A stretch of 64,000 nt of DNA, from the NCBI RefSeq assembly GCF_001660815.1, contig NZ_LYMI01000012.1:62001-126000 (forward strand). The letters are read 5' to 3'. Below are positions 1-64,000 of this stretch, piece after piece. Position 1 is the stretch's first letter, and every line of letters begins with the position of its first letter. A program made the translations under genes and the position numbers. The notes under the pieces are model-generated. The model had not been told where the DNA came from and did no database searches. It saw only the letters and a program-made list of their open reading frames with translations. Source of the DNA: Xanthomonas nasturtii (GTDB lineage: Bacteria; Pseudomonadota; Gammaproteobacteria; Xanthomonadales; Xanthomonadaceae).

Positions 1-506
1 GGCTGGATCGCAAGCGTCGCAACGCTGCATTTCGTGCGTCGCTGGACGAGTGGCTGCTGCGCCAGAAAGTGGTCGGCAGCCTGATTGCGCGGCTGGAAAC
101 CGCACGCCTGACACGGACTTTGGGCACCTTGCTGCGCAATGGCGTGCCGCTGCTGGCGGCGATCGGCATTGCGCGTAACGTCATGTCCAACCTGGCGCTG
201 GTGGAGGATGTCGCCAATGCCGCCGACGACGTCAAGAACGGGCATGGTCTTGCGATATCGCTGGCACGCGGCAAGCGCTTTCCGCGGTTGGCGCTGCAGA
301 TGATTCAGGTGGGCGAAGAATCCGGCGCACTGGACACGATGCTGCTCAAGACCGCCGACACCTTCGAGCTGGAAACCGCGCAGGCCATCGACCGCGCATT
401 GGCCGCGCTGGTGCCGTTCATCACGCTGGTGCTGGCCTCGGTGGTGGGGCTTGTCATCATTTCGGTATTGGTACCGCTGTATGACCTCACCAATGCAATC
501 GGCTGA
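1..506 (+). CDS. xpsF: Type II secretion inner-membrane platform protein XpsF (GspF), 3' end
   Basis: This is the C-terminal part of the polytopic GspF/PilC-family platform protein, which sits in the inner membrane and links the assembly ATPase (XpsE, expected just upstream) to pseudopilus growth. The frame is open from base 3, so the gene is cut by the window edge. The visible part has the second GspF domain, with the conserved stretch VGEESGALDTML and the final hydrophobic segment around LVPFITLVLASVVGLVIISV. The stop is at 504-506. A gap of 270 bp with no recognisable gene separates it from xpsG. The rest of the xps operon follows on the same strand, which makes the assignment firm. Confidence 0.93.
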   Translation, partial: LDRKRRNAAFRASLDEWLLRQKVVGSLIARLETARLTRTLGTLLRNGVPLLAAIGIARNVMSNLALVEDVANAADDVKNGHGLAISLARGKRFPRLALQMIQVGEESGALDTMLLKTADTFELETAQAIDRALAALVPFITLVLASVVGLVIISVLVPLYDLTNAIG

Positions 507-776
507 GAGCGGCGATCGATGCGGCCGCGTTGCCGCCAGACGGACGCAGCCGGTACTCGGAATCGGCGTGCACCACTCGTACACTGCGGGGCCTGCGCGC
601 GGTTTGCGCGGAGCTGCCAACCAGTCGCGACGCGGTGCCAGCCATGTTCCCGGCCGGGCAGCGTCTTCACAACAACGTTCCGGTGACCGCACGACACCCA
701 TGCGGGAACCATTGCAATGCCCGCCGTGTCATCTGTTGGCGGCAGCATCCTTCATCGACGTGCAAGGAAATCGTTC

Positions 777-1208
777 ATGATCAAGCGTTCCATCACCCGC
801 AGTCCGTCGCGCGCAGGCCAGGCCGGCATGAGCTTGCTGGAAATCATCATCGTCATCGTGCTGATCGGCGCGGTGCTCACGCTGGTCGGCAGTCGCGTGC
901 TCGGTGGCGCCGATCGCGGCAAGGCCAATCTGGCCAAATCGCAGATCCAGACCCTGGCCGGAAAGATCGAGAATTTCCAGCTCGACACCGGCAAGTTGCC
1001 GAGCAAGCTCGATGACCTGGTCACCCAGCCCGGCGGCAGCAGCGGTTGGCTGGGCCCGTACGCCAAGCCGGTGGAACTCAACGACCCATGGGGCCACACC
1101 ATCGAATACCGCGTGCCCGGCGATGGCCAGCCGTTCGATCTGATCAGCCTGGGCAAGGACGGCAAGCCCGGTGGCAGCAGCTACGACTCGGACATCAAGT
1201 ACCAATAA
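777..1208 (+). CDS. xpsG: Major pseudopilin XpsG (GspG)
   Basis: This is the major pseudopilin, which polymerises into the periplasmic type II secretion pseudopilus. I start at ATG 777 because AAGGAA lies about 8 bases upstream; a longer frame from 717 has no support. The product is 143 residues. The prepilin peptidase site is GQAG/MSLLEIIIVIVLIG, with Glu at +5 and a long hydrophobic N-terminal helix. The globular part has GspG features, including the segment LNDPWGHTIEYRVPG and a C-terminal Asp-rich calcium-site-like region ending in YDSDIKYQ. It is preceded by 270 bp without a gene, so a separate promoter for this highly expressed subunit is possible, but I see no convincing one. Confidence 0.96.
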   Translation: MIKRSITRSPSRAGQAGMSLLEIIIVIVLIGAVLTLVGSRVLGGADRGKANLAKSQIQTLAGKIENFQLDTGKLPSKLDDLVTQPGGSSGWLGPYAKPVELNDPWGHTIEYRVPGDGQPFDLISLGKDGKPGGSSYDSDIKYQ

Positions 1209-1217
1209 GCCCTCGCC

Positions 1218-1727
1218 ATGCGCGTTGCGTGTCAGCCGTTGCGTCATCCGCATGGAGTGGTCGGCCCTGGTCGGGCACGCACGCGTGGCACCTCGTTGCT
1301 GGAAATGCTGCTGGTCATCGCGTTGATCGCGATGGCCGGCGTGCTCGCCGCCGCGGCATTGAACGGCGGCATCGACGGCATGCGCCTGCGCACCGCCGGC
1401 AAGGCGATTGCCTCGCAACTGCGCTACACGCGCACCCAGGCGATTGCCACCGGCACGCCGCAGCGGTTCTTGATCGACCCGCAGCAGCGCCGCTGGGAAG
1501 CCCCCGGCGGCCACCACGGCGATCTGCCGCCGTCGCTGGAAGTGCGCTTCACCGGCGCGCGCCAGGTGCAATCGCGGCAGGATCAGGGCGCGATCCAGTT
1601 CTTCCCGGATGGCGCCTCCACCGGCGGGCGCATCGATCTACAGGTCAAGGACGCGCGGTGGCGCGTGGACGTGGGCTGGATCACCGGCGAGGTGCGTTCG
1701 GGCCCGTTGCGGACGCCGTCGCCATGA
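1218..1727 (+). CDS. xpsH: Minor pseudopilin XpsH (GspH)
   Basis: Minor pseudopilin of the type II secretion pseudopilus (169 residues). A leader of about 24 residues ends in RTRG, followed by TSLLEMLLVIALIAMAG, so cleavage after Gly leaves Glu at +5 of the mature helix. The rest fits a GspH-type globular domain with a C-terminal strand region. It begins 9 bp after xpsG, and its stop overlaps the xpsI start by 4 bp (ATGA), so the two are translationally coupled. Family assignment rests on the leader, the length and the fixed position between G and I genes in type II secretion operons. Confidence 0.93.
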   Translation: MRVACQPLRHPHGVVGPGRARTRGTSLLEMLLVIALIAMAGVLAAAALNGGIDGMRLRTAGKAIASQLRYTRTQAIATGTPQRFLIDPQQRRWEAPGGHHGDLPPSLEVRFTGARQVQSRQDQGAIQFFPDGASTGGRIDLQVKDARWRVDVGWITGEVRSGPLRTPSP

Positions 1728-2140
1728 GACGTCAGCGCGGTTACACCCTGATCGAAGTGATCGTCGCCTTCGCGCTACTGGCGCTGGCATTGAGCCTGTT
1801 GCTGGGGTCGTTGTCCGGTGCCGCACGCCAGGTGCGTGCAGCCGATGAAAGCACGCGCGCCACCTTGCACGCGCAGTCGCTACTGGCCATGCAAGGGATG
1901 GACAAGCCGCTGGAGCCCGAGCAGCAACAAGGCAGCTTCGAAGACGGGCACTTCCGCTGGTCGATGGACGTGCGCCCGTACGACGAACCGCGGCGCAACC
2001 CGCAGGCGCCGCTGTCGCCCGGCGCACATCGCCTGCTGCAACTGACCCTGGTGGTGCGCTGGGGCGAGCAGCCCAACCAGGTGCTGCAATGGCGCACGTT
2101 GCGGCTGGTGGCCGCCGCCGCGCAGGGCAGCCCGCCATGA
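1724..2140 (+). CDS. xpsI: Minor pseudopilin XpsI (GspI)
   Basis: Minor pseudopilin (138 residues) that forms the pseudopilus tip complex with the J and K subunits. The start is ATG 1724, inside the xpsH stop (ATGA). The very short leader MRRQRG precedes [18 protein letters not shown], a classic type IV pilin-like helix with Glu at +5. The C-terminal part carries the segment [16 protein letters not shown], typical of GspI. The stop overlaps the xpsJ start by 4 bp. Confidence 0.94.
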
Positions 2141-2772
2141 GCCGTTCGCGCAGCGCCGGATTCACCCTGATCGAAGTGCTGCTGGCGACCATGCTGCTGG
2201 TCGGCGGGCTGGCCTTGGCGTTTGCCACCTTGCGCTCGGCCAGCGCGGTGAGTCAGCGCGGCGAAGCGATCGCGCAACGCAGCGAGCGCGTGCGTGCGGT
2301 GGAAGAATTCCTGCGCCGGCGGCTGGCCGCGGCATTGCAGATCGCCATGGGTATCGACCCGCAGAGCCAGCAGCCCATCTTGTTCATCGGCGAACCGCAA
2401 CGCATGCGCTTTGCCGCAGACGTGCCGGATTATCTGGGCCGCGGCGGGCCGTATCTGCACGATCTCTCGGTGGCCGGCGATGGCGAACAGCGCAATCTGC
2501 TGATCGCATTGACCATGCTGCAATCGGGCAAGTCGATCGAAGAAGGCAGCACCTTGCCGCCGGAAAAACTGGCCGAAGGCGTGCAGCAGGTAAGTTTTCG
2601 TTATCGCGGCATGGATCCGCAGAACGGCCGCCTGAGCGCATGGCTGCCGCGGTGGGAATGGCACGACCGCCTGCCGCTGCTGGTGCGCATCGACATCCGC
2701 AGCGGCGACGCCGCATGGCCGTCGCTGGTGGTGGCGCTGCCGCAATCCAGCAACCCCGGGGCAGGGCAATGA
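2137..2772 (+). CDS. xpsJ: Minor pseudopilin XpsJ (GspJ)
   Basis: Minor pseudopilin (211 residues), the largest Glu5-containing tip subunit. I use ATG 2137, which overlaps the xpsI stop; an upstream start at 2089 would run deep into xpsI. The leader MSRSRSAG is followed by [19 protein letters not shown], with Glu at +5. Downstream the frame contains VEEFLRRRL and a C-terminal GspJ-like segment with [13 protein letters not shown]. The stop overlaps xpsK by 4 bp. Confidence 0.93.
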
Positions 2773-3620
2773 GCCGCGCGCGTGGTGCCGCGCTGGTGTT
2801 GGTGTTGTGGCTGATCGCCCTGCTCACTGCGATGATCGGTGCGTTCGCGCTCACCGCACGCGTAGAAGCATTGCAGGGCAGCATGCTGCGCAATGGCGCA
2901 CAGGCGCAGGAATACGCCCGCGCTGGCCTGGAATACGCACTGTCGCGCTTGCAGAGCACCGATACCCAGACACGCTGGCGCGCAGACGGCCGACGCTATC
3001 GTTGGCAGATGGACGATGCCAGTGTGGAGATTCGCATCACCGACGAAAGCGGCAAAGTAGATCTGAACATGGCCGAGCCCACCTTGCTGGCCGGTCTGGT
3101 GCGCGCGGTAGGCGGCGAGCAGGCCAATGCCGCGCGCATCGCCGGTGCCATCGTCGATTGGCGCGATGGCGATTCGTTGAGCCAGCCGGGTGGCGGCGCG
3201 GAAGATCGCGACTACGCCGACGCCGGGCTGCCGTATGGCGCAAAAGACAGCCCGTTCGAAACGCTGGGCGAACTGCGCCTGGTGCTGGGCATGGATGGCG
3301 AGTTGTATCGCAAGCTGCTGCCCAACATCACCCTGTACAGCGGGCGTTCGCGGCCTGAAGCGCGCTTTGCGCCCGGCCCGGTGTTGACCGCGATGGGCCT
3401 GGATGCGCAGCAACTGCTGGCGCAGCGTGACGCGCCGCTGGGTTTGTCGGGCAGCGAGGCGACGGTCGGTGGCTCGGACACTTATAGTATCGAGAGCCGG
3501 GCGCGACTGAGTCAGGGACGCGAGGCTGTGTTGCGGGCGGTCGTGTCCATCAGCGCGTCTGCATTACCGGGGTCGGCCTATACCGTGTTGCGTTGGGAAG
3601 AGGGAGCAGCAGTGCAATGA
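2769..3620 (+). CDS. xpsK: Tip pseudopilin XpsK (GspK)
   Basis: GspK is the subunit that caps the pseudopilus tip. The product is 283 residues from ATG 2769. The leader MSRARG precedes [20 protein letters not shown]. The usual Glu at +5 is absent (Leu instead), as expected for GspK, which sits at the top and needs no partner for its N-terminal charge. A large alpha-helical insertion typical of the family follows, with [17 protein letters not shown] and a helix-hairpin-helix-like segment ([18 protein letters not shown]). The stop overlaps the xpsL start by 4 bp. Confidence 0.94.
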
Positions 3621-4738
3621 CCGCATGGCGGGATACCTTGGGTCGTATCGGCGTACGCGCCATGCCGGGAGCCGGAGGCGTCTGGCGTTGGTGGCAACAA
3701 TCGCTGCTGGCCTGGCTGCCGCAACGGTGGCAATGGCAGTTGGGTCTGTCGCAGGCACGCCTGTTGTTGCAGCAGGACGGCGACACGCTGCAGTTGCTGC
3801 GCCAGCGCGACCACAGCAGCGACACTGTCGCCAGCCTGCCGTGGCCGGTGCAGCCGCAGGAAGTGAACGCCTTGCTGCCGACCGCGCTGGAAGGCCTGCC
3901 GCGGCATTGGTTGTTGCCGGCCGCACACGCGTTGCGCCGCCCGTTGCGCCTGCCTGCCGCAGCAGCGGCGCGCCTGCAGGATGTGGCGCGCTTCGAGATC
4001 GATCGGCAAACCCCGTTCACCGCCGACCAGGTGTATTTCGATGCGCGCGTGCTCGACGTGCGCGAAGACGGCCAGCTCGATGCCGAACTGGTGGTGGTGC
4101 CGCGGCGCATGATCGACGGCCCGGCCGGTGTGCCGGACGCCTGGAACAGTACGCTGTCGGGAATCGATGTTGCCGATGCGAACGGTCTGCCGCTGGGCGT
4201 GAACCTGCTGCCCCCAGCGCGACGCCTGCGCCGCAGCGACCCGATGCAGCGCTGGAACCTGATGCTCGCTGCCGCCGCACTGGTGTTGTTGGCCGTGGCC
4301 GGCTGGTTGCTGCTCGACAATCGCCGCCAGGCTGCCGACGATCTGCGCGCCAAGGTGCAGGCCAATGCTGCGCGCGCGCGCCAGGTTGCCGCCGAACGCC
4401 AGCAGTTGCTCGATCTGGTTGAAGGCGCCCGGTTTTTCCAGCAGCAACGCGCCACCCGCCCGACCTCGGTGGAAATCTGGGACGAGTTGAGCCGGCGTCT
4501 GCCCGGCGGCACCTATCTGGAAAAATTCTCGGTCGAAGGCGGGCAATTGCAGTTGATCGGCTTGAGCAACGAAGCCTCCTCGCTGGTGCGCCGTCTGGAA
4601 GGCTCGCCGCTGTGGCGCACGCCCTCGCTGACCGGCGTGCTGCAGAGCGATGCCGGTCGCAACGTCGACCGTTTCACCATCACCGCCGAGCTGGCCGGCC
4701 CCGATGCGAAGGAGGCGGCCAATGCCACGCAGCGTTAA
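3617..4738 (+). CDS. xpsL: Type II secretion assembly platform protein XpsL (GspL)
   Basis: Bitopic inner-membrane protein (373 residues) that recruits the XpsE ATPase through a cytoplasmic actin-like domain and pairs with XpsM in the periplasm. The start is ATG 3617, overlapping the xpsK stop; a start 24 bp further up has no benefit. Residues 1 to about 205 form the cytoplasmic domain. One membrane segment ([17 protein letters not shown]) lies at about 215-235. A coiled-coil and ferredoxin-like periplasmic part follows, with [19 protein letters not shown]. The 3' end overlaps the start of xpsM by 17 bp. Confidence 0.94.
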
Positions 4739-5375
4739 GCGCGATCGCTGGATCGCTTTGGGGATACTGCTGCTGGTGATCGGCGTGGCGTATCTGGTGC
4801 TGGTGCACCCGTGGTTCACCCAACCGATGATCGCCGTGCAGGACGACCTGCAATCGCTGCGCGAGCGCGAGCTGCGCGTGCGCGTGCAATTGCAGCAGGC
4901 GCCGGAAGTCAGCAAGCGGCTGCGCCAGGCGCGTCAGACGCTGGAAAGCCGCCCGGGCTTCTTGCCGGAGACCTCGGCCGAACTCGCCTCCGCCGGGTTG
5001 GTGCAGCGGCTGGAACGCGCGGTGGTGGAAGCCAGCCCCGGCAACCGCAGCTGCGCCATCAGCAACCGCTCGCCGTTGCAGCCGGAGAGCAAGGACCGCT
5101 TCACCCGCGTGGCGGTGCAGGTGCGTTTGCGCTGCGGCACCCCGGAACTGGCCTCGGTGTTGTACAGCCTGGAAAACGGCACCCCGCGTCTGTTCGTGGA
5201 CAACCTCAACGTGATGGCGCAGCGCTACCAGCTCTCGCCCAACGAAAGCGGCAACGGCCTGGATATCGCCTTCGAACTGGCCGGCTACCTGCGCCCGGGC
5301 GCCAGCGCCGCGCCGCTGAATACCGAGACCGCGCCCACTGCGCCAGCCGCCGCGGAGGCCAGCAATGCGCCTTGA
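4722..5375 (+). CDS. xpsM: Type II secretion protein XpsM (GspM)
   Basis: Bitopic inner-membrane partner of XpsL (217 residues). ATG 4722 is preceded by a strong AAGGAGG ribosome-binding site at 4709-4715, inside the end of xpsL. A short basic N terminus ([10 protein letters not shown]) is followed by the membrane helix IALGILLLVIGVAYLVLV. The periplasmic region begins with a coiled coil (LQSLRERELRVRVQLQQ) and ends in a ferredoxin-like domain. Its last codons overlap the xpsN start by 11 bp. Known XpsL-XpsM complexes in Xanthomonas support the role; the assignment here comes from order and topology. Confidence 0.93.
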   Translation: MPRSVKRDRWIALGILLLVIGVAYLVLVHPWFTQPMIAVQDDLQSLRERELRVRVQLQQAPEVSKRLRQARQTLESRPGFLPETSAELASAGLVQRLERAVVEASPGNRSCAISNRSPLQPESKDRFTRVAVQVRLRCGTPELASVLYSLENGTPRLFVDNLNVMAQRYQLSPNESGNGLDIAFELAGYLRPGASAAPLNTETAPTAPAAAEASNAP

Positions 5376-6159
5376 CATGATCGGCCTGCGCACCTGGTTG
5401 CTGGCTACCGTGGTCGGCTGGGCACTGCTGGTGTGCGTGCTGGCAGTTGCCGGCCTGGGCAAGCGTGTGGAGCTGCTGCCGGACGACCCCGCGCTGGTGC
5501 AGCGGTTGCCCACCTTGCCGGCACCGGCCCCGGAGCGGCTGGGCGCGTTCGTGAAATATTCGGAGATCGCCGCGCATCCGGCGTTCGCTGAAGACCGCCT
5601 GCCGCATCCGTTCTTCCTGTCCGGCAACGACGGCAGTGGCGCCGCTTCCACGGTGCGCCTGACCGGCGTGCTGCTGACCGAAAACTTCAAGATGGCCACG
5701 CTGACCCTGGACCCGCAGGATTCGGTGCGCGTGCAGCTGGGCGGCGACGCAGTGAAGGGCTGGCGCCTGCTCGCCCTGCAGCCGCGTAGCGCAACCATCG
5801 AAGGCCCCAGCGGCACTCAGACACTGGAATTGCACGTGTTCAACGGCCAGGGCGGGCAGCCGCCCACCGCCAATGCGGCCGCGCGTGGTGCCGCCGCGGA
5901 AACCCCGCCGTTGCCCTCTCCCGATGCTGCCGCGGTTGCACCGGCGCAGCCGCCGCCGCCAGCGCAACCCGCCCCGTCTGCGCAGCAGCCCGGCGGGCAG
6001 GCACCGCCCACGGCGCCGCCGCAGCGCAGCGATGGCGCGCAGGAAGCCCCACGCCCCTCCGACGATCAGATGCGTGCCATCCGCGAACGCATCGAAGCCC
6101 GACGCCGCCAGCTGCAACAGCAGCGCCAGAGCGGCTCTACCCCCGGTCAGACCCAATGA
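5365..6159 (+). CDS. xpsN: Type II secretion protein XpsN (GspC/N-like link to the secretin)
   Basis: Bitopic inner-membrane protein (264 residues) that takes the GspC-like role of contacting the secretin XpsD. An N-terminal membrane helix (WLLATVVGWALLVCVLAVAG) is followed by a homology-region-like periplasmic domain with FFLSGNDGSG and VRLTGVLLTENFKMATL. The last 90 or so residues are rich in Pro, Ala and Gln (PPPPAQPAPSAQQPGG) and end in a charged helix of the type IRERIEARRRQLQQQ. The start overlaps xpsM and the stop overlaps xpsD by 4 bp. Confidence 0.92.
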   Translation: MRLDMIGLRTWLLATVVGWALLVCVLAVAGLGKRVELLPDDPALVQRLPTLPAPAPERLGAFVKYSEIAAHPAFAEDRLPHPFFLSGNDGSGAASTVRLTGVLLTENFKMATLTLDPQDSVRVQLGGDAVKGWRLLALQPRSATIEGPSGTQTLELHVFNGQGGQPPTANAAARGAAAETPPLPSPDAAAVAPAQPPPPAQPAPSAQQPGGQAPPTAPPQRSDGAQEAPRPSDDQMRAIRERIEARRRQLQQQRQSGSTPGQTQ

Positions 6160-8450
6160 GTGAACGCATGACGCCGCGCCTGTTTCCCGTGTCCCTGCTG
6201 ATTGGCCTGCTGGCCGGTTGCGCCACCACTCCGCCGCCGGACGTGCGCCGCAATGCGCGCCTGGACCCGCAAGTCGGCGCTGCCGGCGCCACCCAGACCC
6301 CCGCCGAACAACGTGCAGACGGCAACGTCAGCGCCAGTGCCAAACCGAGCCCGGTGATCCGCCGCGGCAGCGGCACCATGATCAACCAGAGCGCCGCCGC
6401 CGCGCCGTCGCCCACGCTGGGCATGGCCAGCAGCGGCAGCGCCACCTTCAATTTCGAAGGCGAGTCGGTGCAGGCGGTGGTCAAGGCGATCCTGGGCGAC
6501 ATGCTCGGCCAGAACTACGTCATCGCGCCGGGCGTGCAGGGCACCGTGACCCTGGCCACGCCCAACCCGGTCTCGCCGGCGCAGGCCCTGAACCTGCTGG
6601 AAATGGTGCTGGGCTGGAACAACGCGCGCATGGTGTTCAGCGGTGGCCGCTACAACATCGTGCCGGCCGATCAGGCGCTGGCCGGCACCGTCGCGCCCAG
6701 CACCGCATCGCCCTCGGCCGCGCGCGGGTTCGAAGTGCGCGTGGTGCCGTTGAAGTTCATCTCCGCCAGCGAAATGAAGAAGGTGCTGGAGCCGTATGCG
6801 CGGCCGAATGCCATCGTCGGCACCGACCCGTCGCGCAACGTCATCACCCTGGGCGGTACCCGTGCCGAGCTGGAGAACTACCTGCGTACCGTGCAGATCT
6901 TCGACGTGGACTGGTTGTCGGGCATGTCGGTGGGCGTGTTCCCGATCCAGTCCGGCAAGGCCGAAAAGGTCAGCGCCGATCTGGAAAAGGTGTTCGGCGA
7001 ACAGAGCAAGACGCCCAGCGCCGGCATGTTCCGCTTCATGCCGCTGGAAAACGCCAACGCGGTGCTGGTGATCACCCCGCAACCGCGCTACCTGGACCAG
7101 ATCCAGCAGTGGCTGGACCGCATCGACAGCGCCGGCGGCGGTGTGCGGTTGTTTTCGTACGAGTTGAAGTACATCAAGGCCAAGGACCTGGCCGATCGGT
7201 TGTCTGAGGTGTTCGGCGGCCGCAGTAGCGGCGGCGATTCCAATGCCTCGCTGGCGCCGGGCGCCGAGAGCAGCGTGCTCGGTGGCGCGCTCGGTAATCG
7301 TGACAGCAGCATGGGTGGCAGCTCCGGCATGACCGGTGGCAGCGTCGGCGAAAGCGGCGATGGCAGTTCGTCCGGCAGCAGCTTCGGTGGCAGCAGTGGG
7401 AGCGGCAGCAGTGGTGGCCTGGGCAACGGCAGCCTGCAGCTGTCCCCGCGCAGCAACGGCAATGGCGCGGTGACCCTGGAAGTGGAAGGCGACAAGGTCG
7501 GTGTGTCGGCGGTGGCCGAAACCAACACTTTGCTGGTGCGCTCCACACCGCAGTCGTGGGCCTCGATCCGCGACGTCATCGAAAAGCTCGATGTGATGCC
7601 GATGCAGGTGCATATCGAGGCGCAGGTGGCTGAGGTGAATTTGACTGGTGAGCTGCAGTACGGTGTGAATTGGTATTTCGAAAATGCAGTGAGCGTGCCA
7701 GTGGCATCCGGTGGGCCCGGCCTGCCACCTGCCGTAGGACGCGGCATCTGGGGCGACATTGCAGGAACCGTCACCAACGGTGGGGTGGGCTGGACATTTC
7801 TTGGCAAGAATGCAGCGGCAGTCATCAGTGCGTTGGATACCGTGACTAACGTACGTTTGCTGCAGACGCCTTCGGTGTTCGTGCGCAACAACGCCGAAGC
7901 CACGCTCAATGTGGGCTCGCGCATTCCGATCAATTCGACGTCGATCAATACCGGGCTGGGCAGCGACAGCAGCTTTTCGTCGGTGCAGTACATCGACACC
8001 GGCGTGATCTTGAAGGTACGTCCACGGGTCACCAAGGACGGCATGGTGTTCCTGGATATCGTGCAGGAGGTCAGCACGCCGGGTGCACGACCGCCGGCGT
8101 GTACTGCGGCGGCTACCACAACCGTCAACAGCGCCGCTTGTAACGTCGATATCAATACGCGCCGTGTCAAAACCGAAGCTGCAGTGCAGAGCGGCGACAC
8201 CATGATGCTCGCAGGCTTGATCGACGACACGACGAGCGACGTCAGTGCAGGCGTCCCCTTCTTGAGCAAGCTGCCAGTTGTCGGCGCCCTGTTCGGTCAA
8301 AAGACCAGGAATACCGACCGCCGCGAAGTCATCGTGCTGATCACTCCGTCGATCGTCCGCAATCCGCAGGAGGCACGCAATCTCACCGACGAGTACGGCG
8401 AGAAGTTCCGGGCGATGGATCCGCTTGATGCAGCCAAGAAACTAAGGTGA
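6156..8450 (+). CDS. xpsD: Type II secretion outer-membrane secretin XpsD (GspD)
   Basis: Outer-membrane secretin (764 residues) that forms the exit channel for folded exoenzymes. It has a lipoprotein signal, LLIGLLAGC, with the acylated Cys at about residue 22, as known for XpsD. An N0 domain and three secretin_N repeats fill roughly residues 95-360. A Gly/Ser-rich stretch at about 370-425 (SSGSSFGGSSGSGSSGG) lies inside the third repeat. The secretin core follows at about 540-740, with VFVRNNAEATLNVG and VPFLSKLPVVGALFG. It is the last canonical gene of the operon, but its stop overlaps a glycosyltransferase gene by 4 bp. Confidence 0.97.
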   Translation: MSERMTPRLFPVSLLIGLLAGCATTPPPDVRRNARLDPQVGAAGATQTPAEQRADGNVSASAKPSPVIRRGSGTMINQSAAAAPSPTLGMASSGSATFNFEGESVQAVVKAILGDMLGQNYVIAPGVQGTVTLATPNPVSPAQALNLLEMVLGWNNARMVFSGGRYNIVPADQALAGTVAPSTASPSAARGFEVRVVPLKFISASEMKKVLEPYARPNAIVGTDPSRNVITLGGTRAELENYLRTVQIFDVDWLSGMSVGVFPIQSGKAEKVSADLEKVFGEQSKTPSAGMFRFMPLENANAVLVITPQPRYLDQIQQWLDRIDSAGGGVRLFSYELKYIKAKDLADRLSEVFGGRSSGGDSNASLAPGAESSVLGGALGNRDSSMGGSSGMTGGSVGESGDGSSSGSSFGGSSGSGSSGGLGNGSLQLSPRSNGNGAVTLEVEGDKVGVSAVAETNTLLVRSTPQSWASIRDVIEKLDVMPMQVHIEAQVAEVNLTGELQYGVNWYFENAVSVPVASGGPGLPPAVGRGIWGDIAGTVTNGGVGWTFLGKNAAAVISALDTVTNVRLLQTPSVFVRNNAEATLNVGSRIPINSTSINTGLGSDSSFSSVQYIDTGVILKVRPRVTKDGMVFLDIVQEVSTPGARPPACTAAATTTVNSAACNVDINTRRVKTEAAVQSGDTMMLAGLIDDTTSDVSAGVPFLSKLPVVGALFGQKTRNTDRREVIVLITPSIVRNPQEARNLTDEYGEKFRAMDPLDAAKKLR

Positions 8451-9286
8451 GTGCAGCGCTGCCCGTCGTGCTGGTGCCGGTCGGCACCGACGACGAGGCG
8501 CTGGACGCGTGTTTAGGCGCGCTGGACGCCGCCACGCCCGCAGGCACGCGGGTGTGGCTGGCCGACGATGCCCAGGCCGGTCCGCGCGGGCGCGTGGTGA
8601 TCGAACACTGGCTGGCGCGCACGCAGTTGCAGGCACACCACACCCGTCGCCAGCGCATGCTTGGCGAGGTGGCACATCTGGACGAAATGCTCAGCGCCTG
8701 CGGCGACGCCGATGTGGTGGTGCTGGGGGTGGATGCCTGCCCGTTGCCCGGGTGGTTGCGGCAACTCACCGCATGTTTTGCACGCGATGCGGCGATCGCC
8801 ACGGCCACGCCGTGGAGCAATGTCGGCGAAGCCTGCAGCTGGCCGCGGCTGGGCGAACTCAATCCGATGCCGGATGCACCCGAACGGCTTGCGGCTGCCT
8901 GTGCCGCGATGCCGCCGCTGCACCCGGAACTGCCGTCGGCGATCGGGCATGCAGTGCTGTTGCGTGGCACTGCACGCCGCAAGGCCGGTGGCCTGGATGC
9001 CAGCAGTTACGGCTCGTGGTATGCCGCACTTGTGGATTTGAGCCTGCGCATGGGCGGGCTGGGATGGCGCAACGTGCTGTGTGATACCGCGTTTGTTGCC
9101 TCGCCGCACGAAGGCCGCCCGGCCGATGGCGACATGGACGCACTGGCCACCCGCTGGCCGGCATGGCATACGCGCCTGGCCAACTTCCTCATGCACGACC
9201 CGCTGCGCGCCCGGCGCGATCAGCTCACCCAACTGCTGGCCGACCTCCCGCCACCGGACCCGCAACGCGCGCTATTCGACGCGTAG
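8447..9286 (+). CDS. Family 2-type glycosyltransferase, coupled to xpsD
   Basis: Putative GT-A fold glycosyltransferase (279 residues). It starts at GTG 8447 inside the xpsD stop (GTGA), so it is probably translated from the same message as the secretin. The N-terminal part (LPVVLVPVGTDDEALDACLG) resembles the nucleotide-sugar fold. A DxD-like acidic site, VVVLGVDACPLPGWLRQL, lies at about residues 94-111, and a family-like acceptor region follows (GGLDASSYGSWYAALVDLSLRMG). No signal peptide or membrane helix is evident, so it should act in the cytoplasm. Substrate unknown; it could serve surface polysaccharide or glycoprotein synthesis. I am confident of the fold class only. Confidence 0.75.
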   Translation: MSAALPVVLVPVGTDDEALDACLGALDAATPAGTRVWLADDAQAGPRGRVVIEHWLARTQLQAHHTRRQRMLGEVAHLDEMLSACGDADVVVLGVDACPLPGWLRQLTACFARDAAIATATPWSNVGEACSWPRLGELNPMPDAPERLAAACAAMPPLHPELPSAIGHAVLLRGTARRKAGGLDASSYGSWYAALVDLSLRMGGLGWRNVLCDTAFVASPHEGRPADGDMDALATRWPAWHTRLANFLMHDPLRARRDQLTQLLADLPPPDPQRALFDA

Positions 9287-9467
9287 AGAAGCTAACACAG
9301 CACCTGCGCTCGGCGCCAAGAGCGCGTGGCCGGCGCTCGGCGCCGCATGTGTCACCTGCGCGCCGTGTTCCGAGCGCACAACCGAATTCAGATCGATAGT
9401 TCACGATGTGCTGTCAGTGACGCCAAGCCCGCACTAAAGATGCAAAGAAAGCAGCGCGGTATGCTCT

Positions 9468-9506
9468 TCCCGATTCCCGATTCCCGATTCCCGATTCCCG
9501 ATTCCC
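9468..9506. repeat. Single-armed heptamer array (CCCGATT units)
   Basis: Five consecutive copies of a 7-base unit CCCGATT fill this stretch just 3' of a glycosyltransferase gene and just before the end of the convergent gntR gene. GCTCTTCC, which precedes the right-hand arm in the two-armed elements elsewhere in the window, comes directly before it. A matching left arm (GGGAATC units) is not present upstream, although GAAAGCAGC at about 9448 resembles the element core. I read it as a half or decayed copy of the same element family. The gap from 9287 to 9510 holds nothing else I recognise. Confidence 0.75.
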
Positions 9507-9510
9507 CGCG

Positions 9511-10239
9511 CTACAGCGCCGAGCGCGTCGGTGCCTCCGTGCGCACCACCACATCCAGCGCGTCGTGCCGCCAGGATTCGATATCCAGTTCCACCGCGCT
9601 GCCGTCTTCGGCAAAGCTGATCCGCTGCAGACGGAAACACGGGGTGCCGGGGGTGGATTGCAGCAGCATCGCCTGCGCCGCATCCAGGCCGGCCGGATGC
9701 ATCGACAGCTGCGCGCGGCTCAGGAACAGGCCGAGCCGCTGGTTGAACACGCTCGACAGCGAGCCGGCCAGATCGTGTTCGAGCAGGCCAGGCGCCCAGG
9801 CCGCGAGCACCACATTGGTTTCCAGCAGCACGGCGCGGCGGTCGATCCAGCGCCGGCGTTGCAGCACAAACACGTCGTCGTACGGGCTATCCAGGCGCAA
9901 TGCCGCAGCATAGGCGGCGCCTGCTGCCTGCCGGGTGGCGCTCAATAACTCGGTGCGCGGCTTGCGTCCTTGCGCCGCCACGTACTGCATGAAACCGGCA
10001 ATGCTGGTGGGGTCGTAGCGCACGCGCGGTGCACTGACAAACCAGCCGCGGCGGTTTTCGCGGTAGATGCGGCCTTCGGCTTCAAGCTGCTGCAGCGCTT
10101 CGCGCAACGTGATGCGGGTGCAGGCGAACCGCTCGGCCAACGCGCGTTCCACCGGCAGGCGTTGATCCGGCCCCCATTCGCCGGCGGCAATCTGCGCAGA
10201 AATCACTTCGGTGATGGTGTGCTGGCGCGACACGCTCAT
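9511..10239 (-). CDS. GntR-family regulator with UTRA ligand domain
   Basis: Transcriptional regulator (242 residues from ATG 10239) of the HutC/UTRA branch of the GntR family. An N-terminal winged helix spans about residues 5-70, with ITEVISAQIAAGEWGPDQRL, then LAERFACTRITLREAL and the wing GRIYRENRRGWFV. The C-terminal part resembles the UTRA fold, with QRRRWIDRRAVLLETNVV and a terminal beta strand ELDIESWRHDALDVVV. A longer start at 10332 is possible but adds a poorly conserved leader. It lies last on the minus strand, behind a receptor, a kinase and a PnuC-type transporter, and may sense the substrate of that locus; this is inference. Confidence 0.85.
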   Translation of the reverse strand: MSVSRQHTITEVISAQIAAGEWGPDQRLPVERALAERFACTRITLREALQQLEAEGRIYRENRRGWFVSAPRVRYDPTSIAGFMQYVAAQGRKPRTELLSATRQAAGAAYAAALRLDSPYDDVFVLQRRRWIDRRAVLLETNVVLAAWAPGLLEHDLAGSLSSVFNQRLGLFLSRAQLSMHPAGLDAAQAMLLQSTPGTPCFRLQRISFAEDGSAVELDIESWRHDALDVVVRTEAPTRSAL

Positions 10240-10344
10240 GCGGCGAACCGCCGAGGAAGCGCGCAGGGCATGGGCAAGGCAATGAGTTGAAAGGCGTACA
10301 TGCTGCGATGGTAAAGAAGAACGCGTGCGCAAACTGCGCTTGGC

Positions 10345-10920
10345 TCAGTGGGCGCCGGCCAGGTTCCGGTTCTGTTGGGTTTTCCAGCTGTGCCAGCCGT
10401 ACACGGCAAGTGCCACGAAGCCGGCATAAAGCACGGCGGTGGGGTAGAGCCCCGTGCTGATGAAGACGCCGACATACACGCAGTCCAGCACGATCCACAA
10501 CACCCAGTTGGCGATGCGCTTGCGTGCTGCCCAGACGCTGGCGACCAGGCTGAAGCTGGCCAGCGCCGCGTCCAGCCACGGCAGCGCCGCATCGGTGCGG
10601 TAATGCATGTAAGCACCGAGTGCGGCAGCGAACGCCGCGCCGATGCACAGCGACAGCCACAGTTCCGCAACCGGCATCGGCAGCGGGCGAATCCGCGTTT
10701 GGACAGCGCTTCCGCGTTGCCAGTGCCCCCATCCGTAGAGCTGGGTCAGCACGTAGACGCCTTGCAACAGCATGTCCGAGTACAGCTTCCACTGATAGAA
10801 CAGCCATGCATACAACGCCACCGCCACGATGCCGACCGGCCAGCACCAACGGGTGCGCCGCGCGGTCAGCCATACGCCCAGCAGGTTGATCACGACGGCG
10901 ATGGATTCGAGCAGCAGCAT
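10345..10920 (-). CDS. pnuC: PnuC-family vitamin/nucleoside transporter
   Basis: Inner-membrane transporter (191 residues, about 7 helices) of the PnuC fold, whose members import nicotinamide riboside, thiamine (PnuT) or riboflavin by facilitated diffusion with metabolic trapping. I begin at ATG 10920 (MLLLESIAVVINLLGVWL), where the first helix starts. Family marks include the Trp-rich motifs LYGWGHW and RIANWVLWIVLDCVYVGVF. It follows a TonB-dependent receptor and an APH-fold kinase on the same strand, which suggests the outer-membrane and trapping steps for the same solute. No TPP or FMN riboswitch was found upstream, so the substrate is open; the symbol denotes the family only. Confidence 0.85.
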   Translation of the reverse strand: MLLLESIAVVINLLGVWLTARRTRWCWPVGIVAVALYAWLFYQWKLYSDMLLQGVYVLTQLYGWGHWQRGSAVQTRIRPLPMPVAELWLSLCIGAAFAAALGAYMHYRTDAALPWLDAALASFSLVASVWAARKRIANWVLWIVLDCVYVGVFISTGLYPTAVLYAGFVALAVYGWHSWKTQQNRNLAGAH

Positions 10921-11112
10921 GGAAGGCCTGAAGGGAATGCAGAGTGGAAGCTGGATCGAGGTGCAATGCTGCAGACAGGTCAACGCGACGGTGCAAGCAC
11001 CAGGTGAGCGTTTGTCATTTGGTGCCATCTACCCATGCGCTGCACTCACGACAGCAACAGCGCAACGAACGCACATCAGCTGCTGGCGAATCGAATGGCT
11101 GCATCAGCGCTT

Positions 11113-13275
11113 TTAAAAATCCACCTGCACGGTCAGGCGCGCCGTCCGCGGTGCGCCGGGGAACAGATAGGCATCGCCCTGGTATTCGCCGGAATCGCGC
11201 CAGTAGCGCTTGTCGAACACGTTGTCCACATTCAAGCGCCAGGTGGTGGCCAGCCCGCCCAGCGCAGTGGCATAGCGCGCGCCCAGATTGGCCACGGTGT
11301 AGGCCGGTACGCTGGCAGTGCCGATTCGGTCGGCGAACTTGCGCCCGCTGTATTGCACGCCAGCCAGCAGCGCCAGCCCATCGACACCGGGCACGCTGTA
11401 ATCGGCCTGCACACTGGCGCGCAGCTTGGGCACGTTGATCGCCTGATGGCCTTCGTACTCGGCAATGTCGGTGCCTTCTGCGCGCGCGCGGATCGCCGCA
11501 ACGCTGGCGAAGATGCGCAGTTGTTCGGTGGCTGCGCCGTCGGCCGACAGCTCCAGGCCGCGGTTGTGCAGGCGGCCTTGTTGCACGTAGAGCAGGCCGC
11601 CATCGGCCTGCGCTTGGGTGAACTGGTAGGCCTGGCGGATGTCGAACAGCGCCGCGCCCAGGCGCAGGCCCTGCAGATCGATCTTGGCGCCGGTTTCCAG
11701 CTGATAGGCGTTGGTGGGCGGCAGGATTTCATCGGCGTTATCGGCAAACCACGGCGCGGTGCCGCCGGCGGCCAGGCTCTTGGCGTAGCTGGCATACAGC
11801 GACACGTTCTGCTGCGGTTTGAACAACAGTGCCGCCTGCGGCAGCACCGCGTCCTTCCGGGTGCGCCGCTCCAGCATGCCGTCGCGATCGAACGCGCGTT
11901 CGTCCAGCCGCACGGCGCGCGCGCCCAGCGCCAGCTCCCACTGCTCACCCAGGCCGATACGGTCGGCCAGCACCAGCGCGCGCTGGCGGCTATCCAGGCG
12001 GCGTTGTTTGGGGTCCAGGGGGGCATCGGTTTGTGCGAACACGGCCGGGTCGCGGTCGATGCTGCCGCTGCCGACGAATTCGTTGACCGAGCCAAAGCGA
12101 TCGATGGTGCGGCGTAGCCAGTCGCCACCGATGCTCAGATGGTGATCCAGTGCACCGGTGAGCACGTGGCCTTCCAGCGTGGCGCGCAGTTGATCATGCA
12201 CGCGGGTGTCGTCGGGGCTGCGGTAGTCGTAGACGTCGTAATCGCCCTGCGCGCTGAAGAAGTTCGGCGTGGCGATGTCCGCGCAGCTTGCCGCGCCATA
12301 GCAGCCCCAGGCGAATGCGGAGAAATCGTTGATCACCGAGCGGCTGCGCGATGCCTCGGCGGTGGCGCGCCAGTCGTCGTTGAACTGGTAGGCGTAGCGC
12401 AGCTGGGCGTTGAGCGAATCCATTTCCACCGGCCGTGCCCACGGCTGGTAACCCAGCAGGCGACGCACGTCGATATCGCGCGGCACCTGCGTGCCGCCGA
12501 GCAATTGGTAGCCGGGTACCGAGCGCTGTTGCCGATGCTGGTATTCCACGTCCAGCTGCAGCAGCGCTTGCGGGCTGATCTTCCAGTCGCCGGCCAGCGA
12601 GAGGAAATTGCGGTAGCCATCGGCATGGTCGACATAACTATTGATGTCTTCGCGTGCGGCGTTGACGCGCACTCCCAGCGTGCGTTCGGCACCGAACCAG
12701 TCGCCCAGGTCGGCGGCAACATAGCGCGAGCCCTGCTCGTCGGTGCCCAGGGTCACGCTGCGCACGTGCTCGGGCCGCTTGGTGCGGTAGTCGATCAAGC
12801 CGGCCGGCTCGTTGACGCCCGACTGCAGTCCGGCCAGACCCTTGAGAAGTTGCACCTGCTGCTTGTTTTCCAGCGCGATCGTCTGTTCGCCCACCGCGCT
12901 CAGGCCGTTGATGCGATAGCTGTTTGCGGCATTGAGCGAATAGCCGCGCACCACGAAGTTTTCGTAATAACCGATCGGCGCATACGCATCGCCAGCGGAG
13001 GCGTCGGCGCGCAGCACCTCACTGAGCACGCGCGCCTGACGGTCCAGCAATTGCGCGCGCTCGATGACTGCGATCGAGGCCGGTGCGTCCAGCAGCCGGG
13101 TTGCGCCGAATCCGCTCAATGCGGTGTTGGTTTCGGCATGCTCGCCACGCACGTTGACCGCATCCAGTTCGACCGCATCGGCGTCGGGTTGCTGCTGCGC
13201 CAGTGCAGGAGCGCAGCACAGCGCCAATGCAAGCGCGAGCGGGCAGCGGGAGAGCAGGGGAGATGCAACGGACAT
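11113..13275 (-). CDS. TonB-dependent outer-membrane receptor
   Basis: Outer-membrane TonB-dependent receptor (720 residues). The signal peptide (LALALALCCAPALA) is followed by a TonB-box-like stretch (AVELDAVNV), a plug domain (SIAVIERAQLLDRQ, VRGYSLNAANSYRINGL, LLKGLAGLQSGVNEPAGLIDY) and a barrel ending in the required terminal Phe (LTVQVDF). The plug sequence is closest in style to siderophore receptors of the FhuE/FpvA type. The context, 30 bp behind a small-molecule kinase gene and upstream of a PnuC-type transporter, argues instead for a vitamin or nucleoside-like ligand. Which is right cannot be settled from sequence alone. Confidence 0.9.
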   Translation of the reverse strand: MSVASPLLSRCPLALALALCCAPALAQQQPDADAVELDAVNVRGEHAETNTALSGFGATRLLDAPASIAVIERAQLLDRQARVLSEVLRADASAGDAYAPIGYYENFVVRGYSLNAANSYRINGLSAVGEQTIALENKQQVQLLKGLAGLQSGVNEPAGLIDYRTKRPEHVRSVTLGTDEQGSRYVAADLGDWFGAERTLGVRVNAAREDINSYVDHADGYRNFLSLAGDWKISPQALLQLDVEYQHRQQRSVPGYQLLGGTQVPRDIDVRRLLGYQPWARPVEMDSLNAQLRYAYQFNDDWRATAEASRSRSVINDFSAFAWGCYGAASCADIATPNFFSAQGDYDVYDYRSPDDTRVHDQLRATLEGHVLTGALDHHLSIGGDWLRRTIDRFGSVNEFVGSGSIDRDPAVFAQTDAPLDPKQRRLDSRQRALVLADRIGLGEQWELALGARAVRLDERAFDRDGMLERRTRKDAVLPQAALLFKPQQNVSLYASYAKSLAAGGTAPWFADNADEILPPTNAYQLETGAKIDLQGLRLGAALFDIRQAYQFTQAQADGGLLYVQQGRLHNRGLELSADGAATEQLRIFASVAAIRARAEGTDIAEYEGHQAINVPKLRASVQADYSVPGVDGLALLAGVQYSGRKFADRIGTASVPAYTVANLGARYATALGGLATTWRLNVDNVFDKRYWRDSGEYQGDAYLFPGAPRTARLTVQVDF

Positions 13276-13305
13276 GGGCAGGACTCAACAGAGAAGGGAA
13301 GGCGC

Positions 13306-14463
13306 TCATGGCAACCGGTGCGCACGCGCGTGCAGATGCTTGAGCAGGTGCTGGCCGTCGGCGCTGGTAAACCAGTCCGCATGGCCCAGCAAATAGCGGT
13401 GATAGGCGATGTCGGCATTCGCGGGCGAGCGCGTGATGCCGGCGAAGTATTCGATTTCGCTCAGCGCGAAGTCGGCATGCACGATGGGCAGCAGCGCGGC
13501 CAGGCAGCGCACTTGGTTGGCATCCAGCGGGCGATGCTGCGCGTAGCCATCCAGCAGCGCGTCGAGCTGGGCCAGCTCGGCCTGCGCGCGTGCGCCGGTG
13601 TCCAGTCGCAACCACGGGATGAGGTTGCGTTCGATGGCGGTGGCCAGATCGAACAGCGCGCTGCTGCAATCGCTCAAGCCGAAATCGAAGATGGCGCTGA
13701 CGCGGGTATGCCCGTCGTCGGTGTCCCACAGCAGGTTGGACGCGTGCCAATCGCCATGGGTCCACAGCGGCGGTAGCGCGCCCGGTGCGGACAGCAGTGG
13801 CCATGCACGCGCATGCCAGGGCAGCAGATGGGTGGCGAAGTCGTGCTGCCAGGGGCGGTGCTGCAGCGCCGCTGCCAGGCGTGGCCGTGCCGGCAAGACC
13901 GCATGCAATGCCTGCACGGGGTCGGCCTGCGCAAACAGGCGCAGATTGGCGACCAGCACGCTGGTGGAGCGCGCGGGTGCATCGAAGCCCTGGGCGGCGG
14001 TGTGCAAGCGCGCCAGCGCGACGCCGGCGGCCTGTGCATGCGCAGCGTCGGTGAACGGTGTCCACGACAAGGCATCGCGGTAGATGTCGCGTCCGGCGCC
14101 GACGCGCTGCACCTCGTACACCCAATCGTCGTGTGCCAGCGCAGTGCGGCCCTGGGCGTCGTGCAGCACTTCCACCACCGGTGCGCCGGCCCAGCGCAGA
14201 TGGGCCATGAAGCTGTGCTCCTCGCGCAACGCGGCGACGCTGCGCACGCTGCGGTGGTGGCGTTTGACGATGAGCGGGCCGCTGGCAGTGTCCACGCAGG
14301 CCGCCGCCGAGAACGGGCGCGCGCTATGCCAGCGCACCGCGGCAAGCTGGCCCAGTGCCGGAAACCCCTGCAATACGCGCTGGATTTCGTCGGTGCTCAG
14401 CACCGGCCAATCCGGCAGCGCCAGTTCCAGGCTCATGCCATGTACCTGATGCGGCACGCTCAT
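13306..14463 (-). CDS. APH/choline-kinase-fold phosphotransferase
   Basis: Putative small-molecule kinase (385 residues) of the aminoglycoside phosphotransferase/choline kinase fold. The catalytic loop is HGDWHASNLLW, matching HGDxxxxN, and the metal-binding loop is IFDFGLSD (DFG-like). The N-lobe lysine is probably in PLIVKRHHR. Similar enzymes include homoserine kinase II and the thiamine kinase ThiK. It is the first gene of a minus-strand run with a TonB-dependent receptor (30 bp downstream) and a PnuC transporter, so phosphorylating an imported vitamin to trap it is a reasonable role. It could instead be an unrelated antibiotic- or sugar-directed kinase. Confidence 0.82.
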   Translation of the reverse strand: MSVPHQVHGMSLELALPDWPVLSTDEIQRVLQGFPALGQLAAVRWHSARPFSAAACVDTASGPLIVKRHHRSVRSVAALREEHSFMAHLRWAGAPVVEVLHDAQGRTALAHDDWVYEVQRVGAGRDIYRDALSWTPFTDAAHAQAAGVALARLHTAAQGFDAPARSTSVLVANLRLFAQADPVQALHAVLPARPRLAAALQHRPWQHDFATHLLPWHARAWPLLSAPGALPPLWTHGDWHASNLLWDTDDGHTRVSAIFDFGLSDCSSALFDLATAIERNLIPWLRLDTGARAQAELAQLDALLDGYAQHRPLDANQVRCLAALLPIVHADFALSEIEYFAGITRSPANADIAYHRYLLGHADWFTSADGQHLLKHLHARAHRLP

Positions 14464-15086
14464 GGCGGCGCGCCTTGCGTACGCCTGCGGCGTGCGGCAC
14501 CGGTGGGTGGTATAGACCAGGCGGTCAGGAGTGAAGCGGCGGACCCGGCGCGCGCGCCGGCATCGACAAGGACGGCGCTGCCAGGCCGTCGTTGCATCGC
14601 ATCCGCCATCAGGCAGCCGCGACGCAGGGAATGAAAAGGCAGCGCGAAACCAAAAGGTCGCTGGCCGTCATCTCAACAATCAGGTGTGGGAGTGCATCAA
14701 AGCGACTGGCAAAACGGGTGGCTGTCAGGTGGGTGCGGGCGGCGCGCTCTCAAAAAAAACGCGATGTACGCCTGGTACATGCACCGCGTGCTGCCCGCGC
14801 TCGCCTGTTGGCTGCGCAATCGTGTTGCTGGTCGCTCAAGTGTCGCAAACGGAGACCGCATGGCGGCTCCAAGCGCGCAGTATGCGCTTTGCGGCGATGG
14901 GTCGCCATGCCGGTGTGGCGCGGTCGCGCGAGCGCCGGCGAGGCCGGTGCAGCCGCGACAGCAGTTGGCGCGCAACCTGCAGCCCGCATCTGCAGCCCGC
15001 AGCCCGCACCCGCAGCCCGCAGCCCGCAGCCCGCAGCGTCGAAGTTGAGATGGCGCTGCGCCGTCCCGGCACCGGATAATGGCCGG
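14464..15086. other. Divergent intergenic region, 623 bp
   Basis: This gap separates the minus-strand kinase gene from a plus-strand glycosyltransferase gene and should hold both promoters. I found no TPP, FMN or cobalamin riboswitch motif on the minus strand, and no open frame with family likeness. A short perfect inverted repeat, ATGTAC-N5-GTACAT, lies at 14764-14780 just after a run of eight A's, and could be an operator. A heptamer array occupies 14980-15036. Confidence 0.5.
14980..15036. repeat. CAGCCCG heptamer array
   Basis: Six CAGCCCG units start at 14980, 14993, 15000, 15013, 15020 and 15027, mostly at 7-base spacing with two 6-base interruptions. They sit about 50 bp upstream of a glycosyltransferase start. 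The unit differs from the GGGACC/GGGATTC arms of the palindromic elements in this window, and there is no opposed partner array, so I keep it separate. Arrays of this kind often vary in copy number between strains. Confidence 0.75.
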
Positions 15087-15926
15087 ATGACTCCCGTCCA
15101 GATCGCCGCCGTCGTCGTCACCTACCAGAGCAGCAGCACCATCGATGCGTGCCTGTCGCGATTGCGCGCGGCCGCGGGCATCAGCGAGATCCGGGTGGTC
15201 GACAACGCCTCCAGCGACGACACCCTGGAAGTGGTGCAGCGCCACGCGCTGGCCGACGCGCGGCTGCATTTCATCGCCAACCCGGACAACCCCGGTTTTG
15301 CCACCGCCTGCAACCAGGGCGCGCGCGACTCGCAGGCGCCCTGGCTGGTCTTCATCAACCCGGACCTGATGGTCGAGCGCGACACCTTGCTGCAGCTCTG
15401 CGACCGCGCGGCCGGGCATCCGGCGGTGCTGTTGGGAGTGGAACAGGTGGACGAACAAGGCCGCCCGGATGCTGCCGTGCGCCGTCGCGACCCGGACTTT
15501 GCCGCCATGCTGCGCGCCCCGCGTGCCGCCGCCCAGCTGGCGGTGCCGGCCGACCCGGCGTGCGCCTTGCAGACGGTGGATGCCATCTCCGGTGCGTTGA
15601 TGCTGATGCAGCGCAGCCTGTTCGACCGGCTGGACGGCTGGGACAGCGGCTACCGGCTGCATGCCGAGGACCTGGATCTGTGCCGGCGTGCGCGCCAGGC
15701 CGGCGCGCTGGTGGCGGTGGCCAACGATCTGCAGGTGCTGCACGTGCGCGGGGTCTCCAGCCGTGCACGCCCGTTCTTTGTGGAATGGCATAAGCACCGC
15801 GGCTTGTGGCGCTATTTCCGCAAGTTCGAAGCCGGCCAACGCGGGCTGTTCACCCGTCTCGGCGTGTGGCTTGCCATCTGGACCCATGCCGCTGCGCAGG
15901 TGCCGCGTTTGTTGCAAAAGAAATGA
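15087..15926 (+). CDS. Family 2 glycosyltransferase (rhamnosyltransferase-like)
   Basis: GT2 enzyme (279 residues) with a GT-A fold. I start at ATG 15087 (MTPVQIAAVVVTYQSSSTI); the frame is open upstream but not conserved in character. Motifs include VVDNASSDDTLEV (nucleotide binding), FINPDLMVERDTL (DxD position occupied by NPD) and GYRLHAEDLDLCRRARQAG (the ED catalytic-base region). The N-terminal pattern VVVTYQSS...NPDNPGFATACNQG is typical of enzymes that add rhamnose or related sugars to lipid-linked glycans. It has no membrane helix. It precedes the xag-type cluster on the same strand but is separated from it by about 130 bp, so membership of that operon is uncertain. Confidence 0.87.
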   Translation: MTPVQIAAVVVTYQSSSTIDACLSRLRAAAGISEIRVVDNASSDDTLEVVQRHALADARLHFIANPDNPGFATACNQGARDSQAPWLVFINPDLMVERDTLLQLCDRAAGHPAVLLGVEQVDEQGRPDAAVRRRDPDFAAMLRAPRAAAQLAVPADPACALQTVDAISGALMLMQRSLFDRLDGWDSGYRLHAEDLDLCRRARQAGALVAVANDLQVLHVRGVSSRARPFFVEWHKHRGLWRYFRKFEAGQRGLFTRLGVWLAIWTHAAAQVPRLLQKK

Positions 15927-15943
15927 GTTTGATCGCGTTAAAT

Positions 15944-16016
15944 TTGTGATAAATCAGTGATGGGTCGCCGCAAAAACTGTGATACGTTGCGCCCCGAAGT
16001 GTGATCAATCATTAGC
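15944..16016 (+). promoter_or_regulatory. Cluster of TGTGA-type half-sites upstream of xagA (candidate Clp/CRP sites)
   Basis: Within this short AT-richer leader the motif GTGAT occurs four times: TTTGTGATAAATC, CAGTGATGG, AACTGTGATACG and AAGTGTGATCAATCA. TGTGA is the half-site of CRP-family regulators, including Xanthomonas Clp. The last copy has a weak second half (ATCATT). Literature I recall places the xag genes under Clp and cyclic-di-GMP control, which fits, but no full TGTGA-N6-TCACA palindrome is present, so the call is tentative. Confidence 0.4.
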
Positions 16017-16055
16017 TTCCTGTCCCTCTCGGGTCCCCCATCAGGAATCGTGCAA

Positions 16056-17090
16056 ATGTCCTTACAGAACGACCCGCAATTGCGGGTACGTCAGTCGTGC
16101 GCCGCCCCGCTGCAGTCCAGCCCGGTTGGCCCGACGTGTCGCCCCAATCCAGCTGCCCGTCGCGCGCCGTCGATCCTGGCCTCAGCGCTTGCACTGAGCT
16201 GCCTGCTTGCCGCCTCGCCGGGTACCGCCCTGGCCGGTGCCTGGACCCAGCCGCAGGGCGACACCTTGGTGATCGTCAAGGCCTTGCATAGCGATGGCCG
16301 TGGGTGGTTCGACGATAGTCACCACCGCACCACGTTTGGCGACGGCCAGCAGTTCGACGGCAACGGCCGCAGCCGTCAGGACCAGCTCAATGTGTATGTC
16401 GAGCATGGTTTGACCGACAAGCTCAGCTTCATCGGCAATTTCTATTTCACCGATGTCGGTTTCAGCAGCCACGATGTTGGTCGCGGCCGGCAGCAAACCA
16501 GTACGACCGGTTTTTCCGATCAAGAAATCGGCTTGCGCTACGCGCTTCCGAGCGCGCCGGACGATGTCTGGCGCAGTTCGGTGCAAGGGCTGGTCAGTAT
16601 CCCGGCCTATGGCCGCAGCAAGACCTACCACCCGAACAATCCCCCGGCGAATTCCGATCCCGCGCTCGGCTTGGGCGATTACGGCCTGGAGCTGCGGTAT
16701 AGCCGTGGCCGCGGCTACACGCTGGGCGGACGCAATGGGTACGTTGATTTGGGGGGCGCAGTGCGCCTGCGCGGCAGTGCGGCTTCCGATGAAGTGAGGG
16801 TGGATGCCTCCACCGGCTTGAGCCTGACCCCGAGCTGGTTGTTGCTCGGCGAACTCAACGTCATCCAGGGTCTGGGCAATGGCCGTAACAACTTCGACGT
16901 CCCAGGTTCGGCTGGGGGCGTGGGCTTTGTCGCCACCGGCACCAACTACGACCTGACCAAGCTGCAGCTGTCCACGTTGTATACCGCGCCGGGCGGCAGC
17001 CAATGGCAGCTGGGGTATCAGCAGCCGGTGATGGGCCGCAACACTGCTGCCGCAGGCGGGCCATTCGTGGCCGCCTGGTGGCGTTTCTAA
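16056..17090 (+). CDS. xagA: Probable outer-membrane protein of the biofilm polysaccharide cluster (XagA-like)
   Basis: Exported protein (344 residues from ATG 16056, with AGGAA about 8 bases upstream). An unusually long N-terminal region of about 46 residues precedes a signal peptide core (ILASALALSCLLAASPGTALA), with cleavage before GAWTQ. The mature part is rich in alternating polar and hydrophobic strands and ends in WWRF, with a terminal Phe, as in outer-membrane beta barrels. It lies 12 bp before a GT2 gene. In Xanthomonas campestris a cluster named xagABC is needed for biofilm formation; I assign the name from memory of that order (membrane protein, glycosyltransferase, hypothetical). 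A role in exporting or anchoring the glycan is inferred. Confidence 0.7.
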   Translation: MSLQNDPQLRVRQSCAAPLQSSPVGPTCRPNPAARRAPSILASALALSCLLAASPGTALAGAWTQPQGDTLVIVKALHSDGRGWFDDSHHRTTFGDGQQFDGNGRSRQDQLNVYVEHGLTDKLSFIGNFYFTDVGFSSHDVGRGRQQTSTTGFSDQEIGLRYALPSAPDDVWRSSVQGLVSIPAYGRSKTYHPNNPPANSDPALGLGDYGLELRYSRGRGYTLGGRNGYVDLGGAVRLRGSAASDEVRVDASTGLSLTPSWLLLGELNVIQGLGNGRNNFDVPGSAGGVGFVATGTNYDLTKLQLSTLYTAPGGSQWQLGYQQPVMGRNTAAAGGPFVAAWWRF

Positions 17091-17102
17091 GGGCGCGTCC
17101 AC

Positions 17103-19010
17103 ATGACGGTCACCTGCGAAATGGAGGCGCTGGGACGCGCGCCGGACATCGGCCGCGAGCGCGGTCTGCTGGGTCGTGCGCTGGTTTCGGCAGGCGTCAT
17201 CACCGATGAACAGCTGCGCTTGGCGCTGGCCTTGCAGCAACGCTGGAACTCGCGTCTGGGCGATGTGATCCTGGCCCAGCGCGGTGTCCCGGCGCAGCGG
17301 TTCTACGCCATCGTTGCGGCGCACTTCGGGCTGCAATTCGTCGATCTTGTGCAGCAGTCGCCGGATCCGGCGCTGCTGACTCCCGGCGATCTGGACAGCT
17401 ACGCGCAGCGCCTGGTGTTGCCGTGGCGGCGCGAGGACGGCGTGCTGGTGTTGGCCGTGGCCGACCCCGATCCAGCGTTGTTCGCCTGGGCGCGTGCGCA
17501 TTACGGCGAAGACGTGCGCTTTGTCGGCACCGCCAAGTTCGACATCATCTGGAGCCTGCAGCGCTACGCCGACGAGCAGCTCACCGATAACGCACTGAAC
17601 CTGCTCGCCTCGCACGCGCCGACCTATTCGGCACGCCAGGTGGTCACGCGCGGGCAGAAGCACGCGCTGTGGGCGATCGCTGCGGTGTTGCTGCTTGCGA
17701 TGGTGGTGTTTCCGGTGCCGGCCTTGATCACCGTCAACGTGCTGGTGGCGCTGGGCTTTTTGGCGACCTTCGGTTTGAAGCTGTTGCTGGTGTGGTTCGG
17801 CTCGCGCCATCGCATCGACATCAAGGTCACCGAAGACGAAGTGGCCACGCTGCGCGACGACGACCTGCCGGTCTACACCGTGCTGGTGCCGATGTACAAG
17901 GAACCGGAAGTCCTGCCGATTCTGGCCAATGCGCTGCGCAAGCTGGACTACCCGATCAGCAAGCTCGACGTGAAGCTGGTGCTGGAAGCGGACGATTTCG
18001 AGACTATCGACGCGGCCAAGAAACTGGGCCTGGAAGCATTCTTCGAAATCATCCGGGTGCCGCCGTCGCAGCCCAAGACCAAGCCCAAGGCCTGCAACTA
18101 CGCGCTGCATTTTGCGCGCGGCGAACTGCTCACCATCTACGACGCCGAAGACAAGCCCGAGCCGGACCAGCTCAAGCGCGTGGTGGCGGCGTTCCGCAAG
18201 GCCGAGAAGGATGTGGTGTGCATCCAGGCGCGGCTGAACTACTACAACGCCGACGAAAACTGGCTGACGCGGATGTTCACGCTGGAGTACACGCTCTGGT
18301 TCGACTTCTACCTGCCGGCGCTGGAATACCTGCGTATCCCGATTCCGCTGGGCGGCACCTCCAATCACTTCCGCCTGGACGTGTTGCGCCAGGTGCGTGC
18401 ATGGGACCCGTACAACGTCACCGAAGACGCCGACCTGGGCGTGCGGCTGATCCAGAACGGCTACCGCGTCAACGTGGTGAACTCCACCACGTTCGAAGAA
18501 GCCAACGTCAGCATTCCCAACTGGATCCGGCAGCGTTCGCGCTGGCTCAAGGGCTACATGCAGACCTGGCTGGTGCACATGCGCGACCCGGTGCATCTGT
18601 ATCGCAGCACCGGGTTCAAGGGGTTTTGGGGCTTTCAGTTCTTTATTGGCGGTAATTTTTTCATCGCGTTGGGCGTGCCGGTGATGTGGGCGTTGTGCCT
18701 GATCAGCATCGTGGGCGGCGCGCGCGTTTTCGATGCGATTTTCCCGCCGTGGCTGGCTGCAGTGTCCCTGGTCAACCTGCTGCTGGCCAATGCATTTTTC
18801 ATCTACATCACGTTGGTGGCTGCGTTCAAACGCGACTACTTCAAGCTGGCGCCCTACGCGCTGACGGTGCCGTTCTATTGGGTGCTGCAGTCGGTCGCCG
18901 CCTACAAGGGTCTCTGGCAGCTGATCCACAATCCGTTCTATTGGGAGAAAACCACGCATGGCATCAGCAAGCATTCGGAAAACGAGCGCCGCGCCGCACT
19001 CGAAGAGTGA
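17103..19010 (+). CDS. xagB: MshEN-domain/GT2 fusion polysaccharide synthase (XagB/NfrB-like)
   Basis: Membrane glycosyltransferase (635 residues) with an unusual N-terminal regulatory domain. Residues about 18-60 match the MshEN cyclic-di-GMP-binding pattern: LLGRALVSAGVITDEQL, LALALQQ, then RLGDVILAQRGV. Two membrane helices follow at about 185-235. The GT2 core has VLEADDFE (Asp297/298), YDAEDKPEP (Asp347), TEDADLGVRL (about 440-449) and QRSRW (477-481), the full set expected for a processive enzyme. More helices close the protein. The layout is that of E. coli NfrB, a cyclic-di-GMP-dependent polysaccharide synthase. Its 3' end overlaps the next gene by 53 bp. Confidence 0.85.
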   Translation: MTVTCEMEALGRAPDIGRERGLLGRALVSAGVITDEQLRLALALQQRWNSRLGDVILAQRGVPAQRFYAIVAAHFGLQFVDLVQQSPDPALLTPGDLDSYAQRLVLPWRREDGVLVLAVADPDPALFAWARAHYGEDVRFVGTAKFDIIWSLQRYADEQLTDNALNLLASHAPTYSARQVVTRGQKHALWAIAAVLLLAMVVFPVPALITVNVLVALGFLATFGLKLLLVWFGSRHRIDIKVTEDEVATLRDDDLPVYTVLVPMYKEPEVLPILANALRKLDYPISKLDVKLVLEADDFETIDAAKKLGLEAFFEIIRVPPSQPKTKPKACNYALHFARGELLTIYDAEDKPEPDQLKRVVAAFRKAEKDVVCIQARLNYYNADENWLTRMFTLEYTLWFDFYLPALEYLRIPIPLGGTSNHFRLDVLRQVRAWDPYNVTEDADLGVRLIQNGYRVNVVNSTTFEEANVSIPNWIRQRSRWLKGYMQTWLVHMRDPVHLYRSTGFKGFWGFQFFIGGNFFIALGVPVMWALCLISIVGGARVFDAIFPPWLAAVSLVNLLLANAFFIYITLVAAFKRDYFKLAPYALTVPFYWVLQSVAAYKGLWQLIHNPFYWEKTTHGISKHSENERRAALEE

Positions 19011-20370
19011 CGCGGTAACGCCGCGTCGCGAGAGCGGGCTGCCGGCGTTCCTGGTGGCCGTGGTGGCATTGTCGCTGCTCAGCCAGCCGTTGCTGCTGCA
19101 GTCGGTCGGCACCGCAGCGCCGACGCTTGCGCCGGGTGCTGGCTTGCCGGCAACCGGCCTGCTGGCGTGGGCCGTCGATCTGACCCTGCACAGCTGGAAT
19201 CTGCCGTTCCAGGTCTGGCCGTTCCTGGCGGTGGCGGCCAACGCGCTGTTCCTGTCGCTGCTGTGGCGCGACCTTGCCGGCGTGTTCGGGCGCGGCTGGG
19301 CCAGCGCTTTGACCCTGCTGGTGGGCTGCAATCCGCTGTTTCTGTTACCGATTGCAGCCGGCGGCAGTCAGGCAGTGGGGTTGCTGGCCTTCTACGGCCT
19401 GTGCCGCACCTTGCGCCGCTTGCAGGCGCCGGTAGAAGCCTTCACTTATCTGCGTATCGCCGGCTGGTTGTGCGTCCTGCTGTGCCTGGATCTGCAGACG
19501 CTGGCGTTGTCGACGATGGTGGCACCGTGGCTGCTGTTGGTGATGCCGCCGCAGATGCTGCGCAAGGCGCCGGGTTCGTTCTATCTGGTGTGCTATCTGC
19601 CGTTCGCGTTCCTGGTCGGCATGTGGGCCTACGTCAACCTGACCGTGTTCAATGCACCGTGGCCGACGCTGTCCAGCATCGCGCAGGTGTCCAGCCCGCT
19701 GCCGCTGCCGTTGGCCGCGCATGCCGAAGGCTGGTTGCCGGCGGTGCGCTGGGGCGTTGCGGCCGTGGTGTGCTTCCCGATCCTGGCGCTGGTGGCGCGT
19801 GCGCGCAGTGGAGCGTTGACGCGTGGCGTGGTGGCCAGTGCCGGCACCGTCATCTGTGCGGCGGCGTTGTCGTTCGCATTCGGCTGGGCCGGGTTCGACG
19901 CCTTGTTGCTGCTGTGGGTGCCGGCGGCGTTGTTGTTGCGCGCGCTGCACGCCGATCAACGCAGCCAGGCCGCTGGCTTGCTGCTGCTGGGCCTGTTCGG
20001 TGCGGTCTGGGCGCAGCCGCAGGGCTGGGGTAGCTGGATGCGTGCCGCACCTGCCGATGAGCAGGCGTTGCTGCAGGGCGAGGCCGTGGTCATGACGGCG
20101 CCGGTGTCGCTGCCGGTGAATGCAGCGCTCGCTCCTGCTGCGCAGGATGCAGGTGTGGCGCAGCCGGCAGTGACCGACGGCGTTGCCGTGACGCCGGCTG
20201 CAACAGTGGCTGCCATCAGTGCCGACCGGGCAAACCCTGTCACCGCCACGGTGGCGCAGCCGGACGATAACAACGCATCCTTGCGTGCAGCCGCGTGCGC
20301 CCAACACGCGGCGCTGCCGAATTCCGCGGTGTCTGCCGAGGTGTCTACCGCATGTTCAAGCGCCTTCTAA
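18958..20370 (+). CDS. xagC: Polytopic membrane protein of the biofilm cluster (XagC-like)
   Basis: Membrane protein (470 residues) with about 8-10 predicted helices between residues 25 and 360, starting with LPAFLVAVVALSLLSQPLLL. A long Ala/Val/Pro-rich C-terminal tail of about 110 residues follows, probably outside the membrane. I recognise no enzyme family. The start at 18958 lies inside xagB in another frame (53 bp overlap), and the stop overlaps the next gene by 19 bp, so it is translated as part of one operon. The many short hydrophobic helices suggest a glycan export or acceptor-handling role, but this is inference from place and topology. Confidence 0.7.
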   Translation: MASASIRKTSAAPHSKSDAVTPRRESGLPAFLVAVVALSLLSQPLLLQSVGTAAPTLAPGAGLPATGLLAWAVDLTLHSWNLPFQVWPFLAVAANALFLSLLWRDLAGVFGRGWASALTLLVGCNPLFLLPIAAGGSQAVGLLAFYGLCRTLRRLQAPVEAFTYLRIAGWLCVLLCLDLQTLALSTMVAPWLLLVMPPQMLRKAPGSFYLVCYLPFAFLVGMWAYVNLTVFNAPWPTLSSIAQVSSPLPLPLAAHAEGWLPAVRWGVAAVVCFPILALVARARSGALTRGVVASAGTVICAAALSFAFGWAGFDALLLLWVPAALLLRALHADQRSQAAGLLLLGLFGAVWAQPQGWGSWMRAAPADEQALLQGEAVVMTAPVSLPVNAALAPAAQDAGVAQPAVTDGVAVTPAATVAAISADRANPVTATVAQPDDNNASLRAAACAQHAALPNSAVSAEVSTACSSAF

Positions 20371-21320
20371 GCAGCGCAGCGTTGATCGGCGTGTGTCTGC
20401 TGGCAAACGGCTGCAATGCCGCCGCGCCCATCTGGATGGGTGCCAACGTCAAGGTCTCGGCCAACGCGCCGTGGGAAAGTGAGGCTGCAGCGCAGTCGTT
20501 GGACGCGCTGGCCGATACCGGCGCCAGCAAGGCGCTGCTGGTCGCGTTCGTGTGGCAGGCCAACCCGCAGTCCAACGACCCGGTGCTGGGGAGCGACAGC
20601 AACGTGGAAGCCATGCGCGCCGCGTTGCGGCAGAGCCTCCAGGCCGGCTTGCAGCCGACACTCAAGGTACATGTATGGATTCCGGGTCACTGGGCCGGCG
20701 ATGCAGCGCCTACCGACCCGGCTGCCTGGTTTGCGGCGTATCAGAATGCGCTGCTGCCGCTGGCCAAGTTGGCGCAAGACGAACACGCCGAAGCGCTGGT
20801 GATCGGCACCGAATTGCGCAAGCTGCAGGACGCGCCGCAGTGGCCGGCCCTGGTGGCGGCCGTGCGCAAGGTCTACCACGGCAAGCTGCTGTACGTGGCC
20901 GATGGCATGGAGCATGCCGAGAGCTTCCGGTACTGGTCGTTGTTCGATGCGGTGGGCACCAGCCTGTATCCGCGCCTGTCCGAAGCCGCCGATGCACGCA
21001 CCGCCGAAATGACCGCTGCCGCGCAACGCCTGCAGCAGTTGGGGCAGCGCGTGGGCAAGCCGGTGTGGGTGGCCGAGCTGGGGCTGCGTTCTGCGCGCGG
21101 CAGTCTGGCGGCGCCCTGGGAAAGCCCGGAGCAACGCACGGCCGCAGTCGATACGCAGCTGCAGCTGCAGGTGCTGCAGCAGTGGCGCAAGGTGCTGCAG
21201 GCGCACGGCGTGGAAGGCATCGCGCTGTGGTGCTGGTACACCGACCCCAAGGCCGGTGGCCCGGGCGACAGCGACTTCACCGTGCAGGGCAAGCCGGCTG
21301 AGCAGGTGCTGGCGCGCTGA
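20352..21320 (+). CDS. Secreted TIM-barrel glycoside hydrolase (GTA/GH113-like)
   Basis: Exported protein (322 residues) resembling the TIM-barrel glycosidases grouped around GH113 and the GTA-TIM-like domain. It begins with a signal segment (LLSSAALIGVCLLANGC) that may be a lipoprotein signal, although the -3 to -1 residues (ANG) are not ideal. Motifs include TLKVHVWIPGHW, ALVIGTELRKL with a candidate catalytic Glu, DAVGTSLYPRL and VWVAELGLRSARG with a second candidate Glu, then GIALWCWYTDPKAGG. The start overlaps xagC, so it is cotranscribed. It may trim or release the polysaccharide made by the MshEN-GT2 enzyme. A strong hairpin follows the stop. Confidence 0.75.
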   Translation: MFKRLLSSAALIGVCLLANGCNAAAPIWMGANVKVSANAPWESEAAAQSLDALADTGASKALLVAFVWQANPQSNDPVLGSDSNVEAMRAALRQSLQAGLQPTLKVHVWIPGHWAGDAAPTDPAAWFAAYQNALLPLAKLAQDEHAEALVIGTELRKLQDAPQWPALVAAVRKVYHGKLLYVADGMEHAESFRYWSLFDAVGTSLYPRLSEAADARTAEMTAAAQRLQQLGQRVGKPVWVAELGLRSARGSLAAPWESPEQRTAAVDTQLQLQVLQQWRKVLQAHGVEGIALWCWYTDPKAGGPGDSDFTVQGKPAEQVLAR

Positions 21321-21326
21321 GCGATG

Positions 21327-21359
21327 GCGCCTGGCAATCTCCAAGAGAATGCCAGGCGC
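21327..21359 (+). terminator. Hairpin closing the xag-type cluster
   Basis: A perfect 10-bp stem (GCGCCTGGCA with TGCCAGGCGC) starts 6 bp after the glycosidase stop. Inside it TCTC pairs with GAGA around a CAA loop, giving a long stem with one A-A mismatch. No run of T follows (AATTACC), so it may act as an mRNA 3' stabiliser or a weak terminator rather than a classic intrinsic one. Confidence 0.65.
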
Positions 21360-21481
21360 AATTACCGAGGTGACTTGCCGGGGTGACGCGCACTGCCGCT
21401 GCGCTGCGCAGCGCATCGCCTCCCGGACGCATGGGCGGCTTGCACGCAGCGCGATCGCCGCTGCGGGCATAATCCGGCGGC

Positions 21482-22660
21482 ATGATCATCCATTCGCTGC
21501 TCGACACCGACCTGTACAAATTCACCATGATGCAGGCGGTGCTGCACCAGCATCCTGCAGCGCAGGTGGATTACCGCTTCAAATGCCGCACGCCCGGCGT
21601 GGATCTGGCGCAATTCATCGACGAGATCTCACGCGAGATCGACGCGCTGTGCCGGCTGCGGCTGCGCGAAGATGAGGTGGATTACCTGCGCAGCCTGCGC
21701 TTCATCAAGCCGGACTTTGCCGACTTCCTGGCGCTGTTCCATCTGGATCGCAAGTATCTGCAGCTGTCGGCATCGACCACCCACCCGGGCGAGATCGAGC
21801 TGACCATCCGCGGCCCCTGGCTGCACACCATCCTGTTCGAAGTACCGCTGCTGGCGATCATCAACGAGGTGTGGTTTCGCAACACCTCCGAGCCGGATTT
21901 CGAGGAGGGCCGCAGCCGCCTGCGCGCCAAGGTGAGCAGCCTGCGCAGCATGCCGGCCGGCTGCAAGATCGCCGATTACGGCACCCGCCGGAGGTACTCG
22001 CGGCAGTGGCATGGCGAGTTGCTGCCGCTGCTGCGCGATGGCCTGGGCGCGCAGTTCGTGGGTACCAGCAATGTGTATTTCGCCAAGCGGTACGGGCTGA
22101 CTCCGCTGGGGACGATGGCGCACGAATACCTGCAGGCGTTCCAGGCGCTGGGGCCGCGGTTGCGTGATTCGCAGGTGGCGGCGCTGGAATCGTGGGCGCG
22201 CGAGTACCGCGGCGATCTGGGCATTGCGTTGTCGGATGTGGTCGGGCTGGACGCGTTCCTGCGCGATTTCGATCTGTACTTCTGCAAGCTGTTCGATGGC
22301 ATGCGCCACGATTCGGGCGACCCGTTCGAATGGGGCGAGCGCGTCATCGCGCATCTGGAAGCGCACCGTATCGACCCCCGCACCAAGGTGCTGGTGTTCA
22401 GTGACGGCCTCAATATCGACAAGGTGATGCGGCTGTACGCGCACTTCCACACGCGCTGCCGGCTGGCCTTCGGGGTGGGCACCAGCCTGACCAACGACCT
22501 GGGGCCGACGCCGCTGCAGATCGTCATCAAGATGGTCCGCTGCAATGGCCAGCCGGTGGCCAAGCTCAGCGATTCGCCCGGCAAGAGCATGTGCGACGAC
22601 ATCGGGTACCTGCGCTATCTGCGCGACGTGTTCGGGTTGCCGCCGCCGGCAGAAACGTAA
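21482..22660 (+). CDS. pncB: Nicotinate phosphoribosyltransferase
   Basis: PncB (392 residues) makes nicotinate mononucleotide from nicotinate and PRPP in the NAD salvage pathway; it is cytoplasmic. The start [20 protein letters not shown] matches the family N terminus. Other marks are YRFKCRTP, the substrate loop [13 protein letters not shown], the phosphorylated-His motif [12 protein letters not shown], the segment [12 protein letters not shown], and [10 protein letters not shown] near the C terminus. It stands alone on the plus strand, with a decayed bcsC remnant right behind it. Its proximity to a PnuC-type transporter 10 kb away is probably coincidence, but it leaves open a nicotinamide riboside role for that transporter. 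Confidence 0.97.
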
Positions 22661-22669
22661 CCGCGCAGG

Positions 22670-24522
22670 GTGACCATGCGCGGCAGTTATCTGCAACGCG
22701 CGCTGGCGCAGGCACCGGAGTCGCCGGAAGTGCTCGCCGCCGCCGGCCGCGTGTGTCGCAGCGCTGGCAAGAACCGCAAGGCCGAGCAATATTTCCGCAC
22801 ATCGCTGGCTGCGCAGCAGCGTCAGGCCGCTCAACTCGATAACGGCCTGCCGTCGGCACGCGGCACGGCTGCGGTGGCATCGTCCGGGCGCCCGCTCAAT
22901 CCGTTCTCCGGCATGACCGGCGCGATGCCGCGCTCGCCGGCGGTGCTGTCCGAACGCATGGACGGCGGCAATGCGTACGACGCCGCCGCAAGGGCGCCCA
23001 CCGTGCAACTGGCGCCGGTCGCCACGCCGCCCACCGCTGCACGTTTCGCAACGGCTGCGCCGGTCAACGCCTATACCGGCACCAGCGGCGACGCGTTGCC
23101 GCAGCCGGTGAGCGCCAGCGCCGTGCCTTCCACCTTGCCTGCACCCAGCAGCCGCCTGCGCGCTTCCACGCGCAACGACGTGCCGCTGCTGTCAGCAAGC
23201 GATCCACAGCCGCGCGCCATCGCCACGCACGCACGCACTGCCTGCGCGCAGCAGCGGCAATAGCGTGCTCGACGAATTGCGCGCGGTGCAGTTGGAAAAC
23301 AGCGACAACCTCGCCGGCGGCGCGCTGTATCGCGCCCGCGACGGCGAAGACGGCCTGGGCCGTTTGGACGACATCGAAATGCCGGTGCAGGCCGAGTTCG
23401 CGGTCGGCGAGGGCAAGCTCGGCGTCACCCTGACATCCACCGGGGTGGACGCCGGCACGCTCACTACCGAGTCCGTCACCGCCAGCCGCTTCGGCACCGG
23501 CCCGCAGGGCGCGATCGGCGATGCGCTGGCCGCCGATCGTGGCCCGATCGACACGCTGGTCAACACCCCGGTGTATCAGCTGCTTGCCACCGAAGGCGAC
23601 AACGCCGCCACACGCGAACCGCTGCGCCGCTACACCTTGAACACCGGCTTGTTCAACGAGCTGCTGGTCGAAAACAACAACAGCAACGCCGCTGCGCTGG
23701 CCGCGCTGGCCAACGAACCGTTGCCGGCGTATCTGCTCAGCATCAACGTCTCCGCCACGCCGATTGCGCAGCTGCCACGCGACATCCTGGGCAACACCGC
23801 ACTCAGCGAACAGCTGGGCGCCGGCGGTGCGGTCGCCTTGCGCGCGCTGGCCGGCAGCACGGCCGCTGCGCAGCAGACGCCCACCGGGCTGGCCGATACG
23901 CTCAACGCGATGGCCGCCAGCGGCAACGGCAGCTGCCGGCTCAGCCAGGACGACACCGGCGTGGGTGTTGGCGTGCGCTATCGCAATGGCGGTTTCAGCG
24001 CCGATGCGGGCAGCACGCCGATCGGGTTCCAGGAACAGAATGTCATCGGCGGCGTGGGCTATCGCGGCGAACTCGGCGACACCGTCAGTATGTGGACCTG
24101 GGGTTCCCGGTGCACTGGAGCGGGCGCACGGCCGGGCAGACGGTGAACTGGAAGGTCGACGCCAGCATCGGCGTGCAGCACTTCAGCACCGACGCCTCGC
24201 CGTATTTCCCCGCTGACCGACCCTGCAACAGGCCGCCTACGATGCCGCATCGCTGGCGGCGCTGCTCGGCCTGGTCAACCGCTACACCGACCCGGTGTAC
24301 GCCGGCGAAAGCCGTACCGGCGTGTCCTACAACCTCAGTGGTGCGGCCGAATGGCAGGTGGCACCGCAGCTGTTTCTGGGCGGGCGGCTGACGTGCAACA
24401 ACGCGCGCGACTCCAACCAGTTCAGCTGCAATCTCTATCTGCGTTTCGTGATGGACCGGTTGGGCGCGGCGCTGGGCCGTGCGCCGCAGGTGCTGACCTC
24501 GCCGTATGCGGCGGATCGTTGA
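22670..24522 (+). pseudogene. bcsC: Remnant of cellulose synthase subunit BcsC, truncated and frameshifted
   Basis: Four overlapping frames on one strand together resemble the C-terminal half of BcsC, the periplasmic TPR and outer-membrane barrel subunit of bacterial cellulose secretion. A last TPR-like unit (YLQRALAQAPESPEVLAAAGR) lies at 22685-22810. A linker runs to a stop near 23260, then another frame carries VPVQAEF-like and YRNGGFSADAGSTPIGF with GGVGYRGELGDTV (to about 24090). A third frame holds DLGFPVHWSGRTAG, and a fourth has LFLGGRLTCNNARDSNQF with LYLRFVMDRL, the BcsC C terminus. The 5' half, and a start in context, are missing. At least three frame changes mean no working protein. 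No other bcs gene is nearby. Confidence 0.82.
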
Positions 24523-24734
24523 TGGCCTGGCAAGCCTGATGCGTCGTCGATCGGGTGTGCAGCAAGCAGGCGCAGCACGTGTGTGCAGCGAATGCATGCA
24601 GCGGAGCGTGACGCGACAGCTGGCTGCCGCGCGCATCGCGTTCGCGCCCTGATGTGCTTCCGGCTGTTGGTTCGAGTCGCTGCAACGGTGCGTGGAACGC
24701 TTGGCCTGCACCGAACGCCATGAGTGCGGATAAA

Positions 24735-24760
24735 CGAACGGCGCCTCTCGGCGCCGTTCG
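24735..24760 (-). terminator. Terminator-like hairpin behind the PA-domain protease
   Basis: CGAACGGCGCC and GGCGCCGTTCG form a perfect 11-bp stem with a TCTC loop. On the minus strand TTTA follows the stem, so it is placed to end the protease transcript whose stop is at 24793. The rest of the 270-bp gap to the bcsC remnant shows nothing I can name. Confidence 0.65.
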
Positions 24761-24792
24761 CATTACTGCGTTTTACGCACCACGTGTGACGC

Positions 24793-26451
24793 TTACGGAC
24801 GCACCTTGGTGGCGCAGACAAAGACCGCTGCCTGCTGCACGCGGCTGATCACACCCTGGCTCTGCAGCTCACGCACGTGCTCGTCCATGCAGGTCAGGTA
24901 ACCCAGACGGTTGCCGCCATTCTGCGACTTGCACAGGCTGCTTTCGGCAGACACGTTCGCACCCGGAATCAGGCCGCCGGTCTCCACCGTTGGCACCAAG
25001 GTATTGCAGGTGCCCAACTTGGCCGGCCCGCTGTTCAAGGTCCAGCCGATGTCGGCAAACAGCGCCGGGGTCAGGTCGATGTTGACGTGCGCCTGCACCT
25101 GCGGTGTGTCGAACGGTTCCATCAACGCGTTCGGCTGCAGATCGGTATCGAAGTGCGAGAACGTCGAACCGCCGGCCACCACGCTGGGCGAGTACAGGCG
25201 CGTGCGGCCTGCGCTGTCGGTGCCCTGCAGCAGCGTGGGATCCTCGTACAGCGCCGCGACCACCGCAGTACTGCTCTTCAGGCGCGCGCCATCGGCCTGC
25301 GAGACCATGATGGCGGGGATGGTGATGTCGGTGATCGGCGGGGCGGCATTGCCCATCGTCTGCACACCCGCGGCGTTGTTGGCCACGATCACGCCTACGG
25401 CGCCGTTGAGTTGCGCATTCTTCGCCTTGATCGTAAACGCGCAGGTGCCGCGGTCGATCAACGCCACCTTGCCGGCCACATCGGCCGCATTGGCGAAGGG
25501 TGTTTCGCAGCCATCGCTGGCCGACGGTGCCGCCACGCCATCGTTGACCGTCACCACCGCACGCGCGGGGAAATTGGCTGCGGTGGCCAGTGGCCCGAAG
25601 CTGGCAAAGCCCACTTCGAACTTGCCCGCTGCGCTGGCCGGTGCGGTCACGCGCAACAGCGTGCGCTGGTCCAGGATCAACGCCGCCTCGCGGTTCACGC
25701 GGGTGCCGGCCCACACCGTGCGTCCGGGCGTGCGCATCGCTTCGGCACGCAGGGCGTCGGTCATGGCGGGGTCGTCGAAGCGCTTGTTCTGGACGTTGTC
25801 GTAGGCCTGCGAGGTGTAGACGTCGGTCAGGCCGCTGCCCGAACCGAGCACACCGGTGGTCTTGTTGAGGAAGCCCGCCGCGCCCAGCCCATGGCCGATC
25901 TCATGCATCACCACGTTGAGGAAGTTGATCTGGCCTTCGGGCGTCTTGCCGTCCAGACCCAGATACCAGCCCGAGCCGGCCAGGCAGTCGTCCTTGCCCA
26001 GGTCCCCATTGAACTGCGAAAACACGTCGGCCGGATCGGCCGGATCCGGCACCAGGTCCTGCCCGGCGATCGCATCGCCCAGCGCAGACGGGTACAGCGT
26101 GTTGGGCTTGGCGCCGGGGAAATTGTTGACGATCCAGTTCGGCCCGGCCTGGCCCAGCGTGCCGCTGGTGGCGGCGCAAGTCAGCCGCGCGAACGAGGCA
26201 TACACCTTGATCTCGACGTTGCTCTGCAGCACCGCGCCCCACAGGTCCATCGCGTACTGATAAGCGATACGGCGTTGCTCACCGACCGAGCGCCCCGGGT
26301 TGCCGCCCAACGGCGCGGCAGCAGTCGGGTCGTTCAAGCCGACCACGCTGCCGGCATCGCCATTGATCAGCGTGACGTTGGCCGCCGACGCATGCAGCGG
26401 TGCCAGTGCGGCGGCCACGGCCAGGGACAACAGCAACAAGGGCTTATTCAT
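24793..26451 (-). CDS. Secreted PA-domain metalloprotease-like protein
   Basis: Exported protein (552 residues) with a clear signal peptide (LLLSLAVAAALAPLHASA). At about residues 180-200 it has VVMHEIGHGLGAAGF, a zincin HExxH motif; the third metzincin ligand position (HExxHxxGxxH/D) is Gly here, so a third ligand must lie elsewhere if it is active. A protease-associated (PA) domain at about 310-400 is marked by GKVALIDRGTCAFTIKAKNA and GAVGVIVANN. After the PA domain come HFDTDLQPNALMEP and PALFADIGWTL, typical of PA-containing zincins. The mature part has several Cys, suiting a folded periplasmic or exported enzyme, and type II secretion genes are in the same window. It overlaps the small gene upstream by 8 bp. 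Confidence 0.85.
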   Translation of the reverse strand: MNKPLLLLSLAVAAALAPLHASAANVTLINGDAGSVVGLNDPTAAAPLGGNPGRSVGEQRRIAYQYAMDLWGAVLQSNVEIKVYASFARLTCAATSGTLGQAGPNWIVNNFPGAKPNTLYPSALGDAIAGQDLVPDPADPADVFSQFNGDLGKDDCLAGSGWYLGLDGKTPEGQINFLNVVMHEIGHGLGAAGFLNKTTGVLGSGSGLTDVYTSQAYDNVQNKRFDDPAMTDALRAEAMRTPGRTVWAGTRVNREAALILDQRTLLRVTAPASAAGKFEVGFASFGPLATAANFPARAVVTVNDGVAAPSASDGCETPFANAADVAGKVALIDRGTCAFTIKAKNAQLNGAVGVIVANNAAGVQTMGNAAPPITDITIPAIMVSQADGARLKSSTAVVAALYEDPTLLQGTDSAGRTRLYSPSVVAGGSTFSHFDTDLQPNALMEPFDTPQVQAHVNIDLTPALFADIGWTLNSGPAKLGTCNTLVPTVETGGLIPGANVSAESSLCKSQNGGNRLGYLTCMDEHVRELQSQGVISRVQQAAVFVCATKVRP

Positions 26452-26863
26452 GCGGCAGCGCTCCGTGCTCGGCGTGGGCGGGTTGGGGGGTGTCGGCGTC
26501 TTCGCTGTGTTCGATGACGATGCGTCCGTCGGCCTGGCGGGTCGCTGTCAGCGAACTCATCTGGGTCGCCGGCAACTTGCGCACCACGGTGCCATTGGGC
26601 AGGCGGCGCTCGGTGGCGCGTGCGGCCGCCTCGGTCTGCGGCACCGAGCTGCGCGCTGCGCCGCGACGGGCTGCGGAGGCGGCGGCCTGCTGATCCAGCG
26701 CCGCGCTCTCGGCGTCGGTCAGCGGGCGCAACTTGCCGGTGGTGGGGTCGATCCCGACCTTTGAACTGCTGGTGGCTGCCTCCTGCGCTGCGGCAATGGC
26801 CGGCAGGCACACAACACACAACACACCGGACAGCATCCATCCGGGCTTGCGAAAGCTCATCAT
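26444..26863 (-). CDS. Small secreted protein coupled to the PA-domain protease
   Basis: Exported protein of 139 residues that I do not recognise. ATG 26863 is preceded on its strand by AAGGAA about 10 bases away. A signal peptide (SGVLCVVCLPAIAAAQ) leads to a mature part with TGKLRPLTDAESAALDQ, an Ala/Arg-rich stretch and TVVRKLPATQMSSLTATRQADGRIVIEHSEDAD. The stop lies 8 bp inside the protease gene, so the two are translationally coupled. Proteins with this pattern occur next to PA-domain proteases in related genomes as far as I recall; an inhibitor or chaperone role is possible but unproven. Confidence 0.75.
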   Translation of the reverse strand: MMSFRKPGWMLSGVLCVVCLPAIAAAQEAATSSSKVGIDPTTGKLRPLTDAESAALDQQAAASAARRGAARSSVPQTEAAARATERRLPNGTVVRKLPATQMSSLTATRQADGRIVIEHSEDADTPQPAHAEHGALPHE

Positions 26864-27328
26864 CGTTGGGGTTTCCTTGGGTCCAACAGGGGAAAAAACG
26901 CCGTGCTGACACCGGCGCTCGGGAGAATCCTTCCGTTCCATTCTGTTCATGACTGAATCATGAATACGTGACGTGTGTCAATCTTTTGACACGTCAGCCG
27001 ATAAATGCGAAGCGGTAGCCTGAAAAAGTCATCGACTGACTTGTGGTTTGAGATTTTCTTGGAATGACCCGTTGGGATGGCCCGGAATCAGTCAGATTTT
27101 TGGCGCACAGGCACAGGCACAGGCCCGCTCCTGGTCATGCCATGACAAGGTCCGTAGCTAGCCCCGCCGAGCAGCCCGCTGCTTCAGAAAGGCCGATGGT
27201 CCAGCAGGCGCCAACTGCACTCTCTTCTCCCGCCGGGAGAAGGTGCCGCGAAGGGGCGGATGAGGGTACGGGCGCCGTCTACAGGGGCATGTCCTACCGA
27301 CTTGCTTTTCCTGGCGTCGCCCAGTTCC
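26864..27328. other. Gene-free stretch with an inverted repeat and a dispersed-repeat-like segment
   Basis: About 465 bp without a supportable gene. It holds the leader of the minus-strand protease pair and the 26969-26996 inverted repeat. Around 27221-27285 is a segment beginning CTCTTCTCCCGCCGGGAG and continuing with GGGCGGATGAGGGTACGGG, of a kind I recall as frequent between genes in Xanthomonas. A related AAGGGCGGATG stretch recurs at about 43045. The short open frames here look like noise. Confidence 0.5.
26969..26996 (-). promoter_or_regulatory. Inverted repeat TGACGTGTGTCAA/TTGACACGTCA (candidate operator)
   Basis: TGACGTGT(gt)CAA and TTGACACGTCA form a near-perfect dyad about 110-130 bp upstream of the minus-strand start at 26863. 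Read on the minus strand, a TTGACA that could serve as a -35 element falls within the dyad. No good -10 is visible, so the promoter reading is weak, but the dyad itself is striking in this otherwise plain stretch. Confidence 0.45.
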
Positions 27329-27580
27329 GCTCGCCAGAAGGGAACGCCGTATCTGGAGCTGGGACTCGACAATCCTGCGCTGGATGACGCCGCACTCCTC
27401 AGCGCGATGCTCGCGCACCCCATCCTGATCAATCGCCGGTTCGTGCGGACGCCGCTGGGTACGCGCCTGTGCCGGCCATCCGAGCAAGTGCGCGAGCTGT
27501 TGCCTCCGGCCACCCGCGCGTTCGTCAAGGAGGACGGCGAACCCGTGCTGGACGAGACCGGTCAGCGCATCGGTGCCTGA
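27329..27580 (+). pseudogene. arsC: 3' remnant of an ArsC-type arsenate reductase gene
   Basis: The frame encodes a C-terminal ArsC fragment: ARQKGTPYLELGLDNPALDD, then LLSAMLAHPILINRRFVRTP and LGTRLCRPSEQVRELLPP, ending TKEDGE-like (VKEDGEPVLDETGQRIGA). The catalytic Cys and the N-terminal thioredoxin-like half are missing. Immediately upstream the frame is filled by a segment resembling a dispersed intergenic repeat, which suggests the 5' part was lost or replaced. ArsC is normally about 115-140 residues; about 83 remain. A fused short product starting at about 27260 is possible but would lack the active site. Confidence 0.72.
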
Positions 27581-27755
27581 GCGCCGCAGCCATCGCTAAA
27601 GCGACTGCTTGAGCACAGGCCGGTGCGGCCGGTGCCAGGACGCGCTATGTCGCATTTTTGCACTCGGGTGAACGCCGCCCACATCTGCCTGGCAGCCGCT
27701 CGCTAGCAGGTGTTGGCCGTTCTAAGATCGCCGTATCGTTTTGAGGAGCACCGAC

Positions 27756-28271
27756 ATGATTCGTGAAATTATCCGCATGGGCGACAAGCGCTTGCTGCGT
27801 GTGGCGCCGCCGGTGACCAATCTGGGCAGCGCCGAGTTGCACACGCTGGTGACCGATATGTTCGAAACCATGGACGATGCGCGTGGTGTCGGCCTGGCAG
27901 CCCCGCAGATCGCGGTGGATCTGCAACTGATGGTGTTCGGTTTCGAAGCCAGCGAGCGCTATCCCGAAGCACCCGCAGTGCCGCGCACGGCGCTGGCCAA
28001 CGCGCAGATCGAACCGCTGTCAGACGAGATGGAAAACGGCTGGGAAGGCTGCCTGTCGATTCCCGGCCTGCGCGCAGTCATCCCGCGCTATCGCTACATT
28101 CGCTACCGCGGCTTTGCCCCCGACGGCAGCCCGATCGAGCGCGACGCCGAAGGCTTTCATGCCCGCGTGGTGCAACACGAATACGACCATCTGGTCGGCC
28201 GCCTGTATCCCTCGCGCATCGAAAACTTCGACACCTTCGGCTTCGAAGACGTGCTGTCCTACGACCTGTAG
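27756..28271 (+). CDS. def: Peptide deformylase
   Basis: Cytoplasmic iron/zinc enzyme (171 residues) that removes the N-formyl group from new proteins. All three motifs are present: GVGLAAPQI (about 48-56), EGCLSIPG with the metal-binding Cys, and QHEYDHLVG with the two metal-binding His and catalytic Glu. ATG 27756 is preceded by GAGGAGC at about 27743-27749. A TTG start at 27741 is disfavoured because it overlaps that site. It has no fmt neighbour here, so it is probably the stand-alone copy of two that many xanthomonads carry. Confidence 0.96.
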
Positions 28272-28925
28272 CACTGCTCTCAACCGGCAAGCAGCGACGC
28301 GCTGTCTTCGCTCTTCAACAAAACCACCAGCCAACTATCTGGTGCGGTGTCCTTCCCGATTGCGGGACCGTTGGCGGCATGGATGCCGCCACCGAGCCTC
28401 CAGGGACGGATTCATGGCGTGTCCCGCGAGCGGTGAGGGCACCGCACGCTCAGCCACCTCAGCGTTGAGCAGTCAAAACAACGCAAGTAATCGGGGGTAA
28501 GCGTCTGAACGGAGGGATTCTGATAAGCGACTAAAGCAGGCCAGCCCCCAGGTCGCAGCAAACGTCGTAAAGATGGCAGGGCACGGGTCTCTGCACCCTG
28601 CCAACGCCACCTGATCCCAACGAACATCGGCTTTGATCCAGGAACAACAACTTCGCCGCTCACCCGCACTGGGTGATTTATGCGGAATTTACGCGGCGGC
28701 CACTGCGGGTCCATAGCGACTTTACGCGGCACGGGCGGAGACTGCGCAGGTTGGCGGAGCGGTTCCGCCGTGGACGATCCCGATGCATCCCTTGACCTGT
28801 CTGCTCCATCGGCGCTGCGCGCACGGTGCGGCAGCGCTTTGCCTGGTTGGCACGCACATGCTGCCAGCGCCATTGCACATCGCATCCATCGCGCCGCCTT
28901 GTGCGCGTCTTGGGGAGTAGCCGAC
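28272..28925. other. Intergenic region before kdpF, 654 bp
   Basis: This stretch should contain the kdp promoter, but I see no clear KdpE box, and the DNA is GC-rich. The segment 28338-28450 has several short inverted repeats (for example TGGCGGCATGGATGCCGCCA, and GGTGCGGTG with the distant CACCGCACG), resembling a dispersed Xanthomonas intergenic repeat as far as I recall. No reading frame with family likeness was found. Confidence 0.5.
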
Positions 28926-29018
28926 ATGCCTGCCTGGTTGTCCCTGTTGTGCGGCGTGGCCGTACTCGTTGCTGCTGCGTACCTGTTGTACGTGGTGCTG
29001 CGGCCCGAAGACTTCTGA
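28926..29018 (+). CDS. kdpF: KdpF small subunit of the K+-transporting ATPase
   Basis: A 30-residue single-helix protein (MPAWLSLLCGVAVLVAAAYL, ending VVLRPEDF) of the KdpF type, which stabilises the KdpABC complex in the inner membrane. The ending LRPEDF matches KdpF proteins, and the gene lies 15 bp before kdpA. The reading frame is open upstream, but only this part has family character; ATG 28926 is chosen for that reason. Confidence 0.88.
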   Translation: MPAWLSLLCGVAVLVAAAYLLYVVLRPEDF

Positions 29019-29033
29019 TGCGAGTGCGCTCCA

Positions 29034-30848
29034 ATGACTGAAACGTTTCTTGTCTACGCGCTGGCGATCGTGCTGGCGTGGCCCCTGGGCCGCTATCTTG
29101 CCGCGGTGATGCGCGGTGCCCCGATGCGCGGCGATGCGCTATTTGGCTGGATCGAGCGGCCGTTGTATGCCTTGCTCGGAACGCGCCCGCAGCAGGGCAT
29201 GTCGTGGCGCGGTTACAGCGTGGCTTTCCTGCTCAGCAATCTGGTCGTCGGCGTACTGACCTGGGTGGTGTTCATGACCCAGGCCTGGCTGCCGTTCAAC
29301 CCGGACGGCATTGCGAACATGCGCTGGGACACTGCGCTGCACACCATGGTGTCGTTCGTCACCAACACCAATCAGCAGCATTATTCCGGTCAGGCGCAGC
29401 TGTCGTATCTGGCACAGATGACCGGCATCGTCGGTCTGCAGGTGGTGACACCGATGATGGGGTTGGCGTTGGCAGTGGCGACGCTGCGCGCCTTGTTCGG
29501 TGGGCGCGCCGCCGCACACGTATCCGATACCGCACTGGCATCGGACGCGACGGCGAGCGCCCGCGCAGAGACGGCCGGGCCGGACGATTCGGAGACGGCA
29601 CTGCTGCGCAATGGAGGGCAACAGCCAGGTTCCAGCGCGGAGGCACTCCCCGAAGCAGACGTCGGCAATTACTGGGCAGATGTGATCCGCGCCAGCGTGC
29701 GCGTGTTGTTGCCGCTGTGCCTGCTGTGGACGGTGTTGCTCGGCTGGCAAGGCGTGCCATCCACATTGCAGGGCGCGGCAACGGCAGCGCCGTTGGATGG
29801 TAGTGCCGGCATGGCCAAGCAGACCATTCCGGTGGGCCCGGTGGCGGCAATGGTGGCGGTGAAACAGCTCGGCACCAACGGCGGTGGCTGGTATGGCCCC
29901 AACAGTTCGGTGGCGCTGGAAAACCCCACGCCGTTGAGCAATCTGCTCGAAACGCTCGCATTGGTATTGCTGCCGATGAGCGTGGTGTTCATGGTCGGCT
30001 ATCTGGCCGGGCGCAAGCGCCTCACCGCGTTGGTATTCGGCACCATGCTGACGATGTCGGCCGCGTCCACCGCGTTGTTGCTGTGGTCTGAAGCACATTC
30101 GGCCAGTGCGGGCTCTCCAGCGCTGATGGAAGGCAAGGAAGTGCGCATCGGTGCGGATGCCTCGGCGTTGTGGGCGGCGTTGACCACGCAGACCTCCAAC
30201 GGCTCGGTCAATGCGATGCACGATTCGTTGGCGCCGTTGAGCGGCCTGGTCACGTTGGTCGACATGCTGATCAACGCCATCTGGGGCGGCATCGGCTGCG
30301 GCTTGCAGCAGTTCGTGGTGTATCTGTTGCTGAGCGTGTTTCTGGCCGGGTTGATGACCGGACGCACGCCGGAATTGTTCGGCCGCAAGATCGAAGCGCG
30401 CGAAGTGCAGCTGCTGGCGCTATTGATCCTGCTGCAGCCGCTGGTGGTGCTGGGCTTCACCGCAGTGGCGCTGGCAGTGCCGGCATTTACTGCCAATTCC
30501 AATCCTGGTTTTCATGGCATCAGCCAGGTGTTCTACGAGTACACCTCGGCCTTTGCCAACAACGGGTCGGGCTTCGAAGGCCTGGGCGATGCCACGTACT
30601 GGTGGAATCTGAGCTGCTCGGCGGTGTTGGCGCTGGGTCGGTATCCGGCGTTGATCCTGCCGCTGATGGTGGCCGCGCGCATGGCAGTGAAGCGGCGTGC
30701 GCCGGAGTCGGCCGGCAGCCTGCAGGTCGAAACGCCCACCTTTGCGCTGACCCTGATGGCGATCGTGCTGGTGCTGACCGTGCTGCAGTTCATGCCGGCA
30801 CTGGTGCTGGGTCCTATCGCTGAACACCTCGCCCTGGCGGCGTCCTGA
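29034..30848 (+). CDS. kdpA: Potassium-transporting ATPase subunit A
   Basis: KdpA (604 residues) is the K+-channel-like subunit of the high-affinity KdpFABC pump. It has about 10 helices and the four selectivity-filter-like loops: NTNQQHYSGQ, GTNGGGWYGPNS, QTSNGSVNAM and FANNGSGFEGL. A somewhat Asp/Glu- and Ala-rich loop at about residues 160-215 (SDTALASDATASARAET) is longer than in E. coli, whose protein is 557 residues. kdpB follows after 12 bp. Confidence 0.97.
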   Translation: MTETFLVYALAIVLAWPLGRYLAAVMRGAPMRGDALFGWIERPLYALLGTRPQQGMSWRGYSVAFLLSNLVVGVLTWVVFMTQAWLPFNPDGIANMRWDTALHTMVSFVTNTNQQHYSGQAQLSYLAQMTGIVGLQVVTPMMGLALAVATLRALFGGRAAAHVSDTALASDATASARAETAGPDDSETALLRNGGQQPGSSAEALPEADVGNYWADVIRASVRVLLPLCLLWTVLLGWQGVPSTLQGAATAAPLDGSAGMAKQTIPVGPVAAMVAVKQLGTNGGGWYGPNSSVALENPTPLSNLLETLALVLLPMSVVFMVGYLAGRKRLTALVFGTMLTMSAASTALLLWSEAHSASAGSPALMEGKEVRIGADASALWAALTTQTSNGSVNAMHDSLAPLSGLVTLVDMLINAIWGGIGCGLQQFVVYLLLSVFLAGLMTGRTPELFGRKIEAREVQLLALLILLQPLVVLGFTAVALAVPAFTANSNPGFHGISQVFYEYTSAFANNGSGFEGLGDATYWWNLSCSAVLALGRYPALILPLMVAARMAVKRRAPESAGSLQVETPTFALTLMAIVLVLTVLQFMPALVLGPIAEHLALAAS

Positions 30849-30860
30849 GAGTTTTGAGCA

Positions 30861-32960
30861 ATGTCTACGATCGATACGACTGAAAAACGCGAGCGCGGCG
30901 ACGCAGCGTTGTTCGATGCCGCCGTGCTGGTTGCGGCGATGCGTGCCGCCTTCGGCAAGTTGGCGCCGCGGCATCTGCTGCGCAGCCCGGTGATGGCGGT
31001 GGTGATGGGTGGCACGGTGCTGGCGGCGGTGATCACCGCCAGCGGGCATGGCAATGCAGGCTTCGGTTGGACGGTGACGGCGATCCTGTTCGTCACGGTG
31101 TTGTTCGGCAATTTCGCCGAGGCCATTGCAGAGGCGCGTGGTCGCGGCCAGGCCGCCTCACTGCGGCGTGCGCGCAAGGACCTGGTGGCACGCCGGGTGG
31201 AAACCGCACTTGGCGGCCGCGAGACCTGCGTGCCAGCGGCGGAGTTGCGTCCGGGCGATTACGTGATGGTGTCCGAAGGCGAATTCGTGCCGGCCGATGG
31301 CGAGATCGTGCGTGGCGTTGCAACGATCAACGAAGCGGCGGTGACCGGTGAATCGGCACCGGTGCTGCGCGAGGCCGGCACCGACCGCAGCGGCGTGATC
31401 GGTGGCACGCGCGTGCTCTCCGACGAGATCGTGTTCAAGGTCACTGCCGAGCCGGGGCATAGTTTCCTGGATCGCATGATTGCGTTGGTGGAGGGCGCCA
31501 ACCGGCAGAAGACGCCGAACGAAATCGCGCTGACCTTGTTGCTGGCCGCGATGACGCTGACCTTCCTGATCGTGGTGGCCTCGTTGCCGGCGATTGCGGG
31601 GTTTGTCGGCGTCACGCTGGATCCGTTGCTGCTGATCGCGCTGCTGGTGTGCCTGATCCCCACCACCATTGGCGGCTTGTTGCCGGCGATCGGCATTGCC
31701 GGCATGAACCGCGCGCTGTCGGCCAATGTGCTGGCCAAATCCGGCAAGGCGGTGGAAGTGGCCGGCGACGTGGACGTGTTGCTGCTCGACAAGACCGGCA
31801 CCATCACCTACGGCGATCGGCAGGCCACTGCGTTTCATCCGCTGGCCGGCATCGACCGTGCGCAACTGCGCGATGCGGCGATGCTGGCCTCGCTGGCCGA
31901 TCCGACGCCGGAAGGGAAATCCATCGTCAAGCTGGCGCGTCAACAAGGCGCGGTGGTGGTGGAGCCGGAGGCGCCATTGGATGCGGATCCCTCCACAACA
32001 GACCGCACATCCATGCGCGGGGTCCCTCATTACATCGCCTTCACTGCGCAGACGCGCATGTCCGGTGTGGATCTTGCCGGGCGCAGTATCCGCAAGGGCG
32101 CCGGCGATGCGATCGTGGCGTATGTGCAGGGCATGGGCGCGACGGTGTCGCCGGAATTGCAGGGGCGTATCGAAGAAGTCGCGCGTGGCGGTGCCACACC
32201 GCTGGTGGTGGCCGAAGGCCGGCATGTACTCGGTGTGGTCGAACTGAGCGATGTGGTCAAGCAAGGCATCAAGGAAAAGTTCGCGCAGCTGCGCGCGATG
32301 GGCATCAAGACGGTGATGATCACCGGCGACAACCCGCTCACCGCCGCCGCCATTGCCGCCGAAGCCGGTGTGGACGACTACATCGCCCAGGCACGCCCGG
32401 AAGACAAGCTCGCGCGCATCCGCGCCGAGCAGGCCGGTGGGCGGTTGGTGGCGATGGTTGGCGACGGCACCAACGATGCCCCGGCGCTTGCCCAGGCCGA
32501 TGTGGGCCTGGCGATGAACTCCGGCACGCAGGCGGCCAAGGAGGCCGGCAACATGGTCGACCTGGATTCGGATCCGGCCAAGCTGCTGGCGGTGGTCGAA
32601 GTGGGCAAGCAGCAGCTGATCACGCGCGGCGCGTTGACCACGTTCTCGCTGGCCAACGACGTGTCCAAGTATTTCGCGATCCTGCCGGCGCTGTTTGCCG
32701 CAGCGATTCCATCGATGGCGGCGCTCAATGTCATGCAGTTATCCAACCCGCGGCATGCGGTGCTGGCGGCATTGATCTTCAATGCATTGATCATCCCGGC
32801 GTTGATTCCGCTGGCCTTGCGCGGCGTGCGCTTTCGTCCGTCCAGCGCCACCGCGCTGTTGCGCCGGAACATGCTGATCTACGGCGTGGGCGGCGTGCTG
32901 CTGCCGTTCGCTGCGATCAAGGTGATCGATCTGGCGCTGGTCGCTGCTTTCGGCGCCTGA
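30861..32960 (+). CDS. kdpB: Potassium-transporting ATPase ATP-binding subunit B
   Basis: P-type ATPase subunit (699 residues) that energises K+ uptake. The phosphorylated Asp is Asp310 in [12 protein letters not shown], and the actuator motif is VTGESAPVL. The nucleotide-binding and hinge motifs KGAGDAIV and [18 protein letters not shown] are intact. A short loop at about 380-393 ([12 protein letters not shown]) precedes [12 protein letters not shown] and is longer than usual in the N domain. kdpC begins 40 bp downstream. Confidence 0.97.
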
Positions 32961-33000
32961 GTTGCGTGTGATGCACCTTTCTACTTCCAGGAATCTGTCC

Positions 33001-33630
33001 ATGTCTTCTTCCTTGCCGTTACGCGACGACGGCGCTCTGCGCGGTTCACTGATGCTCGCTGTGTTCATCCTGTTCGGGCTGGGCCTGGCCTACTCGCTGA
33101 TCGCCACCGGCATCACCGGTGCGCTGTTTCCCGAGCAGGCGCACGGCTCGCTGCTGCGCGTCGATACGCGCGTGATCGGCTCGGCGCTGGTTGCCCAGCC
33201 GTTTGCCGATGCGCGCTATTTCCAGCCGCGTCCGTCGGCTGCCAAGTACGACCTCACTGCGGCGGCCGGCAGCAATCAGGCGCGTTCCAATCCTGATTTG
33301 CAGGCACGTATCGCTGCCACGCGTGCGCAAGTGGCCGCACGCGACGGCATCGCGCCGGAGACAGTGCCAGGCGAACTGCTGACCCAATCCGGCAGCGGTC
33401 TGGACCCGCACCTGAGCCCGGCCGGCGCGCAGGTGCAGATCCGCCGCGTGGCCGCCGCACGCGGCTGGCCCGAGCAGCGCGTTGCCGCACTGGTGCAGGC
33501 GGCGACCGAGGCGCCACAGTTCGGTTTGCTTGGGCTGCCGCGGGTGAATGTATTGGCCTTGAATCTGGCGTTGGATAAGGCCGGGACCGGGGACCCGGGA
33601 CAGGGGACCCGGGAACAGCAACAGCAATAG
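33001..33630 (+). CDS. kdpC: Potassium-transporting ATPase subunit C
   Basis: KdpC (209 residues) is the single-span periplasmic accessory subunit that increases the pump's apparent affinity. ATG 33001 has CCAGGAA upstream; the frame start at 32962 is not favoured. It has one N-terminal helix (LMLAVFILFGLGLAYSLIAT) and family motifs FQPRPSAAKYD, SGSGLDPHLSPAGAQ, and VNVLALNLALDKAG. The last 15 or so residues (GTGDPGQGTREQQQQ) are encoded by the left arm and core of a palindromic repeat element that overlaps the gene end, so they are probably not part of the ancestral protein. Confidence 0.95.
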   Translation: MSSSLPLRDDGALRGSLMLAVFILFGLGLAYSLIATGITGALFPEQAHGSLLRVDTRVIGSALVAQPFADARYFQPRPSAAKYDLTAAAGSNQARSNPDLQARIAATRAQVAARDGIAPETVPGELLTQSGSGLDPHLSPAGAQVQIRRVAAARGWPEQRVAALVQAATEAPQFGLLGLPRVNVLALNLALDKAGTGDPGQGTREQQQQ

Positions 33631-33690
33631 CAGCAGTAATTCTGCGGCATTGCGCGGTAGGCTCTCCCGGGTCCCGGGTCCCGGGTCCCG
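33583..33690. repeat. Palindromic heptamer-arm element overlapping the kdpC end
   Basis: The left arm at about 33583-33613 holds GGGACCG/GGGACCC-type units. The core begins GGGAACAGCAACAGC and ends GGCTCTCC. The right arm at 33666-33690 is CCCGGGT repeats (GGTCCC units). The arms can pair over 20 or more bases. The left arm encodes the KdpC tail, and the right arm lies in the leader of kdpD, 34 bp before its start, so the hairpin could affect read-through between the transport and sensor genes. Confidence 0.85.
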
Positions 33691-33723
33691 ATTTTCCCGT
33701 CCCTACTCCTAATCCCCACCCAG

Positions 33724-36384
33724 ATGTCCGACGCCCGCACCCAGCAAGCCGACGCCTTGATCGGCGAATTACAGCGCGAACACGGCGGGCGCCTGACGGT
33801 GTTCCTGGGCGCAGCCCCCGGCGTTGGCAAGACCTACGCCATGTTGTCGCGGGCGCGCGAGCGCCTGCGCCAGGGCATGGACGTGGTGGCCGGCGTGATC
33901 GAAACGCACGGGCGCAGCGAAACCGCGGCGCTGCTGGAGGGCTTGCCGCTGCTGCCGCGCGCGCGGGTGAGCTACCGGGGCCGCCTGCTGGAAGAACTCG
34001 ATCTGGATGCAGTGCTGGCGCGCAAGCCACGGTTGGTGTTGATCGACGAGCTGGCGCATCGCAACGTGCCGGGCAGCCGCCACGAGCGGCGCTGGCAGGA
34101 CATCGTGGAATTGCTCGATGCCGGGATCGACGTCTACACCACGGTCAACATCCAGCACCTGGAAAGCCTCAACGACATCGTGCTGCGCATCACCGGCGTG
34201 CGCGTGTCCGAGACCGTGCCCGATGCGGTGTTCGACCGCCTGCGCGACATCGTGCTGGTGGACCTGCCGCCACGCGAACTGATCGAGCGCCTGCAACAAG
34301 GCAAGGTCTATCTGCCCGAGCAGGCCACGCAGGCGCTGCAGGCGTTTTTTTCGCCCTCCAACCTCACCGCATTGCGCGAGCTGGCGATGCAGACCGCCGC
34401 CGACCGTGTCGACAGCGATCTGCGCGACACCCAGGCCGCACGCGGCTTGCCCGGCACCGCGGCGTTGCGGCGCCGCGTGGTGGTGGCCATCGATGGGCGT
34501 GGCAGCTCGGAGTATCTGGTGCGGGTGGCGCGGCGCCTCTCAGAGCGACGCGATGCACCATGGACGGTGGTCACCGTGCAGACCCGCACCGTGACCGACG
34601 CGGCCTGGCAGCTGGAAATCGACCGCGCGTTCGCACTCACGCGCAGGCTCGGTGGCGACACCGCATTGCTGCACGGCGCCAACGTCGCCGATGCCCTGCT
34701 GGATTTCGCCGCGCAAAACGGCATCTCCACCCTGGTGCTGGGGCGCACCCGCGAACGCCCGCTGGCGCGCATGTTCAACCGCACCCTGACCCAGCAACTG
34801 CTGCAACGTGGCGCGCATTACGAACTGGTCATCGTCAGCTCTGCCGATGCGCGCGCACGTGCGCGGCAGCGCTGGCGCAACCCGCGCCAATGGCTGCAGC
34901 GGTATGACCTGGCGTTCGCCGCAATCGCTGCTGCGGGCGCGGTGGCGGTGGCGTGGTTGCTGCAACGCTGGACCGACATCGACGACCTGTCGATGGTGTT
35001 CATCGTGGCAGTGGTGCTGGTGGCGTCGCGCACGCGCATGGCGGCCGCCGTGATCGCCGCGCTGCTGAGTTTTGTCGCCTACAACTTCTTCTTCATCGAA
35101 CCGCGCTTCACCTTGCACATCAGCGCGCGCCAGGGCGTGGTGACGGTGTGCCTGTTCCTGATCGCCGCGCTGGTCGCCGGCCGGCTGGCCTCGCGCCTGC
35201 GCAGCCAGGTGCTGGCCTTGCGCGCGGCCAATGCGCACGCCAACGCCTTGCAGGCGCTGGCCCGCCAGCTCAGCACCGCCGCCGATCTGGGCCAGGTGCT
35301 CGAAGCCGGCCGGCGCGCCCTGGCCACCGCCCTGGATGCCGAGGTCTGGCTGCGCCTGGAACAGCGCGAAAGCGAGGCACCCACCAGCTTCGGTGCGCTC
35401 GATCGCAGCGCGGCGGACTGGACCCAACGCCATGGCCAACCGGCCGGCCGCTTCACCGACACCCTGGCTGGCGCGCAGTGGTGGTGCCTGCCGGTGCGCC
35501 ACGAGCGGGGCACCCTGGGCGTGGCCGCGCTGCGCTTTCGGCAGACCATGCAGCGGCCTGGCCTGGAACAACGCCGCCTGGCCGAAGCGATGGTGGAAGA
35601 CATCGGGCAGGCCGCGTTGCGCACGCGTCTGGTTGCCGATCTGGAAGGCGCGCGCGTCAGCGGCGAAACCGAGCGCTTGCGCTCGGCCTTGCTGTCGTCG
35701 GTCTCGCACGATCTACGCTCGCCGCTGGCCTCGATGATCGGCTCGGCCAGCAGCCTGGCCAGCTACGGCGATGCGATGGATGGGCAGGATCGCCACAGCC
35801 TGCTCGACACCATCCAGCGCGAAGGCGAGCGGCTGGATCGCTATATCCAGAACCTGCTCGACATGACCCGGCTCGGCCACACCGGGCTCACCTTGAATCG
35901 CGACTGGATCGGTGTGGACGAGTTGATCGGCTCGGCCACCCGCCGCCTGCAGCGCTACCAGCCGGAGGTACGCCTGCAACTGGATCTGGCAGCCGAGCTG
36001 CCGGCGATCTGGGTCCACCCGGCGCTGGTCGAACAGGCCATCTTCAACGTGCTGGAGAATGCGGCGAAATTTTCGCCACCCGGTGCGGCAGTCACCGTGC
36101 ACGCGCGCCTGCAGGCCGGCGCCTTGCAGATCGATATCGGCGACCAGGGCCCGGGCATTCCCGAAGACGAGCGTGCGCGCATCTTCGACATGTTCTACAG
36201 CGTGGAGCGCGGCGACCGCGGGCGCAACGGCACCGGGCTGGGCCTTGCCATCTGCCAGGGCATGATCGGCGCGCATGGCGGCAGCGTGGCGGCATTGGCC
36301 GGCGCACATGGTCACGGCACCACCATTCGCATTACGCTGCCGTTGCTCGTTCCCGCCGCGCCACCTCGCCCCGATGCCGACTGA
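33724..36384 (+). CDS. kdpD: Sensor histidine kinase KdpD
   Basis: Membrane sensor kinase (886 residues) that controls kdp expression in response to K+ limitation. The KdpD N-terminal domain has a Walker A motif, GAAPGVGKT (29-37), and LIDELAHRNVPGSRH. A USP-like domain follows at about 250-370, with VVVAIDGRGSSEYLVR. Four membrane helices (DUF4118) lie at about 400-490, then a GAF-like region. The kinase core has SSVSHDLRSPLASM with the phosphorylated His at about 662, an N box (NVLENAAKFSPPG) and GTGLGLAICQGMIGAHGG. The stop overlaps kdpE by 11 bp. Confidence 0.96.
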   Translation: MSDARTQQADALIGELQREHGGRLTVFLGAAPGVGKTYAMLSRARERLRQGMDVVAGVIETHGRSETAALLEGLPLLPRARVSYRGRLLEELDLDAVLARKPRLVLIDELAHRNVPGSRHERRWQDIVELLDAGIDVYTTVNIQHLESLNDIVLRITGVRVSETVPDAVFDRLRDIVLVDLPPRELIERLQQGKVYLPEQATQALQAFFSPSNLTALRELAMQTAADRVDSDLRDTQAARGLPGTAALRRRVVVAIDGRGSSEYLVRVARRLSERRDAPWTVVTVQTRTVTDAAWQLEIDRAFALTRRLGGDTALLHGANVADALLDFAAQNGISTLVLGRTRERPLARMFNRTLTQQLLQRGAHYELVIVSSADARARARQRWRNPRQWLQRYDLAFAAIAAAGAVAVAWLLQRWTDIDDLSMVFIVAVVLVASRTRMAAAVIAALLSFVAYNFFFIEPRFTLHISARQGVVTVCLFLIAALVAGRLASRLRSQVLALRAANAHANALQALARQLSTAADLGQVLEAGRRALATALDAEVWLRLEQRESEAPTSFGALDRSAADWTQRHGQPAGRFTDTLAGAQWWCLPVRHERGTLGVAALRFRQTMQRPGLEQRRLAEAMVEDIGQAALRTRLVADLEGARVSGETERLRSALLSSVSHDLRSPLASMIGSASSLASYGDAMDGQDRHSLLDTIQREGERLDRYIQNLLDMTRLGHTGLTLNRDWIGVDELIGSATRRLQRYQPEVRLQLDLAAELPAIWVHPALVEQAIFNVLENAAKFSPPGAAVTVHARLQAGALQIDIGDQGPGIPEDERARIFDMFYSVERGDRGRNGTGLGLAICQGMIGAHGGSVAALAGAHGHGTTIRITLPLLVPAAPPRPDAD

Positions 36385-37090
36385 CCTCACTGCCATCCCG
36401 CCCGCCCGCGTGCTGATCGTCGACGACGAGCCGCAGATCCGCCGTTTTCTCGACATCAGCCTGCGTGCACAGGGCTACCGCGTGCTGCAGGCCGGCACCG
36501 CCGAAGAAGGCCTGGCCACGCTGGCCGGGCAGGGCGCCGAACTGGTGGTGCTGGACATCGGCCTGCCCGATCGCGACGGGCACGAGGTGCTGCGCGAAAT
36601 CCGCCAGTGGTCCAACGTGCCGGTGATCATGCTCACCGTGCGCGCCGGCGAAACCGAAAAGGTCGCCGCGCTCGATGCCGGCGCCAACGATTACGTGACC
36701 AAACCGTTCGGTGTGCAGGAACTGATGGCGCGCATCCGCTCCTTGCTGCGCCAGGCCGGTGCCGGCAGCACGCTGGAAGAAAGCGTGTTCGACGATGGCC
36801 GCCTGCATATCCATCTGGGCCTGCGCGAAGTCACGTTGGCAGGCGAGCCCGTGCCGCTGAGTCGCAAGGAATACGCCTTGCTCGCACTGCTGCTCAAACA
36901 TGCCGGCCGTGTGGTCACTCAACCGCAGCTGCTACGCGAAGTATGGGGACCCACCCACGAAGAAGACACCCATTACCTGCGCATTCTGGTCGGCAAACTG
37001 CGCCAGAAACTGCAAGACGATGCCGCCGACCCGCATTACATCGTGACCGAGCCCGGTGTGGGGTTGCGCTTTATCGGGGTGACGCGCTGA
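36374..37090 (+). CDS. kdpE: Response regulator KdpE
   Basis: OmpR-class DNA-binding response regulator (238 residues), partner of KdpD. The receiver domain has the acidic pocket VDDEP and Asp61 in LVVLDIGLPDRDG, with Lys in NDYVTKPFG. A winged-helix effector domain follows, with PLSRKEYALLALLLKHAGRV and THYLRILVGKLRQKL. It starts at ATG 36374 within the end of kdpD. The next gene is convergent, and the gap of about 195 bp holds nothing I recognise. Confidence 0.96.
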   Translation: MPTDLTAIPPARVLIVDDEPQIRRFLDISLRAQGYRVLQAGTAEEGLATLAGQGAELVVLDIGLPDRDGHEVLREIRQWSNVPVIMLTVRAGETEKVAALDAGANDYVTKPFGVQELMARIRSLLRQAGAGSTLEESVFDDGRLHIHLGLREVTLAGEPVPLSRKEYALLALLLKHAGRVVTQPQLLREVWGPTHEEDTHYLRILVGKLRQKLQDDAADPHYIVTEPGVGLRFIGVTR

Positions 37091-37285
37091 GCGCAGGTGC
37101 GCTGCCATCCGTGCAGCGCCACGCTGTTGCAAGAAGCATGGGGGCGTCTTTCCCGGTGCCTGTCACTGCGAGTGAGTGGATGCGAGCGGCGCGTCGATAG
37201 CGGCATCATCGCAGACGCCATGTGCATCGCGAGCGCACAGCTCCGCGCTTGCCCGTACGCACTGCAGTGTCGCAGGCGCGCAACC

Positions 37286-38674
37286 TCACTCCACCGGCGG
37301 CAGCACCTTGCCCGGATTCAAGATCCCATCCGGGTCCAGCGCGGCCTTGATCGCGCGCATCGCTGCCAGCGTGGGTGCGCTGAACGCCTGCGTCATGAAA
37401 TCGCGCTTGGCCACGCCGATGCCGTGTTCGCCGGAGAGCGTGCCTTCCAGCGACAGCACCAGCGCGAACAGCCGTGGCAATGCCGCGTGCGCGCGCGCGT
37501 CTTCGTCGGCATCGGCCGGGTCGTACATGATGTTGACGTGCAGGTTGCCGTTGCCTGCGTGGCCGAAGGCGACGATGGGCAGCGCGAATTCCGCAGCAAG
37601 CGCTTCCACGCCGGCCACCAACGCGGGAATGCGCGACACCGGCACCACCACGTCTTCGTTGATCTTGCCGGGCTTGATCGTGCGTAGTGCGGGCGACAGC
37701 GCGCGGCGCGCAGCCCACAATTTGTCGCGCGCGCTGCCGTCGGCGGCGATGTCCAGACTCAGCACGCCCTCGCCATTGGCGGCATCGTGCAGTGCCTGCA
37801 AGGCGTAGGGCAGGGTGTCGTGATCGCCGTCGGCTTCGACCAGCAACATCGCGCCCGCTTCGGGCACGTCGCTGCCATTGCGGCGTAGCAGTGCAATGGC
37901 ACTGGCATCCATGAATTCCAGCATGGTCGGCGTGGTCGGCTGCGCCATGATGCGCGACACCGCGGCCGCAGCGCTGGACGCATCGCGGTACAACGCGCGC
38001 ACCCCGGCTTGCGCGACTGCACGCGGGGTCAGCTTCAAGGTCGCTTCGACGATGATCGCCAGGGTGCCTTCGCTGCCCACCAGCAGATGCGTGAGGTCGT
38101 AGCCGGTGGAATTCTTGGTGTATGCGCCGCCGCAGCGGATCACCTCGCCGGTGCCGGTCACCGCCACCAGGCCAAGCACGTTGTCGCGGGTGGCGCCGTA
38201 CTTGACTGCACGCGGGCCGCCGGCGTTGGTGGATAGATTGCCGCCAACGCTACAGATCTCTGCACTGGACGGATCCGGTGGCCAGAACAAACCATGCGGC
38301 TGCAACGCCTGTTGCAGGTCGCCATTGAGCACGCCGGGCTGCACCACCGCGCAGCGGTCTTCCGGACGCAGCGCCATAATGCGATTCATGCGCGCCATCG
38401 ACACCACCACGCCGCCGGAAAACGGCACTGCCGCGCCGGTGGTGCCGGTGCCGGCGCCGCGCGCCACGATCGGCACGCCGTGCGCGCGGCAGGCCTGTAC
38501 GATCGCCACCACATCCTCGGTATCGCGCGGCAGGGCGACGGCGGCGGGCAATGCCCAGCGGCGCGAATCGTCTTCGCCATAGCGGCGGCGCGCATCGTCG
38601 CCGGTCAACCAGCCCTCGGCGCCGAGGCGCTTGGCCAGCAGCTCGGCCAGTGCAGCGGGAAGTACGTCGGTCAT
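37286..38674 (-). CDS. FAD-linked D-2-hydroxyacid dehydrogenase (GlcD/D-lactate dehydrogenase type)
   Basis: Flavoprotein (462 residues) of the FAD-binding oxidase/transferase type 4 family, probably oxidising D-lactate, glycolate or a related 2-hydroxyacid. ATG 38674 is used because it forms an ATGA overlap with the gene upstream on the strand. The N-terminal FAD-binding domain has IVARGAGTGTTGAAVPFSGG and SVGGNLSTNAGGPRAVKYG. The C-terminal substrate domain has IVAFGHAGNGNLHVNIM and LSGEHGIGVAKRDFM, with its conserved His residues. Family-level call is firm; the exact substrate is not. Confidence 0.9.
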   Translation of the reverse strand: MTDVLPAALAELLAKRLGAEGWLTGDDARRRYGEDDSRRWALPAAVALPRDTEDVVAIVQACRAHGVPIVARGAGTGTTGAAVPFSGGVVVSMARMNRIMALRPEDRCAVVQPGVLNGDLQQALQPHGLFWPPDPSSAEICSVGGNLSTNAGGPRAVKYGATRDNVLGLVAVTGTGEVIRCGGAYTKNSTGYDLTHLLVGSEGTLAIIVEATLKLTPRAVAQAGVRALYRDASSAAAAVSRIMAQPTTPTMLEFMDASAIALLRRNGSDVPEAGAMLLVEADGDHDTLPYALQALHDAANGEGVLSLDIAADGSARDKLWAARRALSPALRTIKPGKINEDVVVPVSRIPALVAGVEALAAEFALPIVAFGHAGNGNLHVNIMYDPADADEDARAHAALPRLFALVLSLEGTLSGEHGIGVAKRDFMTQAFSAPTLAAMRAIKAALDPDGILNPGKVLPPVE

Positions 38675-39210
38675 CGCATCTGATCCTGTGGTGTCGTGCG
38701 CTGGATGCATCTCCAGCCCAGCACGGCGACGGTGAGCGGCAGCCAGACCCAGCGCAGCTCGGAAAGCAGCGTGTCCAGGCCGCGCGCGTTGAAAAAGCCG
38801 CTGGCGAACGGCGACACGCGAATGGGCCGCCACGGTGCGAACCAGCGTGCCTGGTCCCACGGCCAGCCCAGTGCCACACCCAGGCCGCCGGAGGTCAGCG
38901 CATCCAGCAGCGGATGCGATGCGGCGCAGACGAACAAGAACACAGCCGCCTGCACGGCATCGGCACGCAACAGGCGATGCGCCGCGCCACCGAGCAACGC
39001 CATCGCTGCGGCGAACAACAGCGAGTGGCTGGCACCGCGATGGCCGAACGCGTCGGCATACGGGATGTGCAACGCAAAGGCCGCCACGTCGGCGTCGGGC
39101 AGCATCGCCGCCAGCACACCGGCAGCCAGCAGGCATGGCGACATGCGGCCGCGTTCACTGGCGCACCAGAGCGCCAGCGGCACCGCAGCGTGGGTCATGA
39201 TAGTCGGCAT
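38671..39210 (-). CDS. Membrane-bound metal-dependent hydrolase family protein (DUF457, YdjM-like)
   Basis: Inner-membrane protein of 179 residues from ATG 39210 (MPTIMTHAAVPLALW). Family marks are the N-terminal THAAVPLALW, the DADVAAF motif, the GHRGASHSLLFAAAMAL segment (HRGxSHS) and ASHPLLDALTSGG (HxxxD), typical of the putative metal-binding DUF457/YdjM group. The role of the family is unclear. The stop overlaps the start of the GlcD-like gene (ATGA), so the two are coupled, but a functional link is not evident. Confidence 0.85.
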   Translation of the reverse strand: MPTIMTHAAVPLALWCASERGRMSPCLLAAGVLAAMLPDADVAAFALHIPYADAFGHRGASHSLLFAAAMALLGGAAHRLLRADAVQAAVFLFVCAASHPLLDALTSGGLGVALGWPWDQARWFAPWRPIRVSPFASGFFNARGLDTLLSELRWVWLPLTVAVLGWRCIQRTTPQDQMR

Positions 39211-39251
39211 CGAACGTCGGTAATGGCGTGGGTAGCGAGCGTCGGGCGTGG

Positions 39252-39620
39252 TCAGCAATCGTCGGCGCGGAACGCGTCGCGGATCCAGTGCAATACCGGC
39301 GGTTCGCCGCTGGCGTCGACCACATCGAAGCGGCACGGCAGCGCTGCCAGCGCGGGGTGATGGACAAGAAACAATTGCGCGGCCAACACCAGCTTGCGGC
39401 GCTTGCGCACATCCACCGATGCCGCGCCGCCGCCGAAGCGGTCGTCGCGCCGGTAGCGCACTTCCACAAACACCAGCGATTGCCCGTCGCGCATCACCAG
39501 ATCGAGTTCGCCGCCGCGGTAGTTGGCGTTACGCACCACCAGCCGCAGACCGGCCTGCTCCAGCATGACGCGTGCGGCCGCTTCCACTGCCGCACCGCGC
39601 TGCTGACGCGCCGCCGGCAT
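39252..39620 (-). CDS. yraN: UPF0102/YraN family endonuclease-like protein
   Basis: Small cytoplasmic protein (122 residues from ATG 39620) of the YraN family, with a Holliday-junction-resolvase-like fold. Motifs are [45 protein letters not shown] (the ExD...ExR type nuclease core) and [14 protein letters not shown]. It is 4 bp downstream of lpoA on the minus strand. This lpoA-yraN pairing, with rsmI divergent, is a common gammaproteobacterial arrangement. Molecular role not established. Confidence 0.92.
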
Positions 39621-39624
39621 GGCC

Positions 39625-41355
39625 TCAGCGGCCGTCGGCGATCGGCACCGGGCGGCCACCGTTGAAGGTGGACCAGGCCGGAGTGCGCAGCACGTTGCCG
39701 AAGCCGTCCAGATGCAAGGTGCCGGTGGCGCCACGCAGGCCGCCATCGGTGCCGGTGGCAAGTTTTTCCAGGTATGCGCTGATCTTCCAGGCGTCGTAGC
39801 CGAACGCGAACAGGCGGGCGGCCGGGCCGCGTGCGCTGGGCAGTGTGCTGGCCACCTGGCTGGCCGCCGGCAGGCCGGACACGCCCAGCGCGGTCCAGGT
39901 TTCGCTCGGGTAGACGATGCCGTCCAGTGCCAGGTCGTCTTCGATCTTGCCGGTGCCGGCCACCAGCTGCGAGGTGCCCACGCGCGACTTGCCGGCAAAT
40001 CCGCTCAATGCCAGCTGCGGGGCCAACGCCCGCGCGGTGTTTCCGCGCACAGCCAGGAACACCGCATCGGCGGTGCCGTAATTGCGCAGCTGCGCGCCGA
40101 TGTCGCCCGGCGTATCGGCCACGCTGATGCTGCCGGCCACCGTGCCGCCGCGTTCGCTGAAGCGGTCGCGGAAGGCCTTGATGGTGCGCTTGCCGCTGTC
40201 GTCGCTGGTGCCGACGATCAGCACGTTGCGGCGCTCGCGCGAGAGCAGGTATTCGGCGGCCATGATGCCGTCGTCTTCCGGTGCCAGCGAGAAGCCCGCG
40301 CTGCCGGTGGGCGGTGCCTTGTTGTCGGTGGGGCGGTTGAGCGCCAGCACCGGCACCGCCAGTTGGCCGCGTGCGAACAGGGCGCTCACTTCATCGCGCC
40401 CCAGCGGGCCGACCACGTAGTCCACCCCGGCGCTCACCGCTTTGTCGTAAGCGGCATTGGCACCGGCCGCAGTGCCGGCGGTGTCGAAGAACTGCACTTC
40501 CGGGCGGCGGCGGGTCTCGGCGTAATAGCCGGCCAGCAGGCCGTCACGCACCGGTGCGGAGGCGGTGGCCAGGTTGCCGGTGAGCGGCAACAGCACGCCC
40601 AGCTTGACCGGCGGGCGGTAGCCATCGCGCTCGGCCGGCGGACGCTTGCTGGTGTCGAAGCCCCACTGCGCATCGCGCTCGAACGCGTGCGGCAACCCCA
40701 GCCCACGGCTGATCAGCGCGCGCCCGGCGAAGTTGTACAGCGGGTCGCCGGCCGGCAGTGCGGCGGTACGGCCCTTGAGCGTGGCATCGTCCAGCGCGGC
40801 CAGCAGACGCACGATGGCGCGCTGGTTCTCGCTGCGCGGCGTGCCGGTCAGGCTGGCATCGGCGCGCGCGCGATCGGCGGCGGCGGCGAACAGGTCGCCG
40901 GTGGTTTCCAGCGCGGCGGCGCGGGCCACCAGCCAGCGCGTCTGCAGCGGCTGGGTCAGCCCCTGCGGGCTGTCGCCCAGCGCCTCCAATGCCTGCGCGC
41001 CCTGCCTGTCGAGCACCGCCAACTCGCCGGTGAGCAGCCCGAAGCGGGCGCGGTCTTCGCCGCTGAGGTGGCGTGCATTGACCTGCGCCAGCAGCGTGCG
41101 TGCGCGTGCATCATCGCCGGCGTCGTGCCAACCGAACGCAGATGCGGCCAGCAAGCGGCTGCGCTGTGCACCACTGGCACTGGCGGCCTCGGCTTCCAGT
41201 TGCTGCGCCGCCTCGCGCGGCTTGCCCTGGTCCAGCAACGCCAGCGCCGCGCTTTGCGTGGGCGAGGCGGTCTGGGTGACGCTGCTGGTGGCGCAACCGG
41301 CCGCCAGCATCACCAGCAGCGACAGGGCGGAGATCCTTGCAACACGCTTGTTCAT
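39625..41355 (-). CDS. lpoA: Outer-membrane lipoprotein LpoA, activator of PBP1a
   Basis: LpoA/LppC-family lipoprotein (576 residues from ATG 41355) that reaches through the periplasm to stimulate the peptidoglycan synthase PBP1a. It has a lipoprotein signal, [10 protein letters not shown]. An N-terminal TPR-like domain spans about 30-250, and a C-terminal periplasmic-binding-like domain follows, beginning with [25 protein letters not shown] and including [21 protein letters not shown] and [16 protein letters not shown]. Upstream, 82 bp separate it from the divergent rsmI. Confidence 0.93.
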
Positions 41356-41437
41356 TTCAGATCCATTGGACAGGGGCCGCCAGGGCGGTCCGTTGAAAAC
41401 CGCTACGATTCTACCCTTTGCCCCCGGAAGACCGCTG

Positions 41438-42259
41438 ATGATGTCCCCTGGAACCCTGCACGTGGTCGCCACGCCGATCGGCAACCTGGCCGACCTGTCG
41501 CCGCGCGCGCAGGAGGTGTTGCGTGGCGTGGCCGCGATCTGCGCCGAAGACACCCGCCACACCCGCCAATTGCTCAGCCATTTCGGTATCGACCGCCCGC
41601 TGCTGGCCCTGCACGACCACAACGAAGAAGCCATGTCCGAACGTATCGTGGCGCGCCTGGGCGAAGGCGAATCGCTGGCCATCGTCAGCGATGCCGGCAC
41701 CCCGCTGGTCAGCGACCCCGGTTTCAAGCTGGTGCGCGCCGCCCGTGCCGCCGGCATCAAGGTCAGCCCGGTGCCGGGCGCCTGCGCGGCGATCGCCGCG
41801 TTGAGCGTGGCCGGCCTGCCCAGCGACCGCTTCGGCTTCGAAGGATTTCTGCCGGCCAAGAGCGCCGCGCGCCGCGAGCGCCTGGCGCACTTGGCCGGCG
41901 AGACCCGCACCCTGGTGTTCTACGAGTCGTCCCACCGCATCGTCGACTCGCTGGCCGACCTGCGTTTCGCCTTCGGCGACGACCGCCCGGCGGTGATCGC
42001 CCGCGAGCTGACCAAGCTGTTTGAAACCGTGCTCGACGGCAGCCTGGCCGAACTGCAGGCCAGGGTCGAAGCCGACGACAACCAGCGCAAGGGCGAGTTC
42101 GTCGTGATGGTGCAAGGCGCCGCCGACGCTGCCGACGGCCAGCTCGCCGAAGGCCGCCGCGTCTACGCCAAACTCGCCGAACACCTGCCGCCGTCCACTG
42201 CCGCCAAGCTGGCCGCCGAACTCACCGGCGCGCCGCGCAAGGCGTTGTATGGCGGCTAG
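41438..42259 (+). CDS. rsmI: 16S rRNA (cytidine-1402-2'-O)-methyltransferase RsmI
   Basis: SAM-dependent tetrapyrrole-methylase-fold enzyme (273 residues) that 2'-O-methylates C1402 of 16S rRNA. Motifs are the N-terminal LHVVATPIGNLADLSPRA, ICAEDTRHTRQLL, LAIVSDAGTPLVSDPG, VPGACAAIAALSVAGL and TLVFYESSHRI. Two ATG codons stand in tandem (41438 and 41441); either may be used. RsmH, which methylates the base of the same nucleotide, is encoded 3 kb downstream in the mra cluster. rnpB follows about 145 bp downstream. Confidence 0.95.
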   Translation: MMSPGTLHVVATPIGNLADLSPRAQEVLRGVAAICAEDTRHTRQLLSHFGIDRPLLALHDHNEEAMSERIVARLGEGESLAIVSDAGTPLVSDPGFKLVRAARAAGIKVSPVPGACAAIAALSVAGLPSDRFGFEGFLPAKSAARRERLAHLAGETRTLVFYESSHRIVDSLADLRFAFGDDRPAVIARELTKLFETVLDGSLAELQARVEADDNQRKGEFVVMVQGAADAADGQLAEGRRVYAKLAEHLPPSTAAKLAAELTGAPRKALYGG

Positions 42260-42402
42260 GGTTGCCGTCGCAGGCGCAGGTTTGCGTGCGGCCGGGATGT
42301 CTCGGTAAGGCCTCTTCGCGCCCAGGTGCGTTCCTGGCGGCGATGGCGGGGCTGGCAACGCAGCGCCGTCGTGCAAGGTGGCGATAGCGTATAGTGCGCC
42401 CC

Positions 42403-42832
42403 GGCGGAGTCGGCCAGACAGTCGCGTCACTCGCAAGAGTGCCGAGGAAAGTCCGGGCTCCATAGGGCAAGGTGCCAGGTAACGCCTGGGCGGCGCAAGC
42501 CGACGGAAAGTGCAACAGAAAGATACCGCCTACGTCCCTCGTCACCCCTCTGCCGCTACTGGAACGTGCCAGCGATGCATCGCATCGCCAAGTGCGCCCG
42601 GAGGCTGCAGAGGGGTGGCGAGGGGCCGGTAAGGGTGAAATGGTGCGGTAAGAGCGCACCGCGAGTCCGGTAACGGACCGGCACGGCAAACCCCACCTGG
42701 AGCAAGACCAAATAGGGATCCATTGGCGTGGCCCGCGCTGGATCCGGGTAGGTTGCTTGAGCGCTGCGGTGACGTAGCGCCTAGACGAATGACTGTCCAC
42801 GACAGAACCCGGCTTACCGGCCGGCTCCGCCA
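42403..42832 (+). ncRNA. rnpB: RNase P RNA (type A)
   Basis: Catalytic RNA of ribonuclease P, which trims tRNA 5' ends. The 5' region has CCAGACAGTCGCG and the invariant GAGGAAAGTCCGGGCTCC, followed by CATAGGGCA, GCCAGGTAACGCCTGGG and GTGCAACAGAAAG; the 3' part has GGTAAGGGTGAAA, GGTAAGAGCGCACC and the closing strand CGGCTTACCGGCCGG. The terminal P1 stem pairs GGCGGAGTCGGCC near 42403 with GGCCGGCTCCGCC near 42820-42832. P12 is long: an 18-bp stem at about 42536-42553 with 42607-42624, with one G-U pair. The ends are set by P1 pairing and may be a few bases off. Confidence 0.95.
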
Positions 42833-43200
42833 CCTTCGTTCGGGCGTTCGCCCTTCTCGAAGGCGCCCACGCTTCGTACCGCCGCAGGCGGTACAAAACG
42901 CGGGTCCCGCTCCGGGTATGCCATATCCCCCGCGGCTGTCGCCGCGCCCCCTTGACTCAAGGGGGCTTGCAGATAGGTGGTTGGCTGGGGCGCTGCGCAC
43001 TAAGTGATCAACTCCCTTCCACCGCTTGCTGCGGTAGGTGCCCGAAGGGCGGATGGGGGCGAGCTTTTCGCTCTGGCGTCATGGCGGTAAATCGGGCGTC
43101 AAGCGCTGGGATGCTGGACCAGCCGATGCTTCAGCGTGCGCAACCTGCCGCGATCTGCGTCATGGGCGTCTCGCTCACGCTGCAGTTGCCAGCGCGCTAC
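42833..43200. other. Repeat-rich stretch between rnpB and ccdB, 368 bp
   Basis: No gene is supportable here. Several short palindromes follow rnpB: GTACCGCCGCAGGCGGTAC at about 42877, and CCCCCTTG-ACT-CAAGGGGG at 42947-42965, a perfect 8-bp stem that could terminate rnpB although no T-run follows. A segment containing AGGTGCCCGAAGGGCGGATG at about 43037 resembles the dispersed-repeat-like segment near 27240. Repeats like these next to a toxin-antitoxin pair suggest past insertion at this site. Confidence 0.5.
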
Positions 43201-43518
43201 CTAACCAAACGAGCGGGTGAACAGCTCGTCCAGGGCGTCGACGATGCGTTGCCCTTCGTCCCTCAACGAACCCGCCGGGTGGGTGAGTACCGAGAGCGGT
43301 ACCGAGGTCATTTCCAGTGGTTGCAGCACGACGCGCTGGCCGGCGACGACGAATTCGGGGGTGAAGCGGGAGGGGGTCGGGGAGTGCGCGGAGGCGATGA
43401 CCAACGGTACGACGACGCGGCGGGGGGAGGCATCGAAGATTTTCGATTGGACGACCACAACATAAGGAATGTTCTTGTTGCGTCCGACGTTGGCGTAGAT
43501 ATCGAACTGGTCGGTCAC
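43201..43518 (-). CDS. ccdB: CcdB-family toxin
   Basis: Toxin of a CcdAB pair (105 residues), expected to poison DNA gyrase. The start is GTG 43518 (VTDQFDIYANVGRNKNIPYVV), forming a GTGA overlap with the ccdA stop. Family marks are QFDIYANV, PYVVVVQSKIFD, PRRVVVPLV, TPEFVVAGQRVVLQPLEM and a C-terminal helix ending FTRSFG, where CcdB ends in a WGI-type tail important for gyrase binding; the different ending here may alter toxicity. It is cytoplasmic and normally neutralised by CcdA. Confidence 0.92.
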   Translation of the reverse strand: MTDQFDIYANVGRNKNIPYVVVVQSKIFDASPRRVVVPLVIASAHSPTPSRFTPEFVVAGQRVVLQPLEMTSVPLSVLTHPAGSLRDEGQRIVDALDELFTRSFG

Positions 43519-43766
43519 AGGGTGGAGAACTCGTCGGCGAAGGCGCCGTGCGCGTCGGTGAAGGCCTTCCATTCGCTTGCGGCGCGTTGCAACTCCATCG
43601 CCCGGGCGCTGTGGCTGTCGCGCTCCTTCGTCACGTACTCGGCCAGCAGTTCCTCCACCTTTGCCGACAGGTTGCCGGTCATGGCGCGGGCCTGGGCGGC
43701 CAGGTCGGCATTGATGGTCAGGTTGAGGGGTTTTTTTGGTGCGGAGCTATCGTAATAACGGCTCAT
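43515..43766 (-). CDS. ccdA: CcdA-family antitoxin
   Basis: Antitoxin of 83 residues. The N-terminal ribbon-helix-helix region (KKPLNLTINADLAAQARAMTG) should bind DNA as a dimer and repress the pair, and the C-terminal part (ERDSHSARAMELQRAASEWKAF) should wrap CcdB. AGGAGG lies about 5-6 bases before the start on its strand. A palindrome at 43785-43803 sits just upstream and is the natural operator candidate. It is only 49 bp behind the NRDE-family gene. Confidence 0.93.
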   Translation of the reverse strand: MSRYYDSSAPKKPLNLTINADLAAQARAMTGNLSAKVEELLAEYVTKERDSHSARAMELQRAASEWKAFTDAHGAFADEFSTL

Positions 43767-43784
43767 GACGGGCCTCCTGCGCTT

Positions 43785-43803
43785 ATGCGCACGCTATGCG
43801 CAT
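43785..43803 (-). promoter_or_regulatory. Palindrome ATGCGCA-N5-TGCGCAT upstream of ccdA (candidate CcdA operator)
   Basis: Seven-base arms with a 5-base spacer form a perfect dyad, 19-37 bp upstream of the ccdA start. Ribbon-helix-helix antitoxins usually bind dyads of this size at their own promoters, so autoregulation is likely. The dyad lies between the NRDE-gene stop and ccdA. No clear -35/-10 pair could be picked out. Confidence 0.55.
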
Positions 43804-43815
43804 GATTCTGGGCTG

Positions 43816-44583
43816 TCAATGCGTGGCAGCGATGTCCAGCCGGGTCTCGCCCTGGAAATTCCCGTTCGGGCCGAAGCGGCGCTCGTGGATGAAGCCATGG
43901 CCGTGATGGTCCACCGCCACGATGGTGCTGGCGCGGGTGCCGTAGCTGGCGCCGCTGATAAATGCGGCCGAGAGCAGGCGCTCGGTGGGCAGGTCCACGC
44001 CGGTGTGGGGAAGGGCGTCGTCGGGGGCGATGGCCGGGTTGCCCAGCGCAGCCCAGAGCGGCTGCAGGTTTTCATCGCCGTCGGCGCACCAGTGGCGCAG
44101 CACCTCGGTCAGGGCGGCGGTTTTGGGCCACTGGGCGTCTAGCGGCCCGTTGGACATGCCGTGGATGCCTGCCGCCAGCTGCCGCGCCAGTGGCGGGTGA
44201 TTGCTGAGGTGCTCGCAACGGTCGGCGTCGCATAGCAATAGGTTAAACGGTGGGAACGCGTGGGCGGCGCCGGAAAGTAGGTCGGCATACGCGGTAGCGC
44301 CCAGGCTGCCGGACAGATAGTCGGCAATCAGATGCCCGCGTGAGCGCCCCGAGGCAGTGGCGAGCGGGTCGCGCACATTGGTCACCACCGCAACGCGGCC
44401 GTCGCAGCCCAGGCCCACCCAACTGCCTCCGGAGCGCAAATCGCGGCCCGCCAGCACGTTGTCGGCCGGTGCCGCCCAGTGCGCCAGTGCTGCGGTGGGG
44501 CGTTCGTGGAATTCATCGCGGTTGCCGGCCAGCAGCAGGCGCCAGCGCGGGTGGGTTTTCCAGGCAAGGGCGACCAGGCACAT
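43816..44583 (-). CDS. NRDE (TANGO2) family protein
   Basis: Protein of 255 residues in the NRDE/TANGO2 family, named for the motif LAGNRDEFHERPT near the N terminus. Other marks are the N-terminal MCLVALAW (conserved Cys2), GGSWVGLGCDGRVAVVTNVRDP, GMSNGPLDAQWPKT and SYGTRASTIVAVD. The family has no agreed function; roles in lipid or haem handling have been proposed in eukaryotes. It is divergent from mraZ and shares a 323-bp gap with it. Confidence 0.9.
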   Translation of the reverse strand: MCLVALAWKTHPRWRLLLAGNRDEFHERPTAALAHWAAPADNVLAGRDLRSGGSWVGLGCDGRVAVVTNVRDPLATASGRSRGHLIADYLSGSLGATAYADLLSGAAHAFPPFNLLLCDADRCEHLSNHPPLARQLAAGIHGMSNGPLDAQWPKTAALTEVLRHWCADGDENLQPLWAALGNPAIAPDDALPHTGVDLPTERLLSAAFISGASYGTRASTIVAVDHHGHGFIHERRFGPNGNFQGETRLDIAATH

Positions 44584-44719
44584 GCCCGCGATTGTCGCCC
44601 GTTTGCGCAGTGGCCGGGTGTAGCTGGCGCAACGTGAAGTGAGACAGTAGTCGAGTTTACATGGCCTTCACACCCCTGAATTTTTGTTCAATCTCAAAAT
44701 CTGAGACGAAACAGCAACT

Positions 44720-44728
44720 TGTGGATAA
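44720..44728 (-). promoter_or_regulatory. Perfect DnaA box upstream of mraZ
   Basis: TGTGGATAA on the plus strand is the complement of TTATCCACA, the strongest DnaA-box sequence. It lies about 70 bp upstream of the candidate mraZ -35 element in the gap between the NRDE gene and mraZ. A single box can arise by chance; its place before the division operon gives it some interest. A second, weaker TTGTTGACAACC stretch lies downstream at 44796. Confidence 0.5.
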
Positions 44729-44798
44729 CCTTTGAACAAGTCTCTAAAGAGTGCTGCAACTCATTGATGCGATTGGCGATTTGTAGCCTGCAAAGTTG

Positions 44799-44826
44799 TT
44801 GACAACCTTTGACGCGCTGCTAAGGT
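44799..44826 (+). promoter_or_regulatory. Candidate sigma-70 promoter of the mra/dcw operon
   Basis: TTGACA at 44799-44804 is a consensus -35 element. With a 16-base spacer the -10 position falls on TAAGGT (44821-44826), a weak match sharing T1, A2 and T6. It lies about 80 bp upstream of mraZ, directly next to the phased MraZ half-sites. This resembles the known mraZ promoters of gammaproteobacteria, which are repressed by MraZ. Confidence 0.55.
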
Positions 44827-44870
44827 GGGCAACGGAGGGAAAACCAGGTGTTTTGTGGTTTTTCGTGGTT
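44826..44870 (+). promoter_or_regulatory. MraZ operator: five half-sites at exact 10-bp spacing
   Basis: TGGGC (44826-44830), AGGGA (44836-44840), AGGTG (44846-44850), TGGTT (44856-44860) and TGGTT (44866-44870) recur every 10 bases, each separated by 5 bases. MraZ of E. coli and Mycoplasma binds direct TGGGN-type repeats with 5-base gaps. The first site overlaps the candidate -10, the place for autorepression of the operon. The first two are near consensus and the last three are degenerate. Confidence 0.65.
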
Positions 44871-44906
44871 CAATGATCCCCCAGCGGGTATTCGAGGTTG
44901 TATTCG

Positions 44907-45353
44907 GTGTTTCAGGGCGAGACTGCCATCACGGTGGACGACAAGGGGCGTATGGCGGTGCCAACCGCGTACCGCGACCTGGTCACGCGCGTGAGCGGCA
45001 ATCGCCTGGTGCTCACCTACAACCCGTTCGAAGCCGGATGCCTGTGGCTGTATGCGGAAAAGGAGTGGGAGCGGGTGCGTGACGATGTGATGTCCAAGCC
45101 CAATACCCAGCGCGTGGTCCGCACGCTGCAGCAGAAACTGGTGGGTTCTTCCGCGGTGCTGGAGCTGGACGCCAACGGGCGTCTGAGCATCCCGGCCAGC
45201 CACCGCAATGCGGTCGGCATCGAGAAGAAGGCCGTGCTGCTGGGCATGGGCGACAAATTCGAACTCTGGAGCGAGCAGGCACATCGCGCACTGATCCAGC
45301 AGACATTGTCTGACGGGGATCTGGGCGATGAATTGCTCGATCTCAGGTTGTGA
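44907..45353 (+). CDS. mraZ: Transcriptional regulator MraZ
   Basis: MraZ (148 residues) is an AbrB-fold, ring-forming regulator that binds the promoter of the division/cell-wall operon. I use GTG 44907, which gives [23 protein letters not shown], matching the family MFRG start; a TTG at 44898 would add three residues. The two AbrB-like repeats are marked by DDKGRMAVP (about 11-19) and [15 protein letters not shown] (about 86-100), with the DxxGR motif in each. GAGGT lies about 8 bases upstream. The stop overlaps rsmH by 4 bp. Confidence 0.95.
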
Positions 45354-46456
45354 GCCGGGGTGCCCGGATGCGCGGTGAAGCGCAGCCCGGTCACCCGGTG
45401 TCGCAGCCACCGGCGGCCCATGTGCCGGTGCTGTACAGGCCGGTTCTGGATGGCCTGCAGGTGACCGAAAACGGAACCTATCTCGACGGCACGTTTGGGC
45501 GTGGCGGACACGCACGTGGCGTGCTGGAACATCTTGGCCCGGGAGGTCGACTGCTGGTGATGGACAAGGACCCCGAAGCGATCGCGGTGGCCGAACAGGC
45601 GTTCGGTGGCGATGCGCGCGTGTCCATCCATCGCGGCAGTTTCGCCGGCCTTGGCCAGGTGGTCGCCGCTGCGACCGTCGACGGCATTCTGCTGGATCTG
45701 GGTGTGTCTTCGCCGCAGCTGGATGTGGCCGGGCGCGGTTTCAGTTTCGGCAAGGACGGCCCGCTGGACATGCGCATGGACCCGGACAGTGGCCAGAGTG
45801 CAGCCGACTGGCTGGCGCATGCCAGCGACCGCGAGATCGCCGATGTGCTGTGGACCTATGGCGAAGAACGCCAGAGCCGCCGCATCGCGCGCGCCATCGT
45901 GGCGCGCCGCGCCGAACAGCCGCTGCTGCGCACCGCGCAGCTGGCCGACCTGATCGCCTCGGTGATGCCGCGCGGCGACAGCAAGACCCATCCGGCCACG
46001 CGCAGCTTCCAGGCGATCCGCATCTACATCAACCGCGAGCTGGACGATCTGGAAGCTGGCCTGGACGCTGCCCTGGCCGCGCTCAAGCCCGGCGGCCGGC
46101 TGGCGGTGATCAGCTTCCACTCGCTGGAAGACCGCATCGTCAAACAATTCATGGCCCGCTACGCCAAGGCCCCGCCGAGCAACCGCCGCCTGCCCGAAGC
46201 GCAGCCGTTCGTGCCGACGCTGCAGTTGGTGAGCGGCGCGATCAAGGCCGACGTCGACGAGCTGACTGTCAATCCACGTGCGCGCAGTGCGGTGTTGCGG
46301 GTGGCTGAGAGGGTGGCGGGACCGGGGACCCGGGACCTGGGACCCGGAAAGAGCGACAGCGACAGCCAGGATCCGTCGGGCACCGGCCTTGGTTCTTCCC
46401 GGGTCCCGGGCCCCGGGTCCCTGGTCCCGAGCGCACTCCAAAGGAGCGCGCCATGA
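45350..46456 (+). CDS. rsmH: 16S rRNA (cytosine-1402-N4)-methyltransferase RsmH
   Basis: SAM-dependent methyltransferase (368 residues from GTG 45350; ATG 45368 is an alternative) acting on C1402 of 16S rRNA. The family start is [15 protein letters not shown], with [49 protein letters not shown] and [19 protein letters not shown]. The natural end would be near [11 protein letters not shown]. About 46 more residues ([15 protein letters not shown] and on) are read from a palindromic repeat element at 46318-46428. The family usually has about 310-320 residues. The stop overlaps ftsL by 4 bp. Confidence 0.96.
46318..46428. repeat. Palindromic heptamer-arm element in the rsmH 3' end
   Basis: The left arm at 46318-46347 has GGGACCG/GGGACCC/GGGACCT units, the core begins CGGAAAGAGCGACAGCGAC and ends TTGGTTCTT, and the right arm at 46398-46428 carries the matching GGTCCC units. 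The arms can form a long stem. The whole element is translated in frame as the RsmH tail and ends 24 bp before ftsL begins. Confidence 0.88.
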
Positions 46457-46716
46457 GCCGCCTGCTGCTTATCGTGCTGCTGGCCTGCAGCATCGCCTCG
46501 GCGATCGGTGTGGTGTACATGCGCCACATGCATCGCAAGCTGTTCGTGCAGTTGTCCAAGCTCGAACACACGCGCGATGAATTGAATATCGAATTCGGCC
46601 GGCTGCAGCTGGAGCAGGCCACCTGGGCGGAAAGCAACCGGGTCGATCAGGTCGCGCGTGCGCGCATCGGGATGAAGTTCCCGGAGACCAACGACATCGT
46701 GGTGGTGCGCCCATGA
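46453..46716 (+). CDS. ftsL: Cell division protein FtsL
   Basis: Short bitopic protein (87 residues) of the FtsQLB complex at the division site. The helix [20 protein letters not shown] near the N terminus is followed by a periplasmic coiled coil ([20 protein letters not shown]). The C-terminal stretch [18 protein letters not shown] is typical of proteobacterial FtsL. Its last codons form the first unit of a tandem repeat that runs to the ftsI start. Confidence 0.94.
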
Positions 46717-46855
46717 CGCAGCGGCAGGACAGCCGTTTTGCACGGCGCAGCCGCCCGCAGGGTGGCGCACACATAAGTACGCCCATGACAAAACGGCAGG
46801 ACAGCCGTTTTGCACGGCGTAGCCGCCCGCAGGGTGGCGCACACGGAGGTGCGCC
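46705..46855 (+). repeat. 72-bp tandem duplication at the ftsL-ftsI junction
   Basis: A segment beginning GTGCGCCCATGACGCAGC at 46705 recurs at 46777 (GTACGCCCATGACAAAAC) with the shared block GGCAGGACAGCCGTTTTGCA and then GCCGCCCGCAGGGTGGCGCA. A third partial unit (GTGCGCCATGA) at 46849, exactly 72 bp further, supplies the ftsI ATG and its GGAGG. The first unit carries the ftsL stop. So the spacer between the two genes grew by copying the junction itself; the original genes were probably separated by one unit or less. Confidence 0.9.
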
Positions 46856-48724
46856 ATGAAAGCCGGCCGCAACCGCGCGCGCAGCAACTTCAACCTCCGT
46901 GGCCGCCTGACGCTGGTCGGCATCGCGCTGGGCCTGTGCTCGGTGACGCTGATCGGCCGCGCGGCGTTCGTGCAGCTGGTCAACCGCGATTTCTACCAGC
47001 GCCAGGGCGAGGCGCGCTACCTGCGCGAACTGCCGATCGCCACCTCGCGCGGCATGATCACCGACCGCAACGGCGAGCCGCTTGCCGTGTCCACGCCGGT
47101 GGAATCGATCTGGGTCAATCCGCAGGAACTGTTGCGCAACCCGGACCGCATCCCCGAGCTGGCCAAGGCGCTCGGCCAGCCGCTGGACGAGTTGAACGCC
47201 AAGCTGGCGCAGAAGGCCGGCAAGGAATTCATGTACCTGCAGCGCCGGATCAACCCGGACAAGGCGCATGCCATTGTCGATCTGAAGATTCCCGGCGTGT
47301 TCTCGCAGCGCGAGTTCCGGCGCTTCTATCCGCAAGGCGAGGCGATGGCCCACGTGCTGGGCTTCACCAATATCGACGACCGCGGCCAGGAAGGCCTGGA
47401 GCTGGCGTTCGACGAATGGCTGCGTGGCAAGCCCGGCTCCAAGAAAGTGGTGCGCGATGCGCGCGGCGCGATCGTGGAGAGCGTGGATCTGGTGCGTCCG
47501 GCGCAGCCGGGCAAGGACCTGACGCTGAGCATCGATCGCCGCATCCAGTTCCTGGCCTACAAGGAGCTGCGCAACGCGCTGGTCGAAAACAATGCGGCCG
47601 GCGGGTCGATGGTGGTGATGGACGTGGCCACCGGCGAAGTGCTGGCGATGGTCAACCTGCCCACCTACAACCCCAATTCGGTCACCGGCATCAATCCGTC
47701 GGCGCGCCGCAACCGCGCGGTCACCGATCTGGTCGAGCCGGGTTCGACGATGAAGCCGCTGACCGTGGCCACCGCATTGACGGCCGGCGTGGTGACCAAG
47801 GACACCATCATCGACACCAACCCCGGCTACATGGCCGTGGGCCGCTTCACCATCCGCGATGTGCCGCGCAACAACGGCGTGCTCAACGTCACCGGCGTGA
47901 TCACCCGCAGCTCCAACATCGGTGCGGCCAAGATCGCGGCCAAGGTGCCGGATCAGACGTTCTATCAGTCGATCCGCAACTTCGGTTACGGCAGCGCGCC
48001 GCATAGCGGTTTTCCCGGCGAATCGTCGGGCGTGGTGCTGCAGCCGGCGCGCTGGAGCGGCCCGTCCAAGACCACGATGTCGTACGGCTATGGCCTGTCG
48101 GTGACGCCGCTGCAGATCGCGCAGGCCTACGCCACGCTGGGCAACGGCGGCAAGCTGACCCCGCCGACCTTCGTGCGCGGCCAGCACAACGAAACCCGCC
48201 AGGTGGTCACGCCGGAAGTGGCGCGCCAGGTCATCGACATGATGGAAACCGTGGTCACCCAGGGCGGCGCCAAGGGCGCGGCGATTCTGGGCTATCACGT
48301 GGCCGGCAAGACCGGTACCGCACGCAAGAACGGCGCCAACGGCTACGAGCGCGGGCATTACAACGCGCTGTTTGCCGGCCTGGTGCCGGCCACGCGCCCG
48401 CGCTTTGCCACGGTGATCGTGATCAACGATCCGCAGGGCAAGGTGTATTACGGCGGCCTGGTGTCGGCGCCGGTGTTCCATAAGGTGATGGAAGGCGCGC
48501 TGCGGTTGATGGACGTGCCGCCGGACGACATTCAGTCGTGGCTGGCCGCACAGGCCGCCGGCAAGACCGGTCAGCCGGTGGTCAAGCCGCAGCCGGCCGA
48601 CCTGGATCCGGCACTGGTGCCGGACCCCGTGGACGAAGTGTCTGCCGGCATTCCGACCGCACTGGCACCTGCGCCGTCCGCCGCGCCGGCGCAGCCTGCA
48701 CCGGTGCAGGAGAGCCGCCAGTGA
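46856..48724 (+). CDS. ftsI: Peptidoglycan transpeptidase FtsI (PBP3)
   Basis: Septal class B penicillin-binding protein (622 residues). One N-terminal helix ([20 protein letters not shown]) anchors it. A dimerisation/non-catalytic domain follows, with [18 protein letters not shown]. The transpeptidase domain has the active Ser297 in GSTMKPL (SxxK), SSN at about 352-354 and KTGT at about 485. The C-terminal Pro/Ala-rich tail of about 60 residues is longer than in E. coli (588 residues). GGAGG upstream lies in the third unit of a tandem repeat. The stop overlaps the murE start by 4 bp. Confidence 0.97.
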
Positions 48725-50208
48725 GCCGCAGCATGGCGCTTTCGCAGCTATTGCCCGACGTGACGCTGACGCACGACGTGCAGGTGTCCGGCCTGGTGAT
48801 GGACAGCCGTGCGGCACGCCCGGGCGATGCGTTCGTGGCGATTGCAGGCTTCGGTGCGCACGGTCTGGGCTTTGTCGAACAGGCACGCGCCAACGGTGCG
48901 GTGGCGGTGTTGTTCGAGCCGCCGGCGCCCGACGGTCTGCCGGTGCCGGCCGATGCGATTGCCGTGCCTGGGTTGCGTGCGCGTCTGGGCGGCATGGCCG
49001 ATGCATTTCATGGCCGGCCGTCGCAGGCCATGCGCATGGTTGGCGTCACCGGCACCAACGGCAAGACTTCCACCGTGCAGCTGCTGGCGCAGGCGTTGAC
49101 GTTGCTCGGCACGCCCACCGGCACGCTCGGCACCCTGGGTGTCGGCCTGTACGGCACGGCCGTGCCAACCGGATTCACCACGCCGCTGGTGCTGCCCACG
49201 CATGCGTTGCTGGCGCAGTTGCGCGATGATGGCGCGCAGGCGGTGGCCATGGAAGTCAGCTCCCACGCGCTCGATCAGGGCCGCGTGGACGCGGTGCATT
49301 TCGATGTGGCGGTCTTCACCAATCTCACCCGCGACCATCTCGATTACCACGGCGACATGGCGCAGTACGGCGCCGCCAAGGCCAGGCTGTTCACCCGCGC
49401 CGGGTTGAAAGCGGCGGTGGTGAATCTGGACGATGACTTCGGCCGCACGCTGCTGGCCTCGCTCGACCCCGCGCTGCGCGCGATCGGCGTGAGTTCGCGC
49501 GCGCAGGCGAACGCCAGCGTGCGCGCACAGGCATTGCAGCTGGACCATCACGGCATCAACTTCGCGCTGAACATCGCCGGCGAAGTGCATCCGGTGCATT
49601 CGCCGTTGCTGGGCCGCTTCAACGTGGACAACCTGCTGGCCGTGGCCGGCGTGTTGTGGGCGATGGACATTGCGCCTGCGCAGATTGCGATTGTGTTGGG
49701 CCAGTTGCAGCCGATCCATGGCCGCATGAATCGGCTCGGCGGTGCGCATGGCGCTCCGCTGGTGGTTGTCGATTACGCGCATACGCCCGACGCGCTGGAA
49801 CAGGCATTGGCTAGCCTGCGTTCGCATGCGCAGGACCGCCTGATCTGCGTGTTCGGCTGCGGCGGCGAACGCGACACCGGCAAGCGCCCGCAGATGGCGG
49901 CAATTGCAGAACTCAACGCCGACGTGGCGATCGTCACCGACGACAACCCGCGTGGCGAAGATGGCGATGCGATCGTGGCCGACATCCTGCGCGGCTTCGC
50001 GCGCCCGGATGCGGCCATCGTGCAGCGCGATCGCGCCGCCGCGATCCATCAGGCCATCGGTATGGCCAGTGCGTCCGATATCGTGTTGATCGCCGGCAAG
50101 GGCCACGAGCCATACCAGGAAGTGGCCGGCGTGCGGCATGTCTTCGACGATGCCACCGTCGCTGCGCAGGCCCTGTTGCCGCGCACCGTGCTGGGGGTGC
50201 GCGCATGA
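48721..50208 (+). CDS. murE: UDP-MurNAc-tripeptide synthetase MurE (meso-DAP-adding)
   Basis: Mur ligase (495 residues from GTG 48721; ATG 48733 is an alternative) that adds meso-diaminopimelate to UDP-MurNAc-L-Ala-D-Glu in the cytoplasm. The ATP site is [11 protein letters not shown] (108-118). Other marks are [28 protein letters not shown] with the catalytic Lys region, and the meso-DAP-specific [17 protein letters not shown] closes the C-terminal domain. The start overlaps the ftsI stop (GTGA), and the stop overlaps murF by 4 bp. Confidence 0.97.
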
Positions 50209-51762
50209 AGCTCACTCCACTGTCGCTGATCGCCCATTGGGCCGGCGGCGAACTGCATGGCGAGGACGCCATGATCGATGCGGTCGGCAACGACACCCGC
50301 ACGCTCGCCAACGGCAGCCTGTATGTGGCGCTGCGCGGCGAGCGTTTCGATGGACACGACTTTGCCGCAGACGCGGTGGCACAGGGCGCCAGCGGCTTGC
50401 TGGTGGAGCGCGTTCTGCCGGCGCTGAGCGTGCCGCAGGTGCTGGTGGACAACACCGAACTGGCCTTGGCGCGCATCGCCGCCGGCATGCAGCGCGACCG
50501 CGCCACCCGCGTGGTTGCGCTGACCGGTTCCAACGGCAAGACCAGCGTCAAGGCGCTGCTGTTGTCGATCCTGACCGAAGCCGGGCGCGTGGACGGCACC
50601 ACCGTGTACGCCACGCCGGGCAACCGCAACAACGAAATCGGCCTGCCGCTGGCGGTGATCGCTGCGCCGGACGATGCGGATATTGCGATCTACGAAATGG
50701 GCGCCGGCAAGCCGGGCGATATCGCCTACCTCACCGATATCGCGCGTCCGCATGTCGCATTGGTCAACAATATCGCCCCCGCCCATCTGGAGCGCCTGGG
50801 CAGCCTGCTCGGCGTGGCGCAGACCAAGGGCGCGATCTATACCGCACTGCCGGCCGATGGCGTGGCAGTGATCAATGCCGACGATGCCTTCGGCGCCTGG
50901 TTCGAGCAGCAGCTGCATGCGCAAGCGGTGCAGGGGCGTCGCGTGTTGCGTTATGGCTTGCAGGCCAGTGCCGAGATCCGCGCACATCAGCTGCGGCTGC
51001 ATGCCGATGGCGCCCGGTTCACCCTGGTGACCCCGCAGGGCCAGGCGCAGATTGCGCTGCCATTGCCGGGCCGCCACAACGTACTCAACGCATTGGCCGC
51101 CACCGGTCTGGCGTTGGGCGCCGGCATCGCATTGCCGATCATCGCCGCAGGCCTGGCGCAAGCGCATCCGGTGGCCGGCCGGCAGGTCGCGCATCGTTTG
51201 CCTGGCGGCGCGGTGCTGATCGACGACAGTTACAACGCCAACCCCGGCTCGCTGGATGCCGCCATCGATGCATTGGCCGCCGCGCCGGGCGATGGCTGGC
51301 TGGTGCTGGGCGACATGCGCGAACTCGGCCATGAGGGCGCTGCACTGCACGCCGCTGCCGGCCGGCGCGCGCGCGCTGCCAAGCTGCAGCGTCTATACGC
51401 ATTGGGCGAGCTCAGCGCCGCCGCCGCGCAGGCGTTTGGCGAGGGCGGCCGGGTGTTTGCCACGCATGCGCAGCTGGTCGAGGCGTTGCGGGCGGATCTG
51501 GGTCAGGCCGGGAACGGGGACGGTGTAACCGGGACCGGGGACCGGGGACCGGGGACCGGGAGAAAGCAACAGCAAGTATTAGGAAATATGCAGGGAAATG
51601 GTTTGATTCACGATCAACAATCGCAGTCCGCGCCCGCTCTTGCGGGTCCCCGGTCCCCGGCCACCGGTTCCGGCGCCATCACGCTGCTGGTGAAGGGGTC
51701 GCGCGGCAGCGCCATGGATCGCATCGTCACCGCGTTGCTCGCACCGGCGGAGGATGCCTCCC

Positions 51763-51773
<11 letters not shown>
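50205..51773 (+). CDS. murF: UDP-MurNAc-tripeptide:D-Ala-D-Ala ligase MurF with a 56-residue repeat-derived insertion
   Basis: Mur ligase (522 residues) adding D-Ala-D-Ala to form the pentapeptide precursor. The ATP site is [14 protein letters not shown], with [33 protein letters not shown] and [15 protein letters not shown]. After [10 protein letters not shown] (about residue 435) comes a 56-residue low-complexity insert ([15 protein letters not shown] to [14 protein letters not shown]), read from a palindromic repeat element. The conserved final stretch [17 protein letters not shown] then resumes in frame. Typical MurF has about 450-460 residues. The start overlaps murE, and the 3' end overlaps the start of mraY by 11 bp. 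Confidence 0.96.
51510..51673. repeat. Palindromic heptamer-arm element inside murF
   Basis: The left arm at 51510-51560 has GGGGACC units (four close copies after two degraded ones). The core starts GGGAGAAAGCAACAGCAA and ends CCCGCTCTTG. The right arm at 51642-51673 has GGTCCCC units. The element lies within the coding sequence and is read in frame through both arms and core, before the last conserved strand of MurF. Confidence 0.9.
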
Positions 51774-52847
<1,074 letters not shown>

Positions 52848-52848
<1 letters not shown>

Positions 52849-54224
52849 TGAACGACATGTCCCGCCAGGCCACACGACTGGACGCCATCGGCGGCCGCTA
52901 CGACCCGTGGTTGCTCGGTGCGGCAGCCACGCTCGCCTCGCTGGGCGTGGTGATGGTGGCCTCCAGCTCGATCGAATTGTCGGATAACCCGTTCTATTAC
53001 CTGACCCGTCACCTGCTGTTCCTGGGCATCGGCATCGGGCTGGCGTTCTGGGCGATGCGCACCGAACTCAAGACCATCGAGCAATACAACCAGGTGTTGC
53101 TGCTGGCCTGCTTCGGCCTGCTGATGGTGGTGTTCGTGCCGGGGCTGGGCAGCAGCGTCAACGGCGCCAAGCGCTGGATCAACCTGGGCGTGTCGAAATT
53201 CCAGACCGTCGAAGCGGTCAAGGTGCTCTACATCGTGTGGCTGTCCAGCTATCTGGTGCGCTTCCGCGACGAGGTCAACGCAACCTGGCCGGCGATGCTC
53301 AAGCCGCTGGGTGTGGCGATCGCGCTGGTTGCGCTGTTGCTGATGCAGCCGGACTTCGGCTCGTCCACGCTGCTGCTGGCGATCACTGCCGGCATGCTGG
53401 TGCTGGGCGGGGTGAACCTGCCGCGCATGTCGATGCCGATCGTGTTCGGCCTGCCGGTGTTCGCCTTTATCGCAATCCTGGAGCCGTACCGCCTGCGTCG
53501 TATCACCTCGTTCCTGGATCCGTGGGCCGATCAGCTCGGCTCCGGTTATCAGCTGTCGAATGCGTTGATGGCGGTCGGCCGCGGCCAGTGGACCGGTGCG
53601 GGGCTGGGTGCCTCGGTGCAGAAGCTCAACTATTTGCCTGAAGCGCATACCGACTTCATCTTTTCGGTGATCGCCGAAGAGCTGGGCTTTGTCGGCGTCT
53701 GCGGTGTGATCTCGCTGTATGCGCTGCTGGTCGGCCGTGCGTTCTGGCTGGGCATGCGCTGCGTGGAAATGAAGCGTCACTTCTCCGGCTACATCGCCTT
53801 TGGCATCGGCTTGTGGATCAGCCTGCAAAGCTTCGTGTCGGTGGGTGTGAACCTGGGCATCCTGCCGACCAAGGGCCTGACCCTGCCGCTGATTTCCTCC
53901 GGTGGTTCGTCGGTGTTGATGACCTGCGTGGCGATGGGCTTGCTGCTGCGCGTGTCCTACGAAATGGATCGCGCCGAGCGGTTGCGCAGCAAGTTGTCGC
54001 CGCAGGGTGCAGGCGCGCCAGCGGCTGAGCCGGCCGAGCCGGTTGCCGAATCGGTGCAGCCGGCGTATGCGCCAGCACGCAAGCCGCAGCGCGAGACCGC
54101 TGCAGCCGCGCCGATCGCCGCCGCGCCGGTTGCTGCCGCATCCGTGGCACCGGCATCGGCGATTTTGCGCGGCACCAGCCGCATGCAGCCGCGTGTGGAA
54201 CCGACGTTCGGGAAGATCGCATGA
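52848..54224 (+). CDS. ftsW: Septal peptidoglycan polymerase FtsW
   Basis: SEDS-family membrane glycosyltransferase (458 residues, about 10 helices) that works with FtsI at the septum. Marks include [61 protein letters not shown] with its catalytic-Asp loop, and [16 protein letters not shown]. The Ala/Pro-rich cytoplasmic tail after about residue 385 is long compared with E. coli (414 residues). The start overlaps mraY by one base, and the stop overlaps murG by 4 bp. Confidence 0.96.
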
Positions 54225-55558
54225 GTGTCTATGCGAACTCTTCGCAGAAGTCCGCACAGCCGAATGCGGGAATTCAACCGGTGATGATTCTGGCTGGCGG
54301 CACCGGCGGGCACATTTTCCCGGGACTGGCCGTGGCCAAGGTATTGCGCGCGCGCGGCGTGCCGGTGACCTGGCTGGGCGCCGATGGCGCAATGGAAACC
54401 CGTCTGGTGCCGCAGCACGACATCCAGATCGACACGCTGGCCATCAGCGGCCTGCGCGGCAAAGGCCTGGTGAAGTTGCTGGGTGCACCGGTGCGCGTAA
54501 TGCGCGCGGTGCGCGCCGCCGGCTTCGTGCTGCGCAAGCGTCAGCCGCGTGCGGTAATCAGCTTCGGCGGCTTTGCGGCGGGCCCGGGCGGTCTGGCTGC
54601 GCGCCTGCTTGGCGTGCCGTTGCTGGTGCACGAACAGAACCGCGCGCCGGGCATGACCAACAAGGTGTTGTCGCGTTTCGCGCGCCGCGTGCTGACCGGT
54701 TTTCCGGGGAGCTTCGTCGGCGAAGAGGCGGTGGGCAACCCGGTGCGTGCCGACATTGCTGCGCTGCCTGCGCCGGCTGCACGTCTGGTTGGCCGCGATG
54801 GTCCGGTGCGCCTGCTGGTACTTGGCGGCAGCCAGGGCGCACGGGCATTGAATCAGGCGGTGCCGGCGGCGCTGGCTGCACTCGGTCGCCCGGATGTCGA
54901 GATTCGCCATCAGTGCGGCGAAAAGCTGCGCGCCGAAGCCGAGGCCTCATATGCACAGGCCAGCGTCAATGCCAGTGTCGAACCCTTTATCGCCGACATG
55001 GCCGCAGCCTACGCCTGGGCCGATCTGGTCGTGTGCCGCGCCGGTGCCTCCACACTGGCCGAACTGTGCGCCGCCGGCATCGGCAGCGTGCTGGTGCCGT
55101 TTGCCGCTGCGGTGGACGACCATCAAACCCGCAATGCCGAATACCTGGTCGGTGCCGATGCCGCCGTGCTGCTCAAGCAGGACGACAGCCTGGCGGTGCG
55201 TTTGCAGCAGGTCTTGCAGACCCTGCTCAACGACCCACCCCGTCGCCTGTCGATGGCCAACGCCGCGCGCACCCTGGCCAAGCCGGATGCTGCCGAGCGG
55301 ATTGCCGACATTGTGTTGCACGAAGCCGGGACCGGGGACCGGGGACCGGGGACCCGTGGCAAGCACGATCAACGGCATGGAAGTACCGAGACCCGCGATC
55401 CGCAATGCGGGGGGCGTGAAGAACAGAATCAACAGCAGACAGGTATGCACGCAGATAATCATCACGGGCAGGCGCAACGCGCTGCCGCCGCTTCGCTCTT
55501 CCCGGGTTCTGGGTCCCCGGTCCCCGGTCCCGCTACCTCCACAGGAGGTGCCGCGTGA
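54221..55558 (+). CDS. murG: UDP-GlcNAc transferase MurG with a repeat-derived C-terminal tail
   Basis: GT28 enzyme (445 residues) at the cytoplasmic face that adds GlcNAc to lipid I to make lipid II. Motifs are the N-terminal [58 protein letters not shown] and [15 protein letters not shown] with [12 protein letters not shown]. The family ends near [13 protein letters not shown]; here about 76 more residues follow ([13 protein letters not shown] on), encoded by a palindromic element at 55328-55531. E. coli MurG has 355 residues. The stop overlaps murC by 4 bp. Confidence 0.96.
55328..55531. repeat. Palindromic heptamer-arm element in the murG 3' end
   Basis: The left arm at 55328-55355 has GGGGACC units. 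The right arm at 55501-55531 carries GGTCCCC units and is preceded by CGCTCTT. The core is longer than usual, about 145 bp, and includes AGAATCAACAGCAGACAG. The whole element is translated as the MurG tail. It ends only 4 bp before the hairpin that covers the murC ribosome-binding site. Confidence 0.87.
55535..55549 (+). promoter_or_regulatory. Hairpin burying the murC ribosome-binding site
   Basis: ACCTCC-ACA-GGAGGT is a perfect 6-bp stem with a 3-base loop. Its 3' strand is the murC Shine-Dalgarno sequence, 5 bases before GTG 55555. When folded, the site is blocked; ribosomes finishing murG, whose stop lies at 55556-55558, would open it. This suggests murC translation depends on murG translation. 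Confidence 0.6.
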
Positions 55559-56988
55559 TCCGCCGTCTGCAGGACAGCGGCGATCTGGTGCGCGCATTTC
55601 CGCGCGTGCATTTCGTCGGCATCGGCGGCACCGGCATGAGCGGTATAGCCGAAGTGATGCTGACGCTGGGCTATGAAGTCTCCGGCTCCGATAACGCGGA
55701 TAACGCGGCGACGCGGCGGCTGGCCAAGCTGGGGGCGCGCGTGATGCGCGGCCACTCGGCTGCCAACGTGCTCGGCACCGATTGTGTGGTGGTGTCCAGC
55801 GCCATCCGCGAAGACAACCCCGAGCTGATGGAAGCGCGTAGCCAGCGCATCCCGATCATGCCGCGTGCAGCGATGCTGGCCGAGTTGATGCGCTTCCGCC
55901 GCGGTATCGCTGTGGCCGGCACGCACGGCAAGACCACCACCACCAGCCTGGCGGCGGCCGTGCTGAGCGAAGGCGGGCTGGATCCCACCTTCGTCATCGG
56001 TGGCCAGCTGCTGGCGGCCGGCGCCAACGCAAAGCTCGGCGGCGGCCAATGGCTGGTCGCCGAAGCCGATGAGAGCGACGGCAGCTTCCTGCGCCTGAAT
56101 CCGTTGATGGCGGTGATCACCAACATCGATTCGGATCACCTGGAAAACTACGGCAACGACTTTGCCCGCGTGCAGGCGGCGTTTGCCGAATTCCTGCAGC
56201 GCCTGCCGTTCTACGGCCTGGCGTTGCTATGCATCGACGACCCGGAAGTGGCGGCACTGGCCGGCAAGACGCCGCGCCATGTGATGAGCTACGGCATGAG
56301 CGAAAACGCCGACGTGCGCGCCGAAGATGTGGTGCAGGACGGCCCGCGCATGCGCTTCACGCTGCGCCTGCCCGAAGGCACCACCACGCCGGTGACGCTC
56401 GCACTGCCGGGTCGTCACAACGTGCTCAACGCCCTGGCCGCTGCCGCAATCGGCTGGCAGCTGGGCGTGGCACCGGAAACCATTGCGCGCGCGCTGGAGA
56501 ACTTCGCCGGCATCGGCCGTCGCTTCAACGATCTGGGCGAAGTCACCACCAGCACCGGCGCACGTGTGCGCGTGGTCGACGATTACGGCCATCACCCGCG
56601 CGAGCTGGAAGCCGTGTTCGCTGCAGCGCGTGGCGGCTGGCCGGACAAGCGCCTGGTCGTCGCCTTCCAGCCGCACCGCTACAGCCGCACCCGTGATCAG
56701 TTCGACGCCTTCGCCGCCGTGCTCAGCACCGTCGACGCGCTGGTGTTGAGCGAGGTCTACCCGGCCGGCGAAGCGCCGATTCCCGGTGCCGACTCGCGCG
56801 CACTGGCACGCGCCATCCGTGCGCGTGGCCGCAGCGAGCCGGTGGTCGTCGGTCAGATTGCCGGCCTGGCTGAAGTGTTGCCCGACGTGCTGCAGGACGG
56901 CGACCTGCTGTTGATGATGGGCGCCGGCGATATCGGCTATGTGGCTCAGCACATCATCAACAATGGATTTGTTGAGGGTGAGGCATGA
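55555..56988 (+). CDS. murC: UDP-MurNAc:L-alanine ligase MurC
   Basis: First Mur ligase (477 residues from GTG 55555), which adds L-Ala to UDP-MurNAc. Motifs are [18 protein letters not shown] at the N terminus, [19 protein letters not shown] (ATP site), [57 protein letters not shown] and [11 protein letters not shown]. The start overlaps murG by 4 bp, with a full AGGAGGTG site; the stop overlaps ddl by 4 bp. Confidence 0.97.
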
Positions 56989-58040
56989 GCGCGCCCTCTA
57001 TCGGGACCCGGGACCCGGGACCCGGGACTGGAGAACAGCAGGTCGGGCAGTCCGTCGTCTCTGCCGTTCCGGGTCCCCGGTCCCCGATCCCCGATCCCGG
57101 CATTCAACGCACCACCGATCCGGCAACCTTTGGCCGCGTTGCGGTGCTGCTCGGTGGCACCTCATCCGAGCGCGAAGTCTCGTTGAACTCCGGCAGCAAC
57201 GTGCTCGAAGCGCTGCGCGCACGCGGTGTCGATGCACAGCCGGTCGATGGCATTCCGGCGTTGGCCAAGGGCTTGGTCGCAAAACAATTCGATCGCGTCT
57301 TCAACGTGCTGCACGGCCATAACGGCGGCGGCGAAGACGGCATCGTGCAGGGCCTGATGGAAGCGTTCGGCGTGCCGTACACCGGCTCGGACGTGCTCGG
57401 CTCGGCGTTGAGCATGGACAAGATCCGCACCAAGCAGGTGTGGCTGTCGCTGGGCCTGAGTACGCCGCGCTACGCGCGTCTGGCCGCCGGCGCCAGCGCC
57501 GACGACATCCATGCCGCTGCCAAGCAGATTGGCTTGCCGGTCATCGTCAAGCCGGCCAATGAAGGCTCCAGCGTCGGCGTCAGCCGCGTGTTCGACCAGG
57601 CACAGCTGGAAGAAGCGGTGACCCTGGCTGCCCGCTACGACGGTGCGCTGTTGATGGAGCAATTGATCGAAGGCGATGAACTGACCGTTGCCGTGCTCGG
57701 TGACACCGCATTGCCGTCGATCCGCATCGTGCCCAAGGGCCAGTGGTACGACTACAACGCCAAGTACGTGGCAGACGACACCCAATACCTATGCCCGGGT
57801 CTGGAAGGCGATGCCGAAGCGCAGATCCGCCAGCTCGCGCTGGACGCCTTCCGCGCTGCCGGCTGCCGCGGCTGGGGCCGCGTGGACGTGATGCGCGATG
57901 GCAGCAGCGGCCAGCTGTATCTGCTTGAAGTGAACACCGCTCCCGGCATGACCAGCCACTCGCTGGTGCCCAAGGCTGCACGCCAGCTCGGCATCGAGTT
58001 CGAAGAACTGGTCTGGCAAGTACTGGAGCAGACGCTGTGA
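56985..58040 (+). CDS. ddlB: D-alanine:D-alanine ligase with a repeat-derived N-terminal extension
   Basis: ATP-grasp ligase (351 residues) making D-Ala-D-Ala for MurF. Residues 7 to about 39 ([15 protein letters not shown] to [11 protein letters not shown]) come from a palindromic repeat element. The family proper begins around [19 protein letters not shown]. Other marks are [53 protein letters not shown] and [18 protein letters not shown]. coli DdlB has 306 residues. A start at a GTG further in could avoid the extension, but ATG 56985 overlaps the murC stop, as the operon pattern would predict. Confidence 0.95.
57003..57100. repeat. Palindromic heptamer-arm element in the ddlB 5' end
   Basis: The left arm at 57003-57028 has three perfect GGGACCC units. 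The core begins GGAGAACAGCAGGTC and ends TGCCGTTCC. The right arm at 57069-57100 mixes GGTCCCC and GATCCCC units. It is translated as residues 7-39 of the D-Ala-D-Ala ligase. Confidence 0.88.
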
Positions 58041-58043
58041 CGC

Positions 58044-58141
58044 AGGGACAGAGGACCGGGGACCAGGGGCCCGGGAACAACAAAAGCGGTTGCGCCTCAG
58101 CTCTGGCTTTTCCGGGTCCCCGTTCCCCGGTCCCCGGTCCC
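58044..58141. repeat. Palindromic heptamer-arm element between ddlB and ftsQ
   Basis: This element occupies almost the whole 121-bp gap between the ddlB stop and the ftsQ start. The left arm runs 58044-58076 (degraded GGGGACC units), the core begins GGGAACAACAAAAGCGG and ends CTGGCTTTTCC, and the right arm at 58112-58141 has GGTCCCC units. The hairpin is the only large gap-filler between cotranscribed genes here and would lie in the leader of ftsQ. Confidence 0.87.
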
Positions 58142-58161
58142 GCCGTGTGCGGAACGCGCGC

Positions 58162-58989
58162 GTGAACGCCACCCTGCGCATCCTGGCCTGGTTGCTGGCG
58201 CTGGCGTTGGTCGCGCTGCCGGTGGTGGCTGTGCTCAGTGGCTGGGTCGGTGCCGAGCGTTGGCCGCTGGCGAAGCTGCGCGTGTCCGGCGACTTCAAGC
58301 GGGTGCCGGCCGAAGAGTTGCGTGCGGTGGTGTTGCCGTATGCGCGTGAAGGGTTCTTTGCGGTGAAATTGCAGCAGGCGCAAGACGCCATCGCGCGTTT
58401 GCCGTGGGTGGAAAGTGCGCAGGTGCGCAAGCGTTGGCCGGACGTACTGGAAGTGCGCGTGACCGAGCACAAGCCGTTCGCACGCTGGGGCACCGACCGC
58501 ATGCTGTCCGAGCAGGGCCGCCTGTTTCGCACCCCGCCGTTGTTGAAGGATTTCAAGTTGCCACAGCTCGGTGGGCCGGACAGCAAAACCCAGGATGTGG
58601 TGGCGCTCTACAACGAATCGCGCGCGCTGTTCGCACCGACCGGGCTGGACGTGGAGCGTCTTGAAATGGACGCGCGCGGCAGCTGGTCGTTGGGCTTGAG
58701 CAACGGCGTGCAGATCGTGATCGGCCGCGACGATGCCCGTGCACGTTTGCAGCGCTTCGCGCGCGTGCTGCCGCAGCTGGCCGACCCGCAACGCCCGATC
58801 GCGCGTGCCGACCTGCGCTATACCAACGGATTTACCGTGGAGCGGAAGGGATTGGAGAGTGGGGATTCGGGATTGGAAAAAGCGCAGCCCCGGCATCGCG
58901 CAGCACCTTCCGCACCTCCCGTCGCCCTGGCATTTCCGCGCTTTCCCAATCCCATATCCCGAATCTCGAATCCCGGCTTTAAGACATGA
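58162..58989 (+). CDS. ftsQ: Cell division protein FtsQ with a repeat-derived tail
   Basis: Bitopic division protein (275 residues from GTG 58162, with GGAA about 8 bases upstream). I prefer this to a TTG at 58090, which lies inside a repeat element. It has one N-terminal helix (LAWLLALALVALPVVAVLSG), a POTRA domain (LAKLRVSGDFKRVPAEEL) and a beta domain with WVESAQVRKRWPDVLEVRVTEHKPFARW and ARADLRYTNGFTVERKG. The last 46 or so residues are encoded by a GGGATTC-type palindromic element. The stop overlaps ftsA by 4 bp. Confidence 0.93.
   Translation: MNATLRILAWLLALALVALPVVAVLSGWVGAERWPLAKLRVSGDFKRVPAEELRAVVLPYAREGFFAVKLQQAQDAIARLPWVESAQVRKRWPDVLEVRVTEHKPFARWGTDRMLSEQGRLFRTPPLLKDFKLPQLGGPDSKTQDVVALYNESRALFAPTGLDVERLEMDARGSWSLGLSNGVQIVIGRDDARARLQRFARVLPQLADPQRPIARADLRYTNGFTVERKGLESGDSGLEKAQPRHRAAPSAPPVALAFPRFPNPISRISNPGFKT
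58848..58974. repeat. Palindromic element (GGGATTC-type arms) in the ftsQ 3' end
   Basis: The left arm at 58848-58876 has GGGATTGG/GGGATTCG units, the core begins GGAAAAAGCGCAGCC and ends TTCCGCGCTTT, and the right arm at 58945-58974 carries AATCCC units (one TATCCC). The arm sequence differs from the GGGACC type used in neighbouring copies, but left and right still match each other. It is read in frame as the FtsQ tail. Confidence 0.86.
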
Positions 58990-60221
58990 ATCGCAAAGGC
59001 GACAAATCCCTCATCGTTGGACTGGACATCGGCACCTCCAAGGTCGTTGCCCTGGTCGGCGAGTATTCGCCCGGCAACCCGATCGAAGTGATTGGCATCG
59101 GTTCGCATGAATCGCGCGGTCTCAAGCGCGGCGTAGTGGTGGACATCGAATCCACCGTGCAGTCGATCCAGCGTGCGGTGGAAGAAGCCGAGCTGATGGC
59201 CGGCTGCGAAATTCGCTCGGTGTACGCATCGATTTCCGGCAACCACGTGCAGTGCAAGAACTCGCCCGGCATCGTGCCGATCCGCGATGGCGAAGTGACC
59301 TGGAGCGATCTGGAGCGCGTGCTCGATGCCGCCAAGGCCGTGGCCATTCCCGCCGACCAGCGCATCCTGCATGCGATTCCGCGCGAGTACGTGCTGGACG
59401 ATTCGCAGGAAGGCATCCGCAACCCGGTCGGCATGACCGGCGTGCGCCTGGAGGTGCATGCCCACCTGGTGGTGTGCGCGCAGTCGGCCGCGGCCAACAT
59501 CACCAAGTGCGTGCAGAAGTGCGGCCTGCAGGTCGACGATCTGGTGCTGTCCTCGCTGGCGTCCTCGGTGGCCGTGCTGACCGCCGACGAGCGCGAACTG
59601 GGCGTGGTGCTGGTGGATATCGGCGCCGGTACCACCGACCTTGCGGTGTATGTGCAGGGCGCCATCTGCCACACCGCCTCGCTGCCGATCGCCGGCGACC
59701 ATGTCACCAACGACATTGCGCACATGCTGCGCACGCCGACCCCGGAAGCCGAGCAAATCAAGGTGCGCTATGCCTGCGCGCTGGCGCAGCTGGCCACCGC
59801 CGAAGAAAGCATCCAGGTGCCGTCGGTGGGCGACCGCCCGCCGCGTCGCATGCCGCGGCACGCGCTTGCACAGGCAGTGCAGGGCCGTTACGAGGAAATT
59901 TTCGAGATGGTGCAGGCCGAACTGCGCCGCTCCGGTTTCGAAGAAATGGTGCGTGCCGGCATGGTGCTCACCGGTGGCGCCTCGAAGATGGAAGGCGTGG
60001 TGGAACTGGCCGAAGAAATGCTGCAGATGCCGGTGCGTGTGGGCATCCCCCAGCACGTCACCGGCCTGGGCGAAGTGGTCGGCAACCCGGTACACGCCTC
60101 CGGCGTTGGCCTGTTGTTGATGGGCAGCCAGATCGAACACCCGCGCCGTCCGTCGATCCCGACCGGACGCGCGGGCAGCTTGTTCAAGAAATTGAAGAAT
60201 TGGTATCGCGGCGAATTTTGA
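58986..60221 (+). CDS. ftsA: Cell division protein FtsA
   Basis: Actin-family membrane tether of FtsZ (411 residues). Motifs are LIVGLDIGTSKVVALVGE, GVVVDIESTVQSIQRAV, SISGNHVQCKNSPGIVPI, VVLVDIGAGTTDLAVYV, GAICHTASLPIAGDHVTND and LTGGASKMEGVVELAEE. It ends with a basic, amphipathic helix (SLFKKLKNWYRGEF), the membrane-targeting sequence. It overlaps the ftsQ stop by 4 bp. The 293-bp gap to ftsZ is occupied mainly by a palindromic repeat element. Confidence 0.97.
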   Translation: MNRKGDKSLIVGLDIGTSKVVALVGEYSPGNPIEVIGIGSHESRGLKRGVVVDIESTVQSIQRAVEEAELMAGCEIRSVYASISGNHVQCKNSPGIVPIRDGEVTWSDLERVLDAAKAVAIPADQRILHAIPREYVLDDSQEGIRNPVGMTGVRLEVHAHLVVCAQSAAANITKCVQKCGLQVDDLVLSSLASSVAVLTADERELGVVLVDIGAGTTDLAVYVQGAICHTASLPIAGDHVTNDIAHMLRTPTPEAEQIKVRYACALAQLATAEESIQVPSVGDRPPRRMPRHALAQAVQGRYEEIFEMVQAELRRSGFEEMVRAGMVLTGGASKMEGVVELAEEMLQMPVRVGIPQHVTGLGEVVGNPVHASGVGLLLMGSQIEHPRRPSIPTGRAGSLFKKLKNWYRGEF

Positions 60222-60227
60222 TGGGCC

Positions 60228-60495
60228 GGGATTCGGGATTCGGGGATTCGAGATTGGAAAGAGCGAAAGAAAAGCAGGGCGGCAGCGAAGATAAGTAGAG
60301 AGCGGCGAGCAGGTAGGCGATAAAATTTTTGGCAGGCATTGCGTCGAGGATCAGGTGTGGTGAGTCGTTGAGCGCAATAGCGCATCGATGACCGCGCAAC
60401 CGAGGCCCGACTTTCAAACAACAACACTCGCCGTGATGCGGAGTAGGGCAGGGACCAGCGCTTTTGTGAATCCCCAATCTCCACTCCCCAATCCC
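60228..60495. repeat. Long palindromic element (GGGATTC-type arms) between ftsA and ftsZ
   Basis: The left arm at 60228-60257 has GGGATTC units, the core begins GGAAAGAGCGAAAGAAAAGC and ends near CAGCGCTTTTG, and the right arm at 60468-60495 has AATCCCC units. The core is about 210 bp, the longest of the set. The right arm ends 19 bp before the ftsZ ATG and just before its AGAGGA site. It could affect the ratio of FtsA to FtsZ or act as an RNA-processing site. Confidence 0.85.
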
Positions 60496-60514
60496 GGCTC
60501 AAGAGGACACTGAC

Positions 60515-61750
60515 ATGGCACATTTCGAACTGATTGAAAAAATGGCTCCCAACGCGGTCATCAAGGTCGTTGGCGTCGGCGGCGGTGGCGGCAATGCCGT
60601 CGCGCACATGGTCAACACCAATGTCGATGGCGTGGAATTCATCACTGCCAACACCGACTCGCAGGCGATCAAGAACTGCGGCGCCAAGCTGCAGCTGCAG
60701 CTCGGCACCAACGTCACCAAGGGCCTGGGCGCAGGCGCCAATCCGGAAGTCGGCCGTCAGGCCGCGCTGGAAGACCGCGAGCGCATCATGGACGCGCTGC
60801 AGGGTGCGGACATGGTGTTCATCACCGCCGGCATGGGCGGCGGTACCGGCACCGGTGCAGCACCGGTGGTGGCGCAGCTGGCCAAGGAAATGGGCATCCT
60901 GACCGTGGCGGTTGTCACCAAGCCGTTCCCGTTCGAAGGCCGTCGCCGCATGCAGGTGGCGCTGAAGGGCATCGAAGAGTTGAGCCAGCATTGCGACTCG
61001 CTGATCACCATCCCCAATGAAAAGCTGATCACCGTGCTGGGCCGCAACGCCACCATGATCCAGGCGTTCCGCGCCGCCAACGACGTGCTGCAGGGCGCCG
61101 TGCAGGGCATCGCCGATCTGATCGTGCGTCCGGGCCTGATCAACGTCGACTTCGCCGACGTGCGCACGGTGATGTCGGAAATGGGTCTGGCGATGATGGG
61201 CACCGGCTCGGCACGTGGCGATGACCGCGCGCAGGCCGCTGCCGAAGCTGCCATCCAGAACCCGCTGCTGGACGATGTGAACCTGGCCGGTGCCAACGGC
61301 ATCCTGGTCAACATCACCGCCGGCCCGGACTTCACCATGTCCGAGTTCGACGAGATCGGCCGCACCATCGAAGCGTTCGCCTCGGAAGATGCGACCGTGG
61401 TGGTGGGCACCGTGCTCGACCCGGACATGCAGGACGAAGTGCGCGTCACCGTCGTGGCCACCGGCCTGAACCGTGCGGTTGCCCGTCAGACCCAGCGTCC
61501 GGACCAGCGCGCGCCGATCAAGTTGGTGCGCAACGCCACCACCGGCCAGCCGGAGTTCGGCGATTTCGATACCGGCGGCGATGCGGTGTCCAAGTCCGTC
61601 GGCGGCAGCATGGGCCTGGGCCTGCGTCGTCCGAGCAGCGATTCGGTCGGCAGCAGCGGCGGCAATGGCGGCGGCGCTTCGGCACCGGCGGCAGACCTGC
61701 CCAACGACTACCTGGATATCCCGGCGTTCCTGCGCCGCCAGGCCGACTGA
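60515..61750 (+). CDS. ftsZ: Cell division GTPase FtsZ
   Basis: Tubulin-like protein (411 residues) that forms the Z ring. The GTP-binding motifs are [17 protein letters not shown] and the tubulin signature [18 protein letters not shown]. The T7 loop contains [16 protein letters not shown] NVDFADV. A Gly/Ser-rich linker follows after about residue 320. The C-terminal peptide is [14 protein letters not shown], the site for FtsA and ZipA binding. A strong terminator lies downstream at 61830. Confidence 0.98.
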
Positions 61751-61829
61751 GGAACGTCGGCTGCGTCGCCACGGTGACCCAGCCCGTCCCGTCCCGGCGT
61801 TCGCTTCGGGTTGCAGTGCCATGTCATTC

Positions 61830-61861
61830 CTGCCGGATCGGTGCCGATCCGGCAGCTTTTG
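61830..61861 (+). terminator. Intrinsic terminator after ftsZ
   Basis: CTGCCGGATCG and CGATCCGGCAG form a perfect 11-bp stem with a GTGC loop, followed by CTTTTGG. It lies 80 bp after the ftsZ stop and separates the division operon from lpxC, which has its own AT-rich leader at about 61900-61940 (TTGTTAAAATT, GATAAT). Confidence 0.85.
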
Positions 61862-61980
61862 GATGTCCTGACCGGGCGATGACAGTTTCCGTCACGCGCG
61901 ACTTGTTAAAATTCGGATAATCTCAACAGATTAGACAGTCGGTTCAGCGTCTGTCTGCATTGTTCATCCAGACTTCGCAT

Positions 61981-62892
61981 ATGACCCAGCAACGCACTCT
62001 CAAGAACACCATTCGCGCCACCGGCGTCGGCCTGCATAGCGGCGACAAGGTGTATATGACGCTAAGACCGGCTCCGGTCGATCATGGCGTGGTGTTCCGG
62101 CGGGTGGACCTGGAACCTGTCGTCGAAGTCCCGGCGGACGCCGAACTGGTCACCGAGACCACGCTGTGCACCGGCCTGACCTGCAACGGCGCCAAGATCC
62201 AGACGGTCGAACATCTGATGTCCGCCTTGGCGGGCCTGGGTGTGGACAACGTCATCGTCGAACTGTCCTCGGCCGAATTGCCGATCATGGACGGCTCGTC
62301 CGGCCCTTTCGTGTTCCTGCTGCAGTCGGCAGGCATCGTCGAACAGAGCAAGCCCAAGCGCTTCATCCGCATCAAGCAGACGGTGGAGGTGCGCGAAGGC
62401 GACAAGGTGGCGCGCTTCGAGCCATATGAAGGCTACAAGCTCGGCTTCACCATCGAATTCAATCACCCGATGATCCCGGCCAAGCAATCGCGCCAGGAGA
62501 TCGAGTTCTCCACCTCGGCTTACGTCAAGGAAATCTCGCGCGCCCGCACCTTCGGCTTCATGCGCGACCTTGAGTACATGCGTGAGCGCAATCTGGGCCT
62601 GGGCGGCTCGATGGACAACGCCATCGTGCTGGACGAGTTCCGCGTGCTCAACGAAGACGGCCTGCGCTATACCAACGAATTCGTGCGGCACAAGATCCTG
62701 GACGCCATCGGCGACCTGTATCTGGCCGGCGGCGCCATCCTGGGCGCCTACGAAGGCTTCAAATCCGGTCACGCGCTCAACAACAAGCTGGTGCGTGCGC
62801 TGTTGGCCGACCAGGCCGCCTGGGAATGGGTCAGCTTCCCGGAAGGCACCGAGCAGCCGCCTGTCACCTACGCCAGCCCTGTCTACGCCTGA
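61981..62892 (+). CDS. lpxC: UDP-3-O-acyl-GlcNAc deacetylase LpxC
   Basis: Zinc enzyme (303 residues) of the committed step of lipid A synthesis. I use ATG 61981 ([21 protein letters not shown]), the family start. Motifs include [15 protein letters not shown] with the zinc-binding His, [20 protein letters not shown]-like [31 protein letters not shown], and [17 protein letters not shown] with the second zinc ligands. It ends [10 protein letters not shown]. No coupling to ftsZ is seen; a terminator intervenes. Confidence 0.97.
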
Positions 62893-63078
62893 TGTCAGGG
62901 AATGCCGCAGTCGGCGTTCGAAGTGTGAACCCGGTCGAATTTACGGCCCGTTCTTAACATTTATTTAAGGCTTCCCTAACTCCTGCGGGCCGCATGCCCG
63001 CTAGGATGCGTCGGGTCGTGTGCGGTCTTCGCAAGTCTTTCACGCACTGGCGGCCGCTCCGGAGAGCGGTCAAGGACC

Positions 63079-63525
63079 TCACCGTTTGGTCGGTAGGACG
63101 TCCTGCAAGGAAGCCAATGCGTCGCGCAAGCCTTTGTGCGTCGCCTCGGACACGGGTCTGGAACGGTCGCGGTTCTGCTGCGTTGGGGAATGCAGCGGGG
63201 CAGTTGCGGTCTTGACGGTCACCGCGGTGGCCTTCAGTCCGATGGATCGGGCGGCATCCAGGATTTGGGTTTCGGCAAGCCGCACCTTGGCATGCCAGAC
63301 CGGCGAATCCACCAGAAAAACGAGCTGTTCGCCTCGGACATTGGCCAGCCGGCAACGGGTGACCAGATGAGGTGGTAACAGGGGGCGCAACTGCCGGTCC
63401 AGCGCATCGAGCCACAAGGCGCGGCGCAAGGGGTCGCCAGCCTTTTCCCCCAACGCGGCCTCGATGGCCGGTTGTGGAGTGGAAGGGTTGCGTGCGTTGG
63501 ACTTGGGCTTGGACATGACACTCAT
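63079..63525 (-). CDS. DUF721/DciA-like family protein
   Basis: Small protein (148 residues) of the DUF721 group, whose best-known member DciA loads the replicative helicase. Family marks are DALDRQLRPLLPPHLVTRCRLANVRGEQLVFLVDSPVWHAKVRLAETQIL in outline, with the core LVTRCRLANVRG and SPVWHAKVRLAE. It has a basic N terminus and a charged C-terminal tail. ATG 63525 is used; 63516 is an alternative. Its start is back to back with the divergent M23 gene at 63526. Whether it replaces DnaC here is unknown. Confidence 0.82.
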   Translation of the reverse strand: MSVMSKPKSNARNPSTPQPAIEAALGEKAGDPLRRALWLDALDRQLRPLLPPHLVTRCRLANVRGEQLVFLVDSPVWHAKVRLAETQILDAARSIGLKATAVTVKTATAPLHSPTQQNRDRSRPVSEATHKGLRDALASLQDVLPTKR

Positions 63526-64000
63526 ATGGCGTTGAACAAAGTTGTAATCAAATCTCGTGAAACCCGGGCACAGCGTGTGGCCCGACAGTTCCAGGGCTTT
63601 GCAGCGGATCGGCCGATGGTGGTGCTTGGCGCGGTACTGGGCCTGGGCATGCTGATCGGCGTCGGCGCAAGCACCGCGACCGGCATGGTGACCAATTCCG
63701 CGCTGCAGGCCAAGGTTGCGCAGCAGCAGGCCGAGCTTGCCCAGGCGCAGCGCGCCTCGCAGGCGCAGGTCAACGCACTGGCCGCGCGCATGGGCGAGCT
63801 GCAGGCCCAGGCCACCCGCCTCAACGCGTTGGGCGAGCGGCTGACCGAAATGGGCAAGTTGAAGGACGGCGAGTTCGACTTCGACGCGCCGGTGGGCGTG
63901 GGTGGCGGCGATGAGCCGGTCAGCGACATGCCGGTCAAAGACCTCAAGGAGACGCTAGGGCAAGTGGAACAGCAGTTCTCCGCCTCCGGCCAGCAACTGA
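63526..64000 (+). CDS. N-terminal part of an M23-family peptidase (runs off the window)
   Basis: The frame from ATG 63526 stays open to the window end (158 codons visible). It encodes a basic N terminus (MALNKVVIKSRETRAQ), one membrane helix (MVVLGAVLGLGMLIGVGA), and a coiled coil with QQQAELAQAQRASQAQ and MGELQAQATRLNALG. This layout, together with its place after lpxC and a DUF721 gene and, in related genomes as I recall, before secA, fits the membrane-anchored M23 peptidases that trim peptidoglycan. The catalytic domain lies beyond the window, so the peptidase call is from context and topology. Confidence 0.75.
   Translation, partial: MALNKVVIKSRETRAQRVARQFQGFAADRPMVVLGAVLGLGMLIGVGASTATGMVTNSALQAKVAQQQAELAQAQRASQAQVNALAARMGELQAQATRLNALGERLTEMGKLKDGEFDFDAPVGVGGGDEPVSDMPVKDLKETLGQVEQQFSASGQQL

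Follow-up and report, generated by a model that had tools for sequence, protein, structure and literature searches.

Palindromic heptamer-array elements in the Xanthomonas division operon: shared sites, changing unit classes and possible exchange between lineages

Why does an operon for division and cell-wall proteins carry a dense series of palindromic elements, and how do different versions of them come to occupy the same sites in close relatives? The question is raised by a window of 64,000 nucleotides from Xanthomonas nasturtii, a plant-associated bacterium. A sequence-only reading of this window had described seven two-armed elements within about 14 kb of the operon, an eighth at the end of kdpC and a one-armed copy near position 9468, and had likened them to a non-autonomous REP/MITE-type family. 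All eight two-armed elements were found at the places claimed, and the one-armed copy was recovered as a single array (Table 1).

Elements of the window and their relation to described repeats

The general build comprises two inverted arrays, each of about four heptamers, flanking a site-specific core, and terminal inverted repeats, a criterion for MITEs, are present. The unit is GGGACCN in six two-armed elements and GGGATTN in the two at ftsQ and ftsA-ftsZ. The common core plan proposed earlier fits loosely: inner edges of the form GGxAA..AGC(AACAGC)n and GCTCTTTCC recur, but the middles differ.

Table 1. Positions and properties of the elements in the window (z, predicted RNA fold)
Element	Position	Strand	Class or unit	Place	Left array	Right array	Fold z
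E1	33581..33690	.	ACC	kdpC end	33581-33614	33665-33690	-7.85
E2	46317..46430	.	ACC	in-frame rsmH C-terminal tail, immediately 5' of the rsmH/ftsL overlap	46317-46352	46394-46429	-7.58
E3	51529..51672	.	ACC	inside murF, in frame, ahead of the conserved LVKGSRGS end			-5.34
E4	55327..55533	.	ACC	in-frame murG C-terminal tail, immediately 5' of the murG/murC overlap	55327-55356	55503-55532	not among folded elements
E5	57002..57099	.	ACC	close to ddlB start, in frame			-2.35
E6	58045..58142	.	ACC	ddlB-ftsQ junction	degenerate		-5.11
E7	58848..58976	.	ATT	ftsQ C-terminal tail, in frame			-4.22
E8	60227..60497	.	ATT	ftsA-ftsZ intergenic	60227-60255	60469-60495	not among folded elements
Single heptamer array	9467..9506	-	GGGAATC on minus strand	second arm none seen			

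With seven pairs over 14.6 kb, the operon has a density of 47.9 per 100 kb. The corresponding figure is 2.0 for the remainder of the window and 2.25 for 400 kb taken from contigs C1, C3 and C4 of the same genome, where nine pairs were counted, which makes the operon about 20 times denser in elements than these contigs; the Poisson probability of this concentration, calculated by hand for an operon picked after being noticed, is about 6e-8. No two-armed pairs occurred in three 400-kb Markov shuffles of the genome's own sequence, in which 27 single arrays of at least two units and one of at least three units were counted. The pattern GGGAYYN-GGGAYYN-GGGA matches the genome 97+78 times and its reversed version 0 times, and the family is thus dispersed through it. 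The proposal of a dispersed family with presence/absence variation was borne out, and the copies are not confined to the loci first noticed.

Heptamer arrays and inverted pairs have already been published for Xanthomonas (Rehm 2015, PMC4692102), with GGGAATC or GGGANTN units, a preference for four of them, a dispersed distribution and 70 (Xcc) or 75 (Xac) convergent inverted pairs. In that work 89-93% of repeats were intergenic, kdpC was among the repeat-associated genes, length and sequence variation was noted, and the loci were linked to genomic stability. The present elements resemble those repeats in their G-rich heptamers, four-unit arrays and inverted pairs dispersed over the genome. Under the unit definition used there (at least two units including GGGAATC, or GGGANTN), the two ATT elements match GGGANTN but lack any GGGAATC unit, and the six GGGACC elements fall outside it; GGGAAT units are found at these sites in other species. 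The available portion of that paper does not speak of GGGACC units, of cores specific to a site, of classes that switch between species or cohere, of the division operon, or of essential proteins with in-frame tails. What is new beyond it is class switching at fixed sites, replacement with near-identical flanks, the sharing of near-identical elements by distant species, within-genome class agreement and a kept reading frame. In-frame palindromic insertions in coding genes, found here in rsmH, murF, murG and ftsQ, also characterise the Rickettsia palindromic elements of about 150 bp, which are fused in frame with genes; as presented in the MITE review (PMC10969869), these are set apart by their description, which covers neither heptamer arrays nor class swapping.

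Sites common to the genus and occupants of differing class

Across 35 Xanthomonas genomes, one per species, the same junctions are occupied by three unit classes, GGGAAT, GGGATT and GGGACC, assigned by simple unit counts, with one-armed cells (many at ftsQ) typed from the arm present. The sites are common to the genus, and the class of the occupant differs between closely related species. Both arms belong to the same class in 143 of the 148 two-armed elements, and mixed-class arrays occur. A site was scored as occupied when one arm or both had two or more counted units, stray single units elsewhere being disregarded. By this measure arrays were found at ddlB in 10/35 genomes and at murF in 11/35 (G018 has one unit per arm at murF); ftsQ is without arrays in four genomes, and ACC arrays of three units are limited to 15/35. 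Between ddlB or murF sites with and without an element, no target-site duplication was evident by eye. Cores are site-specific. Of 13 comparisons between cores of different classes at one site, 11 score above the level reached across sites. Homology is clear for the AAT and ATT cores of ftsA-ftsZ (median z 11.9), and most of the other comparisons between classes show a weak excess over the cross-site level.

Class is also correlated within genomes. Agreement among five operon sites was 0.795 per genome against 0.420 after a permutation that takes no account of phylogeny (maximum 0.562 of 5000), and class was uniform in 19 of 32 genomes against 1.6 expected. The tests of coherence, flanks and tree used the other five operon sites, since most genomes are without arrays at murF and ddlB, and unclear-class cells were dropped from the tree and coherence tests (five at rsmH, one at murG, two at ddlB-ftsQ, four at ftsQ and two at ftsA-ftsZ). 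The operon class correlates with the genome-wide AAT fraction (Spearman 0.74, 30 genomes), and class tracks phylogeny poorly; the shuffle test on the tree used rsmH labels only.

Replacement between close relatives and sharing between distant species

In a matched 400-kb stretch of the sister genomes G006 and G007, seven of the 11 two-armed G006 elements are replaced by another core together with another class, three keep both, and 883 bases of other sequence occupy the remaining site. To the left and right of the replaced elements, 385-400 bp of flank align at 97.3-100% identity. The adjacent 50-bp flanks of eight replaced sites contain ten mismatches in 800 bp, five of them at murG, a sum which omits the site at 100444 (merged with its neighbour) and ftsQ, and in which block trimming lowers the near-edge count. 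The 11 single arrays listed for this pair stand outside the 7/11 count; three differ in class by reading, most do not. In a second, more divergent pair, seven of ten pairs in G005 are ATT/ATT and all ten in G016 are AAT/AAT, and eight of the nine chained G005 elements lie inside swap blocks. Such blocks are not confined to elements: those holding elements number 6/13 in G006/G007 and only 10/50 in G005/G016, along chains spanning 110-400 kb (G006) and 101-384 kb (G005).

Among genome pairs with operon identity of at least 95%, element identity is 92-96% where the class is the same and 68-80% where it differs. Most flank bins differ little between these groups; the nearest 50 bp are 3-4.5 points lower in different-class pairs to the right of rsmH, to the right of ddlB-ftsQ and to the left of ftsQ. 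Transfer of the whole operon as the source of class change is not supported; the flanking genes follow sister relations. The different versions at the same sites in close relatives suggest an unexplained, rather precise exchange process. Short segments that replace one another at a locus whose flanks are conserved, either in intergenic DNA or in frame, have been described as dimorphic or homeologous small variable segments and include palindromic units (Touzain et al. 2010, PMC2884548); a family-wide class correlated across the loci of a genome is not described in the available portion of that paper.

Near-identical elements also occur in distant species. Forty-three species pairs with operon identity below 92%, which are not independent of one another, share elements at 95.5% identity or more (range 95.5-98.4%). 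Their two flanks are 95.2/95.8% identical at 10-25 bp (controls 91.2/91.3%) and 92.5/95.7% at 25-50 bp (controls 89.9/94.0%), coming close to the control values within about 10-25 bp. Within-class alleles correlate with species distance (Mantel 0.27-0.59), so that part of the variation reflects vertical inheritance.

Silent archive copies of the kind used in phase variation were considered by searching 12 genomes for the murG AAT core of G007, and were rejected: the core had no match in any of six genomes that are ATT at murG (G005, G006, G008, G011, G017 and G028). In the six AAT-at-murG genomes it was present on site in five (G001, G007, G016, G018 and G027), and G012 gave no match. One further weak match of about 25 bases was noted in G001.

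Candidate explanations for the exchange of elements

The account we tentatively favour, as possible rather than probable, is that the elements are site-bound palindromic cassettes, swapped between lineages by flank-guided recombination ending near the cassette borders. Occupants would be exchanged among Xanthomonas lineages via homologous recombination guided by the flanks, and tracts would stop at or near array borders, where the heterologous block may halt branch migration and so limit the tract. The palindrome probably starts the event, by putative hairpin extrusion, a hairpin-nuclease break and short-patch repair from incoming DNA; recombination inside arrays would give mixed-class arrays. 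Once transcribed, each cassette should by prediction fold into a strong mRNA hairpin at a gene junction. Against this account, ordinary homologous import should bring along more flank than the comparisons show, though some flank effect is seen, and between-class cores above the cross-site level fit old alleles equally. One repeat type tends to dominate in each genome, a bias that the exchange step does not explain and that would require, beyond it, either a trans-acting partner with class specificity or donors drawn from a biased pool. It seems unlikely that the class state of a genome (AAT, ATT or ACC) is set by a class-specific trans-acting factor, a change of which would cause cassettes to be progressively overwritten genome-wide, division-protein tails included, with almost no flanking DNA.

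If flank-guided exchange is right, short palindromes at fixed sites would rank among the faster-exchanging parts of the genome, more mobile than their host essential genes and correlated genome-wide. The ends of rsmH, murG, ftsQ and ddlB may then not follow species history, nor may heptamer arrays that serve for typing, and the elements would offer a system in which palindrome-driven recombination and the concerted evolution of dispersed bacterial elements could be tested.

Old trans-species polymorphism appears somewhat unlikely. Under this view each site would have kept two or three ancient alleles in large populations that recombine; the flanks would have been evened out as far as the heterologous block, and chance would have led sister species to fix different alleles. 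It accords with same-class alleles that are common to several species and partly follow species distance, and with the between-class resemblance of cores, strongest at ftsA-ftsZ; by itself, however, it makes no prediction of cross-site class agreement, and some elements, 97-98% identical at about 90% operon identity, look recent. More doubtful is a non-autonomous REP/MITE-like element with a class-specific transposase and preferred gene junctions, class switches reflecting turnover of the enzyme. The family is indeed dispersed and patchy, occurring in 99/149 genomes and 44/54 genera of a sample of the bacterial family; operon elements recur at loci of other genera (L049, L055, L057, L058 and L068), the ddlB and murF sites are both empty and filled, and three-unit ACC arrays are restricted in spread. 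Copy-paste movement between sites is nevertheless disfavoured because the cores are site-specific, and the one core tested, that of G007, has no copy elsewhere in ATT genomes. Y1_Tnp, to which the enzyme search was confined, had no match at E <= 0.001 in four of the 35 genomes (G010, G012, G029 and G033), yet these carry elements. The REP/RAYT label is likewise unsupported by sequence: Xanthomonas RAYT REPs are of the GTAGGAGCGC type (Nunvar 2010, PMC2817692) and are similarly abundant short palindromes in these genomes, but they have a GTAG head and a cognate transposase, and comparison by reading revealed no resemblance in our elements to their GT(A/G)G head and GC palindrome. The earlier suggestion to look for a RAYT-type transposase did yield two Y1_Tnp matches in the X. 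nasturtii genome, but locus L001 has no heptamer array by reading.

Improbable, too, is the reading that selected mRNA hairpins tune the division operon and that class changes follow neutrally from drift and slippage. The predicted hairpins are strong, five of the six folded elements having z of -4.2 or lower and the sixth -2.35, the sites lie at gene junctions, and at all five sites compared an element's own arms pair better with each other than with arms of another class. Within the ACC class, own arms beat those of other species at murG (5/5) and murF (5/6), though at ddlB in 2/4. By contrast, no arm covariation was found within AAT or ATT, where own arms were no better than same-class arms of other species; the elements are dispersed genome-wide, arrays are missing at murF, at ddlB and, in four genomes, at ftsQ, and drift does not swap the core and both arms together. 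The kept frame favours selected hairpins: it passes the site in all 34 readable genomes at rsmH (G017 being unreadable) and in 35/35 each at murF, murG and ftsQ, counts that include genomes whose murF or ftsQ site is array-free. Outside Xanthomonas, the RsmH tail measures 0-8 aa in all 11 loci compared and the MurG tail 2-13 aa in eight loci, among the MurG matches listed. Stop-free heptamers were rejected as a design feature, with 73% of random heptamers at 66% GC being stop-free in all six frames.

Element build, density and spread

The window (G000:C12:62001-126000) was assigned to its genus through named matches of its FtsW, the nearest coming from X. cucurbitae (94%) in a search that may omit records very close to the window. 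Each element comprises about four heptamers starting with GGGA, a core (~30-215 bases in the window copies) and an inverted array. The unit is GGGACC in six of the eight window elements and GGGATT in two (ftsQ and ftsA-ftsZ), and predicted RNA folding gave z values of -7.85 to -2.35 for six of the eight. The concentration in the division/cell-wall operon, claimed by the sequence-only reading, was borne out, with 47.9 two-armed pairs per 100 kb vs 2.25 in 400 kb of other contigs of the same 4.87 Mb genome, and none in 1.2 Mb of Markov-shuffled sequence.

The pattern GGGANYN-GGGANYN-GGGA matched in 99 of 149 family genomes (44 of 54 genera; 0 to ~900 matches per genome), the reversed-pattern control being close to zero in this sample except in a few genomes, e.g., G066. 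Among 80 loci, two-armed pairs were detected by the finder in four from Xanthomonas and in L049, L055, L057, L058, L068, and L110, the last with other units, while L053 and L064 presented one array only. No two-armed pair was found by the finder in the four Stenotrophomonas loci of this set; since these also have short RsmH and MurG tails (5 and 2 aa) and a MurF without insert, the elements at the compared operon sites look like gains. In loci from Rhodanobacter and Dyella, elements of similar kind also sit directly upstream of ftsW, at a junction that holds none in the window.

Coordinates of features in the window and in other loci
Feature	Position	Observation
ftsL to ftsI interval	window 46708-46844	72-base tandem duplication; 75-base gap separates sister species G006 from G007
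ftsW	window 52848-54221	two genus groups (L114-L147), protein identity to window 92-97% vs 82-84%
Y1_Tnp matches, own genome (L001, L002)	G000:C55 12799-15670	two matches ~2.5 kb apart
Element upstream of ftsW	L055 9879-9982	all three pairs of the locus AAT
Element upstream of ftsW	L057 9861-9960	
Element upstream of ftsW	L068 9888-9971	

Occupancy and class coherence in the genus

The operon was found via FtsW in 35/35 genus genomes, and 34 stretches were extracted; of 245 site cells, 244 could be read, the missing one being rsmH of G017. Every readable genome had at least one counted unit at rsmH, murG, ddlB-ftsQ, and ftsA-ftsZ, and four genomes had none at ftsQ. Arrays occurred at murF in 11/35 genomes and at ddlB in 10/35, showing variation in presence between genomes. 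Collapsed coreless remnants of 28-41 bases, which look like products of palindrome deletion, lie at the ddlB site of G026 (L147), G029 (L126), and G025 (L133).

Class was called from counts of AAT (GGGAAT), ATT (GGGATT), and ACC (GGGACC) units, each arm on its own, and a cell with a single arm took the class of that arm. Among 148 elements with at least two units per arm, both arms shared a class in 143 (72 AAT, 53 ATT, and 18 ACC) and disagreed in five; arrays of mixed class exist, e.g., at ddlB-ftsQ of G001, G003, and G022. Class agreement between sites of one genome was 0.795 (297 site pairs) vs 0.420 under a permutation that ignores phylogeny, and class was uniform in 19 of 32 genomes with at least four typed sites vs 1.6 expected (maximum 6) under permutation, again ignoring phylogeny. 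A tree from 15,046 operon columns, excluding the elements and ftsW, required 12-14 class changes per site; the shuffled mean was 11.6 at rsmH, the sole site compared with shuffles. The AAT fraction of the operon correlated with the genome-wide one (Spearman 0.74, n = 30), and since the latter ranged from 0.11 to 0.94 across 30 genomes, genomes are biased towards a class rather than cleanly switched to it. In the literature searched, mostly titles and abstract openings, the nearest published works were Rehm 2015 for heptamer repeats and Touzain 2010 for dimorphic segments, and no report of class switching or class coherence of these elements was found.

Replacement of elements at fixed sites

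Between the sister species G006 and G007, the operon stretches match at 98.2%, and identity in 100-bp bins drops steeply at the elements of rsmH (79%), murG (47%), and ftsQ (69%; right array only in G006), with the remaining bins at 91-100%. Across a matched 400-kb stretch (46 blocks, mean identity 96.2%), G006 carries 11 two-armed elements (9 ATT/ATT, the others mixed with ATT) and G007 carries 14 (10 AAT/AAT, 2 ATT/ATT, two mixed). Seven of the 11 G006 elements are replaced in G007 by a different core with AAT units, three retain class and core, and one site holds other sequence. A second pair, G005/G016, diverges more strongly outside the operon; 10/10 elements of G016 are AAT/AAT, 7/10 of those of G005 are ATT/ATT, and 8/9 chained G005 elements lie inside swap blocks. 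Element-free swap blocks numbered 7/13 (G006/G007) and 40/50 (G005/G016).

Cores are alike within a site (same class, median z 5.2-39.9 in comparisons with at least 10 pairs), not across sites (same class, z 1.5); the occupants are thus site-specific alleles rather than copies moved from site to site. Different classes at one site, with z 0.4-4.1 (11.9 for AAT/ATT at ftsA-ftsZ), may have a remote common ancestor.

Close pairs (operon identity at least 95%; each site contributing 3-8 pairs of different class and 6-16 of the same class) showed element identities of 92-96% within a class vs 68-80% between classes, with most flank bins nearly equal; exceptions in the nearest 50 bp were rsmH right (95.9 vs 91.4%), ddlB-ftsQ right (97.1 vs 93.5%), and ftsQ left (95.8 vs 92.5%). 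A set of 43 distant pairs (operon identity below 92%) shared elements at least 95.5% identical (19 at ftsQ, 12 at ftsA-ftsZ, five at rsmH, four at murG, and three at ddlB-ftsQ), the G007 ftsQ element being 97.8% identical to those of G024 and G004, with operon stretches at only 90.4 and 91.0%. Their flanks at 10-25 bp reached 95.2% (left) and 95.8% (right) vs 91.2 and 91.3% in different-class controls, and exceeded controls by 0-3 points beyond 25 bp, so the co-transferred flank, if any, is short. Same-class element distance still correlated with species distance (Mantel 0.27-0.59).

Site-specific alleles, sharp borders, and near-identity in distant species fit an exchange that would be guided by the flanks and confined to the cassette. 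The palindrome could act as its trigger by way of hairpin nucleases. The class bias of a genome would require either a partner acting in trans or a skewed pool of donors; the transposase domain Y1_Tnp, the one candidate searched as partner, was missing in four genomes that differ in class, G010 (ATT), G012 (AAT), G029 (ACC/ATT), and G033 (AAT/ATT).

Coding frame, arm pairing and neighbouring genes

The reading frame is open through the site in 34/34 readable genomes at rsmH and in 35/35 at murF, murG, and ftsQ; in the window, rsmH and murG overlap the next gene (ATGA and GTGA, respectively). Stop-free heptamer arrays, considered as a special feature, proved unremarkable. Own arms paired better than cross-class arms at 5/5 sites compared. 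Within the AAT and ATT classes they paired no better than arms of other species, while in the ACC class they did so at murG (5/5) and murF (5/6).

The ftsW grouping is discordant with the adjacent genes (distance-matrix correlation 0.19-0.48). The ddlB genes of G013 (L141) and G026 (L147) are 74-75% identical to that of the window, while murC and ftsQ reach 86-91%, which suggests gene replacement.
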